From Oscillatoriales cyanobacterium PMM_0080 (GTDB lineage Bacteria; Cyanobacteriota; Cyanobacteriia; Cyanobacteriales; Microcoleaceae), in contig CASBQF010000305.1 in assembly GCA_949127775.1 (NCBI GenBank), positions 1 to 37,976 of the forward strand: 37,976 bases of DNA, in the 5' to 3' direction. Positions within the stretch are counted from its first letter, which is position 1. Every line of letters begins with the position of its first letter. Below are positions 1 through 37,976 of this stretch, piece by piece. The notes beneath the pieces are model-generated. The model saw only the letters and a list, made by a program, of their open reading frames with translations, was not told the origin of the DNA and ran no database searches. The translations under genes and the position numbers were made by a program.

Positions 1-117
1 CAAGGTCAAATTGACGGTACATTCACTGTCGGAGTCGGAGAAAACTTGATTCAAAAAATGCAAGTAGAAGTTCTCCTGCGTGACGGCATAGTCGAAGAAA
101 TTCGAGGTGATATTTAG
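1..117 (+). CDS. C-terminal end of a YlqD-like protein (5' end outside window)
   Basis: Frame 1 is open from the window edge to TAG at 115-117 and encodes 38 residues. They include a GQIDGTFTVGVGENL segment followed by QKMQVEVLLRDGIVEEIRGDI. From memory this matches the C-terminus of the YlqD family that is common in cyanobacteria, a small coiled-coil-rich protein of unknown function. The N-terminal coiled coil lies outside the window. It is on the same strand as pdhC but separated by about 200 bp containing tandem repeats, so co-transcription is uncertain. Confidence 0.65.
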   Translation, partial: QGQIDGTFTVGVGENLIQKMQVEVLLRDGIVEEIRGDI

Positions 118-126
118 AACCTAAAA

Positions 127-177
127 ATTGGTAATTGGTAATTGGTAACTGGTAATTGGTAATCGGTAATTGGTAAT
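127..177. repeat. Heptanucleotide tandem repeat (ATTGGTA-type)
   Basis: About six to seven consecutive 7-bp units of the form ATTGGTA, with variants ACTGGTA and ATCGGTA, lie between the YlqD-like gene and pdhC. Short tandemly repeated repetitive heptamers are a known feature of filamentous cyanobacterial genomes. The copy number probably varies between strains. Confidence 0.85.
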
Positions 178-317
178 TTTGAGTCAATAGTCACACATCT
201 TCGGACTAGAGACTGGCATAATAATAATTATTGCCGATTGCCGATCGCCAAAATACCGAAAAATACCGATCGCCAAATATCGATCGCCAATTACCAACTC
301 AAAAGGACTTTTTACCG

Positions 318-1607
318 ATGATTCGCGAAGTTTTCATGCCAGCCCTAAGTTCTACCATGACAGAGGGCAAAATAGTTTCCTGGGTCAAATCCGCCGGCGA
401 CAAAGTAGAAAAGGGCGAAACGGTTGTCGTGGTTGAATCCGACAAAGCCGATATGGACGTAGAGTCTTTCTATGAAGGCTATCTAGCAATAATTATGGTA
501 GCTGCGGGGGAAGTTGCGCCAGTGGGGGCTGCGATCGCCCTTGTAGCAGAAACTGAAGCCGAAATTGCCGAAGCTCAAAAACAAGGATCAGCCGCCCCAG
601 CCGCCGCCGCACCAGCACCAACAGCCGCACCAGTCGCAGCCCCAGCATCAGCCGGTTTGCAGCAAAACGTCAGTCGCCAAAACGGCCGCAGCGTCGTTTC
701 TCCCCGCGCTCGCAAGTTGGCAAAAGAACTTAAAGTAGATTTGAATTCTATCAAAGGTAGCGGCCCCCACGGCAGAATTGTCGCAGAGGATGTCGAAGCC
801 GCCGCAGGTAAAGCGCAACCCGCTCCGGTTCAGCAACTGGTGACAGTCCCCGCAGCACCCCCACAAGCGGCACCAGCGCCCGCACCAGCACCCGCTAAAC
901 CGGCACCACAGCCTGTTCCAGCAATGGCGATGACGGGTCAAACCGTGCCAATGAATGCGTTGCAAAATGCCGTTGTGCGTAATATGGCGGTAAGTTTGAG
1001 CGTGCCATGTTTCCGCGTCGGTTATACAATTACTACTGACAATCTCGACAAACTGTACAAGCAGATTAAGCCGAAAGGTGTGACGATGACGGCTCTGCTG
1101 GCGAAGGCTGTAGCAGTAACTTTACAAAAACATCCTCTGTTGAATGCTTGCTATGTGGAGTCGGCCATTCAATATCGGGCTGATATTAATGTGGCTGTGG
1201 CTGTGGCGATGGAGGGCGGTGGTTTGATTACGCCGGTGTTGCAAAATGCCGATCGCCTGGACATCTATTCCTTGTCTCGCACTTGGAAGGATTTAGTCGA
1301 TCGCGCCCGCACCAAACAGTTGAAGCCTGATGAGTATAGCACGGGAACTTTCACTCTTTCCAATTTGGGAATGTTTGGAGTAGATAAGTTTGATGCGATT
1401 TTACCACCGAATCAAGGATCGATTTTGGCGATCGGCTCTTCGCGGCCACAAGTAGTGGCTAATGAAGAGGGTTTGATGGGAGTGAAGCGGCAAATGCAGG
1501 TGAATATTACTTGCGATCACCGAGTAATTTACGGTGCTGATGCTGCGTCTTTCCTGCAAGATTTAGCGAAATTGATTGAGACAAATCCTCAGTCTTTGAC
1601 ACTTTAG
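318..1607 (+). CDS. pdhC: Dihydrolipoamide acetyltransferase, E2 of pyruvate dehydrogenase
   Basis: The gene encodes the E2 core of the pyruvate dehydrogenase complex, which moves the acetyl group from E1 to CoA through a lipoyl arm. ATG 318 is chosen over an upstream in-frame ATG at 231: it has an AAAGGAC ribosome site and gives a normal N-terminus beginning MIREVFMPAL, for 429 residues. A lipoyl domain occupies about 1-80, with the lipoylated Lys43 in ESDKADMDVE. An Ala/Pro linker follows, then a peripheral-subunit-binding domain at about 127-161 (VSPRARKLAKEL...GSGPHGRI), a second Ala/Pro linker, and the catalytic domain. The active-site motif is DHRVIYGADAA with His401. The Tyr where most bacteria have Asp resembles plastid/cyanobacterial E2 proteins. 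A hairpin follows the stop. Confidence 0.95.
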   Translation: MIREVFMPALSSTMTEGKIVSWVKSAGDKVEKGETVVVVESDKADMDVESFYEGYLAIIMVAAGEVAPVGAAIALVAETEAEIAEAQKQGSAAPAAAAPAPTAAPVAAPASAGLQQNVSRQNGRSVVSPRARKLAKELKVDLNSIKGSGPHGRIVAEDVEAAAGKAQPAPVQQLVTVPAAPPQAAPAPAPAPAKPAPQPVPAMAMTGQTVPMNALQNAVVRNMAVSLSVPCFRVGYTITTDNLDKLYKQIKPKGVTMTALLAKAVAVTLQKHPLLNACYVESAIQYRADINVAVAVAMEGGGLITPVLQNADRLDIYSLSRTWKDLVDRARTKQLKPDEYSTGTFTLSNLGMFGVDKFDAILPPNQGSILAIGSSRPQVVANEEGLMGVKRQMQVNITCDHRVIYGADAASFLQDLAKLIETNPQSLTL

Positions 1608-1614
1608 CGATCGG

Positions 1615-1655
1615 CTAAATCTCCCTTTACCTTCCTTGGGGGAGGGGAGATTTAG
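1615..1655 (+). terminator. Hairpin after pdhC, possible terminator
   Basis: An inverted repeat with arms CTAAATCTCCC and GGGAGATTTAG starts 7 bases after the pdhC stop, with a purine/pyrimidine loop of about 19 bases. It could end transcription of pdhC, but no clear T-run follows. It may instead be part of the neighbouring repeat cluster. Confidence 0.5.
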
Positions 1656-1663
1656 ACTAAAAT

Positions 1664-1855
1664 GAGGAGACGGCAATGCCGTGTCCCTACAATATTATTT
1701 TTGGTAGGGAGACGGCACTGCCGTCTCCTCTATATCATTCCACAATATTATTTTTGGTAGGGACACGGCACTGCCGTCTCCTCTATATTATTCCAATGTT
1801 ATTTTTGGTAGGGACACGGCACTGCCGTCTCCTCTATACCATTCCAATGTTACCG
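1664..1855. repeat. Cluster of GTAGGGACACGGCACTGCCGT palindromic repeats
   Basis: Four units spaced about 52-56 bp apart share a palindromic core (GACGGCANTGCCGTC flanked by GTAGGGA and TCCCTAC or TCTCCTC) and a linker like ATTCCAATGTTATTTTTG. These are REP-like intergenic repeats common in filamentous cyanobacteria. The apparent open frame across them is an artefact of the repeat. A related cluster lies at 25395-25568. Confidence 0.85.
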
Positions 1856-1881
1856 GAATTGATATCACAGCAGACTATAAC

Positions 1882-2328
1882 TCAAACAAGAATACTTTGT
1901 TCAAACCCGCCCCGAATTTCATCTACAACTTTGCGATCGCTCAAATCGCGATGCCACCAGTGGCTACAACCATCTTGACAATATTTGCTATACCTACGCG
2001 CATCAGCAATTGCCAATAAACTAATTAACAGAAAAAAAGCTTTGATAAATTCTGAATTCGGCAGTTTCAAAAGCTTTGCCATTTGTTCTTTTAATCGCCC
2101 TTTGCTCAGCAACACACAAGGGGTGTAAGTTGGGCGAAGTTTTGATTTAGTAATAGCTAGGGAAACATCTGCTTCTCTCGCTCCTGCTTGAAGTGCCATG
2201 TAGGATAGCCGCTGCAATATGTCCTGCTGAGTTTCGGTTGGGAAGCTCAAAAACCAGTTTTTTGCATCTTCTTGGCTAATTAATTCTTGTTGAATTTGAT
2301 TGATTATAATTTCATCAGTTAGATTCAT
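1882..2328 (-). CDS. DUF5958 family protein, possible immunity partner
   Basis: The 148-residue protein resembles the DUF5958 family as I remember it: an N-terminal helix with EDAKNWF, then LSYMALQAGA, LRPTYTPCVLL, LLAIADARR and a terminal CQDGCSHWWHRDL motif. It has no signal peptide or membrane segment. ATG 2328 follows a good AGGAG ribosome site. The start overlaps the end of the upstream nucleotidyltransferase-like gene by 14 bases, so the two are translated from one message. The function of DUF5958 is not established. The tight overlap with a toxin-like gene suggests an immunity or antitoxin role, which is inference. Confidence 0.75.
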   Translation of the reverse strand: MNLTDEIIINQIQQELISQEDAKNWFLSFPTETQQDILQRLSYMALQAGAREADVSLAITKSKLRPTYTPCVLLSKGRLKEQMAKLLKLPNSEFIKAFFLLISLLAIADARRYSKYCQDGCSHWWHRDLSDRKVVDEIRGGFEQSILV

Positions 2329-2650
2329 TTGCCTCTCCTAAGTTTGGCTCAAATATAACGTGAGGTTCTCCTGAGATGAGGGGGCTAGTAAAAATATCGA
2401 TTCCAGTTTCTCTGCCTGAACTATTGATTTTGCCGCCACTTGTACCGCGAGGAACAGAACTGCGAGCGGAATGCCGTTGACGAGAGTTACCTAACATTAT
2501 ATAGTCCCAGTCAGAAGTTGGTGTACTTGTCCCGTTTGCTCGACTGCCAACAACGATGATGGTTTGTTTTGTGCGATCGGCTGCATTCTGAATTCTCCTG
2601 GCATTTTCTGGAGATATGCCTGCTTCTGGCCATGTTTTGACACCTCTCAT
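2315..2650 (-). CDS. Nucleotidyltransferase-fold toxin-like protein (orphan toxin tip)
   Basis: This 111-residue protein has a minimal nucleotidyltransferase signature: GSRANG at 35-40, SDWDY at 46-50 supplying two acidic residues, and a third candidate Asp85 in GIDIF. The segment WPEAGISPENARRIQNAADR before it, and the HVIFEP ending, resemble C-terminal toxin domains of polymorphic (contact-dependent or RHS-type) toxins rather than a typical MNT antitoxin. An in-frame TAA lies directly before ATG 2650, so no longer toxin is encoded upstream. The gene therefore looks like a detached toxin module that kept its partner, the overlapping DUF5958 gene. Nucleotidyl transfer is inferred from motifs only; the target is unknown. 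Confidence 0.6.
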   Translation of the reverse strand: MRGVKTWPEAGISPENARRIQNAADRTKQTIIVVGSRANGTSTPTSDWDYIMLGNSRQRHSARSSVPRGTSGGKINSSGRETGIDIFTSPLISGEPHVIFEPNLGEANESN

Positions 2651-2701
2651 TTAATGAATATTAGCAGGACAGTAGTAAAATGATGCTACGGGCGATCGCA
2701 C

Positions 2702-2743
2702 TTGACGAAAGAAATTGGTTGAGCTAAACTAAAATTTAGTTTA
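2702..2743 (+). promoter_or_regulatory. higBA promoter with overlapping operator dyad
   Basis: TTGACG (2702-2707) and TAAACT (2725-2730) form a sigma-70-like pair with 17-bp spacing. The -10 lies inside a 19-bp perfect inverted repeat, TAAACTAAA-A-TTTAGTTTA (2725-2743), ending 15 bases before the higB start. An operator over the -10 box is the usual arrangement for autorepression by a HigA-type antitoxin; that use here is inference. Confidence 0.6.
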
Positions 2744-2758
2744 AATTGCTTATAGTAG

Positions 2759-3058
2759 ATGCACATAATCAGCTACCGACGGGTGCGTGAATACAGCGAA
2801 ACTCATGCTGATTGCGGGGAAGCTTTGGATAACTGGTTTAAAATTACTAGCAAGGCTAAGTGGTCTAACTTAATTGAGGTACAATCTGTTTTTCCTAAAG
2901 CCGAAGCTGTTGGGGGGTTTACAGTTTTTAATATCAAAGGTAATAATTATCGATTAATAGTTAGTATTGACTATGAAAGCCAATTAGTTTATATCAAATA
3001 TATTCTCACCCATGCTGAGTATGATAAGGATAAATGGAAAAATGACCCTTACTTTTAA
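2759..3058 (+). CDS. higB: HigB-family toxin
   Basis: The 99-residue protein matches the HigB_toxin family of RelE-like mRNA interferases. Features are ALDNWFKITSKAKW near the N-terminus, a central FNIKGNNYRLIVSIDYE core, and the closing YIKYILTHAEYDKDKW, where family members carry the conserved His-Asp/Glu-Tyr segment. Toxins of this family cut mRNA on the ribosome. The gene is upstream of its antitoxin, the usual order for higBA, and its last codons overlap the higA start. No strong ribosome site precedes ATG 2759. Confidence 0.9.
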   Translation: MHIISYRRVREYSETHADCGEALDNWFKITSKAKWSNLIEVQSVFPKAEAVGGFTVFNIKGNNYRLIVSIDYESQLVYIKYILTHAEYDKDKWKNDPYF

Positions 3059-3446
3059 TCCAGATAAATACAAAGAGTTATTGTCTCAGTATCAGCCAAA
3101 AATCATTAGAAATGAAGCGGACAACGAGAAAGCTCTGGCTATGGTGGAAGAGTTGATGCACCAGGGCGATCGCACTCCTGAAGAAAATGAGTTATATGAA
3201 TTGCTGATTGCATTGATTGAAAAATTTGAGCAAGAATACTATGCACCAGCAGCCACAACAACAGCTCATTCAATATTGCTGTTTTTGATGGAACAAAGAG
3301 AGTTACAGCCTGCGGATTTGGTGGGAGTTATGGGATCGGAAAAAAGAGTGTATGAAGTCGTTAATGGCGATCGGGATATTGGTAAAGAATTGGCATTGAT
3401 TCTGGGGAGTTTTTTTCATGTAGAGCCGAGTTTGTTTTGTAATTGA
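3042..3446 (+). CDS. higA: HigA-type antitoxin with C-terminal HTH
   Basis: The start is placed at ATG 3042, which overlaps the higB stop (3056-3058) by 17 bases; a further in-frame ATG at 3012 would overlap more. The 134-residue protein has a helical N-terminal half. Its C-terminal half (from about LLFLMEQRELQPADLVGVMGSEKRVYEVV) has the order of an XRE-like helix-turn-helix as in HigA antitoxins: neutralise HigB and repress the shared promoter. The dyad at 2725-2743 is a plausible binding site. Overlap supports coupled translation. Confidence 0.85.
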   Translation: MTLTFNPDKYKELLSQYQPKIIRNEADNEKALAMVEELMHQGDRTPEENELYELLIALIEKFEQEYYAPAATTTAHSILLFLMEQRELQPADLVGVMGSEKRVYEVVNGDRDIGKELALILGSFFHVEPSLFCN

Positions 3447-3473
3447 GGGAAATGACATTAAGGGCGATCGCCT

Positions 3474-3626
3474 TTATGAGGAAATAGCCGAAGCAGGCGC
3501 AATTTTGCCGAGTGGCATCAGGAATTCTTGCTTTTCTTCGGGAGTGATGTAGCCGCCATTGATAGCCATTTGCATGAGTTGTTCGACAAACTCTTTTAAC
3601 TCTGTAATAAGTTGAGTTTTATGCAA
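3474..3626 (-). CDS. Small hypothetical protein (about 50 residues)
   Basis: An open frame ends at TAA 3474-3476. From TTG 3626 it gives 50 residues with a helical pattern: ITELKEFVEQLMQMAINGGYITPEEKQEFL, then MPLGKIAPASAISS. The internal ATG codons (MQMAINGGY...) give a shorter alternative of 33 residues. It lies 23 bases downstream of the 3650-4030 gene on the same strand, so it is probably in one transcription unit with it. I do not recognise the family. The composition looks like a real protein, but the start is uncertain. Confidence 0.5.
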   Translation of the reverse strand: MHKTQLITELKEFVEQLMQMAINGGYITPEEKQEFLMPLGKIAPASAISS

Positions 3627-3649
3627 TTGAAAGTGTTGATTTTGGGATT

Positions 3650-4030
3650 TTAGGGTAACTCGTTTGGAGATAAATATCCAAACTTTTTGAAATTACAGCT
3701 AATGCGATCGTTGGCTAATGGCTGTAATTCCAGAGTCAGGCAAACACTTTCAACAAATTCTATTTTGATGGATTTTCCTTGGGACAACTCACTAAGTTTT
3801 TGGGGGAGTTCATCTTCGAGGATCATGCAGATATCGGGGTCTAAAAAAACCTTGACTTTTTCTTGACCGATTTCTATTGATACTAAACGATCGCATTCAA
3901 AGCAAAATAGTTTTAGCCCTAATTCAAAATGCGAAAGTTCTCCTAATGAGTCATCTGGTGGCTCAGCATATTTTTCGGAATTAGGTTCTTCTAGGTGGAT
4001 TGTAAAATTGCTATATTTATTCATCTTCAT
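3650..4030 (-). CDS. Hypothetical protein, acidic, unknown family
   Basis: The 126-residue soluble protein has no signal peptide or membrane segment. It has a single CFEC pair near residues 43-46 and a beta-rich pattern in the second half (KVKVFLDPDICMIL, KSIKIEFVESVCLTLELQPL). I do not recognise it. It lies 28 bases downstream of the Doc-type toxin gene on the same strand and could belong to that transcript. The start could equally be the second ATG at 4024. Confidence 0.6.
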   Translation of the reverse strand: MKMNKYSNFTIHLEEPNSEKYAEPPDDSLGELSHFELGLKLFCFECDRLVSIEIGQEKVKVFLDPDICMILEDELPQKLSELSQGKSIKIEFVESVCLTLELQPLANDRISCNFKKFGYLSPNELP

Positions 4031-4058
4031 CTAAAACATTGCGATCGCACTTTTGGCA

Positions 4059-4448
4059 TTAAATAGATCGATCGACAATATGAGAGCGCAACCACTCAGT
4101 AAACTCATCGCGGGCGATCGCACTTGATGCGACTTGTAAAATGATTTGTTCTTGCTCGTCTACAGGTGCAGAAATTTCAAATCCGTTCAAAACTAAAAAG
4201 ACTTCCATTGCTGCGTGGCCGATGCGTTTGTTACCATCCAAGAAGGGATGATTTTTAATTAAAGCAAAACCAATAGCTGAAGCTTTTTCTACGATAGTTG
4301 GGTAAAGTTCCTCTCCGCCAAAGGTCATGCGTGGCTGAGCTAAAGCTGACTCTAATGCTCCTAAATTGGCGATACCAGATGAGCCGCCAGACTGCTCGAT
4401 AATGCGACGATAAAGTTCTAAGACTTCAGTTAAAGTTAGATAGCGCAT
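4059..4448 (-). CDS. doc: Doc/Fic-family toxin
   Basis: The 129-residue protein carries the Fic-fold core motif as HPFLDGNKRIGHAA (residues 67-80), with His67 and the anion-hole NKR. The N-terminal LTLTEVLELYRRIIEQSGG and the GALESALAQPR segment are typical of Doc proteins. Doc of phage P1 phosphorylates elongation factor Tu; the same activity here is an inference from family. The gene follows its antitoxin on the same strand, ATG 4448 overlapping the antitoxin stop, so the two are translationally coupled. Confidence 0.88.
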   Translation of the reverse strand: MRYLTLTEVLELYRRIIEQSGGSSGIANLGALESALAQPRMTFGGEELYPTIVEKASAIGFALIKNHPFLDGNKRIGHAAMEVFLVLNGFEISAPVDEQEQIILQVASSAIARDEFTEWLRSHIVDRSI

Positions 4449-4645
4449 TACGACAGTTTTTTGTAGAGTTCAGCATTTTTGTTGAGGACGTATTGCATAG
4501 CATTTTCAAAGGATGTTTCTGGCGGTGCGCTCAAGTTTTCAGCGCTCATGAGTAGTAATGCTTCTAGTGATAGACCCAGGCTAGAGGCTGTTTCCTGTAG
4601 CTTGAGAAGACGTTCGTCGGGAATTGTAATGGTAATGGTTTGCAT
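4448..4645 (-). CDS. Antitoxin of the Doc pair
   Basis: The 65-residue protein begins MQTITITIPDERLLKLQETASSL, a ribbon-helix-helix-like start (beta strand then two helices) as in many DNA-binding antitoxins. The C-terminal FENAMQYVLNKNAELYKKLS is likely the toxin-binding tail. It is the first gene of the pair and overlaps doc. An inverted repeat 37 bases upstream (4682-4703) may be its operator. Confidence 0.8.
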   Translation of the reverse strand: MQTITITIPDERLLKLQETASSLGLSLEALLLMSAENLSAPPETSFENAMQYVLNKNAELYKKLS

Positions 4646-4681
4646 TCTGTTTGTAGCTTTGATGATACACTGAGTCTAGCA

Positions 4682-4703
4682 CATCAGCTCTTTTAGGCTG
4701 ATG
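4682..4703. promoter_or_regulatory. Inverted repeat upstream of the Doc antitoxin
   Basis: CATCAGC, an 8-base spacer, and GCTGATG form a perfect 7-bp inverted repeat, 37 bases upstream of the antitoxin start on the minus strand. The position fits an autoregulatory operator; this is inferred from position only. Confidence 0.4.
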
Positions 4704-4860
4704 AAATCCGCTCGCTGTCACTCATACACTGCAATCTGTTGGAGGTTTCCCCTATTGTGTCACCTCGGAAGTCTAGCTTGCAATGGCCGATCGCACTTTT
4801 GGACGTGAAGGGCGATCGCCAATCATCCGATATCAATGGGAGTTCAAATAGCCTGCCGCT

Positions 4861-7353
4861 TTACAAAGCATCTAATGCCTGTAACCTGTCCTGACAGCGT
4901 TGTGACCAATCAGTTTGGTTAAGCTCATCATAAAGGTTTTTAGCTGACCGATAGTGGCAAATTGCATCTGGCATTTTACCCAATGTTAGAAAAGTTTTAG
5001 CCAGCAGATAGTGAGCATTCGCAGCATTTGTTTTCTGTTCTAGCTGTTCGGCCAAAGCCAAAGCAGACAACAAATAGTCGAGAGCTTGGCGATGTTGGTT
5101 GAGGTCATCATGGAAGCTACCAAGAGCGTACAAAGCACTTTGTTCTCCAACTTGATCGCCTAATTCCCTAATCACTGACACTTGCTCACTGTAATAAGTG
5201 ACAGCTTGAGCGTTCTGTCTGAGATTTTTGGAAATGCCACCAAGCCAGCCTAAAGTTTCCCGTTGAGCGCTGCGGTCGTTAATGGTTTTAGCTAGGGCTA
5301 TTCGTGTTTGGAAATAATTTAAGGCTAGTTCCCATTGATTCGCCTCGCGGTAATCACACCCCAGCCAGGCTAAGGCTAAACTTTCCATTGCCGGATCTGC
5401 TAGCTGGCGGGCAATTCCTAACATTTGGGTGTGAGGCTCAATGGCTTTCTGGTACTCGCCTTGATTGTAATAAGCCTTACCTAAGTTTTGCAGCGCCCAA
5501 CCAATTCCCGATTGGTCGTTGAGTTCTTGTAAAGATTGCAACTGTAATTTATATAATTCAATTGCTTCGGGGAATTCTTGGTCAGCAAGCAGACTTTCAC
5601 CTAGCTCTTTTAGCTCTGTTTGTACATAGGAAATCCAATGCTGTTGACCTGTAAGCCGAAATAGCTGGTAAGCTTGATTAAAGGCATCAATTGCTTCTCG
5701 TCTTTGCTTTAGCTTGGCAAAAGCCCGACCTGAAAAGAAATAGCCCTGAGCAGCGGTATCTCTGTCTCCAATTGCTTCGGCAATAGTTAAACTTTGCCGA
5801 TTTAGTTCAATAGATTGCTGATAGTTTTGAAGATTTAAATGACAGTTAGCTATACATAAGATAGCGTGAGCTTCTCCACAACGATCGCCTAATTCTCGCA
5901 TAATGACTAACTTTTGCTCGTGTAAGTCAATCGCTTTCTGATACTGCTTTAGGGAACTGTAGCTAATTCCCATGTTACCTAGAGCATAGGCTTCTTGAGC
6001 GCGAGACCCAATTTGCCTTGCGATCGCTAAAGATTGTTTATGCAACTCGATCGCCCTCTGGTTTTGATCTAGTGAATTGTAGCAACTGCCCAAACCTCCA
6101 AGGGCAGACTGTTCCCCAGATATATCGCCGATTTCTCTTGCAATTGTCAACTGTTGCTCTTTAAACTCGATCGCTTTCTGGTACTGTCCTAATGAATTGT
6201 AGCTACCACCCAGATTCCCGATAGCGGCTCCCTGACCCCGGCGATCGCCAATCTCTCTTGCGATGACCAATTGTTGCTCATAGAATTCGATCGCTTTCTG
6301 GTACTGTCCTAATGAATTGTAGCAAATACCCAAACCAGCCAAGGCACTTGATTCTCCCTGACGAGCGCCAATTTCCCGGCTAAGAACCAACCACTGTTCA
6401 TAGCACTGAATTGCAGGCTGGTACTGACTTAAATTGAAATAGCAATTACCCAAACCGCATAGAGCGCCTGCCTCTCCCCATCGGTCATTAATTGCCCGAC
6501 TGATCGCCAACTGCTGCTCGTTGAACTCCATTGCCCGTAAATACTCACCTAAAGCGGAGTATGTGGCCCCCAGAGCACCTAGAGCACTACCTTCACTACT
6601 TCGGTCATTAATCTTTCGCGCCATTGTCAACCATTGCTCATAGAATTCAATGGCTTTCTGGTATTGCCCTAGATTATGGTAGCTCTGGCCCAAATTACCC
6701 AGAGCATTTGCTTCCCTGGAGCGATCGCCAATCTCTCGTACAACAACCAAGCATTCCTCACTGCACTCAATCGCCTTGTGATACTGCCCCAGGGAGTTGT
6801 AGTTACTGTTTAGGTTGCCTAAAACAGCGGCTTCGCTTTGGCGATCGCCAAGTTCTCGTGCAATTATCAAGGACTGCTCACAGAACTCAATGGCTTTTTG
6901 GTATTTTCCGAGGTACCAGTAGCTATTGGCCAAGCCAACCAGCCCAACAGATTCCTGTCCGCGATTGCCGAGATCCCGCGCGATCGCCAGCGTCTGCTCA
7001 TAAAACTCAATAGCCTTCTGATACTGCCCAAAAGAAGAGTAGCAATTACCCAAACCGCCTAGATCGGTGGCTTCCCCAGCCCGATCGCCTATCTCTCGAT
7101 GAATAAATAGCGCCTGTTCCAAGCATTCTATTGCTTTTGGGGACTGGCTCAAGGCGTTGTGAATAGCACCTATCCCTAGTAGAGCCTCTGCTTCTCCCTT
7201 ACGACTATTAATTTGTCGTGCCGCTTCTAGTGCTTTTTCATACTGTTCTTTAGCTTGAGCATACTTGCTGCGACCCTTATAAATATTTCCTAGTGTGATA
7301 TAGTTCCCCCAGTCGGTAGAACTACTCGGTTGTTGAGGCGACGACTCCGACAT
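4861..7353 (-). CDS. Tetratricopeptide-repeat protein, about 20 repeats
   Basis: The protein is almost entirely TPR repeats of 40 residues, of the extended type found in kinesin light chain and LGN/Rapsyn proteins. The consensus is A.ALGNLG.SY.SLGQYQKAIEFYEQ.L.IAREIGDR.GE. I count about 20 units over 830 residues, with one less regular stretch at about 520-600. ATG 7353 is chosen because GGAG lies 7 bases upstream; the frame also opens at a TTG four codons earlier. No signal peptide, membrane segment or enzymatic domain is visible, so it is probably a scaffold for protein-protein contacts. The 120-bp DNA period is well conserved in repeats 3-12, which makes expansion or contraction by recombination likely. 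Confidence 0.92.
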   Translation of the reverse strand: MSESSPQQPSSSTDWGNYITLGNIYKGRSKYAQAKEQYEKALEAARQINSRKGEAEALLGIGAIHNALSQSPKAIECLEQALFIHREIGDRAGEATDLGGLGNCYSSFGQYQKAIEFYEQTLAIARDLGNRGQESVGLVGLANSYWYLGKYQKAIEFCEQSLIIARELGDRQSEAAVLGNLNSNYNSLGQYHKAIECSEECLVVVREIGDRSREANALGNLGQSYHNLGQYQKAIEFYEQWLTMARKINDRSSEGSALGALGATYSALGEYLRAMEFNEQQLAISRAINDRWGEAGALCGLGNCYFNLSQYQPAIQCYEQWLVLSREIGARQGESSALAGLGICYNSLGQYQKAIEFYEQQLVIAREIGDRRGQGAAIGNLGGSYNSLGQYQKAIEFKEQQLTIAREIGDISGEQSALGGLGSCYNSLDQNQRAIELHKQSLAIARQIGSRAQEAYALGNMGISYSSLKQYQKAIDLHEQKLVIMRELGDRCGEAHAILCIANCHLNLQNYQQSIELNRQSLTIAEAIGDRDTAAQGYFFSGRAFAKLKQRREAIDAFNQAYQLFRLTGQQHWISYVQTELKELGESLLADQEFPEAIELYKLQLQSLQELNDQSGIGWALQNLGKAYYNQGEYQKAIEPHTQMLGIARQLADPAMESLALAWLGCDYREANQWELALNYFQTRIALAKTINDRSAQRETLGWLGGISKNLRQNAQAVTYYSEQVSVIRELGDQVGEQSALYALGSFHDDLNQHRQALDYLLSALALAEQLEQKTNAANAHYLLAKTFLTLGKMPDAICHYRSAKNLYDELNQTDWSQRCQDRLQALDAL

Positions 7354-7864
7354 TTTTATCTCCAAATATATAAATAATCAGTTCATTGTGTTAGAAATAA
7401 CATCTACTTACTTCTACTTATCTATCGGGCGATCGCCCTAACTTTTATGCAAATGTCAGAAATTTGTTGCACAATCCAAAATTTTGCATAGCAAAGCTTT
7501 GACCGATCGCACTCACAAACATGAGCCCAATCTCCAGAAGGCACATTGCACCCTCCTACTTATCTATCAGGGCCACATCCACAAAATTATGCAAAACCCA
7601 GAAAATAAATTAAAAAAAATTACCAGCAGTACCCGAAACTAGAGTCAAACCCAGAAAATTACCAAAATTTAGCCCTAATCCCTGTCGTAACACTAACTGT
7701 AGTCAGTAATTACTCAAAAGCCCTGCCACAAACTTTTTGACGTGTAAATTGCACCATTTACACTTGAGCTTTCAAGTATATTAAGCTAAATAAAGCTGCT
7801 GGTAAACTGATACACATCAGGAATTGTGTTAGACTTCCATCAGGAACTTTACATACACCTATTT
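7354..7864. other. Intergenic region with an 8-bp-arm inverted repeat
   Basis: No convincing gene is seen in these 511 bases between two divergent genes. They hold a HIP1 site and two copies of ACTTATCTATC. A strong inverted repeat, GTGTAAAT-TGCACC-ATTTACAC at 7742-7763, is followed at once by ACTTGA-GCTT-TCAAGT. The dyads lie about 100 bases upstream of the HTH protein gene and may be its operator. Confidence 0.5.
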
Positions 7865-8353
7865 ATGGCATCCACAAACGATCGCTTCGTCGAAGCAGAA
7901 AGCCGCTGGGATCTAAAAACTCTGTACGCAGACTTGGCCGCCGTTAAGGGAAAGCCTCTCACCCCCGTTGAAAAGCTCCACCTGCGGGGGTTGCTTTGTG
8001 GCAACAGTCCCGCTGAAATTGCCGAAAAGCTGCAAAAGAATCCCAAAGGTGTGGAAACTGACCTCTGTGCCACTATTTATAGATACGTTAAAGGCTTTGT
8101 GGGTAAAGGCATTGAAAAGATCGAAAATTGGAGAAATATTGCTGAATGGCTTGACGATGCTGGATATAAAACTCAGTCGTCTGCTAAATTCCCAGTCAAA
8201 GATTTGTTACCGCAAAATTGTGTTGTTAATGTAACGAATATAAATATAGATAAAAATCAAATAGTATTTTTTATAAACCTGCGAATACCGACTTCACCAG
8301 ATTCAGAACTCTCAATAGAAAATCTAGACATTGACGATAACAACGCTAACTAA
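7865..8353 (+). CDS. Stand-alone HTH protein of the cyanobacterial NACHT/WD40-associated type
   Basis: ATG 7865 (MASTNDRFVEAE) gives 162 residues; an upstream GTG at 7826 is possible. The segment LTPVEKLHLRGLLCGNSPAEIAEKL followed by YRYVKGFVG is a sigma-70-region-4/LuxR-like helix-turn-helix. In cyanobacteria such domains usually sit at the N-terminus of large NACHT/WD40 or similar signalling proteins. Here the protein stops after the HTH, a short linker and a variable tail (NINIDKNQIVFFINLRI...), so it is either a free-standing adaptor or a detached N-terminus. No partner lies downstream on the same strand within 1 kb. A dyad at 7742-7763 precedes it. Confidence 0.6.
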   Translation: MASTNDRFVEAESRWDLKTLYADLAAVKGKPLTPVEKLHLRGLLCGNSPAEIAEKLQKNPKGVETDLCATIYRYVKGFVGKGIEKIENWRNIAEWLDDAGYKTQSSAKFPVKDLLPQNCVVNVTNINIDKNQIVFFINLRIPTSPDSELSIENLDIDDNNAN

Positions 8354-8462
8354 AATTTAGTCGCAATTCAACTGATTGGTAGGGTGAAGCTACTAAAATC
8401 AGGAAGCGCGATCGCCCTGGATTTTACACTTTGATAGTAATGTAATTAAACCACTTAGGTAA

Positions 8463-8885
8463 TTAAGCACTAGGAAAATAACGACTGAGAAAGTGTTGCG
8501 GTGTCAAAATAGGAATTCCGCTAAATTCGTTTAATACCAGTAAATCGCGATCGCCAGTCACAATCGCCTCAGCATTTGCAGCCAAAGCCGTTGCTAGAAC
8601 TATAGCATCATCTGGATCGCGCAGTTCGGGGACTTCTACGGGAGTTACATCACAAAGATTAGATAACTGTTTTGCTACAGACATCAAAACATCCACAGGT
8701 TTACCACGTTGCTGTATTCGCATCTGAAATTTTGCACGCCCTAACGCTTCTTCCAATTCTTGCAATAGAGTTTCAGATATTAATACAGTAATTTGTTGAT
8801 TTTGAGCCAAACGCAATATCTGACTGGGAACTCCCGACCACAAAAAACCTGATATCCAAACATTAATATCTAGTACAATTTTCAT
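8463..8885 (-). CDS. PIN-domain toxin
   Basis: The 140-residue protein has the PIN ribonuclease acidic set: Asp6 in VLDINVW, Glu43 in LLQELEEAL, Asp93 in RDPDDAIVLATA, and Asp112 in VTGDRDLLVL. This matches the group annotated as PIN-family toxin components of type II toxin-antitoxin systems; such proteins cut RNA in a metal-dependent way. Its ATG overlaps the stop of the upstream AbrB-like antitoxin gene by 4 bases (8882-8885). Confidence 0.9.
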   Translation of the reverse strand: MKIVLDINVWISGFLWSGVPSQILRLAQNQQITVLISETLLQELEEALGRAKFQMRIQQRGKPVDVLMSVAKQLSNLCDVTPVEVPELRDPDDAIVLATALAANAEAIVTGDRDLLVLNEFSGIPILTPQHFLSRYFPSA

Positions 8886-9151
8886 TGATTAGACTGTCTT
8901 TCTCTTCGCATTTCCTTAACAACATCACTAATCTCTTGCAAACTCAAATGATTGGGGCCAGGCTCCATTTGCTCAAGGCTGTTGAAAAATTCATCTAAAT
9001 CTACTAATGGCTTTTCAACTTTTCTCAAGACTATTTCCCCTTCTGTCACCAATACCTTGTATTCATCCCCTACCCGAAGTTGGTCTGTAATTTCTGGAGG
9101 TAATTCAAATTTGCGATCGGGATTGACCTTAACAACAACATTTTCGATCAT
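8882..9151 (-). CDS. AbrB/MazE-like antitoxin of the PIN pair
   Basis: The 89-residue protein begins with a swapped-hairpin AbrB-type domain (VVVKVNPDRKFELPPEITDQLRVGDEYKVLVTEGEIVLRKVE). An acidic helical tail follows (residues about 48-89) that would bind the toxin. It is the first gene of the pair, and the ATGA overlap with the PIN gene indicates translational coupling. A ribosome site AAGGAG lies just upstream of ATG 9151. DNA binding and autoregulation are inferred from the family. Confidence 0.85.
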   Translation of the reverse strand: MIENVVVKVNPDRKFELPPEITDQLRVGDEYKVLVTEGEIVLRKVEKPLVDLDEFFNSLEQMEPGPNHLSLQEISDVVKEMRRERQSNQ

Positions 9152-9424
9152 TGTTCAAAACTCCTTGTCAATTTTTGCTCAAATATGCACAAATAAATTC
9201 ATCTTAATTTTAGCATATTTTACTTCGACAATCTCACAAAACTGAAACTGCAAAAACTTGCGATCGCGCCCCTCCCAAAAAGTGAAGCGCAGCTATCCCG
9301 ATCGCGAATCGCCTCAGCCGAGTGAACTCATGGGTGTTTGACTGCGTGCGAGTGCCCGCGTGCCCACATTTCGCCGTACTTCTATTATGCTACGATTCAA
9401 TCAGAGTGTCACTCACTGAAAAAA

Positions 9425-9805
9425 ATGGCAACAATTACCCTTCAAATTCCCGACGAATTGGCTCAACGTCTAGAACCCCTGCAAAATCGATTGCCAGAAC
9501 TGCTTTGGCAACTTCTAGAAATAACTATAAACCCCGCAACTATTGAGCCGGAAATCAACACTCATACCGCCGATATTCCCGCAGTTTATCAAGAAGTTCT
9601 TGATTTTTTGATAAAGAGTCCAATTCCACAAGAAATTGTTAATTTCAAGGTTTCACAACAAGCTCAGACACGCCTCCAAATTTTGCTTAACAAAAACTGC
9701 GACTCGACCCTAAATCCAATGGAAATAGCAGAATTAGATGTTTACGAGCAGCTAGAACATCTGATGATTTTACTAAAAGCAAGAGCCTATTCAGCTATTC
9801 AATAA
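9425..9805 (+). CDS. Cyanobacterial antitoxin-like protein
   Basis: The start is put at ATG 9425 (MATITLQIPDELAQRLEPL); the frame opens further upstream but those codons look non-coding. The 126-residue protein starts with a ribbon-helix-helix-like strand and helix. It continues with WQLLEI, then the SQQAQTRLQILLNKN..TLNPMEIAELDVYEQLEHLMILLKARAY segment, which I recognise from cyanobacterial proteins encoded just before HNH nuclease genes. Here the HNH partner is reduced to a stump beginning directly after the stop codon. Its role as an antitoxin is inference. Confidence 0.7.
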   Translation: MATITLQIPDELAQRLEPLQNRLPELLWQLLEITINPATIEPEINTHTADIPAVYQEVLDFLIKSPIPQEIVNFKVSQQAQTRLQILLNKNCDSTLNPMEIAELDVYEQLEHLMILLKARAYSAIQ

Positions 9806-9886
9806 ATAACTTATACTCCAATTTCTGCCGAACTCCGCAGATTAGTTATTGAAAAAGCTTCAAAACGCTCCTCAAACCTCAACTAA
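9806..9886 (+). pseudogene. Stump of an HNH endonuclease gene
   Basis: Directly after the antitoxin-like stop, the same strand reads ITYTPISAELRRLVIEKASKRS-SNLN then TAA. This resembles the N-terminus of cyanobacterial HNH nucleases (M-T-Y-x-P-ISAELRRLVIERA...RCEYC) up to the point where the first zinc-binding Cys would follow. The start codon position reads ATA instead of ATG, and all catalytic sequence is missing. The remnant runs into the convergent DUF3370 gene, sharing 4 bases with its end. I read it as a gene lost by deletion plus start-codon mutation. Confidence 0.55.
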
Positions 9887-11313
9887 TTGCCCGATCGCAC
9901 TGTCAGAACTTGCGGCGGCGTAGCATCCGGCGGATACAAGAAATCCACCTGCACCAAACGCCGTTCCCCCGCTTTCAGATTCACATTTACCAAAGGCTCC
10001 CCTTGCTGTCCCCGTCGCTGCACAATGTGGATATAGCGCGTCAAAGTCTTTCCCGCATCATCCTTAAACATTACCCGCACCGTACCTCGGAAAAATATCC
10101 GATTTTCGGGAGGATCGTAAAACGTCAATCCCCCCGATTCCGTATTTGCCTTAACGGGTGTTTGCATCTTAATACTCACAGATTGGGAATCGCGAGATTT
10201 GTTATAAAGCGGAAAACTCAAACTATATTGAATTCCGTAATTACCGTGGGCAAAATAAGCAGTATCAGGATAGCGAGCTAACATTTTAGCACTTTGAATT
10301 TGACCAGTGCCAAAAGTACCAGTATCCGTAGTGCTCAAGGCATAGGAAAATTCTTCGCCACGTTTCGGAATAGTTAAATAATCGGTTCTTGAACTGTCAG
10401 TAATTTTAGCTTGCCATTGGGAACCTTCTGCCACTCCTGCTACACGCCCATAAATTTTTTGCTCAGCATTTGAACCGATCGCACTTGGTGTTAAATCTCT
10501 CGGCCCTGCTAAACCTTTGGTAGTTAAAATATTTTCCCACTGTTCCAAAGTCGGATATTGTTCGACTCCTTCCTTAGTTTTGGGAGCAAACATCGCTAAA
10601 CTAGCAACATAAACCGAATTACTGCTCGACATTCGCATCAAGGTCGATCGACCATTAGAAGAAGGCGTGACATTGCCAACAGGTATCGGCAAATTCATCA
10701 GCATTCGGCTCTGGTTGCCCGGTATTTCGATCGCAGCCGGCAAAATACCTTGTCTGTGTCCCCGCAATACATCGCTCGTGATGCGGCTCCCAGGCCCCGC
10801 AAACACAGTGCCGAATCGATTTTCTAAATAGGAAGGCAAATCGACAAACAAAGCATCGGGTTGAGTTAAATAACTCGCTCCTTGCAGGATATTTAAAGTG
10901 ACTGGTTCCGAGTTGGGATTGTAGACAATTATGCCTTGAAATAAAGTGCGAGTTTGTGAGCGATTTGCGGCCTTGGCGATGTGGTGGGCAAAGATATCAA
11001 ATCTGCCTTTGAAGGGAAAGTTTAAGTGAGCTGAAGGTACTTGTTTGGATTGCTGCGGAAATGTCGAGAGCAAAATGCCTTCGGTTTGCACGACTTCTGG
11101 GCTGTTGCTGTTGAAAACCGGGATGTTGTCGAGTTGTCCAGGCAAAACTCGCACTTGCTGGCGCATCATCACAGTTTTCAGCGGGATGCTGCTTGGCTGC
11201 GGCGGCAAATCCAGTTCGTTTTCGGGTACGGGGACTTCTGGCTGGATGAGCAGTTGCTGTCGGGCGGGAGGTGCGGCGATTACTTGAGCGAGGGAAAAAA
11301 TTGGCAGAAACAT
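9883..11313 (-). CDS. DUF3370 family secreted protein
   Basis: I recognise the cyanobacterial DUF3370 family from VRVLPGQLDNIPVFNSNSPEVVQTEGILLSTFP, SAHLNFPFKGRFDIFAHHI and ENRIFFRGTVRV. The frame opens at TTG 11451, but ATG 11313 (MFLPIFSLAQVIAAPPA) gives the short hydrophobic signal peptide expected for this family and a 476-residue product. Export to the periplasm or cell surface is therefore likely. Function is unknown; the many Pro/Gly/Asn and beta-type stretches suggest a wall or surface-layer component. The gene end meets the HNH stump of the convergent unit. Confidence 0.82.
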   Translation of the reverse strand: MFLPIFSLAQVIAAPPARQQLLIQPEVPVPENELDLPPQPSSIPLKTVMMRQQVRVLPGQLDNIPVFNSNSPEVVQTEGILLSTFPQQSKQVPSAHLNFPFKGRFDIFAHHIAKAANRSQTRTLFQGIIVYNPNSEPVTLNILQGASYLTQPDALFVDLPSYLENRFGTVFAGPGSRITSDVLRGHRQGILPAAIEIPGNQSRMLMNLPIPVGNVTPSSNGRSTLMRMSSSNSVYVASLAMFAPKTKEGVEQYPTLEQWENILTTKGLAGPRDLTPSAIGSNAEQKIYGRVAGVAEGSQWQAKITDSSRTDYLTIPKRGEEFSYALSTTDTGTFGTGQIQSAKMLARYPDTAYFAHGNYGIQYSLSFPLYNKSRDSQSVSIKMQTPVKANTESGGLTFYDPPENRIFFRGTVRVMFKDDAGKTLTRYIHIVQRRGQQGEPLVNVNLKAGERRLVQVDFLYPPDATPPQVLTVRSGN

Positions 11314-11528
11314 TGCTGTAGGTGCGTTTAACTGAACTTGCAGATTGCCTTGACATAGCAATCGACACAAAACTTTACCACAAGTTGGTTGATATTTTTG
11401 GGGATTTTTGGATTTTAGGTAAATTCTTGCGGTAATTTGGGCTGCTGCCAAATTTAGGACTTACCAACCCAGGACGAAAAACCCGGTTTCTGACGGGAAA
11501 TAAAGCGAAACCCGTAGAATTTCAGTTC

Positions 11529-11635
11529 GCGATCGCCATTTCAAAAAATATGAAGCTCGCTCATATTGTCACAACCAACAATGCTCTATCGTCTGATCTA
11601 TAAGTAACTCACAGGCTGCAACAGGAGGTTCGCAG
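11529..11635 (+). promoter_or_regulatory. ECF41-type promoter and leader of the SDR gene
   Basis: TGTCACA (11567-11573), 16 bases, then CGTC (11590-11593) matches the promoter reported for ECF41 sigma factors (TGTCACA-N16-CGTC). A dyad ATATGA-N7-TCATAT (11548-11566) abuts the -35 element. AGGAGG (11623-11628) sits 7 bases before the SDR start. The whole 107-bp leader has a diverged copy at 15705-15821. Confidence 0.75.
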
Positions 11636-12574
11636 ATGAGAATTTTTGTAGCAGGCGCAACGGGAGTAATCGGTCGTCCGCTAATCGCACAATTGCTGGC
11701 GAAAGGATACCATGTTACTGCTTTGACTCGTTCTCCAGAAAAAGCAGAGACTTTAGCTGAACAAGGCGTGGAACCTGCGATCGCAGATGTATTCGATGCG
11801 GATGCAGTTCAGGCTGTTGTTACCCGTGCTCAACCGGATGTAGTAATTGAACAACTCACTTCTCTGCCCAAAACCTACACTCCAGAGTCGATGCAGGCAG
11901 CAGCAGCATTGAACGATCGCATCCGTCGAGAAGGCGGTGCTAATTTGCTGAAGGCTTCACTGGCGGCTGGTGTACGTCGTTACGTCATGCAGTCGATCGC
12001 ATTTTGGGCAGTTCCCGGTGCAGGATTGGCAGACGAGGAAACGCCCTTAGCCGAGGATGCCTCGCCCGCAGTTGCAGACGGCAGTCGCACGCTTAAGGGG
12101 CTTGAATATCGCTTACTCGAAACACCCAACATCGAAGGAATTGTCCTGCGATATGGCTTCTTCTACGGCCCCGGTACTTGGTACGCTGCCGATGGCGATG
12201 CTGCCCAACAGGTGCGGCAACAACAATTCCCGATCGTCGGAAATGGCGAAGGGGTATGGTCGTGGATTCACGTTGAGGATGCCGCAGCAGCGACGGTGGC
12301 GGCAGTCGATCGCGGTAATTCTGGTATTTATCTAATTGCGGACGATCGACCTTTAGAGGTACGCCTGTGGCTCTGGGCTTATGCACAATGGTTAAATACT
12401 CCACCACCACCCCACGTATCGGTTGAGCAGGCTCTGCGTATCAGTGGTGCGGATGCTGTTTACTACGGTACTCAGATGAGAGGCGTATCGAATGCCAAAG
12501 CAAAACGCGAACTGAATTTTCAGCCTCGACCTTTGGAATGGATGGTTAACACTGCTGTTGCTCAAGCAAGCTGA
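11636..12574 (+). CDS. NAD(P)-dependent epimerase/SDR oxidoreductase
   Basis: The 312-residue protein is an atypical short-chain dehydrogenase. It has an N-terminal Rossmann motif GATGVIGRP (residues 7-15), the basic TRSPEK after the second strand indicating NADP preference, LRYGFFYGPGTWY typical of NAD-epimerase-like proteins, and VWSWIHVEDAAAATVAA. The substrate cannot be told. The leader has an ECF41-type promoter. ECF41 sigma genes are known to sit with carboxymuconolactone decarboxylase, oxidoreductase or epimerase (COE) genes, and this would be the COE member. The next gene starts 67 bases downstream on the same strand; the sigma remnant follows that gene. Confidence 0.88.
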   Translation: MRIFVAGATGVIGRPLIAQLLAKGYHVTALTRSPEKAETLAEQGVEPAIADVFDADAVQAVVTRAQPDVVIEQLTSLPKTYTPESMQAAAALNDRIRREGGANLLKASLAAGVRRYVMQSIAFWAVPGAGLADEETPLAEDASPAVADGSRTLKGLEYRLLETPNIEGIVLRYGFFYGPGTWYAADGDAAQQVRQQQFPIVGNGEGVWSWIHVEDAAAATVAAVDRGNSGIYLIADDRPLEVRLWLWAYAQWLNTPPPPHVSVEQALRISGADAVYYGTQMRGVSNAKAKRELNFQPRPLEWMVNTAVAQAS

Positions 12575-12887
12575 CAATTTAACTTCGATCGGGCTAACGC
12601 CGTGAATTACCTGGAAAGATTTCTAATCAGGGGGAAGCAAGATGAAGGTAGCTCAATATGGAACAACGATTGTAGTTATTCATGCGATCGCGCATGGACT
12701 ACATGGCTTAGCGCATGAGGAAATTCCAATTCCCCTCTCTCTCCTTCAGAGTGTATTTGTGGGTGTTGTGATTCTCTTGGTTCCCATCATTGCCGCCGTT
12801 TTACTGTGGACGCAGTTCGATCGCATCGGTAGCTGGCTATTGCTATATTCAATGGTGGCCGCGATCTTGTTTGGAATCTACAATCAT

Positions 12888-14326
12888 AAAAAGAATAGCG
12901 GAATGCGGGAAACTCAGCGATTTTAGTCCTTCCTAGGAAAGCGGCACGGCGAATTAATTCGCCTTGAATCTTTTCTATTAATTTGACGCATGATATAGTC
13001 TGAGTGTAGTCAACAAATTGGTTGCCTAAAATGGCAAGAAGTAAAAAAGCAATGGGAGTTCAGCAATGTCTGCTAACCCCAGACAAATATCTAAAATCTA
13101 TTCTCGAATACCTTTGTGGAGAATCGAATAAATTGCATAATTGTGCAGTTTATTATGCTCGACAGATTTGGTTTAAGGAGCGTAGGTTCGTAACTAAATT
13201 CGATTTAGTCAACGAAATGAATCGAAATTCACATTTTCGAGCAATGGCAAGTGAAGTATCGGTTCAAACCTGTCTTTCTGTGGGCGAATCTATTGTATCT
13301 TTCGCCGCTTTGTTGAAAAAATCAATGAACGGAGAATTGGAGAAAAGACCTAGATTTCCTGGCTACAGAAATCCTGGATTCCAGCTAATCGCCTTCCCTA
13401 AACGTGCCTTGAAACTGGTTGACGGCAAGATAAGACTACCACTGGGATTGCAAGTTAAGGCATGGTTTGGCTTGAAAGAGTTTTTTTTACCGATGCCGTC
13501 AAATCTCAAATTTGACGAACTAAGAGAAGTTCGTATTCTTCCTAGAAATAGATGCTTCTATGTCGAGTACGTATATCCAGCATCTCAAATCCAAGTGGAA
13601 GTAGATCCATCAAAAGTGCTTGGGCTAGACCACGGATTAAATAATTGGCTGACTGGGGTCAGCAATGTCGGAACTAGCTTGATAATTGATGGAAAGCATC
13701 TTAAGTCCAAAAATCAATGGTACAACAAGACAGTTGCCAGATTAATGGATGGAAAACCTAATGGATTTTGGTCTAACCGTTTAGCCAGAATCACGGAGAA
13801 GCGGAATAGAGTGATGCGAGATGCAACGAACAAGGCGGCTCGCAAGGTAATCGACCATTGTCTTGAGAATGGAATTGGCACGGTCGTTTTTGGTTGGAAT
13901 CAAGGTCAAAAAGACGGGGCAAATATGGGGAAAAAGACTAACCAAAAGTTTGTCCAAATTCCCACTGCCCGACTAAAGACTCGAATCCAACAGTTGTGCG
14001 AACGCTTCAGCATTCAATTCGTTGAAACAGAAGAATCGTATACAAGTAAAGCTAGTTTTGTTGACTCTGATTTTCTCCCCAAGTACCGTGAAAAACCGGA
14101 AGGCTGGGAGCCATCAGGAAGGCGAGTAAAACGCGGATTGTATCGCACCGGAAGCAACCAATATATAAATTGTGATTGTAACGGGGCAGCCAATATAATC
14201 AGAAAAGTAGCGGTGATGCTTGGATTGGATCTAAGCGGAATCAGTAGGGGCGAATTGAGTACGCCTTTGAAGTTCAGAATCTGGACTCTTCAAGAATCTC
14301 AGCGGCTTTAGCCCTGAGAGTTTCAA
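12888..14326 (+). mobile_element. tnpB-only IS200/IS605-type element
   Basis: The boundaries come from the gene it interrupts: codon CAT ends at 12887 and the frame resumes with TAC at 14327, without target duplication, as expected for this superfamily. The left end has a perfect 16-bp palindrome GGCGAATTAATTCGCC (12948-12963). The right end has a hairpin CTCAG..CTGAG (14299-14319) and terminates in TCAA, the same right cleavage tetranucleotide as IS608. There is no tnpA, so movement needs a transposase in trans. No GCGATCGC octamer occurs inside, unlike most of the window. The exact left nucleotide is uncertain by a few bases. Confidence 0.8.
13031..14311 (+). CDS. tnpB: TnpB RNA-guided nuclease of the IS605 superfamily
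   Basis: ATG 13031 (MARSKKAMGVQQCLL) gives 426 residues; an in-frame TTG lies three codons earlier. A RuvC-like triad is visible: Asp in VLGLDHGLNNW, Glu in QFVETEESYTSKASF, and Asp in NCDCNGAANI. The helical N-terminus and the FGWNQGQKDGANMGKKTNQKFVQIP region are typical. The usual CxxC..CxxC zinc finger between the Glu and the last Asp is absent; the loop reads FLPKYREKPEGWEPSGRRVKRG, as in a cyanobacterial subgroup. TnpB proteins are guided by an RNA from the element's right end. Here the stop is only 15 bases from that end, so any such RNA must overlap the coding sequence. Confidence 0.9.
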   Translation: MARSKKAMGVQQCLLTPDKYLKSILEYLCGESNKLHNCAVYYARQIWFKERRFVTKFDLVNEMNRNSHFRAMASEVSVQTCLSVGESIVSFAALLKKSMNGELEKRPRFPGYRNPGFQLIAFPKRALKLVDGKIRLPLGLQVKAWFGLKEFFLPMPSNLKFDELREVRILPRNRCFYVEYVYPASQIQVEVDPSKVLGLDHGLNNWLTGVSNVGTSLIIDGKHLKSKNQWYNKTVARLMDGKPNGFWSNRLARITEKRNRVMRDATNKAARKVIDHCLENGIGTVVFGWNQGQKDGANMGKKTNQKFVQIPTARLKTRIQQLCERFSIQFVETEESYTSKASFVDSDFLPKYREKPEGWEPSGRRVKRGLYRTGSNQYINCDCNGAANIIRKVAVMLGLDLSGISRGELSTPLKFRIWTLQESQRL

Positions 14327-14484
14327 TACATCGTAATTAGCCCCGATCATGTTTCTCACGTTTCCTTTGTAGGCTGGGGTTGGCTTTTCCAAGTTACAGC
14401 TATTATCACATTAATTGTGGATGGATTAGCGTGTTGGATGAGCATATCGGCATTGAAAGCTGTAACGCAAAACGAGCAGGTCTT

Positions 14485-14772
14485 ATGAGTTTTCTCCATG
14501 ACTTTAACCACTATGGAGCCATCAAAGTAGCTCAGTTTCTATTGGCAGTTCGTCGAAAATGGCTGGCCCATGCTGTTTCTCGCTTAGTTGAAATTAACGG
14601 ACAACCTGGCATAATTCAGTATTTGAATGGAAATATTCACAGCGTGACAACATTTGAGATTTTCGATGATTGTATTCAATCCATTTACAGTGTGCGGCAT
14701 CCAGAAAAGCTAGAGCAGATTTGCCGATCTATGTCTTTAGATAGGTATTTGAGAGCGATCGTTTCTGTATAG
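14485..14772 (+). pseudogene. C-terminal remnant of an ECF41 (SigJ-type) sigma factor
   Basis: The frame encodes 95 residues from ATG 14485 (MSFLHDFNHYGAIKVAQFLLAV). It matches the SnoaL-like C-terminal extension of ECF41 sigma factors: YGAIKVAQFLL, LVEINGQPGIIQYLNGNIHSVTTFEI, and RHPEKLEQI at the place of the family's NPDKL motif. The sigma-2 and sigma-4 domains and the DGGGK region are missing, so it cannot be a working sigma factor. It overlaps the stop of the split membrane gene by ATGA, which means the deletion left it translationally coupled. It may be debris, or a free regulatory domain. The ECF41-type promoter upstream of the SDR would be its original target. Confidence 0.75.
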
Positions 14773-14848
14773 TCATTTCATCAAGGTATTTACATCAAAA
14801 GTTTCAATCAACATTAGTTAACCAATATAATAACCAAGAGGAGCGATT

Positions 14849-15460
14849 ATGTCTGAAAAGAAAGCGTTAACGGACTACCCGATCCATGAATTTCTGGCAG
14901 AACGATGGAGTCCTTATGCCTTTCAAGATAAGCCGGTAATGCAAGTCGATCTTTGTTCGTTGTTCGAGGCTGCACGGTGGGCGGCATCTTCGTACAACGA
15001 GCAACCCTGGAGCTATATCGTCGCGACGAAGGATAACCCTGAGCATTTTCAACAACTCCTATCGTGTCTGGTTGAAGGAAACCAAGTTTGGGCAAAAAAC
15101 GCTCCGGTGCTGGCTTTGGGCATTGTTAACCTCAAATTTGCTCTGAATAACGAAGACAACCGGGCTGCGATTCATGACCTCGGAACTGCTACAGGCAATC
15201 TGGTAGTAGAGGCGACGGCACGGGGACTTTGTGTGCATCAGATGATTGGTATCCTTCCAGATAAGGCTCGATCGCTCTTTAGCATCCCTGAAGGTTCGGA
15301 GGCGTGGACGGGGATGGCGATCGGCTATCAGGGCGATCCAATGACACTCCCGGATGCTCTCAAGGAACGCGACTTGATGCCAAGGCAACGGAAAGCGCTG
15401 GAGCAATTTGTATTCAGCGGAAAGTGGGGAAATGCCTCATCGTTGCTGCTGAAGGAGTGA
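14849..15460 (+). CDS. Nitroreductase-family FMN oxidoreductase
   Basis: The 203-residue protein is in the nitroreductase superfamily: ERWSPYAFQDKPV at the start, FEAARWAASSYNEQPWSYIVA around the FMN phosphate site, HDLGTATGNLVVEATARGL, and MAIGYQGDP near the end. These enzymes reduce quinones, nitro compounds or enones with NAD(P)H. The true substrate is unknown. A good ribosome site (AGAGGAGC) precedes ATG 14849, and TATAAT lies at 14826-14831. It sits between the sigma remnant and the MITE that starts the oxidase block. Confidence 0.9.
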   Translation: MSEKKALTDYPIHEFLAERWSPYAFQDKPVMQVDLCSLFEAARWAASSYNEQPWSYIVATKDNPEHFQQLLSCLVEGNQVWAKNAPVLALGIVNLKFALNNEDNRAAIHDLGTATGNLVVEATARGLCVHQMIGILPDKARSLFSIPEGSEAWTGMAIGYQGDPMTLPDALKERDLMPRQRKALEQFVFSGKWGNASSLLLKE

Positions 15461-15523
15461 CTCTTAAACAAGTTTAGTGAATCAGGTAATGAAAGCCGCT
15501 TTGGTATAAGCCTAATAGGTCAT

Positions 15524-15648
15524 TAGACAAGATTGCAAAAATAGCTAGGACGGGCTCTTCGGCCCATCCCACAAAAAGTTTTTTTCTTGTGGAATGGGCA
15601 TCTTGCCCGTTCCAAAATTTGATTAAAAGGACTTTTGCAAGAGGTCTA
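15524..15648 (-). mobile_element. MITE copy 1 (inverted relative to copy 2)
   Basis: This 125-bp element has terminal inverted repeats TAGACCTCTTGCAAAA (right end intact, left end mutated to TAGACAAGATTGCAAAA). The interior forms a long hairpin of GGAACGGGC..GCCCATTCCAC type. On the minus strand it is almost identical to the copy at 20541-20662; the first 85 bases differ by one A. It has no coding capacity. The TA at each end would fit TA-duplicating (IS630/Tc-like) mobilisation, which is inference. Confidence 0.85.
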
Positions 15649-15704
15649 TTTTAATCAACACTTTCGCGACTGAGATCGAACTTACCGATCGGGTTTATCA
15701 GTGG

Positions 15705-15821
15705 GCGATCGCCATTTCAATGTTGAGAACGCTCCTCTTATCACAACCAACGATGCTGTTTCATCTGATCTGTAAATAGCTCACCGGAAATAGCTCACAA
15801 GCTTTAACAGAAGGTTCACAG
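15705..15821 (+). promoter_or_regulatory. Diverged copy of the ECF41-type promoter region
   Basis: This stretch aligns along its whole length with the SDR leader at 11529-11635: GCGATCGCCATTTCAA at the left, CACAACCAAC-ATGCT in the middle, TCTGATCT, and GGTTCACAG at the right. The core reads TATCACA (15739-15745), 16 bases, CATC (15762-15765), so each promoter element has one changed base. The SDR start codon has not been copied. Whether it still works as a promoter is unknown. Confidence 0.7.
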
Positions 15822-15849
15822 CCGATCGCGATCGATAAATAATTTCAAA

Positions 15850-15892
15850 TATGAGCTAGCTCATAGAAGCAATGGGAATTCTCTTGCATAAT
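15850..15892 (+). promoter_or_regulatory. Crp-type operator and class II-like promoter of the oxidase operon
   Basis: TATGAGCTAGCTCATA (15850-15865) is a perfect 16-bp palindrome with CRP/FNR geometry (TATGA-N6-TCATA). A -10-like CATAAT lies at 15887-15892. If transcription starts about 7 bases further, the dyad is centred near -41.5, the place used by activators of class II CRP-dependent promoters. Nineteen bases from 15850 are repeated with one mismatch at 19809. The local Crp-family protein is the likely ligand (inference). Confidence 0.7.
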
Positions 15893-15944
15893 CGAAATAG
15901 ACAAACTGTCCAATCTCTCTCAACACATCACAGGAGATCTTGAC

Positions 15945-16226
15945 ATGAATAGCGAAACAGTTTTAAGCCATGCACCCGTAGCAGCACCGCCTGCAATCAC
16001 CCTAATCCCAAATAATTCACTTTTAACCGAAACGCCTGAAGAGGGGCGGCACTTAGCCGTGAAAATGGCACGTCTGATTATCAAAATGACTCAGCCGGAT
16101 GAAGCGAAACGGTTACAACTACGAGATGTTTATGGCAATGATGCCATGATGCTGATTGCAGTTGGGCAGACTGTGGCGACAGAGTTTGCCGTAATCGCTG
16201 CTGCAAATAACTACTGGCGGAAGTAG
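15945..16226 (+). CDS. Small hypothetical protein, first gene of the oxidase operon
   Basis: The 93-residue protein has a low-complexity N-terminus (HAPVAAPPAITLIPNN) and a helical second half (EGRHLAVKMARLIIKMTQPDEAKRLQLRDVYGNDAMMLIAVGQTVATEFAVIAAAN). I do not recognise it. ACAGGAGA before ATG 15945 is a good ribosome site. It is followed after 52 bases by the oxidase gene on the same strand, so it probably belongs to the same transcript and its product may act with the oxidase. Confidence 0.7.
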   Translation: MNSETVLSHAPVAAPPAITLIPNNSLLTETPEEGRHLAVKMARLIIKMTQPDEAKRLQLRDVYGNDAMMLIAVGQTVATEFAVIAAANNYWRK

Positions 16227-16278
16227 TATTTCAAAATCATTAAATCAATAATATGTTCAGATTTTGGAGGCAAATACA

Positions 16279-16968
16279 ATGAAAGTTTTGATTCGATTAA
16301 TAGTCAGTTTTTTCGTGTTTATTGTGGATGTCGTGTATGGCGATCGCTCCTACGCTCGGTTTTATGTACTCGAAACGATCGCCCGCGTGCCTTATTTTTC
16401 CTATGTCTCAGTGCTGCATCTATACGAGACGCTGGGTTTGTGGCGCAAAGCTGATTTGTTGAAAATTCACTTTGCTGAAACCTGGAACGAATTACATCAT
16501 TTGTTGATTATGGAATCACTGGGAGGCGATCGCCTGTGGATCGATCGCTTCGTAGCTCAACACATCGCATTTGCGTACTACTGGGTTGTCGTGCTGCTCT
16601 ATATGCTATTTCCCAAGTACGCCTACTACCTGATGGAGTTGATTGAAGATCATGCCTACCAAACCTATGACGACTACTTGAAAATCAATGAAGTGGCACT
16701 GAAAACTCAACCTGCTCCCCAAGTCGCAATCAACTTCTATCGCGATGGAGATCTCTATACGTTTGACGAAGTTCAGACTACATCAAATCATGAATTTCGC
16801 CGCCCCAAGGTAGATGATCTATACGATGTGTTCGTGAATGTCCGTGATGACGAACGCGAACACGTGAAAACAATGGTGGCACTTCAACAACCAGAAGCGC
16901 GGCAAACCTTTAAAAGTCCCCATACGGTTTTTGAATTGATAGCTGCCAACAGCGATAAAACTGGCTGA
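16279..16968 (+). CDS. Alternative oxidase / plastid terminal oxidase homologue (PTOX type)
   Basis: This is a membrane-bound diiron quinol oxidase that passes electrons from (plasto)quinol to oxygen without pumping protons. ATG 16279 is chosen since GGAGG precedes it; the frame also opens at a TTG inside that site. All six diiron ligands are in place over 229 residues: Glu32 (LETIAR), Glu71 and His74 (NELHHLLIMES), Glu123 (LIEDHAY), Glu192 and His195 (RDDEREH). The motifs resemble the plastid terminal oxidase more than mitochondrial AOX. In the operon it lies between a small protein and a secreted protein. A Crp-type operator precedes the operon. Confidence 0.93.
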   Translation: MKVLIRLIVSFFVFIVDVVYGDRSYARFYVLETIARVPYFSYVSVLHLYETLGLWRKADLLKIHFAETWNELHHLLIMESLGGDRLWIDRFVAQHIAFAYYWVVVLLYMLFPKYAYYLMELIEDHAYQTYDDYLKINEVALKTQPAPQVAINFYRDGDLYTFDEVQTTSNHEFRRPKVDDLYDVFVNVRDDEREHVKTMVALQQPEARQTFKSPHTVFELIAANSDKTG

Positions 16969-16985
16969 TTCTAGAGGGTGTTATG

Positions 16986-17011
16986 CTGTTGCGCATTTAA
17001 ATGCGCAACAG
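16986..17011. repeat. Perfect 26-bp palindrome after the oxidase gene
   Basis: CTGTTGCGCATTT is followed directly by its exact reverse complement. It lies 18 bases after the oxidase stop. It could act as a hairpin, but no T-run follows. The arm nearly equals the terminal repeat of the MITE at 33818-33922 (CTGTTGTGCATTTAAA), so it may be a collapsed copy of that element consisting of joined ends. Confidence 0.8.
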
Positions 17012-17032
17012 TTTACTACAAGCTTAAGAAAT

Positions 17033-17410
17033 ATGAAAATACTACTGAAAATATCCGCGTTACTCTTGGCTCTGCCAATCAGTATCTTAACTAATTTTTC
17101 CTTACCTGCCTCTGCTGATTCTACTGCTGATCTCATCCTCAGTACGAAATGCCGAGGTGGTTACAATATCAATATTTGGCAGAATAAAACTTCCCGTGAA
17201 CTGCTCTATCGCGCGACAAGTTCCAAGGGTAATTTAAATTTGGGCAGAGGGACTGTGAAAGCGACAGAAGGTGTTCGAGTATATAAGTTTCGGCAGGGCA
17301 ATTATGAATATTGGGTGTGGGATGGCACGTTGGATAGCCCGCAATCTGGAACTTTAGAGGTATACAAAAACAACCGTATTTTGATGCAGAAAGCTTGTAC
17401 AAAAAGTTGA
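17033..17410 (+). CDS. Secreted hypothetical protein
   Basis: The 125-residue product begins with a clear signal peptide: basic MKILLK, a hydrophobic stretch to about residue 24, and likely cleavage after LPASA near residue 28. The mature part is about 97 residues, beta-rich with many Tyr/Trp/Gly (GYNINIWQNKTSRELLYRATS, GNYEYWVWDGTLDSPQSGTLEVY) and two Cys (KCRGG and KACTKS) that could form a disulfide. It resembles small periplasmic proteins seen in cyanobacteria, with no known function. It lies 64 bases after the oxidase and 48 before the GMC gene, all on one strand. Confidence 0.8.
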   Translation: MKILLKISALLLALPISILTNFSLPASADSTADLILSTKCRGGYNINIWQNKTSRELLYRATSSKGNLNLGRGTVKATEGVRVYKFRQGNYEYWVWDGTLDSPQSGTLEVYKNNRILMQKACTKS

Positions 17411-17458
17411 ATTTTCTAGAATGTTTTAGGCAGGCAAACAACAGATCAGGAGAATATT

Positions 17459-19018
17459 ATGACGAACTATGACTACATTGTGATAGGTGCAGGTTCGGCA
17501 GGCTGCGTAGTCGCTAACCGTCTGACAGAAGATAGTAAAACAACCGTGTTATTGCTCGAAGCGGGCAACCCAGACACGAAACCAGAGATTCAAATCCCAG
17601 TGGAATGCCTACATTTGCTAGGCACTGAGGTGGACTGGGCATATTTCTCTGAACCAGAACCGTACCTGAATAATCGCCAAATCTTTTGTCCTCGTGGCAA
17701 AGTCTTGGGAGGCAGCAGTTCGATTAATTTCCTGATGTATATTCGAGGTAATCCTCACGATTACAATCACTGGCAGGAATTGGGTAATCCTGGTTGGAGT
17801 TACCAGGATTTACTGCCCTATTTCAAGAAGTCTGAACACTCCTCACGCGGTGCCTCTGAATATCACGGTGTAGATGGCGAGTTGAGCGTGACTGATATCA
17901 TTTCCCCTGCCGTCGTATCCCAGCGATTTGTAGACGCAGCGGTGGCACTGGGATATGATGACAATCCTGATTTTAACGGCAGAAAGCAGGAAGGGACAGG
18001 ACTCTATCAGTACACGGTTAAGGATGGTAAACGGCACAGTACCGCTGCGGCATTTCTCTTGCCGATTCTTCAACGTCCCAATTTAACAACGACAACAGGT
18101 GCGTTAGTGACTCGATTGTTATTTGAAGGAACTCGCACGGTTGGAGTCGAATACATACTTGAAGGAACGTTGCACCAAGTTAGAGTTAATCAGGAAGTGA
18201 TTTTAAGTGCTGGTGCGTTCGATTCGCCTAAGCTGCTGATGTTGTCCGGGATTGGTGATGCAGAATACTTACAATCATTGGGTATTTCTGTTGTCGTTGA
18301 TTTGCCGGGAGTCGGCCAAAACCTGCAAGATCATGTTGTAGTTCCTGTGACATATGAGGCAATTCAGGATGTACATCCTGCTATTACCAGTAATGCGATC
18401 GCGGAAGCTGGATTGTTTGCACATAGTGAGGGGAATCAGGAGGTTACGCCAGATTTACAGCTAATCTTTGGCCCCATCTTGTTCCCACTTCCGGGCTATC
18501 CCAATTCTGGTGTAGGATTTACGGGTCTAATGGTTTTGACGCATCCCGAAAATATTGGTAGTGTTAAGTTACGATCGCCCGATCGCCAAGACGCACCAGT
18601 AATTCGGCTAAACTATCTCCAAAGTCGATCGGATGTGCAGAAGCTAATTGAAGGCATTAAATTAATCCGCAAGTTATTTCAAACCAGTGCTTTTGATCAG
18701 TTTCGAGGCCCAGAAGTCGCGCCTGGTGCCGACGTGACTAGCGATGAAGCTCTCGAAGCCTACATCCGGGAAAATTGCAGTACGGTGTTTCATCCTGTGG
18801 GTACGTGCAAAATGGGAACTGATCCAATGGCGGTTGTAGACTCCGAACTTCGGGTATATGGGGTGGAGGGTTTGCGTGTCGTCGATGCGTCAATCATGCC
18901 AAGGATTACTACAGGAAATACTAACGCGCCGATAATTGCGATCGGCGAAAAAGCCGCCGATTTAATCAAAGCCGCAGGTTGTGTTTCACAGCAAGCACAT
19001 TTAGCAATTGCCAACTGA
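17459..19018 (+). CDS. GMC-family FAD oxidoreductase (choline dehydrogenase-like)
   Basis: The 519-residue flavoprotein has the N-terminal FAD motif GAGSAGCVVANRL (from residue 9) and the GMC signatures PRGKVLGGSSSINFLMYIRG and GAFDSPKLLMLSGIG. The active-site pair is His445 (VFHPVGTCKMG) and Asn489 (TTGNTNAPI). Such enzymes oxidise alcohols; whether oxygen or a quinone is the acceptor cannot be told. There is no signal peptide. Lying in the same apparent operon as a quinol oxidase, it may feed electrons into the quinone pool, which is inference. CAGGAG precedes ATG 17459. Confidence 0.92.
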   Translation: MTNYDYIVIGAGSAGCVVANRLTEDSKTTVLLLEAGNPDTKPEIQIPVECLHLLGTEVDWAYFSEPEPYLNNRQIFCPRGKVLGGSSSINFLMYIRGNPHDYNHWQELGNPGWSYQDLLPYFKKSEHSSRGASEYHGVDGELSVTDIISPAVVSQRFVDAAVALGYDDNPDFNGRKQEGTGLYQYTVKDGKRHSTAAAFLLPILQRPNLTTTTGALVTRLLFEGTRTVGVEYILEGTLHQVRVNQEVILSAGAFDSPKLLMLSGIGDAEYLQSLGISVVVDLPGVGQNLQDHVVVPVTYEAIQDVHPAITSNAIAEAGLFAHSEGNQEVTPDLQLIFGPILFPLPGYPNSGVGFTGLMVLTHPENIGSVKLRSPDRQDAPVIRLNYLQSRSDVQKLIEGIKLIRKLFQTSAFDQFRGPEVAPGADVTSDEALEAYIRENCSTVFHPVGTCKMGTDPMAVVDSELRVYGVEGLRVVDASIMPRITTGNTNAPIIAIGEKAADLIKAAGCVSQQAHLAIAN

Positions 19019-19040
19019 CAGGAAGTGCGATCGACTGATT

Positions 19041-19742
19041 CTATATCTGACAGTCACCTTGGGCGATCGCATCTAGTTTTGCCGAATCTAACACCAGAAT
19101 TATGCCGCCCCGATGGTAATTGACGATCGCCTGGATCTGCTTAAACAGCCTTACACATTCTTCATAAGTAATCCCAATGCTGCAAGCAATTTGGTAATGG
19201 GACGAATGCGATCGCAACTCCAATCCCTGTGCAGTCACGTCTGTTCCCTCTGCGATCGCAGCCTTCTGAATAAATTGTGCTAATCTGACGATCGCCCGTT
19301 CCGAAGCCAATCCATGCACAACCTGATGAAGATTCTGGATAATCTCAGTTAGTACGGCAATGATTTGTAATGCAAATTCTGGGTTTGTTTGCATCATCTC
19401 TAGTAAAGCAGTGCGTTCAACCGTGAGAATCTCACAGTCTTGTTCAGCCACGATAGTTGCAGATGCTGCAAACTTGCCAATTAGCACAGGCGGAGCAATG
19501 AGTTCTCCGGCGTGTACCGTCCGCAAGATAGTTTCTTTGCCCGTAGCAGCAGTTTTCTTGACTTCAATTCTGCCACTAAGAACAGCAAAGAGTTGAGCCG
19601 GCAAGCAATCGCCTTCATGCAGAATAATTTCTCCACGCAAATGTTGCTTAACCACGGCATGAGCCTGCAACTGTGCAAGCTGATCCATATCTAGCCCAGA
19701 AAGAAGTAGAATTCCCCGTAGTTGTTCAACTTTGACTTGCAT
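19041..19742 (-). CDS. Crp/Fnr-family transcription regulator
   Basis: The 233-residue protein has a cyclic-nucleotide-type beta-roll (about 15-125), a long dimer helix (about 127-150) and a C-terminal HTH. In the recognition helix, GITYEECVRLFK aligns with GCSRETVGRILK of E. coli CRP: Glu194 and Arg198 match CRP Glu181 and Arg185, while CRP Arg180 is replaced by Tyr193. The phosphate-binding Arg-Ser of CRP is replaced (GKFAASATI), so cAMP is an unlikely ligand. No Fe-S cysteine cluster is seen. It lies convergent to the oxidase operon and divergent to the 19883 gene, with an operator copy in the shared upstream region. Confidence 0.85.
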   Translation of the reverse strand: MQVKVEQLRGILLLSGLDMDQLAQLQAHAVVKQHLRGEIILHEGDCLPAQLFAVLSGRIEVKKTAATGKETILRTVHAGELIAPPVLIGKFAASATIVAEQDCEILTVERTALLEMMQTNPEFALQIIAVLTEIIQNLHQVVHGLASERAIVRLAQFIQKAAIAEGTDVTAQGLELRSHSSHYQIACSIGITYEECVRLFKQIQAIVNYHRGGIILVLDSAKLDAIAQGDCQI

Positions 19743-19808
19743 TGTTGCATCACCCTAATTAAGCAGGCTTAACTTTTTCTCCTCCAATTTATCTTTTTCT
19801 CTGGCAAC

Positions 19809-19851
19809 TATGAGCTAGATCATAGAAATTCTTGACAAGAATTATTAGAGT
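19809..19851. promoter_or_regulatory. Crp-type operator in the divergent promoter region
   Basis: TATGAGCTAGATCATA (19809-19824) has the form TATGA-N6-TCATA and is one base off the palindrome at 15850. The match continues with GAA on the right. It lies between the Crp-family gene and the 19883 gene, so it can control both. TAGAGT at 19846-19851 would put a plus-strand start near 19858, centring the dyad at about -41.5, as at the oxidase operon. Confidence 0.65.
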
Positions 19852-19882
19852 AAAAGTAGTTCAAGGCGATCGGGGTAACGAC

Positions 19883-20365
19883 ATGAGTCTCACAAAAGCA
19901 CAGACAACCGCATCTCAAGTAGAAACCCTCGCCAAACTCTACCTAGAAGGCAAGCCAGCCGAGATTTCTGATGAAACCATCGCCCAACTCTGTGACTGGC
20001 TGATGGATGAGTTCCATCAATTGCCCTTAAATCTGCAATTTTCAGATTATATGCGTTACGACAACGCTCAAGAGATGTTTGCCGATATTAGGAAAGACCA
20101 GCTTTGGGTATCGGCTGAGAGTTACGATTCTGCTGTTTATCCTAATCCCATTTATGGCTTTATTTTCCAGGGAATGCACGATTATGATCACTACTTGACA
20201 GGTAGTGACTTCAGCCTGGAGGGAGAATTCATGGCTTATAAATGCACAGCAAAACGTGCGCCGAGTTTGGATATCCAGAAGATTCTCTATTCCGAAATTG
20301 TGCTGCGCTCTGCTGCTTATCTTTATTTGGGGCATATGGCAGAGCCTAAAATTGTTTTTCCGTAA
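19883..20365 (+). CDS. Hypothetical protein with HDYDH motif
   Basis: ATG 19883 (MSLTKAQTTASQVETLAKLYLEG) gives 160 residues; the frame opens earlier at a TTG that overlaps the promoter region. The protein is helical and holds a run of possible metal ligands: DEFHQLP, the GMHDYDHYLTGSDFSLEGEF segment and YSEIVLRSAAYLYLGH. I do not recognise a characterised family. It is divergent from the Crp-family gene, shares its operator region, and is followed 22 bases later by a zinc-ribbon gene. Membership of the same regulon as the oxidase operon is inferred. Confidence 0.7.
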   Translation: MSLTKAQTTASQVETLAKLYLEGKPAEISDETIAQLCDWLMDEFHQLPLNLQFSDYMRYDNAQEMFADIRKDQLWVSAESYDSAVYPNPIYGFIFQGMHDYDHYLTGSDFSLEGEFMAYKCTAKRAPSLDIQKILYSEIVLRSAAYLYLGHMAEPKIVFP

Positions 20366-20387
20366 TTAATCAAACAGGTGAAAGATT

Positions 20388-20543
20388 ATGCACGAGTGTC
20401 CTTGTTGTTCTTCTCCATTGCTGCGACACGTTCAGCACCATGAAATTTGTTGGTTTTGTCCCCACTGTTGGACAACGATGCCAGTCTTCTCTGAATTGAT
20501 ACTCTCACCACGCGGCAAAGTTCTGGGGGTTGATGTTCAATAG
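20388..20543 (+). CDS. Small zinc-ribbon protein (51 residues)
   Basis: The product starts MHECPCCSSPLLRHVQHHEICWFCPHCW, with Cys pairs CPCC and CWFCPHC forming a probable zinc ribbon, then TTMPVFSELIL and a short tail. Similar short proteins occur in other filamentous cyanobacteria from memory; no function is known. CAGGTGAAAG precedes ATG 20388. It follows the 19883 gene by 22 bases and is probably co-transcribed. The stop codon TAG is formed by the first bases of MITE copy 2. Without the element the codon would read TAA, if the target was TA, so the protein is not shortened. Confidence 0.75.
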   Translation: MHECPCCSSPLLRHVQHHEICWFCPHCWTTMPVFSELILSPRGKVLGVDVQ

Positions 20544-20662
20544 ACCTCTTGCAAAAGTCCTTTTAATCAAATTTTGGAACGGGCAAGATGCCCATTCCAC
20601 AAGAAAAAACTTTTTGTGGGATGGGCATCTTGCCCGTCCTAGTTATTTTTGCAAGAGGTCTA
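20541..20662 (+). mobile_element. MITE copy 2 (inverted relative to copy 1)
   Basis: This 122-bp element has perfect 16-bp terminal inverted repeats (TAGACCTCTTGCAAAA and TTTTGCAAGAGGTCTA) and an internal hairpin. It is nearly identical to the reverse complement of 15524-15648, which implies recent spread. It sits exactly in the stop codon of the zinc-ribbon gene and about 65 bases before surE. Confidence 0.88.
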
Positions 20663-20727
20663 ATCAATGCCATGATATGAATGGCAATGCTCATACTGAC
20701 GATCGCTAATAAACAGACAAATTTTTA

Positions 20728-21405
20728 ATGACGATAATTTTAACCAACGACGACGGCATCGACGCTCCAGGCATTCAGGCGCTTTTGCAGGCGGTAAACG
20801 GCAAGACTATTATCGTAGCTCCTCAAGGGCAATGGTCTGGCTGCGGACATCAGGTGACGGCTCACAGTCCCATTCATCTCGATCGGCGATCGGAAATTGA
20901 ATATGCTGTAGGGGGAACACCGGCAGACTGTGTACGCATTGCTCTCAATCACATTTGTCCAAAACCAGATTTCGTACTTTCCGGGATTAATGCTGGTGGC
21001 AATTTGGGAGTTGACGTGTATATTTCGGGTACAGTGGCGGCGGTGCGGGAAGCCGCGATGCACGGAATTCCCGGTATCGCGATTTCTCACTGGATTAAAA
21101 GGCCTTGGGAAATAGATTGGGAAATCGCGACTCGTTGGACATCGCGGGTATTGGCCGATTTGCTGAATCGCGAAACCAAGTCTGGCTGTTTCTGGAATGT
21201 GAATTTGCCACATTTAGCGCCCGGAAGTGCGGAACCGGAAATTGTGTTTTGTCGCCCTTCGACGCAGCCTCTACCGGTGGTATATCGCCAAGAGGGAGAA
21301 TACTTTCATTATGTGGGAGAGTACGGTAATCGCGATCGGGCTTTGGGAACTGATGTTGATGTCTGTTTTGGTGGTAACATTGCCGTGACAGAGATATCAT
21401 TATGA
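20728..21405 (+). CDS. surE: SurE 5'/3'-nucleotidase
   Basis: The 225-residue protein is a SurE-type metal-dependent nucleoside-monophosphate phosphatase. It has TNDDGIDAPG at 6-15 (Asp8 and Asp9 bind the metal), VAPQGQWSGCGHQVT with Ser37, and VLSGINAGGNLGVDVYISGTVAAVREA, the conserved loop around the active site. The length is a little shorter than the 250 typical of E. coli SurE. It is alone on its strand between MITE copy 2 and the R-M locus. Confidence 0.93.
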   Translation: MTIILTNDDGIDAPGIQALLQAVNGKTIIVAPQGQWSGCGHQVTAHSPIHLDRRSEIEYAVGGTPADCVRIALNHICPKPDFVLSGINAGGNLGVDVYISGTVAAVREAAMHGIPGIAISHWIKRPWEIDWEIATRWTSRVLADLLNRETKSGCFWNVNLPHLAPGSAEPEIVFCRPSTQPLPVVYRQEGEYFHYVGEYGNRDRALGTDVDVCFGGNIAVTEISL

Positions 21406-21500
21406 TGGGATTTGATGGGATTTGATGGAATTATGGAACTACATTTTTTGGGCAAAAAAGCGGAAGTAGGTAAATTAACTTTGGTATCACTTCCCCTCAA

Positions 21501-21517
21501 TATCCCAAAATAGGATA
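21501..21517. promoter_or_regulatory. Controller operator copy upstream of the methyltransferase
   Basis: TATCC-CAAAATA-GGATA is a 17-bp inverted repeat ending 41 bases before the methyltransferase start. Sixteen of its 17 bases recur at 23844-23860, upstream of the XRE controller gene. These are the only two places where I see it. It is the likely binding site of the controller. Confidence 0.7.
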
Positions 21518-21558
21518 AAATATTTGTACTTAATTTTTACAGTCACGTAAGTCAACAA

Positions 21559-22644
21559 ATGAGTCCTAACGCAGAAGCGAATTCTCCCAGCATCTTAAAA
21601 CGCAAAGCGAGCAGCACTGTTGGTCGTGGTAAAGTAGCTAATCTCAATACCAACTTTAATTTTTCTGCATGGAGTGACGAATACGTTACTTTAAATCTCG
21701 GCGATAGTCTTCAGCACTACGACAATTGGGAGCAACCTACTGTCATAGTTTCAGATGGAGCTTACGGCATTCTTGGGTTTGAAGGAGATACCTCAGATCA
21801 CATTGATTTACCTAATTGGTATCAACCTCATGTCGAGGCATGGTCAAAAGCAGCCATACCCTGTACAACACTCTGGTTTTGGAATTCAGAGATTGGTTGG
21901 GCTGTGTTGCATCCAATTCTAGAAAAATATGGTTGGCGCTATGTTAATTCCAATATTTGGAACAAGGGAAAAGGTCATATCGCAGGGAATGTTAACACAC
22001 AGAAAATTCGCAGGTTCCCCGTTGTCACAGAAGTCTGCGTTCAATATGTAAGAGAAGTAACAGTTAATGAACTTACCTTAAAAGCGTGGTTATTGCAAGA
22101 GTGGAAACGCTCAGGGTTGCCGTTACGACGGGCTAACGATGCTTGCGGGGTTGTGGATGCTGCAACCAGAAAATACTTCGATCAAGGGCATTTGTGGTAT
22201 TTCCCTCCGACGGAGATGTTTGAAAGGCTAGTGAACTATGCAAATGAGTATGGTAGTCCTCAAGGAAAACCCTACTTTTCTCTGGATGGCAATCAGTCTT
22301 TAACGGGACAGGAATGGAGCAAAATGCGATCGAAATTTAGATGCCCTCACGGCTTTACAAACGTTTGGGATCGTCAACCTTTACGAGGTCATGAGAGAGT
22401 TAAAACTATCTCAGGAAAAGCATTACATCTCAACCAAAAACCTCTGGACTTGATGAACCTTATTGTTGAGGCATCGACAGATGAAAACGATGTTGTATGG
22501 GAACCTTTTGGCGGACTTTTTAGTGCATCTTTGGCAGCACGTCAACTCAAACGCAAAGCTTTTTCTTGCGAGATAGACTCAGATTATTTCTACTATGGTG
22601 TACAAAGATTCAATCAAGAAGTTCATCAATACTCTCTTCTCTAA
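21559..22644 (+). CDS. Type II DNA methyltransferase (N4-cytosine/N6-adenine class)
   Basis: The 361-residue protein has the catalytic motif IV as SDGAYG (residues 65-70, a DPPY-type variant) before the AdoMet-binding motif I, VVWEPFGGLFSASLAA near the C-terminus. This order (IV before X and I) is that of beta-class amino-methyltransferases. HLNQKPLDLMNLIVEAS just before it is the typical motif X region. The central part is probably the target recognition region; the recognised sequence is unknown. It would protect the host DNA from the convergent restriction gene, whose 3' end overlaps it by 35 bases. No HIP1 octamer occurs in it. Confidence 0.9.
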   Translation: MSPNAEANSPSILKRKASSTVGRGKVANLNTNFNFSAWSDEYVTLNLGDSLQHYDNWEQPTVIVSDGAYGILGFEGDTSDHIDLPNWYQPHVEAWSKAAIPCTTLWFWNSEIGWAVLHPILEKYGWRYVNSNIWNKGKGHIAGNVNTQKIRRFPVVTEVCVQYVREVTVNELTLKAWLLQEWKRSGLPLRRANDACGVVDAATRKYFDQGHLWYFPPTEMFERLVNYANEYGSPQGKPYFSLDGNQSLTGQEWSKMRSKFRCPHGFTNVWDRQPLRGHERVKTISGKALHLNQKPLDLMNLIVEASTDENDVVWEPFGGLFSASLAARQLKRKAFSCEIDSDYFYYGVQRFNQEVHQYSLL

Positions 22645-23527
22645 TCTGTAGATAATCTTGTAGGGATTTCTTGATGCTGTCTTCTCGGCGACTTGATAAA
22701 AGCTTATTCCACCGACCAACTGTCATACCGGAAACTTCAGTATTGTAGACACGTCGCTTAAATTCCTCGATACCTGGATGTGCAATTCTATCCATCTTTG
22801 CAAAATTTGTATCGAGTCTGTATTCATACCGTATCCGTAGCTCGCGTAGAAGGCGCTGATACTCTCTAGTCGGTTTATAGACTTTTCCTTGAGTACCCCA
22901 TGAATCGACTATTTTCTCAGCTTCTAAAAACTCCTCAGCAGAGCCTTGGAATTTATATCCGCTGGTGTTTGTCTGTTGCAAATTTGCTGTTCTTTGAGTT
23001 GTATCTTCCGGCTCTAAAACAAGGTAATCCGGTGGATTGTGATAGTGGGTATCTCTCGCTACAGCTACGGATAAACCAGAGACAACGCATACATCAAGAA
23101 TGCGTGGCTTACCATAGATAATTTTATCGGGTAGCCATGCCAGCATAGCAACGTAAGTCTGATCGAACCTAAAGTGATTCTGACTATCTTTAAAACGTGC
23201 TGTTATCTCTGTTGCTAGTGGGAACCATGCTTTAATTTCTAATCCTGGCGTTGGTTGAACTGTGCCGACAAAAATAGTATCTGGAAAGCCCGGATCTTGC
23301 CTCTGCCAGTTGCCAAATTCAGCGAACTCATTTTGTTGATTCAAGAATTCAACGGTGTTAAATTCAATCAAATTTCAGACTAAGGGCGAAAGCTTTGAGA
23401 TGACTTTAGATAGGTTCACCGCTGCATCTACGGTAACAGGTTTAGATACCTCTAGAACGTCGAAAGTGTGACCCGATAAGCGATAGAGATATTGGGATGC
23501 AAGTCTGATGACATCTTGAGTATTCAT
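22610..23527 (-). pseudogene. Type II restriction endonuclease interrupted by an in-frame TGA
   Basis: From ATG 23527 the frame encodes MNTQDVIRLASQYLYRLSG...LSKVISKLSPLV (50 residues). It then meets TGA at 23375-23377 and continues without frame change as N-LIEFNTVEFLNQQNEF... to 22610, for 304 residues in all. Removing the single stop restores one protein. A PD-(D/E)XK-like site is visible in the second part: PD at full-length residues 82-83, then LEIKAW with Glu97 and Lys99. It is encoded convergently to the methyltransferase and overlaps the controller gene by ATGA. One base change (for example GGA to TGA) explains the stop. Read-through or a sequencing error are the alternatives. Confidence 0.75.
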
Positions 23528-23811
23528 ATCTCGATCTCACAAGATCCTTCAGATATTTTTTGTGAAATTTCCCTAATAATATCGCAAGGATCTACACCAA
23601 TTACATGAGCAACTAACAGAAACTCAATTACATCTAACCGTCGTTCACCGTTTTCATATTTGGCTACGAAAGATTGGGGCTTTTTCAGAGATTTAGCAAC
23701 AGACTGCTGAGTTAGTTGCGCCTCTTTACGAGCCGCAATCATACAGCGACGGAATGTCTCATATTCATGACTAAAAACAGATTTCATTGTACTTTGGGTT
23801 GAGCACTGCAT
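23524..23811 (-). CDS. XRE-family controller protein of the R-M locus
   Basis: The product has 95 residues from ATG 23811; an ATG at 23787 gives 87. A helix-turn-helix of the XRE/Cro type spans about 23-78 (FRRCMIAARKEAQLTQQSVAKSLKKPQSFVAKYENGERRL). The gene overlaps the restriction gene by 4 bases (ATGA) in the order controller then endonuclease. That is the arrangement of C-protein systems, which delay restriction until methylation is established. A 17-bp dyad lies 33 bases upstream and is shared with the methyltransferase promoter. Confidence 0.85.
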   Translation of the reverse strand: MQCSTQSTMKSVFSHEYETFRRCMIAARKEAQLTQQSVAKSLKKPQSFVAKYENGERRLDVIEFLLVAHVIGVDPCDIIREISQKISEGSCEIEI

Positions 23812-23843
23812 CTACCCTGGATATAATAAACCTGTTTTCGGAT

Positions 23844-23860
23844 AATCCCAAAATAGGATA
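23844..23860. promoter_or_regulatory. Controller operator copy upstream of the XRE gene
   Basis: AATCC-CAAAATA-GGATA matches the dyad at 21501-21517 in 16 of 17 bases. It lies 33 bases upstream of the controller start, and TTATTATAT, a plausible minus-strand -10 region, lies between them (23821-23829). Confidence 0.7.
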
Positions 23861-23934
23861 ATGAAGTCTGTCGCGGGGCGATAGTAATGAAAATTGAACA
23901 AAATCAATCGCAATCCCGATAGTTGCAGGTATCT

Positions 23935-24051
23935 CTACTTGCGGCCCTCGGTGCTACCATAATTTTTGTTGTCATCCTTCGGCTTAGCAACACCATCAGG
24001 TTGTTTCTTGGGCTTTTTGACTTCTTTGTTGCTTTTTCTTTCTTTCGACAT
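23935..24051 (-). CDS. Small lysine-rich protein (38 residues)
   Basis: The product begins MSKERKSNKEVKKPKKQP, continues DGVAKPKDDNKNY and ends GSTEGRK. It is very basic and likely disordered. I recall similar short MSK..NKE.KKPK proteins, annotated as hypothetical, in many bacteria. A ribosome site GAGGAAT precedes ATG 24051. It stands alone between the R-M locus and an FAD oxidoreductase gene. Function unknown; nucleic-acid binding would be a guess. Confidence 0.65.
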   Translation of the reverse strand: MSKERKSNKEVKKPKKQPDGVAKPKDDNKNYGSTEGRK

Positions 24052-24131
24052 AATGATTCCTCAATTTTCACTCACTATAACATAGATTGAAATATCTGTT
24101 TGTAGTGTCAACTGTCAACTGTCGATCAATC

Positions 24132-25346
24132 TCATCCGATTAATTTAGCGACTCGCAAAGCAGAGGTAATCGCTCCTTCGTGCAAGCCATCCCCCAAATA
24201 AGCTCCCGCATGGTAGGTGTTGTTTTCCCCGTTAGTCTCGATAACTTCGTCTCGATATCGGAAAGACTCGACAGTATACAGCGGCGTGTGATGTTTCTGA
24301 ATGTGAATAATCTGGTTTTTGGCGATCAATTCATCCAGGTGAAAAGCTAAACTATATTCCCGCGCTGATGAGATACCACAAAGCTGATTCAAGCTCGCAT
24401 TATAGCCCCATCCCTTGTCAGTCTCAAAAAAATCAAATTCTGATAACTTGCGGATGCCATAGCGATCGTACATCGATCTATCCGAATGCAGCACAGTCGT
24501 GGCATAATTGGCTTTCCACGCCGAAAATCGTTTAATTTCTGCATCCGTCGGGTCAGCCAACAGCCTCATCACTTGGTCTGGTGGCATCGCAAAAACCACC
24601 TTATCAAACTCCAAAATCTCCCCATTCGCCAGCACAATTTTTACAGCATCAGCACTTCTAAAAATATTGGCAATTTCCACATTCAGCAGTATATCACCCT
24701 TAAAGTGCTCCAGAATCTTTTCAATATAGGAGTACACACCACCTTTAATCCTCACCCAGTTTACCGAGGCATAGGCGCGCAGCATCGGCATCGCCAATTC
24801 TGCCGGAAAATTGTCCAGCAATTCAAACGGTATCGAGTAGCTGTACATCGTCAGCAACTTCAGCCAATTGTTGCGAATGCACGACCTTTTCAAACTTTGA
24901 GAAAGCGGCATATCGTAGAAATCGTGCTGTTTAGCAAACCGCATTTTTAACGCAAATCCAGCCGAACGAGCGTAAAGACTATCGAGCCGTAAATACTCAA
25001 TTAGGCGTTGGAAACCAGTGAAATTCTTTTGGATAGAAACCGCAGACAAAAAGTGGCTACCATCTTTAAGGAACAGCGCTGAACCTATCTGCACAAGTTC
25101 TAATTCAACGCCTAGCTCCTGCATCAAAGCAACGAAATTGTAAAACACAGTGGGAAATTCCAGCACCCCATTTTCTAATATTTCATTGCACTCAGATTGA
25201 TTGGGTTCAACATTTTTATTAAGCGTCCGAATGTGTCCGCCCAAAATCGGCTCCCTTTCCAAAACAGTGACGTGATGTCCCTGTTTATCGAGCCAGTAGG
25301 CTGTCGCCATACCGCTAGCTCCGGCCCCAACAATTGCAATTCTCAT
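24132..25346 (-). CDS. FAD-dependent amine-oxidase-like oxidoreductase
   Basis: The 404-residue flavoprotein starts with the dinucleotide-binding motif VGAGASGMATAYWL and the second-strand Glu in VLEREPILGGHIRT, typical of the amine oxidase/phytoene desaturase superfamily. VVFAMPPDQVMRLL in the middle and the C-terminal GAYLGDGLHEGAITSAL, which closes the FAD site, support this. The substrate is not evident. AGGAG precedes ATG 25346. It lies on the same strand as the CrtISO-like gene at 25639, separated by about 290 bases of palindromic repeats. Confidence 0.85.
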   Translation of the reverse strand: MRIAIVGAGASGMATAYWLDKQGHHVTVLEREPILGGHIRTLNKNVEPNQSECNEILENGVLEFPTVFYNFVALMQELGVELELVQIGSALFLKDGSHFLSAVSIQKNFTGFQRLIEYLRLDSLYARSAGFALKMRFAKQHDFYDMPLSQSLKRSCIRNNWLKLLTMYSYSIPFELLDNFPAELAMPMLRAYASVNWVRIKGGVYSYIEKILEHFKGDILLNVEIANIFRSADAVKIVLANGEILEFDKVVFAMPPDQVMRLLADPTDAEIKRFSAWKANYATTVLHSDRSMYDRYGIRKLSEFDFFETDKGWGYNASLNQLCGISSAREYSLAFHLDELIAKNQIIHIQKHHTPLYTVESFRYRDEVIETNGENNTYHAGAYLGDGLHEGAITSALRVAKLIG

Positions 25347-25394
25347 GGTTAACTCCTAAATTTATAGTTGGATTGCTATTAATTGAATGCTTGT

Positions 25395-25568
25395 ATTCCG
25401 AGTAGGAAACTGCACGGGCCGTTTCCCTACAATAGATTTCCGAGTAAGGACACGGCATTGCCATTCCCTCATAGATATCAGCTTATATTCGGGGTAGGAG
25501 ACGGCAGTACCGTTTCCCTACAAATATTTCTCGGTAGGGACACGGCACGTGCAGTCTCCTCATAGATA
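25395..25568. repeat. Palindromic repeat cluster, two units of about 90 bp
   Basis: Two direct units each contain GTAGGAAAC..GTTTCCCTAC-like and GTAGGGACACGGCA-like palindromes and end in CTCATAGATATCAG. The core is the same family as the cluster at 1664-1855. The repeats fill most of the 292-base gap between the two FAD oxidoreductase genes; no gene is seen there. Confidence 0.8.
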
Positions 25569-25638
25569 TCAGACAATTTTAGGTTTCGCAAACCCCAACC
25601 CAACCTCCGAAATATCGCTGTTATTTAATTGTGATTCC

Positions 25639-27171
25639 TCACCCTAAAATGGCATCCCCGGATAACCGTTGATACAAAAGTGCCCCCGTCCAAAATGTCG
25701 GCGCAAAGCCTGGATAGCCCGATGAGGCATTGCAGAAATAGAAATTGTTGAGAGATGTTTCGTGATTTAGCCGATCGACCCCCATGTTTTTCGGCGTTAG
25801 AGTAGAACCATAGGAATTGCCGTTAGGACACCAGCAGAAGCGCTCGTTAGTCGTAGGACTTCCGGTAATATGAAACACCATGTGTTTGCGGAAATCTGGA
25901 ACGTAGTGTTTTTCAACTACGTCTAATATCGAGTCCAGAATCTCTTGTTTCTTCTGCCTGTAAGCTTTTCTATCGCTCTCCCAAAGTTGCTTGAAATAGC
26001 CATAATTAGCAACAGTCAGAAATTCCACAATTTGACAATCTTCTGGACAATCCCGCTGCGCTGCCGTCAGTAAAGTCGGAGTTGTAATCGCAAAACTCGG
26101 ATGAGAAAAATCATTTTTGTTATACATTTGAGCAAAAGCTTCATTCAGATCCAAGTGTTCCGAATGAAACGTATTCCACTTGCCAAATCCATAGTCTCGC
26201 AGGTCGATATCTTTGACAACGCAGTACACCATGTAATTGGATGCAGAATACTCATAGTCGAGTTTCCGCCTGACTTTTTTAGAGAATAGTTCCTCCCCAA
26301 TCATCTTCGCAGCTCTTTTCGGGTCGAGGTTACAAATCACCGTTTCGCCAATGAATTCATGGGTTTGATGCGTGGTCAAATCCATCGCTTCAACTCTCGT
26401 TACAGTTTTGTTTGTAACTCTAAAATTCGTGACTTCATGGTTTAGTAGAACTTTCCCGCCGTTAGATTCAATGACTTTAACTAAAGAATTGATCACATCT
26501 TCAAAATGCTGCGTCGGATAAAATGCGCCTTCTTGATAGCCTCGAAACAAAGCAATCCAAGCATAGAAAGAAAGCTGGTTAGGAGGTAGCAAAAAGTCTG
26601 GCCATTGCAGGGCTAATAGGGTCTGGGCGGCTTGGGGGAGTTGGAACTTGTCAAAAACATCCTGAAGCGTGCTGTTGAGGTGTTGGATGGCACAGAATAC
26701 GTCACCGAAATTTTTGAGCAATTCAATTGGTTTGACGGGAGGAGCGAGTTTTCTGAGTCCCGCACCGGTTTGCTCGACTTCGTTGACGAATTTGCGAATG
26801 TTCTCGCTGGCTTCGGGAAACAGCGCCGACAATCTGCGGATTAGTTCTTCTGGTTCCGAGGGAATATCTAGGGCGTACCCAGGCATTCTCATGTGGTCGT
26901 AGCCATTGGGATCGTACCGCTCAAAGGTGACATCGCGATCGAGATTGAGTTTTTTGAGTACACGATTGACGGTATGTCCTTCGCCGCAGTCCCAAACGTA
27001 GTGGAATTGGGCATTAAAGGTGTATTTTTTGGCCATCGTAAAGGTGTGGCCAAAGCCTCCGGGGTGCTCGTGAGCTTCGAGGATATGCACAATTTTGCCG
27101 GAGTTTGCCATCAAGGCTCCGAAAACCAGTGCTGATAAACCACTGCCGACGATGAGGTAATCTGTTTTCAT
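25639..27171 (-). CDS. FAD oxidoreductase of the CrtISO/phytoene desaturase family
   Basis: The 510-residue protein begins YLIVGSGLSALVFGALMANSG and HILEAHEHPGGFGHTF, the FAD-binding start of carotenoid-desaturase-like enzymes. The C-terminus NFYFCNASSGYPGFAPTFWTGALLYQRL corresponds to their closing motif. It looks like the CrtISO/retinol saturase side of the family but is not clearly CrtISO itself, so the substrate is left open (a carotenoid or other polyene/lipid). GAGGAAA precedes ATG 27171. The second flavoprotein gene follows downstream on the same strand. Confidence 0.85.
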   Translation of the reverse strand: MKTDYLIVGSGLSALVFGALMANSGKIVHILEAHEHPGGFGHTFTMAKKYTFNAQFHYVWDCGEGHTVNRVLKKLNLDRDVTFERYDPNGYDHMRMPGYALDIPSEPEELIRRLSALFPEASENIRKFVNEVEQTGAGLRKLAPPVKPIELLKNFGDVFCAIQHLNSTLQDVFDKFQLPQAAQTLLALQWPDFLLPPNQLSFYAWIALFRGYQEGAFYPTQHFEDVINSLVKVIESNGGKVLLNHEVTNFRVTNKTVTRVEAMDLTTHQTHEFIGETVICNLDPKRAAKMIGEELFSKKVRRKLDYEYSASNYMVYCVVKDIDLRDYGFGKWNTFHSEHLDLNEAFAQMYNKNDFSHPSFAITTPTLLTAAQRDCPEDCQIVEFLTVANYGYFKQLWESDRKAYRQKKQEILDSILDVVEKHYVPDFRKHMVFHITGSPTTNERFCWCPNGNSYGSTLTPKNMGVDRLNHETSLNNFYFCNASSGYPGFAPTFWTGALLYQRLSGDAILG

Positions 27172-27338
27172 GGAATATTTCCTCGATCGAGTGAATCGGG
27201 CGATCGTTATCCATCTAAACTAACTCTAAATTTTGAGAAAAGCGTGAAGTTAAGCAACAGTATGGCTGAGCGTGCTCGGTCAAGTATTGACTTAAAGCTT
27301 GATTGCGGTTGCTATTAAGATTAATTAAGATCGGACGT

Positions 27339-27496
27339 ACGGTTAAAACCGCGTCTACAAAAACGTAGGCGTTAGCCTTCCCGAAGGGTAGTCCGCCTGC
27401 GCGGTGTAAAGAAAATAATGTAAAACGTAATTTTCACTGCCTGTTATTCAACCCGCAGAGGCGGGTTTTGTTTGTATAGCCGCGGTTTCAACCGCC
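27339..27496. mobile_element. MITE-like element with internal terminator-like hairpin
   Basis: The 158 bases start with ACGGTTAAAACCGCGTCTACAA and end with its imperfect reverse complement (TTGTATAGCCGCGG..CAACCG). Inside are a GCGTTAGCCTTCCCGAAGGG repeat common in cyanobacteria and a hairpin AACCCGC-AGAG-GCGGGTT followed by TTGTTT that could stop transcription. The surrounding gap 27172-27615 holds no gene that I can see. Confidence 0.65.
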
Positions 27497-27615
27497 CGGC
27501 CTTCTTTCCCGTTCACCCCACCAGGAAAGAAACCAGGTTTATACCTTCGTGCGTAAGTCTTAAGGTATAGAGTAATCTACCTAATTAGGAGGATGTTAAT
27601 TAGATGTGCAATCGC

Positions 27616-28101
27616 TTATTTGTGTGGCACGATCACATCAAAAAAAGCATCTTCCAAATCGTAACCAAACATCTGCGACATCGCCATCAACTTCGATTTA
27701 CTAGGAATTCCCTGCTGATTCAACCAATCAGTCAACACGAATATTTTGCCCATTAAGAACATTTCCAAAGCTTCATGATTATACTGAATTCCTTCACTGC
27801 GGTGGAATTGGTGCGGAACTAACATTGCACAATAGCGGGCTAATTCTCCGACTTTCCAATCTAGCAAAAATGGGAGCCAAGGATAATAAGCATCCAACCG
27901 AATAAACCACAGTCGCACTTCTGGGATTTCGGAAATTTCTCGCGGATCAGACTCTTCGCGCGGATACTCTATTTCAAATTGTAGCTGCTGTTCGTTTTGG
28001 GCGATCGTCCCAGCCGCCAGCCACTCTTCAATCACAGTCCGCACTGGGGATAAATCTAAGCTGTTTATGCGATCGGCATCTATCGCTATCATAATACTCA
28101 T
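27616..28101 (-). CDS. crr6: CRR6-family NdhI maturation factor
   Basis: The 161-residue protein matches the CRR6 (chlororespiratory reduction 6) family throughout: DADRINSLDLSPVRTVIEEWL, QLQFEIEYPREESDPREISEIPEVRLWFIRLDAYYPWLPFLLDWK, and GELARYCAMLVPHQFHRSEGIQYN. CRR6 assists assembly of the NdhI subunit into the NDH-1 complex for cyclic and respiratory electron flow. It is soluble. A second ATG three codons in is a possible start. It is downstream of the DUF3685 gene on the same strand, with a 119-base gap. Confidence 0.92.
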   Translation of the reverse strand: MSIMIAIDADRINSLDLSPVRTVIEEWLAAGTIAQNEQQLQFEIEYPREESDPREISEIPEVRLWFIRLDAYYPWLPFLLDWKVGELARYCAMLVPHQFHRSEGIQYNHEALEMFLMGKIFVLTDWLNQQGIPSKSKLMAMSQMFGYDLEDAFFDVIVPHK

Positions 28102-28220
28102 AAAAAGTCAACCTTATAACATTAAGTCATTATCTATAATACCACCAATTCCCAATTCCTAATTATATCAAATCCGTTAAATCCGTTAAATCCATTACAC
28201 AATCCGCTGCCGAACTTTCT

Positions 28221-30188
28221 TTACCCATTTTTCCCGAATTTACTATCCTGCAAAGAATTGCCAATACCCTGAATAATTCCCCGCCCGATCAAACCAATTC
28301 CCCGCCCAATTACCTGCGTCAAAACGTAAACAACAGCAGCACCCAAGAGCGAAATAACTGCACGAACTCTAGGTGCGATCGCATCCCTAGTTTCGAGCAA
28401 CAAAGTAAAGGCTAACTGCCACCCAGAAAGTTGTGTCAACTCCGTATTTCTAGGAGCATAAATAGCAACTCTCCGAATTCCGCTCTCGCCAAAAACATAA
28501 AGCCAAAACCTACTTTCGAAAATTGCTTTTGGCTCCACAAAATAGCTGTTCCAGCGATATTTCCAAGATAGATTATTCCGAAACTGCTCAATTTCTCGTG
28601 TCGAAATCAACTTGCCATCGTAAAAACTTTGCTTAATTTCCTCAACATAACCGAAATTATTTAACAACGGCTGCACAACTCCGCTAGCAACTTGAATTAC
28701 CAAATTTTCTAACAAAGCTTCAGCTCGCTGCATCGCTTGCAGGCTACCAGGCTGGCAAGAAATATTATCAACTATTAGCGGAATTTCAAATAGCAAATGT
28801 GCAAAAAACTCAACTATCATCGGAATTTTGTTAAGGATTTGTACTGCAACTACATCAGCATCTGCCAGCAGCATCGGCACAACTTCTAACCTGTTTCCTG
28901 CTGCTGCAATTTGCTCTTGACTGTCTCTCAATTTTAAGCTTGTTTGACTGCTTTCAAAAACGGGAGATTCTCCGGTTTCCACCGTGTAGTATCTGCCAAA
29001 AAATTCTATGATTGTCACTTCCCACAAATTCCGCAAAATAGCAGGCATTTTTTCCGACAATTGAGTTGGCTGCACTTGCCCCAAGCGCAATTCCTGAAGC
29101 AAATCCTGTAACTTTCGTAGGATGGAATTAATTAATTCGCGCTTTTTGGTCGATCGCAAAATATCGATTTCCAAAGGTACGCCAGTCAAATTCACTATAT
29201 CCAACTGCAATTTAGCTGTCACCGATTCAAACAAGCTCCCTTGCCAATCAGTTGCAACCGCCAAATATTCATCGGAAACTTGAAAGTTCGCCACGGCTAA
29301 TTCAGAAAGATTTAATACTGTCTCCTCTCTTCCCTTTTCCTTCTTCCCTCTTTTTACCCTTAGCCCTTCGACTTCGCTCAGGGACAACAAAGTCGAAGAG
29401 CCTTCTGCCTTCTGCCTTCTTTTTTCTTCAGGCAATAACTGACTAACAATCCAGCGAGCAGCAAGCAATTCTCGGCGGTGCCCGCTGAGTACAACTCCAT
29501 CTAAGATAGAGGGTAAATCTGTCGGCTCTGCTGCTCTTACCTGTTGCAAATTAGCTTTGACGACCGCCAAAGCTGCATCTATTTCTCGGATTCCAGATAG
29601 ACAAAAATAATCCAGTATTTTTTGGTGTACGGGCGTATCGACTATTGAATTATCAGCATTTTCCTCTGCGCTTGCTGCGGAGTTTTCTACTGTTTGAACT
29701 ACTGTATTTAGTTCTATTTCGGAGTTGGCTGCGACATCCGTCGGCCAATAAGTGGAACCCGATGCCACCGCGCGAATAGTTTCTATTGTCAGGGAAATAT
29801 CTCTACCTTTAGAACAATAGCCATTCGCGCCCGCAGCCTGCATTTGGGCCAACAGCTTCGATGTCAGCGGCCCGCCTAGCAGCATCAGTGGTAAGTTTGG
29901 GTACAAATTTTTGAGTTGGCAACAAACTGCCAGCGCGTCCATTTGGCCCGTAGCTTGCGGGGCGGGACGCCATCGCACGTTTACCATTTCAGCAGCCAAA
30001 ATTACCAAATCTACGGGCTTCTTAGCTCTTTCAGAGTCGATCGAGCGAGATTTTAGAATCTGCAAAGCCTCGATTCCGGTCGAAACATCTGCGACAACTT
30101 CCAAGTCTGGATACTGCTCGATCGCGACTCGCAGCCCCAGCCGGAAAATGGGGTCGGGATCGATCGATAGTAGTTGGAAATTACTCAC
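28221..30188 (-). CDS. DUF3685 protein with degenerate receiver domain
   Basis: Translation starts at GTG 30188 and gives 655 residues. The N-terminal 160 residues resemble a response-regulator receiver (LLSIDPDPIFRLGLRVAIEQYPDLEVVAD, GANGYCSKG). However, the phosphoacceptor strand reads DLVILAAEM, so the Asp is missing. The remainder is the cyanobacterial DUF3685 region, with a probable membrane segment at about 605-645 (AVISLLGAAVVYVLTQVIGRGIGLIGRG). Residues about 255-300 (EEKRRQKAEGSSTLLSLSEVEGLRVKRGKKEKGREE) are encoded by an intergenic-type repeat inserted in frame. It follows the 30237-32426 gene by 48 bases on the same strand. Confidence 0.85.
   Translation of the reverse strand: MSNFQLLSIDPDPIFRLGLRVAIEQYPDLEVVADVSTGIEALQILKSRSIDSERAKKPVDLVILAAEMVNVRWRPAPQATGQMDALAVCCQLKNLYPNLPLMLLGGPLTSKLLAQMQAAGANGYCSKGRDISLTIETIRAVASGSTYWPTDVAANSEIELNTVVQTVENSAASAEENADNSIVDTPVHQKILDYFCLSGIREIDAALAVVKANLQQVRAAEPTDLPSILDGVVLSGHRRELLAARWIVSQLLPEEKRRQKAEGSSTLLSLSEVEGLRVKRGKKEKGREETVLNLSELAVANFQVSDEYLAVATDWQGSLFESVTAKLQLDIVNLTGVPLEIDILRSTKKRELINSILRKLQDLLQELRLGQVQPTQLSEKMPAILRNLWEVTIIEFFGRYYTVETGESPVFESSQTSLKLRDSQEQIAAAGNRLEVVPMLLADADVVAVQILNKIPMIVEFFAHLLFEIPLIVDNISCQPGSLQAMQRAEALLENLVIQVASGVVQPLLNNFGYVEEIKQSFYDGKLISTREIEQFRNNLSWKYRWNSYFVEPKAIFESRFWLYVFGESGIRRVAIYAPRNTELTQLSGWQLAFTLLLETRDAIAPRVRAVISLLGAAVVYVLTQVIGRGIGLIGRGIIQGIGNSLQDSKFGKNG
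29320..29430. repeat. Palindromic repeat inserted inside the DUF3685 gene
   Basis: CCCTTCGACTTCGCTCAGGGACAACAAAGTCGAAGAG, a well-known type of cyanobacterial intergenic palindromic repeat, lies here within a coding frame, next to CCTTCTGCCTTCTGCCTTCTT and a CTTTTCCTTCTTCCCTC tract. It adds some 40 highly charged residues without breaking the frame. Confidence 0.7.
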
Positions 30189-30236
30189 TCGATTTTAGAT
30201 TTAAGATTTGAGAGGTCGATCGGAAAGAAAACCCAA

Positions 30237-32426
30237 TTACTCGGGGATCAAATTAGCATCAGGAGGCCCAGCCGGTTGAGGAATCGAAGGCGGCGCGGGT
30301 TCCGGAGCCGGAGCCGGAGCCGGAGCCTCTTGTCTCGCGGGCGGATAGTAAGGTGCCTCTTGTCTCGCAGGCGGATAATAAGGTTCCGGCTCCCTTGCGG
30401 GCGCAGAATAACGTTCCGGCTCTCTCGCGGGCGGATAGTAAGGCTCGGGAGCCGGAGCCGGAGCCGGAGCCTCTTGTCTGGCGGCGGGCGGATAGTAAGG
30501 CTCGGCAGCCGGAGCCTGCTCGGGAGGAGGCGCTTCTTCCTGTCGCGGAGCGTACTCCTCCTGTCGCGGAGCGTACTGCTCCTGTCGTGGAGCTGGCGCC
30601 TCTTCCCGAGCGGCTTGGGCCGGCGGCGGTGCAGTGTTTGCTCTGAGTTCAGCACTCCAGCGTCCGATCGCACCTGCGGCCTCTGAATGCAGCGCTCTAC
30701 CGGCACCAATTTGGGAAGCGATATCGATCGCAGATCCTAGACTACCCTGAGAGGCCAATTCGGCAGCCCGATCCAGAATCGGTCGATCGCGAGCAACTTG
30801 CAATTCGCTCACCCACTGATAGACATTATCCTGAGCTTTGGCGTACAGAGTCCTACCGCTCTTAATTTCCGAAGCTTTCTCAATCGCGGCGCTAAGTTTT
30901 CCTTGCTTAGCCAGGGCGATCGACTCATCCAAAAAAGGCTGATCTTGAATAACTTCTATGCGTTTCGTCCACTGAGCCAATAGAGTTTGCGCCTCTACCC
31001 TGCGGGGACGACTTTGAGAGATCAGGAGTACCTGGCCGATACCACCCTTAAGTCCTTCCACCGTTCCTGTTTCTGCCAACTGCTTCGCTAAGTTGACAAA
31101 AGATTGGTCTTCGATCCGTTGAATTTCCCGGCGCCAAGTAGCCACCAAAGTTTGAGCATGGACGCGCCGCGGCTGTTTGGGGCCGATAGTTTGCGCTTGT
31201 TCGATCGCTACCTGAAACGCTCCTGTCTGACCAAAACTGGCGATCGTGCTCGCCACTTGCAAACGTAGCAAATCTTGAAACTGCACCTGCAAATTGTCAA
31301 TTTGAACTTGAGCCTGCTTGTACAGAGGACGGCCCGGAGCAATTTGGCTAGCAGCCCCCCGCCCTTCGAGCAATGTAAAAATGTGTTGCGCCAGCGGAGT
31401 TGAGATCGACTGGTTCCACATCACCGCCTGAGCTCTACCCAACTGCATCAAATCTTGAGCTTCTGCAAACAGTGGCGAATCCTGTGGCACCACAGAAGCA
31501 GCCTCGATCGCCCCCAGGAGGTCTTTCAACCCCAACCGCTTAGTAGCCATTGCCAGCAAAGTCCGGCTCCAGCCCTCAATTTCTTTCTCAGCTTTAGCAC
31601 GGGCAAAAAGTTGTGGGTCTATTTTGCGAGCTAGGACGATCGCCTCAGCGAACTTTTGCGGACTGCCGTCCTTCGCCAACTCTCTAGCCTCTTCCAAGCG
31701 CTGCCAGCCGTTTCTTTCCAAAGAAATCTGCTGAATCAGCTCGTTATAGCGCTTCTGACTCCAGAAAACATTTTCCAGCTTAAACAGAGCTTGAGCATAA
31801 TCCCAGGCCTTCCTCAAATCCTCACTTTTCAAAGCTGTTAGGGCTGTATCGTAGAGTTTTTGACCCTCCTGCCAATTTTTTTCCCAAGCAGTCACAGCAT
31901 CCTGTACCTCTGGGTAAGACGGACTGGTTTTGGGAATTTTCGCCACAATCGCCAGAGCCCCTTTCAAATCACCAAGCTCAATTTTTGCCCTGGCAAATCC
32001 CAGCATAGCTTTCGACCATTCCCCGATCAAATGTTGACCCTGGGAGTATAACGGATGTTCTTTCGGCCAAGCCTGCACCATTGCCACTGCCGATTCTAGC
32101 TGCTCTAGCTTGCCAGACTTAGCTGCTTGTTGAGCGCAGTAAAGTCGCTCTCCGTCTGCCGCCAGCGGTGAAAGTTGCTGGCAATTCGGCGGCGGGGGCA
32201 TCGTCAACAGCCACAGAAATGCAGCAGCACCGGTTACTCCAAATCCCACCAGGAGACTCAGCCAGATTAGCTGCCACTGCCAAAAAGTTCTTTTGCCCTC
32301 AGTCGGCGACGCCATTACTGAGGAACTCGCATCGCCTGTCACTTCTGCACTCAACTGTGTCATCGGTTTCGGGGATGAGTTGTATTGCGGTGGTGTGCCC
32401 AATTGGTCAGATTGTCGTCTCGCCAT
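30237..32426 (-). CDS. Membrane-anchored repeat protein with Pro-rich tail
   Basis: The 729-residue protein has a cytoplasmic N-terminus and one membrane helix at about 47-73 (FWQWQLIWLSLLVGFGVTGAAAFLWLL). A long helical region of repeats of about 55 residues follows (pattern R...A..L...W...I..I.DQ.FL..A..LA..G.L..AI), to about residue 590. It ends in a tail of PEPYYPPARQEAPAPAP-type repeats and PRQE(E)YAPRQEE units. I know similar cyanobacterial proteins only as hypothetical. The repeats suggest a scaffold and the tail suggests a wall-spanning or interaction segment. It is upstream of the DUF3685 gene, 48 bases apart on the same strand, probably co-transcribed. Confidence 0.82.
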   Translation of the reverse strand: MARRQSDQLGTPPQYNSSPKPMTQLSAEVTGDASSSVMASPTEGKRTFWQWQLIWLSLLVGFGVTGAAAFLWLLTMPPPPNCQQLSPLAADGERLYCAQQAAKSGKLEQLESAVAMVQAWPKEHPLYSQGQHLIGEWSKAMLGFARAKIELGDLKGALAIVAKIPKTSPSYPEVQDAVTAWEKNWQEGQKLYDTALTALKSEDLRKAWDYAQALFKLENVFWSQKRYNELIQQISLERNGWQRLEEARELAKDGSPQKFAEAIVLARKIDPQLFARAKAEKEIEGWSRTLLAMATKRLGLKDLLGAIEAASVVPQDSPLFAEAQDLMQLGRAQAVMWNQSISTPLAQHIFTLLEGRGAASQIAPGRPLYKQAQVQIDNLQVQFQDLLRLQVASTIASFGQTGAFQVAIEQAQTIGPKQPRRVHAQTLVATWRREIQRIEDQSFVNLAKQLAETGTVEGLKGGIGQVLLISQSRPRRVEAQTLLAQWTKRIEVIQDQPFLDESIALAKQGKLSAAIEKASEIKSGRTLYAKAQDNVYQWVSELQVARDRPILDRAAELASQGSLGSAIDIASQIGAGRALHSEAAGAIGRWSAELRANTAPPPAQAAREEAPAPRQEQYAPRQEEYAPRQEEAPPPEQAPAAEPYYPPAARQEAPAPAPAPEPYYPPAREPERYSAPAREPEPYYPPARQEAPYYPPARQEAPAPAPAPEPAPPSIPQPAGPPDANLIPE
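30288..30600. repeat. Tandem repeats coding the Pro-rich tail
   Basis: Units of about 60 bp (GCCTCTTGTCTCGCGGGCGG-ATAGTAAGG) and shorter GGAGCC and CTGTCGCGGAGCGTACT units repeat head to tail in the 3' part of the 30237-32426 gene. Length variation between strains is expected. Confidence 0.8.
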
Positions 32427-32856
32427 TACTTCAGCCTGTCCTGTAATGCGCTTTACCAGCTTGACACTCCCACATCAAATCATAGATTGTGATGTCGGCT
32501 TCTGACTCTTGTTAAGGAGATCGAGAACTTCCTTCAAGGTACTGGCAATTTTTCCCTTTACGGCATTTTATAGTGAGGTTTGTGTCCAGCCCCACTGGTT
32601 GCTTCCTTGGCATTTTAGGCTTTGGGAGCAGGTAAATCATACCAGTTATCGAACAATTATTCACAGCTTAGCTTACGGCGGCACTTTAGCTCGCGCAGAC
32701 GGGAATCCCCACTTCAAAAGCGTACTCGCTCTAAGCGAGGGTGAAAGGCGAGCGAAGCGACGATGGCACTCGCTCGCCCACAAGCCAATATTTGCAAGCC
32801 CTGGAGAGATGGGCGAGTGTATTCAGTGTTACTTCGCACAGCGGTGACTAAATTTG
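32427..32856. other. Intergenic region without recognisable gene
   Basis: No convincing coding sequence is seen in these 430 bases. A short perfect inverted repeat CTCGCT-CTA-AGCGAG lies at 32725-32739, close to further CGAGCG/CGCTCG tracts, so the middle is repeat-derived. The left part should hold the promoter of the 30237-32426 gene. Confidence 0.5.
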
Positions 32857-33321
32857 TTACAAAGATTTTGGCATATCGCTGGAACTCGATGCTTCTGTGG
32901 CGGACTCTGGCGATTTATATCCGTAGAAATCTATCCGGTAGTCTACAATTCTGACACCAGTTTGCTGTTGGATTTGTTCGATCAGCTCGATCGGCAGTTC
33001 CACATGAACGTCCATAATCTGAGCCGTATCCAGACAATTGACGTGAGAATGAGAGTCGCTGACATTGCCGTACAAACGTCCCTCCGATCGATCCAGACAC
33101 TCAATAATCCCTTCTCTCGACAAAGCTTCTAGATTTTGATAAACCGAAGTATGCCCGATCGAATCCTCTTGTCGGTTCAGGCGATCGTAAATTTCGCGAG
33201 CGGAGAGGTGTTCTTTTGCCTCCCACAGAAGTTCTAGAATAAATCGACGCTGGCGGCTCAAGCGCATTCCCATCGCCTGACAGCGGTTTAAAGCATCTTC
33301 TAATGAACGAATTGGTTTCAC
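32857..33321 (-). CDS. Fur-family regulator (FurC/PerR-like subgroup)
   Basis: Translation starts at GTG 33321 and gives 154 residues. A winged helix spans about 15-75 (MRLSRQRRFILELLWEAKEHLSAREIYDRL, HTSVYQNLEALSREGIIE). The C-terminal domain has SDSHSHVNCLDTAQIMDVHVELP, where the His-x-His and later Asp/His would bind the regulatory metal. The CxxC pairs that hold structural zinc in most Fur proteins are absent; only single cysteines remain. From memory this fits the cyanobacterial subgroup called FurC/PerR, which senses peroxide, rather than FurA or Zur. The subgroup assignment is tentative. Confidence 0.82.
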   Translation of the reverse strand: MKPIRSLEDALNRCQAMGMRLSRQRRFILELLWEAKEHLSAREIYDRLNRQEDSIGHTSVYQNLEALSREGIIECLDRSEGRLYGNVSDSHSHVNCLDTAQIMDVHVELPIELIEQIQQQTGVRIVDYRIDFYGYKSPESATEASSSSDMPKSL

Positions 33322-33570
33322 AGCTACCGCCTACTAAAGCCTGCTCGATTTTTAATTCTGGTACAACGTTGCACGCTCATCCCATATACTAATTCTAACC
33401 CAGGGTTGCCAAACAGTAGAAGTTAGAGGGCAAAACTCTCAAAAAAGTGAATTTTTTCGGGTAACAGCCGAGCTCAGGCTACCAACATACGCCAGAAAAT
33501 TTTCCGCCTCAAAAATAATGCTGTAATCTCAGAACCAGACACCAGCCCCTGAATGCAGGTATTATCCGAC

Positions 33571-33612
33571 ATAGGGCATCGGGCATAGGGCATCGGGCAT
33601 CGGGCATCGGGC
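33571..33612. repeat. Heptanucleotide tandem repeat (GGGCATC-type)
   Basis: About five to six consecutive 7-bp units GGGCATC or GGGCATA lie between the Fur-family gene and the HPt gene. This is the same class of short tandem repeat as at 127-177, with a different unit. Confidence 0.85.
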
Positions 33613-33817
33613 CTACCTCACCACGCTTGAGAACCCCTATAAGAACAATCAATTAGCTATTGAAATATCTGCTTTTGGCGAGCCATCCCAGCAACCGAAA
33701 TATCAAGCTTAGATTTTGAACATTGAAAGGACAATTAATGGCAGTATTGGTATCCCGATACCAGCATTTTCGATCCACTTTTAAAGCATTAAAAAAATAA
33801 AATTAAGCACAATTGCA

Positions 33818-33922
33818 ATAAGCTGTTGTGCATTTAAACTGGATGTTAGGAACGGGCTAGAAGCCCATTCCACAATATTTATATTTATTTTTGATACACA
33901 ATTTAAATGTATAACAGCTTAT
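33818..33922. mobile_element. MITE with ATAAGCTGTTGTGCATTTAAA ends, plus decayed neighbour
   Basis: The 105-bp element has imperfect terminal inverted repeats of about 21 bp and an interior hairpin GGAACGGGC..GCCCATTCCAC, the same interior type as the 15524/20541 MITEs but with different ends. A second, eroded copy follows to about 34030 (TTTAAATTGTACG..TACAATTTAAACGCGGAAGAGCTTA). The palindrome at 16986-17011 has the same end sequence. Confidence 0.75.
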
Positions 33923-34149
33923 AAAAAATTACTGGTAGTTGTTTGACCTTTAAATTGTACGTTAAAAAAAACAATGAGTGGGGTGTCTCGCCCGCCCTAA
34001 ATATACAATTTAAACGCGGAAGAGCTTAGTTATTTTGAGCGTGCAGGCGATCGCGCATAGCAACGATTGAAAATACAGAACCGGATTAATCAAGAATCCC
34101 CGTCCCATCGGACTGGGGAGTATCAATCTATCTTCTACTGCCACAAATT

Positions 34150-35151
34150 CTAGGAAGAGGATTTAATGGCGTGAACCAGTAACTTGGCGATTTCCGAGAG
34201 TTGCTTTTTGTTGAAAGTTTTGAGCAAAAGCTTTACTACCGCCTTTGGTTCGGCAGGAAGTGCTACTTGCTTCAACGCTGTTGCTGCTGCCGCGGTCGCT
34301 GCCACTGCTGCCGCTGGGGCTGCCGTTGGGGCTGCCGCTGCTGCTTTTGGGGTTGCCGCCAAAAGTAGCAAATTTTTGCTCGGAGCGATCGTCTTGGCTT
34401 TCCCCCCTTGCATCAAATCCCCAGCATCCTTGAGTTCTTTGATAATCAGCGGAGCTAAAACTTTATAAGAGTTTTTGGGATTAACGATCGCCCCCCTAGC
34501 AGTTTTAACTAAATTTTGCCAAGTTTCAACTTTACCTCCCAACTTATAAAGGCGAACGCACACAGCCGTCAACTCTTGGCGACTAGCAGCGGATTCTTTC
34601 TGCTTGAACACCTGCAACATCTCTTTAAGTAGAACCATTACTTGAGCAGCAAAACTAGGCGACCCCCCGGGCGCTGCTTGAGCTGCTGCGGGGGCACGAG
34701 ATCCAGCAGCAGCAACGGCCACAACTTTGCCCGACGCCAAGTTTTTCAGGTGAGTTTCCAGTTGAGCAAAAACTGGCATCACCTGCTGGACGAGTTTTTC
34801 TCCCTCTTCATTCCTCAAGCCGAAAGGCCCCTCCAATCGCGCCAGTAAGTCCTTCAGCGTATCAACCCCTTTTAAAAATAGGGATTCTACCTTTTGGTCA
34901 ACCTGCTTAACTGGCCCGTCCTTGAGCACCTTAAAACAATCTTCCAAGCGGTGAGCAGTTGTTCTAATACTATCCAAGCTGAGCATAGCCGCCCCTCCTT
35001 TCACGGAATGGGCGGCTCGGAACATCTCTTGGAGGCTTTCGGGGTCTTTCATCGTGGACTTCAAGTCCACTAAACCATTTTCTAGAGTATCGAGGTGCTC
35101 CTTAGCCTCCTCTATAAACAAACGCATAATTCGGTCTTGCTGATCTGACAC
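34150..35151 (-). CDS. HPt-domain phosphotransfer protein
   Basis: The 333-residue protein starts with a histidine phosphotransfer domain as in CheA. Residues 1-110 include FIEEAKEHLDTLENGLVDL and FRAAHSVKGGAAML, with phosphoacceptor His48. There is no kinase or CheW part. A middle helical domain (about 165-265) is bounded by two Ala/Pro-rich linkers (AAAGSRAPAAAQAAPGG and the APTAAPAAAVAATAAAATAL run), and a short helical C-terminus ends SEIAKLLVHAIKSSS. It may relay phosphate in a phototaxis/motility or adaptive pathway, but no partner is encoded here. Confidence 0.85.
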   Translation of the reverse strand: MSDQQDRIMRLFIEEAKEHLDTLENGLVDLKSTMKDPESLQEMFRAAHSVKGGAAMLSLDSIRTTAHRLEDCFKVLKDGPVKQVDQKVESLFLKGVDTLKDLLARLEGPFGLRNEEGEKLVQQVMPVFAQLETHLKNLASGKVVAVAAAGSRAPAAAQAAPGGSPSFAAQVMVLLKEMLQVFKQKESAASRQELTAVCVRLYKLGGKVETWQNLVKTARGAIVNPKNSYKVLAPLIIKELKDAGDLMQGGKAKTIAPSKNLLLLAATPKAAAAAPTAAPAAAVAATAAAATALKQVALPAEPKAVVKLLLKTFNKKQLSEIAKLLVHAIKSSS

Positions 35152-35341
35152 GACAGTCCTCCTAACAATCTCAGCACCCTCCAGAAAGCATCCTGTGCGC
35201 GGGAGGAAACGCGACTTATTCCTGCCTAAAGTCGGAAGCTTCCATGCAAAATATTCTAGCCTGCCTCAGCTAACAGACTGAAAATACAGGTGCTGTTACG
35301 GTGGGCGGGAGAGCCAAAACTCGTACCCTCAGCGATCGAAC

Positions 35342-35596
35342 CTAGAGTTCTGAGGGAGTATCTGGAGCGATTTCAATGCCCATTCCTTGTTTGATCATCT
35401 GTTGATCCGTAATCAAGTCGCTCAATTCCTTGACTTCAACGCCGATATTTTGGCAAGCCTGTTTCAGTTCGCGATCGAATTTGTCGAGGTCGCTCCCGTA
35501 GCCGCAAAGCTGCGCGGCTGTGGCGATTCCTTGTTGAGCGTTGGCTTTGGCGCAGTCGATCAATTCAATGCCTTTGAGGGGTTGGGAGGATGCCAT
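35342..35596 (-). CDS. Conserved cyanobacterial hypothetical protein (84 residues)
   Basis: The small acidic helical protein reads LKGIELIDCAKANAQQGIATAAQLCGYGSDLDKFDRELKQACQNIGVEVKELSDLI. It has three Cys and no signal peptide or membrane segment. I recall near-identical small proteins only from cyanobacteria, without known function. It stands on the same strand as the HPt gene but 190 bases upstream of it, so a shared transcript is unproven. Confidence 0.72.
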   Translation of the reverse strand: MASSQPLKGIELIDCAKANAQQGIATAAQLCGYGSDLDKFDRELKQACQNIGVEVKELSDLITDQQMIKQGMGIEIAPDTPSEL

Positions 35597-35786
35597 AATT
35601 TCAAACTACCATTTATCTTTTGTCCCACTGTACCTAGAACGTTGAGGTCGATCGATCTATCGAAAGGCATGAAAAATCCTACCCGTGCTGCGTGTTACCA
35701 ATAGATTATTTTTGGGGACTTCCTGCCAAAATAGCAGTAGTTAGGATTTTCTAACCCTTACTGTGCCTAACTTAGGCTAGATTACT

Positions 35787-36473
35787 GTGAGAAATGTTTC
35801 CAAATCTCAAATGCACTGGGTGTGGAGCGTCCGACACCGACTGTTTGTGTCTGTTCTGTTCGCTATGGCAGTCGCTATTTTCCTGCCGCGTGACTATCTC
35901 CCCCTGACTCGGGCACTGTGCATATGGAATGCGGGCGCTGTCAGTTTCCTGATTTTGACTTGGATACTGATGCTGCAAGGCACTCCCGAACTGATGCGCC
36001 ACCACGCTCAGCAGTTGGACGCCGGCCGCTTGGCAATCTTAAGTACGATCACCGCAGCCGCTTTTGCTAGCTTTTTAGCCATCTTCTTCCTGCTGCGGGA
36101 CACCAAAGGCCTTCCCCCAAATTTGCTATTTCTGCACTTGGGGCTTTCTGTGCTGACAATTGTAGGCTCTTGGATGCAGGTGCACACTATCTTCACGATG
36201 CACTATGCCCACAGCTACTACGGAAACCTGAGACACAAGCAGCACGGCAGCTACTCGCAGGCTAAGGGTTTGGATTTTCCGGGCGACGACGAACCAGACT
36301 TCAAAGATTTTTTATATTTCTCCTTTGGGATTGGGATGACTTGCCAAGTTGCAGACGTGCAAACTACTTCTCGTTCCATGAGATTTTTAGTGCTGTTTCA
36401 CAGCGTGTTGTCGTTCTTTTTTAACACCGCTATTTTGGCGATGAGCGTCAATATTATTGCGGGATTGAGTTGA
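35787..36473 (+). CDS. DUF1345 family membrane protein
   Basis: Starting at GTG 35787, the 228-residue protein has five to six hydrophobic helices (RLFVSVLFAMAVAIFL, ALCIWNAGAVSFLILTWILML, LAILSTITAAAFASFLAIFFLL, LLFLHLGLSVLTIVGSWMQVHTIFTMHYAHSYY, LVLFHSVLSFFFNTAILAMSV). The loop with DFPGDDEPDFKDFLYFSFGIGMTCQVADVQTTSRSMR is the DUF1345 hallmark. Function is unknown. ATG at codon 9 is an alternative start. Confidence 0.88.
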   Translation: MRNVSKSQMHWVWSVRHRLFVSVLFAMAVAIFLPRDYLPLTRALCIWNAGAVSFLILTWILMLQGTPELMRHHAQQLDAGRLAILSTITAAAFASFLAIFFLLRDTKGLPPNLLFLHLGLSVLTIVGSWMQVHTIFTMHYAHSYYGNLRHKQHGSYSQAKGLDFPGDDEPDFKDFLYFSFGIGMTCQVADVQTTSRSMRFLVLFHSVLSFFFNTAILAMSVNIIAGLS

Positions 36474-36770
36474 TAGGATTCAGTAGCAGATGCTGCGTTT
36501 TTTTGTTGATTGGCGATCGGATCTTGTTTTGGGCGCTGCTTATTGCCCGGGTTCCAGAGTTAGACGAAATAAATTGTGGCTAATCACCCAAATTTGTCAA
36601 ACTCAATAAAAAATGTTACTCTAATAACGAGTTATACGAAAAGTTTCCGCCTATCCACCTGATTTGGAGTAGGGTGCGGAAACTTTCAGCCTAATAATGG
36701 TTGGGCTTGGGTTCACCTAAACTTTGTCTAGTTAAAATTGATAACGTTATACTTGATTTAAACTTTTGCT
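36474..36770. other. Intergenic region with long inverted repeat
   Basis: No gene is seen in these 297 bases. An inverted repeat AAAGTTTCCGC (36640-36650) and GCGGAAACTTT (36676-36686) encloses a 25-base loop with a weaker inner CCTA..TAGG pairing. It could be a terminator for the DUF1345 gene, a small mobile element remnant, or a regulatory hairpin before the HEPN gene. Confidence 0.5.
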
Positions 36771-37667
36771 ATGAGCCATACAGAATCCTCAAATATCCAA
36801 CTTGAACTAAGCTTGTTAAATAATGGGCTAGATTTTATTCTCAAGGGCATAGACGAGCTTTTTGATGATGATTACGTCATGAGAGAGTATTCCAGTGCGG
36901 TTGATATTGGCACGAGTAGTTATAAGTATGGTGTTCTGAATCTTTTTTCTGGTTTTTTGCTACTTCTTAAAGAAAGGCTTTATCGTCATACGCCAGAACT
37001 AATCTTCCAAGGTAATCTAGAAGATATAACAAACAAGGTTTCTTCAGGAAAAACTCCTAATACCGTCGCTCTCAAGGAAGCCTTAAAAAAATTAAAAACC
37101 TATCCTGGATTTGTATTTACCGAACCAGAGGAAAAGTTAATTAAAGATGTGCAAGATATGAGAAATAAATTTGAGCATTACACAATATCGGTTGACAAGT
37201 ACGAACTGTGGTCGCATCTATCAAAGTTTTTGGAGTTGATTGATAAGTTTCTTGTTGAGGAACTTCACATAAATATTGAAAACTCACCGGAAGCCTTAGA
37301 ACTTCAGGAAAAAATACACCAAATAGATTCAGTCTGGGAAAGAACTCAGAAAGAGCGTAGAAGGCAATTTGATTTTGAAATAGACGGTATGATTGAAGAA
37401 CTTAATACCTCAAGAGACCGAGTTATGCAAGAGTTAAGAACAGAGTCTTACTATAGCAATAGGGCAGATGAATTGTTAATAAGTTGCCCAGATTGCAACG
37501 AGCAAACTATGATCGTATACGAGGAGTTTAAAGGCATCTGTACTAATCCAGAGTGTGGTAGTGGTTACGCTTTAACAGAATGCTTGAAATGTGAGGAGCT
37601 TACACCTGGTTATCCTTGGCAACAAAAGTTTTGCGATTCTTGTTCAAATAGGATAGATGAGCAATAG
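36771..37667 (+). CDS. HEPN-like protein with C-terminal zinc ribbons
   Basis: The 298-residue protein has an all-helical N-terminal domain. KYGVLNLFSGFLLLLKERL (53-70) is followed by DMRNKFEHYTIS, where R131-N-x3-H136 is the Rx4H motif of HEPN ribonucleases. This layout is known from defence, toxin and RNA-processing proteins. A long charged helix follows (about 175-225). The C-terminal 60 residues hold eight Cys in four pairs (239/242, 257/262, 271/274, 288/291), enough for two zinc ribbons. No partner gene is visible up to the window end. It has no HIP1 octamer. RNase activity is inferred from the motif alone. Confidence 0.72.
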   Translation: MSHTESSNIQLELSLLNNGLDFILKGIDELFDDDYVMREYSSAVDIGTSSYKYGVLNLFSGFLLLLKERLYRHTPELIFQGNLEDITNKVSSGKTPNTVALKEALKKLKTYPGFVFTEPEEKLIKDVQDMRNKFEHYTISVDKYELWSHLSKFLELIDKFLVEELHINIENSPEALELQEKIHQIDSVWERTQKERRRQFDFEIDGMIEELNTSRDRVMQELRTESYYSNRADELLISCPDCNEQTMIVYEEFKGICTNPECGSGYALTECLKCEELTPGYPWQQKFCDSCSNRIDEQ

Positions 37668-37936
37668 AGAAACAGTTTGAGAGTTGTGCGGGAGACAGAC
37701 AACTTTTTTAACATATCTAAAATCTCATCATTCAAGTTGATTAGACTGCTTTCAACCGAATTATTGCCAACATCATAGATACCTTGTAAAACCTGCTTTT
37801 TGCCTAAGTCCTCATGTTTGTTATCAAGTCAAATTCATTACGAGGATGATTTAAAAACAAGTGAAAAAAAGCAAGCAATAAGGATAGAAAAAAGTCCCCT
37901 CAACCAGAATATAATAATCGTGTCAAGAAGCAAATT
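37668..37936. other. Gap with a start-less coding-like stretch on the minus strand
   Basis: Downstream of the HEPN gene no complete gene is visible. On the minus strand, 37828 to about 37690 reads through as a plausible protein piece (DNKHEDLGKKQVLQGIYDVGNN, then SLINLNDEILDMLKKLS). It lacks a start codon, is preceded by TGA, and runs on into the antisense of the HEPN gene. It may be a gene fragment or chance. Confidence 0.3.
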
Positions 37937-37976
37937 ATGGTTAACCAGTTTCGCGTCACCAAAGTTCCAAATAATG
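37937..37976 (+). CDS. Possible 5' end of a gene cut by the window edge
   Basis: ATG 37937 opens a frame MVNQFRVTKVPNN that runs off the window. AAGAAG lies 8 bases upstream. With 13 codons visible, neither the reality of the gene nor its product can be judged. Confidence 0.3.
   Translation, partial: MVNQFRVTKVPNN

Follow-up and report, generated by a model that had tools for sequence, protein, structure and literature searches.

ECF41 loci have been described as carrying the promoter motif TGTCACA, a spacer of 16 ± 1 bases and CGTC before a COE gene that itself precedes the ECF gene in the same direction, the ECF product bearing a C-terminal extension (Wecke et al., 2012; PMC3426412). That study places three motifs in the extension and reports that ECF41 became about 20 and 120 times as active when everything beyond residue 204 or 206 was removed (PMC3426412). 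Mycobacterium tuberculosis SigJ (PDB 5xe7) is homologous almost end to end (E 1.3e-44) to the intact ECF41 protein of a congener of the organism studied here, a model of which matches SigJ at E 5e-18 using Foldseek, as well as NTF2-like folds.

The window analysed here, a stretch of 37,976 nucleotides from assembly G000, resembles the loci set out in the text of Wecke et al. (2012; PMC3426412) in its promoter type and in having a co-directional COE gene upstream, whilst it differs from them in lacking sigma-2, WLPEP, sigma-4 and DGGG and in having a membrane-protein gene between the COE and sigma genes. Relative to SigJ (PDB 5xe7), the window gene retains the far C-terminal part only. The window probably holds a decaying ECF41 operon with a single target, composed of the promoter, the SDR/epimerase gene, a small membrane-protein gene and the ECF41 gene. 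The best reading of the locus is a further example of an operon of known type that is being lost and whose promoter has been orphaned. Decaying sigma-factor pseudogenes show deletion and mobile-element insertion in a regulator that is no longer kept; the window differs from these in that its target gene and promoter are still intact and in that several stages of loss occur in one genus. A literature search found no ECF sigma factor with a C-terminal extension described as a pseudogene, though we do not claim that none is in print. The features of the locus are given below, the congeners with an intact operon being G005, G012 and G017.

11567..11593, + strand: P1, ECF41-type promoter TGTCACA-N16-CGTC (exact motif)
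11623..11628, + strand: AGGAGG, ribosome-binding site of the SDR gene (from the sequence; conserved in the three intact congeners)
11636..12574, + strand: SDR / NAD-dependent epimerase-family gene, intact, 312 aa, presumed P1 target (Pfam Epimerase PF01370, E 7.7e-22)
12642..12887, + strand: membrane-protein gene (136 aa), 5' piece, 82 codons (comparison with the intact genes of the three congeners)
12888..14326, + strand: TnpB element of the IS200/IS605 kind, inside the membrane-protein gene (ends from the intact congeners, ± a few bases)
13022..14311, + strand: tnpB ORF (listed from TTG 13022; scanned from 13031)
14327..14488, + strand: membrane-protein gene, 3' piece, its stop overlapping the ATG of the next gene as ATGA (comparison with congeners)
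14485..14772, + strand: headless ECF41 gene, in-frame fusion of its initial 9-10 codons with the last 77 codons of the intact gene, followed by 8 additional codons (comparison with congeners)
14849..15460, + strand: nitroreductase-family gene, between the operon and the P2 scar (Pfam PF00881, E 3.3e-14)
15739..15765, + strand: P2 scar, degenerate promoter copy TATCACA-N16-CATC (same scar in G014 and G019)
15945..16226, + strand: HTHP haem-protein gene, downstream of the P2 scar (Pfam PF11534, E 1.5e-30)
16264..16968, + strand: AOX alternative-oxidase gene (Pfam PF01786, E 2.6e-30; listed from TTG 16264, scanned from 16279)

The P1 motif is taken to be real because of homology: all three congeners with an intact ECF41 operon (G005, G012 and G017) have it at the same place. 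It is the single exact TGTCACA-N16-CGTC in the whole window and its core is perfect (11/11), confirming the promoter that a preliminary description had placed ahead of the SDR start (ATG at 11636); shuffled controls gave a mean of 0.37 sites with one mismatch permitted. The motif stands upstream of a COE gene, the SDR gene with its Pfam Epimerase match, which is co-directional with the ECF gene as judged from gene order in the congeners and is 81-83% identical to their SDR genes. Among the best 80 of at least 395 ECF41 loci, 15 of the 16 from cyanobacteria and 33 of the 64 others contained the exact motif at some position, and none of the 80 contained the reversed pattern. The base at 11588 is specific to the window, and the possibility that it gives P1 a sigma-70 promoter was considered and rejected, as the two boxes would be just 15 bases apart.

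The ORF at 14485-14772 (95 codons) derives from an ECF41 gene that, relative to the three intact congeners, has undergone a 618-bp in-frame internal deletion joining codons 1-10 to codon 217 onward. At the junction, codon 10 (CAT) and codon 216 of the intact gene, the latter being CAT in G012 and G017 and CAG in G005, are merged into one window codon. The deletion removed sigma-2, the WLPEP linker (at residue 80 in the congeners), sigma-4 and DGGG (at residue 203), as well as the N-terminal half of the SnoaL-like domain. Remnant residues 10-79 match the final 70 positions of NCBIfam SigX4 (TIGR02957) at E 1.7e-14 and the SigJ C-terminus (NF007214) at E 3.3e-10, far below the whole-protein cut-offs of both, as expected of a fragment; Pfam gave no match to it at E 1, and for the intact ECF41 of a congener Pfam likewise reported no SnoaL domain. 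The ECF41 similarity of the 95-residue product, and with it the picture of a locus without sigma-2 and sigma-4 yet with an ECF41-type promoter and an epimerase-type target, is therefore borne out by the profiles and the congener comparison. The preliminary description had also taken the ORF for an ECF41 extension: it is indeed ECF41 C-terminal and without sigma regions, but the extension is incomplete: some 135 residues lie C-terminal to sigma-4 in the intact protein and about 77 of them remain, short of a SnoaL/NTF2-like extension of about 100 residues. The product presumably cannot act as a sigma factor, and P1 would therefore be orphaned.

Profile searches of G000 found nothing over the cut-off of TIGR02957 or NF007214, the latter profile finding one gene over its cut-off in each of the three intact congeners, and the remnant was the sole match to the congener ECF41 protein at E 1e-20. 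By profile and protein searches, then, no cognate sigma factor for P1 was found in the G000 assembly, and the earlier suggestion that another ECF41 elsewhere might serve it is not supported. Six other low-scoring TIGR02957 matches (L014-L019), inspected for motifs, had neither WLPEP nor NPxKL; NF007214 gave one further low match (C92, E 0.05). An ECF41 gene could lie hidden in an assembly gap, since the assembly comprises 431 contigs and is 96% complete. A false deletion, produced by assembly or sequencing in a strain whose ECF41 gene is in fact whole, might be suggested by a draft in so many contigs but is nevertheless extremely improbable: the 618-bp junction is clean, in frame and within a 38-kb contig, the TnpB lesion and a scar adjoin it, kindred lesions occur in sister genomes, and the congener protein matches nothing else in G000.

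The membrane-protein gene upstream is split by the TnpB element, its 5' frame continuing into the element as far as a stop at 12926. The element encodes a TnpB family protein (NF040570, E 3e-43, over cut-off) and contains no tnpA ORF within 12888..14326; partial relatives of it lie elsewhere in G000. The ATGA overlap between the membrane-gene stop and the remnant ATG, from which the preliminary description proposed coupling to the upstream gene, is still present together with the open frame, though it is already found in the intact operons of the three congeners and the gene upstream of it is now interrupted.

Could the headless ORF be a retained regulatory module, the inhibitory C-terminal half of the protein, which would sense a ligand or act on a different sigma factor in trans? 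The remnant is roughly the complement of the hyperactive ECF41 truncations described in the text of Wecke et al. (2012; PMC3426412), and its frame is open. Of the 11 columns with ≥70% conservation across the family it retains 10, which is no poorer than average, the 81 others departing at 1.15 columns on average (alignment of 78 of 79 ECF41 loci, omitting L070; L033, being the same gene as that of G005, was not counted among them). Omega on the window branch was 0.19 versus 0.20 elsewhere, with no excess of amino-acid change, and NG86 gave the same picture; a branch neutral over its whole length fitted 8.8 log units worse. Neutral shares of 0.3 and 0.2 of the window branch fitted 2.2 and 1.2 log units worse than none, which sets an upper bound of about a quarter of that branch. 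Relaxed selection was thus not detected in a test of low power (76 codons, four sequences), and the lack of excess change fits recent loss and residual use alike; the intact frame, ATGA overlap, conserved columns and perfect P1 core also fit a very recent deletion. For the membrane gene, omega of the 5' piece was 0.22 on the window branch versus 0.49 elsewhere, without sign of relaxation, and that of the 3' piece 0.55 versus 0.38, where any neutral share between 0 and 1 fitted almost equally well (differences of about 1 log unit at most). An AlphaFold2 model of the remnant predicts a helix, four strands and a helix (mean pLDDT 78, pTM 0.57). Foldseek found no match to this model in the PDB at E 0.001 (best E 0.4), a designed NTF2-like protein ranking 21st at E 1.0, a weak hint that the parent fold may be traceable in the model.

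Against such a module, the domain has lost its initial helices and strand together with DGGG, leaving half a domain, and NPxKL reads HPEKL, an N-to-H change at a position that is N in 78 of 80 other sequences (motif letters here come from our alignments). No ECF41 partner was found, and the gene on the upstream side of the ATGA overlap is interrupted. Nor was a free-standing family of headless ECF41 proteins seen: a search of 291 genomes of the order gave matches at 22 places in 21 genomes, of which just two, in G000 and G224, have short frames (judged by open-frame length; five loci were read), the second lying in a genome of another family and adjoining an IS1 transposase. For one of the 22, a frame of 663 codons in G117 matched at E 6.5e-7, identity as an ECF41 is doubtful. 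The earlier idea that the free domain could act as a modulator is thereby weakened, and we regard a retained module as very unlikely; decay of the operon remains the preferred reading.

Across the 29 genomes of the genus, the operon SDR, membrane protein and ECF41 with the same promoter is intact in three (3 of the 28 genomes other than G000), damaged or present as a remnant or scar in five including G000, and without trace at the thresholds used in 21. The ECF41 operon of Tychonema sp. LEGE 06208 (L033, taken to be that of G005) has the same promoter and gene order as the window, with 68-70% identity to the remnant, and unlike the window operon it is intact. In G002 the SDR gene is intact, an ECF41 match is absent and TGTCAC was not found in the 961 bases upstream of the SDR gene. 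In G004 the SDR gene is reduced to 117 bp interrupted by a stop in frame, and P1 is missing; the surroundings are those of the window locus (15849-16600 matched at 93% and 10801-11515 at 84%). In G014 and G019, where neither SDR nor ECF41 was found (the latter searched at E 1e-20), promoter and ribosome-site scars keep an exact 11/11 core. The loss in the window fits a genus-wide pattern of loss.

P2, which the preliminary description overlooked, sits in a 69-nt copy (15719-15787), after which the SDR ribosome-site region is likewise repeated as far as about 15821, with no SDR gene behind it. In G012 there is no nitroreductase gene at this place and the operon is followed directly by the HTHP gene.

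The perfect cores at P1 and at the G014 and G019 scars, where no ECF41 match was found at E 1e-20, might suggest a regulatory handover in which another sigma factor now reads the orphan promoters; in G014 an intact HTHP-AOX pair begins about 230 bases downstream of the scar. A recent loss would also explain intact cores, however, and as the G014 and G019 cores are exact without an ECF41 having been found, a kept promoter is no proof of use. Moreover, window P2 has lost one base in each box relative to P1, and a promoter scan called no sigma-70-type site at P1 on the plus strand. Further TGTCACA-N16-CGTC sites, which the preliminary description proposed to look for, were not enriched in the genome: with spacers of 14-18, G000 has 10 exact sites versus 10 for the reversed pattern; its spacer-16 sites number three, the two outside the window falling inside long ORFs; and eight congeners have 17 exact spacer-16 sites versus 20 in the control, so that these are not commoner. 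Handover therefore appears very unlikely, as does its combination with a half-domain kept as a free modulator (a different sigma factor reading P1 for the SDR gene and, in G014, the scar for the haem-protein/alternative-oxidase pair).

Under decay of a one-target operon, the conserved layout and published ECF41 work suggest that in the ancestor ECF41 would have read TGTCACA-N16-CGTC, driving both its target and itself. Comparison with the congeners shows that the 618-bp deletion beheaded the ECF41 gene and that the TnpB element interrupted the membrane-protein gene; P1 would now be orphaned, and the SDR gene may have fallen silent, be expressed weakly or use a different start. An ECF41 operon is considered to have a single target, and loss of the sigma factor should therefore free or silence exactly one gene. 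Since related genomes hold the operon whole, beheaded, with just its target left or as a bare promoter scar, the genus offers a natural series in which to follow the fate of a promoter and its target once their sole sigma factor is gone, and any role of the leftover domain.

An ECF41-type promoter beside a headless ECF41 gene had been proposed for this locus from its sequence, together with loss of the sigma part of the gene, and both were confirmed by comparison with congeners, the observation being better than chance. The features concerned in the window are as follows.

11567-11593, TGTCACA-N16-CGTC promoter (P1), upstream of the SDR gene
11636-12574, SDR gene
12888-14326, TnpB element splitting the membrane-protein gene
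14485-14772, 95-codon ORF, the ECF41 remnant, downstream of the split membrane-protein gene
15719-15821, the 'scar': ECF41 promoter and SDR ribosome-site region in a second, degenerate copy that lacks the SDR, ahead of the HTHP and AOX genes

The genus sample comprised 29 genomes including the window's own (25 with completeness of 90% or more and contamination of 5% or less), and a complete ECF41 gene was present in three of them (G005, G012 and G017), each with the order SDR, 136-aa membrane protein, ECF41. Compared with these intact genes, the window ECF41 gene lacks codons 11-216, an in-frame deletion of 206 codons (618 bases) that removed sigma-2, WLPEP (residue 80), sigma-4 and DGGG (203), as well as the two helices and the strand with which the SnoaL-like domain begins. 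In the model of an intact congener protein (numbering one higher than the Met count) the deleted part covers H169-185, H188-194 and E195-203, whilst H219-233 to H280-290 remain. Since G012 and G017 have CAT at codon 10 as well as at codon 216, the 618-bp loss may possibly have occurred by short-repeat deletion. The ATGA overlap of the remnant with the upstream gene, noted in the preliminary description, is present, but equally so in the intact operons. The membrane-protein gene itself aligns with its congeners as far as 12887, and the alignment resumes at 14327; the intervening TnpB element contains no tnpA ORF, and its relatives elsewhere in the genome are only partial.

P1 was found at the equivalent position in all three intact-operon genomes, with similarity rising sharply at the -35 box across all aligned loci and, upstream of it, only short stretches common to some loci (e.g. 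G012 and G017). Among the best 80 loci, of at least 395 ECF41 relatives in a species-genome collection, the exact motif occurred in 15 of 16 cyanobacterial loci versus 33 of 64 others, and the reversed pattern in none of the 80. In those 15 loci the motif lies upstream of the ECF41 gene and, judged by eye, mostly ahead of the first gene of the row.

The window scar lies 4,172 bases beyond P1, and each of its promoter boxes carries a single changed base; it is the same scar as in G014 and G019, where it likewise consists of the promoter and SDR ribosome-site region. A plausible history is that a tandem copy arose first and that one copy was then deleted down to its promoter. In the window, 15533-15659 and 20529-20654 form an inverted match (128 columns, 91% identity), probably a small mobile repeat. 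The corresponding features in sister genomes are listed below.

G014, L148:230-395, scar
G014, L148:241-267, perfect ECF41 promoter core, with an intact HTHP-AOX pair about 230 bases downstream
G019, L140 about 4773-4690, minus strand, scar
G019, L140 4773-4747, minus strand, perfect ECF41 promoter core
G004, L160 bases 2413-2529 of the minus-strand reading, 117-bp SDR remnant with stop

Downstream of the scar, G014 carries the intact HTHP-AOX pair and G019 a frameshifted HTHP remnant; in neither genome did the searches match an ECF41 gene (at E 1e-20) or an SDR (at E 1e-40). A perfect core is thus weak evidence for promoter use. G002 has an intact SDR without an ECF41 match, and no TGTCAC in the 961 bases upstream of it. 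G004, with the same neighbours as the window, retains scar pieces and the SDR remnant, whose stop is in frame and which is flanked on both sides by sequence close to the window, whilst P1 and the remaining parts are absent; it is a further deletion of this locus. The 21 remaining genus genomes gave no match in the ECF41, SDR and scar searches, whose thresholds shorter remnants may escape, since that of G004 initially did so. A second headless ECF41 C-terminus was found in another family of the order (G224, L133), adjoining an IS1 transposase (Pfam PF03400, E 3.1e-46).

It had also been suggested that another ECF41 factor now drives the promoter, and that the free domain modulates it. When a congener ECF41 protein was searched against the window's genome (G000; assembly 96% complete) the single place matched was the remnant itself, and nothing exceeded the cut-off of either family model, SigX4 (TIGR02957) or SigJ (NF007214), G005, G012 and G017 serving as positive controls for one of the two. 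Six other low-scoring TIGR02957 rows (L014-L019) lack both WLPEP and NPxKL, and there was one further low NF007214 match, on C92 (E 0.05). A second factor is therefore unsupported.

The remnant aligns only with the ends of the two family models, its residues 10-79 corresponding to the final 70 positions of SigX4 and to the SigJ C-terminus, and no Pfam model recognises the product. Its AlphaFold2 model was of moderate confidence (pLDDT 78, pTM 0.57) and Foldseek matched nothing in the PDB at E 0.001 (best E 0.4; a designed NTF2-like protein ranked 21, E 1.0), unlike the intact congener model, which matches SigJ. In a four-sequence codon model omega was 0.19 on the window branch versus 0.20 elsewhere, and no tested neutral share of that branch beat zero, with an upper bound of about a quarter. 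Across 81 ECF41 proteins, 11 columns reach 70% conservation or more; the remnant departs at a single one of these (mean 1.15) and is therefore not unusual overall. The departing column, the N of NPxKL, is one of six conserved at 90% or more, where none of 18 cyanobacterial proteins departs (mean over the 81, 0.17).

Wecke et al. (2012; PMC3426412), who define the ECF41 promoter and single-target rule, report that a factor cut off after residue 204 or 206 becomes hyperactive, whilst removal of the whole extension abolishes activity; according to a review (PMC8999054), the extension touches a motif in the linker and hinders RNA polymerase binding. As the remnant roughly corresponds to the segment whose loss activates the factor in Wecke et al. 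(2012), a free inhibitor is conceivable, but no ECF41 factor to inhibit was found in G000, which leaves the claim of a working free domain unsupported. Because no neutral share fits better and the conserved columns are mostly kept, the sequence points either to a recent deletion or to some remaining use of the remnant.
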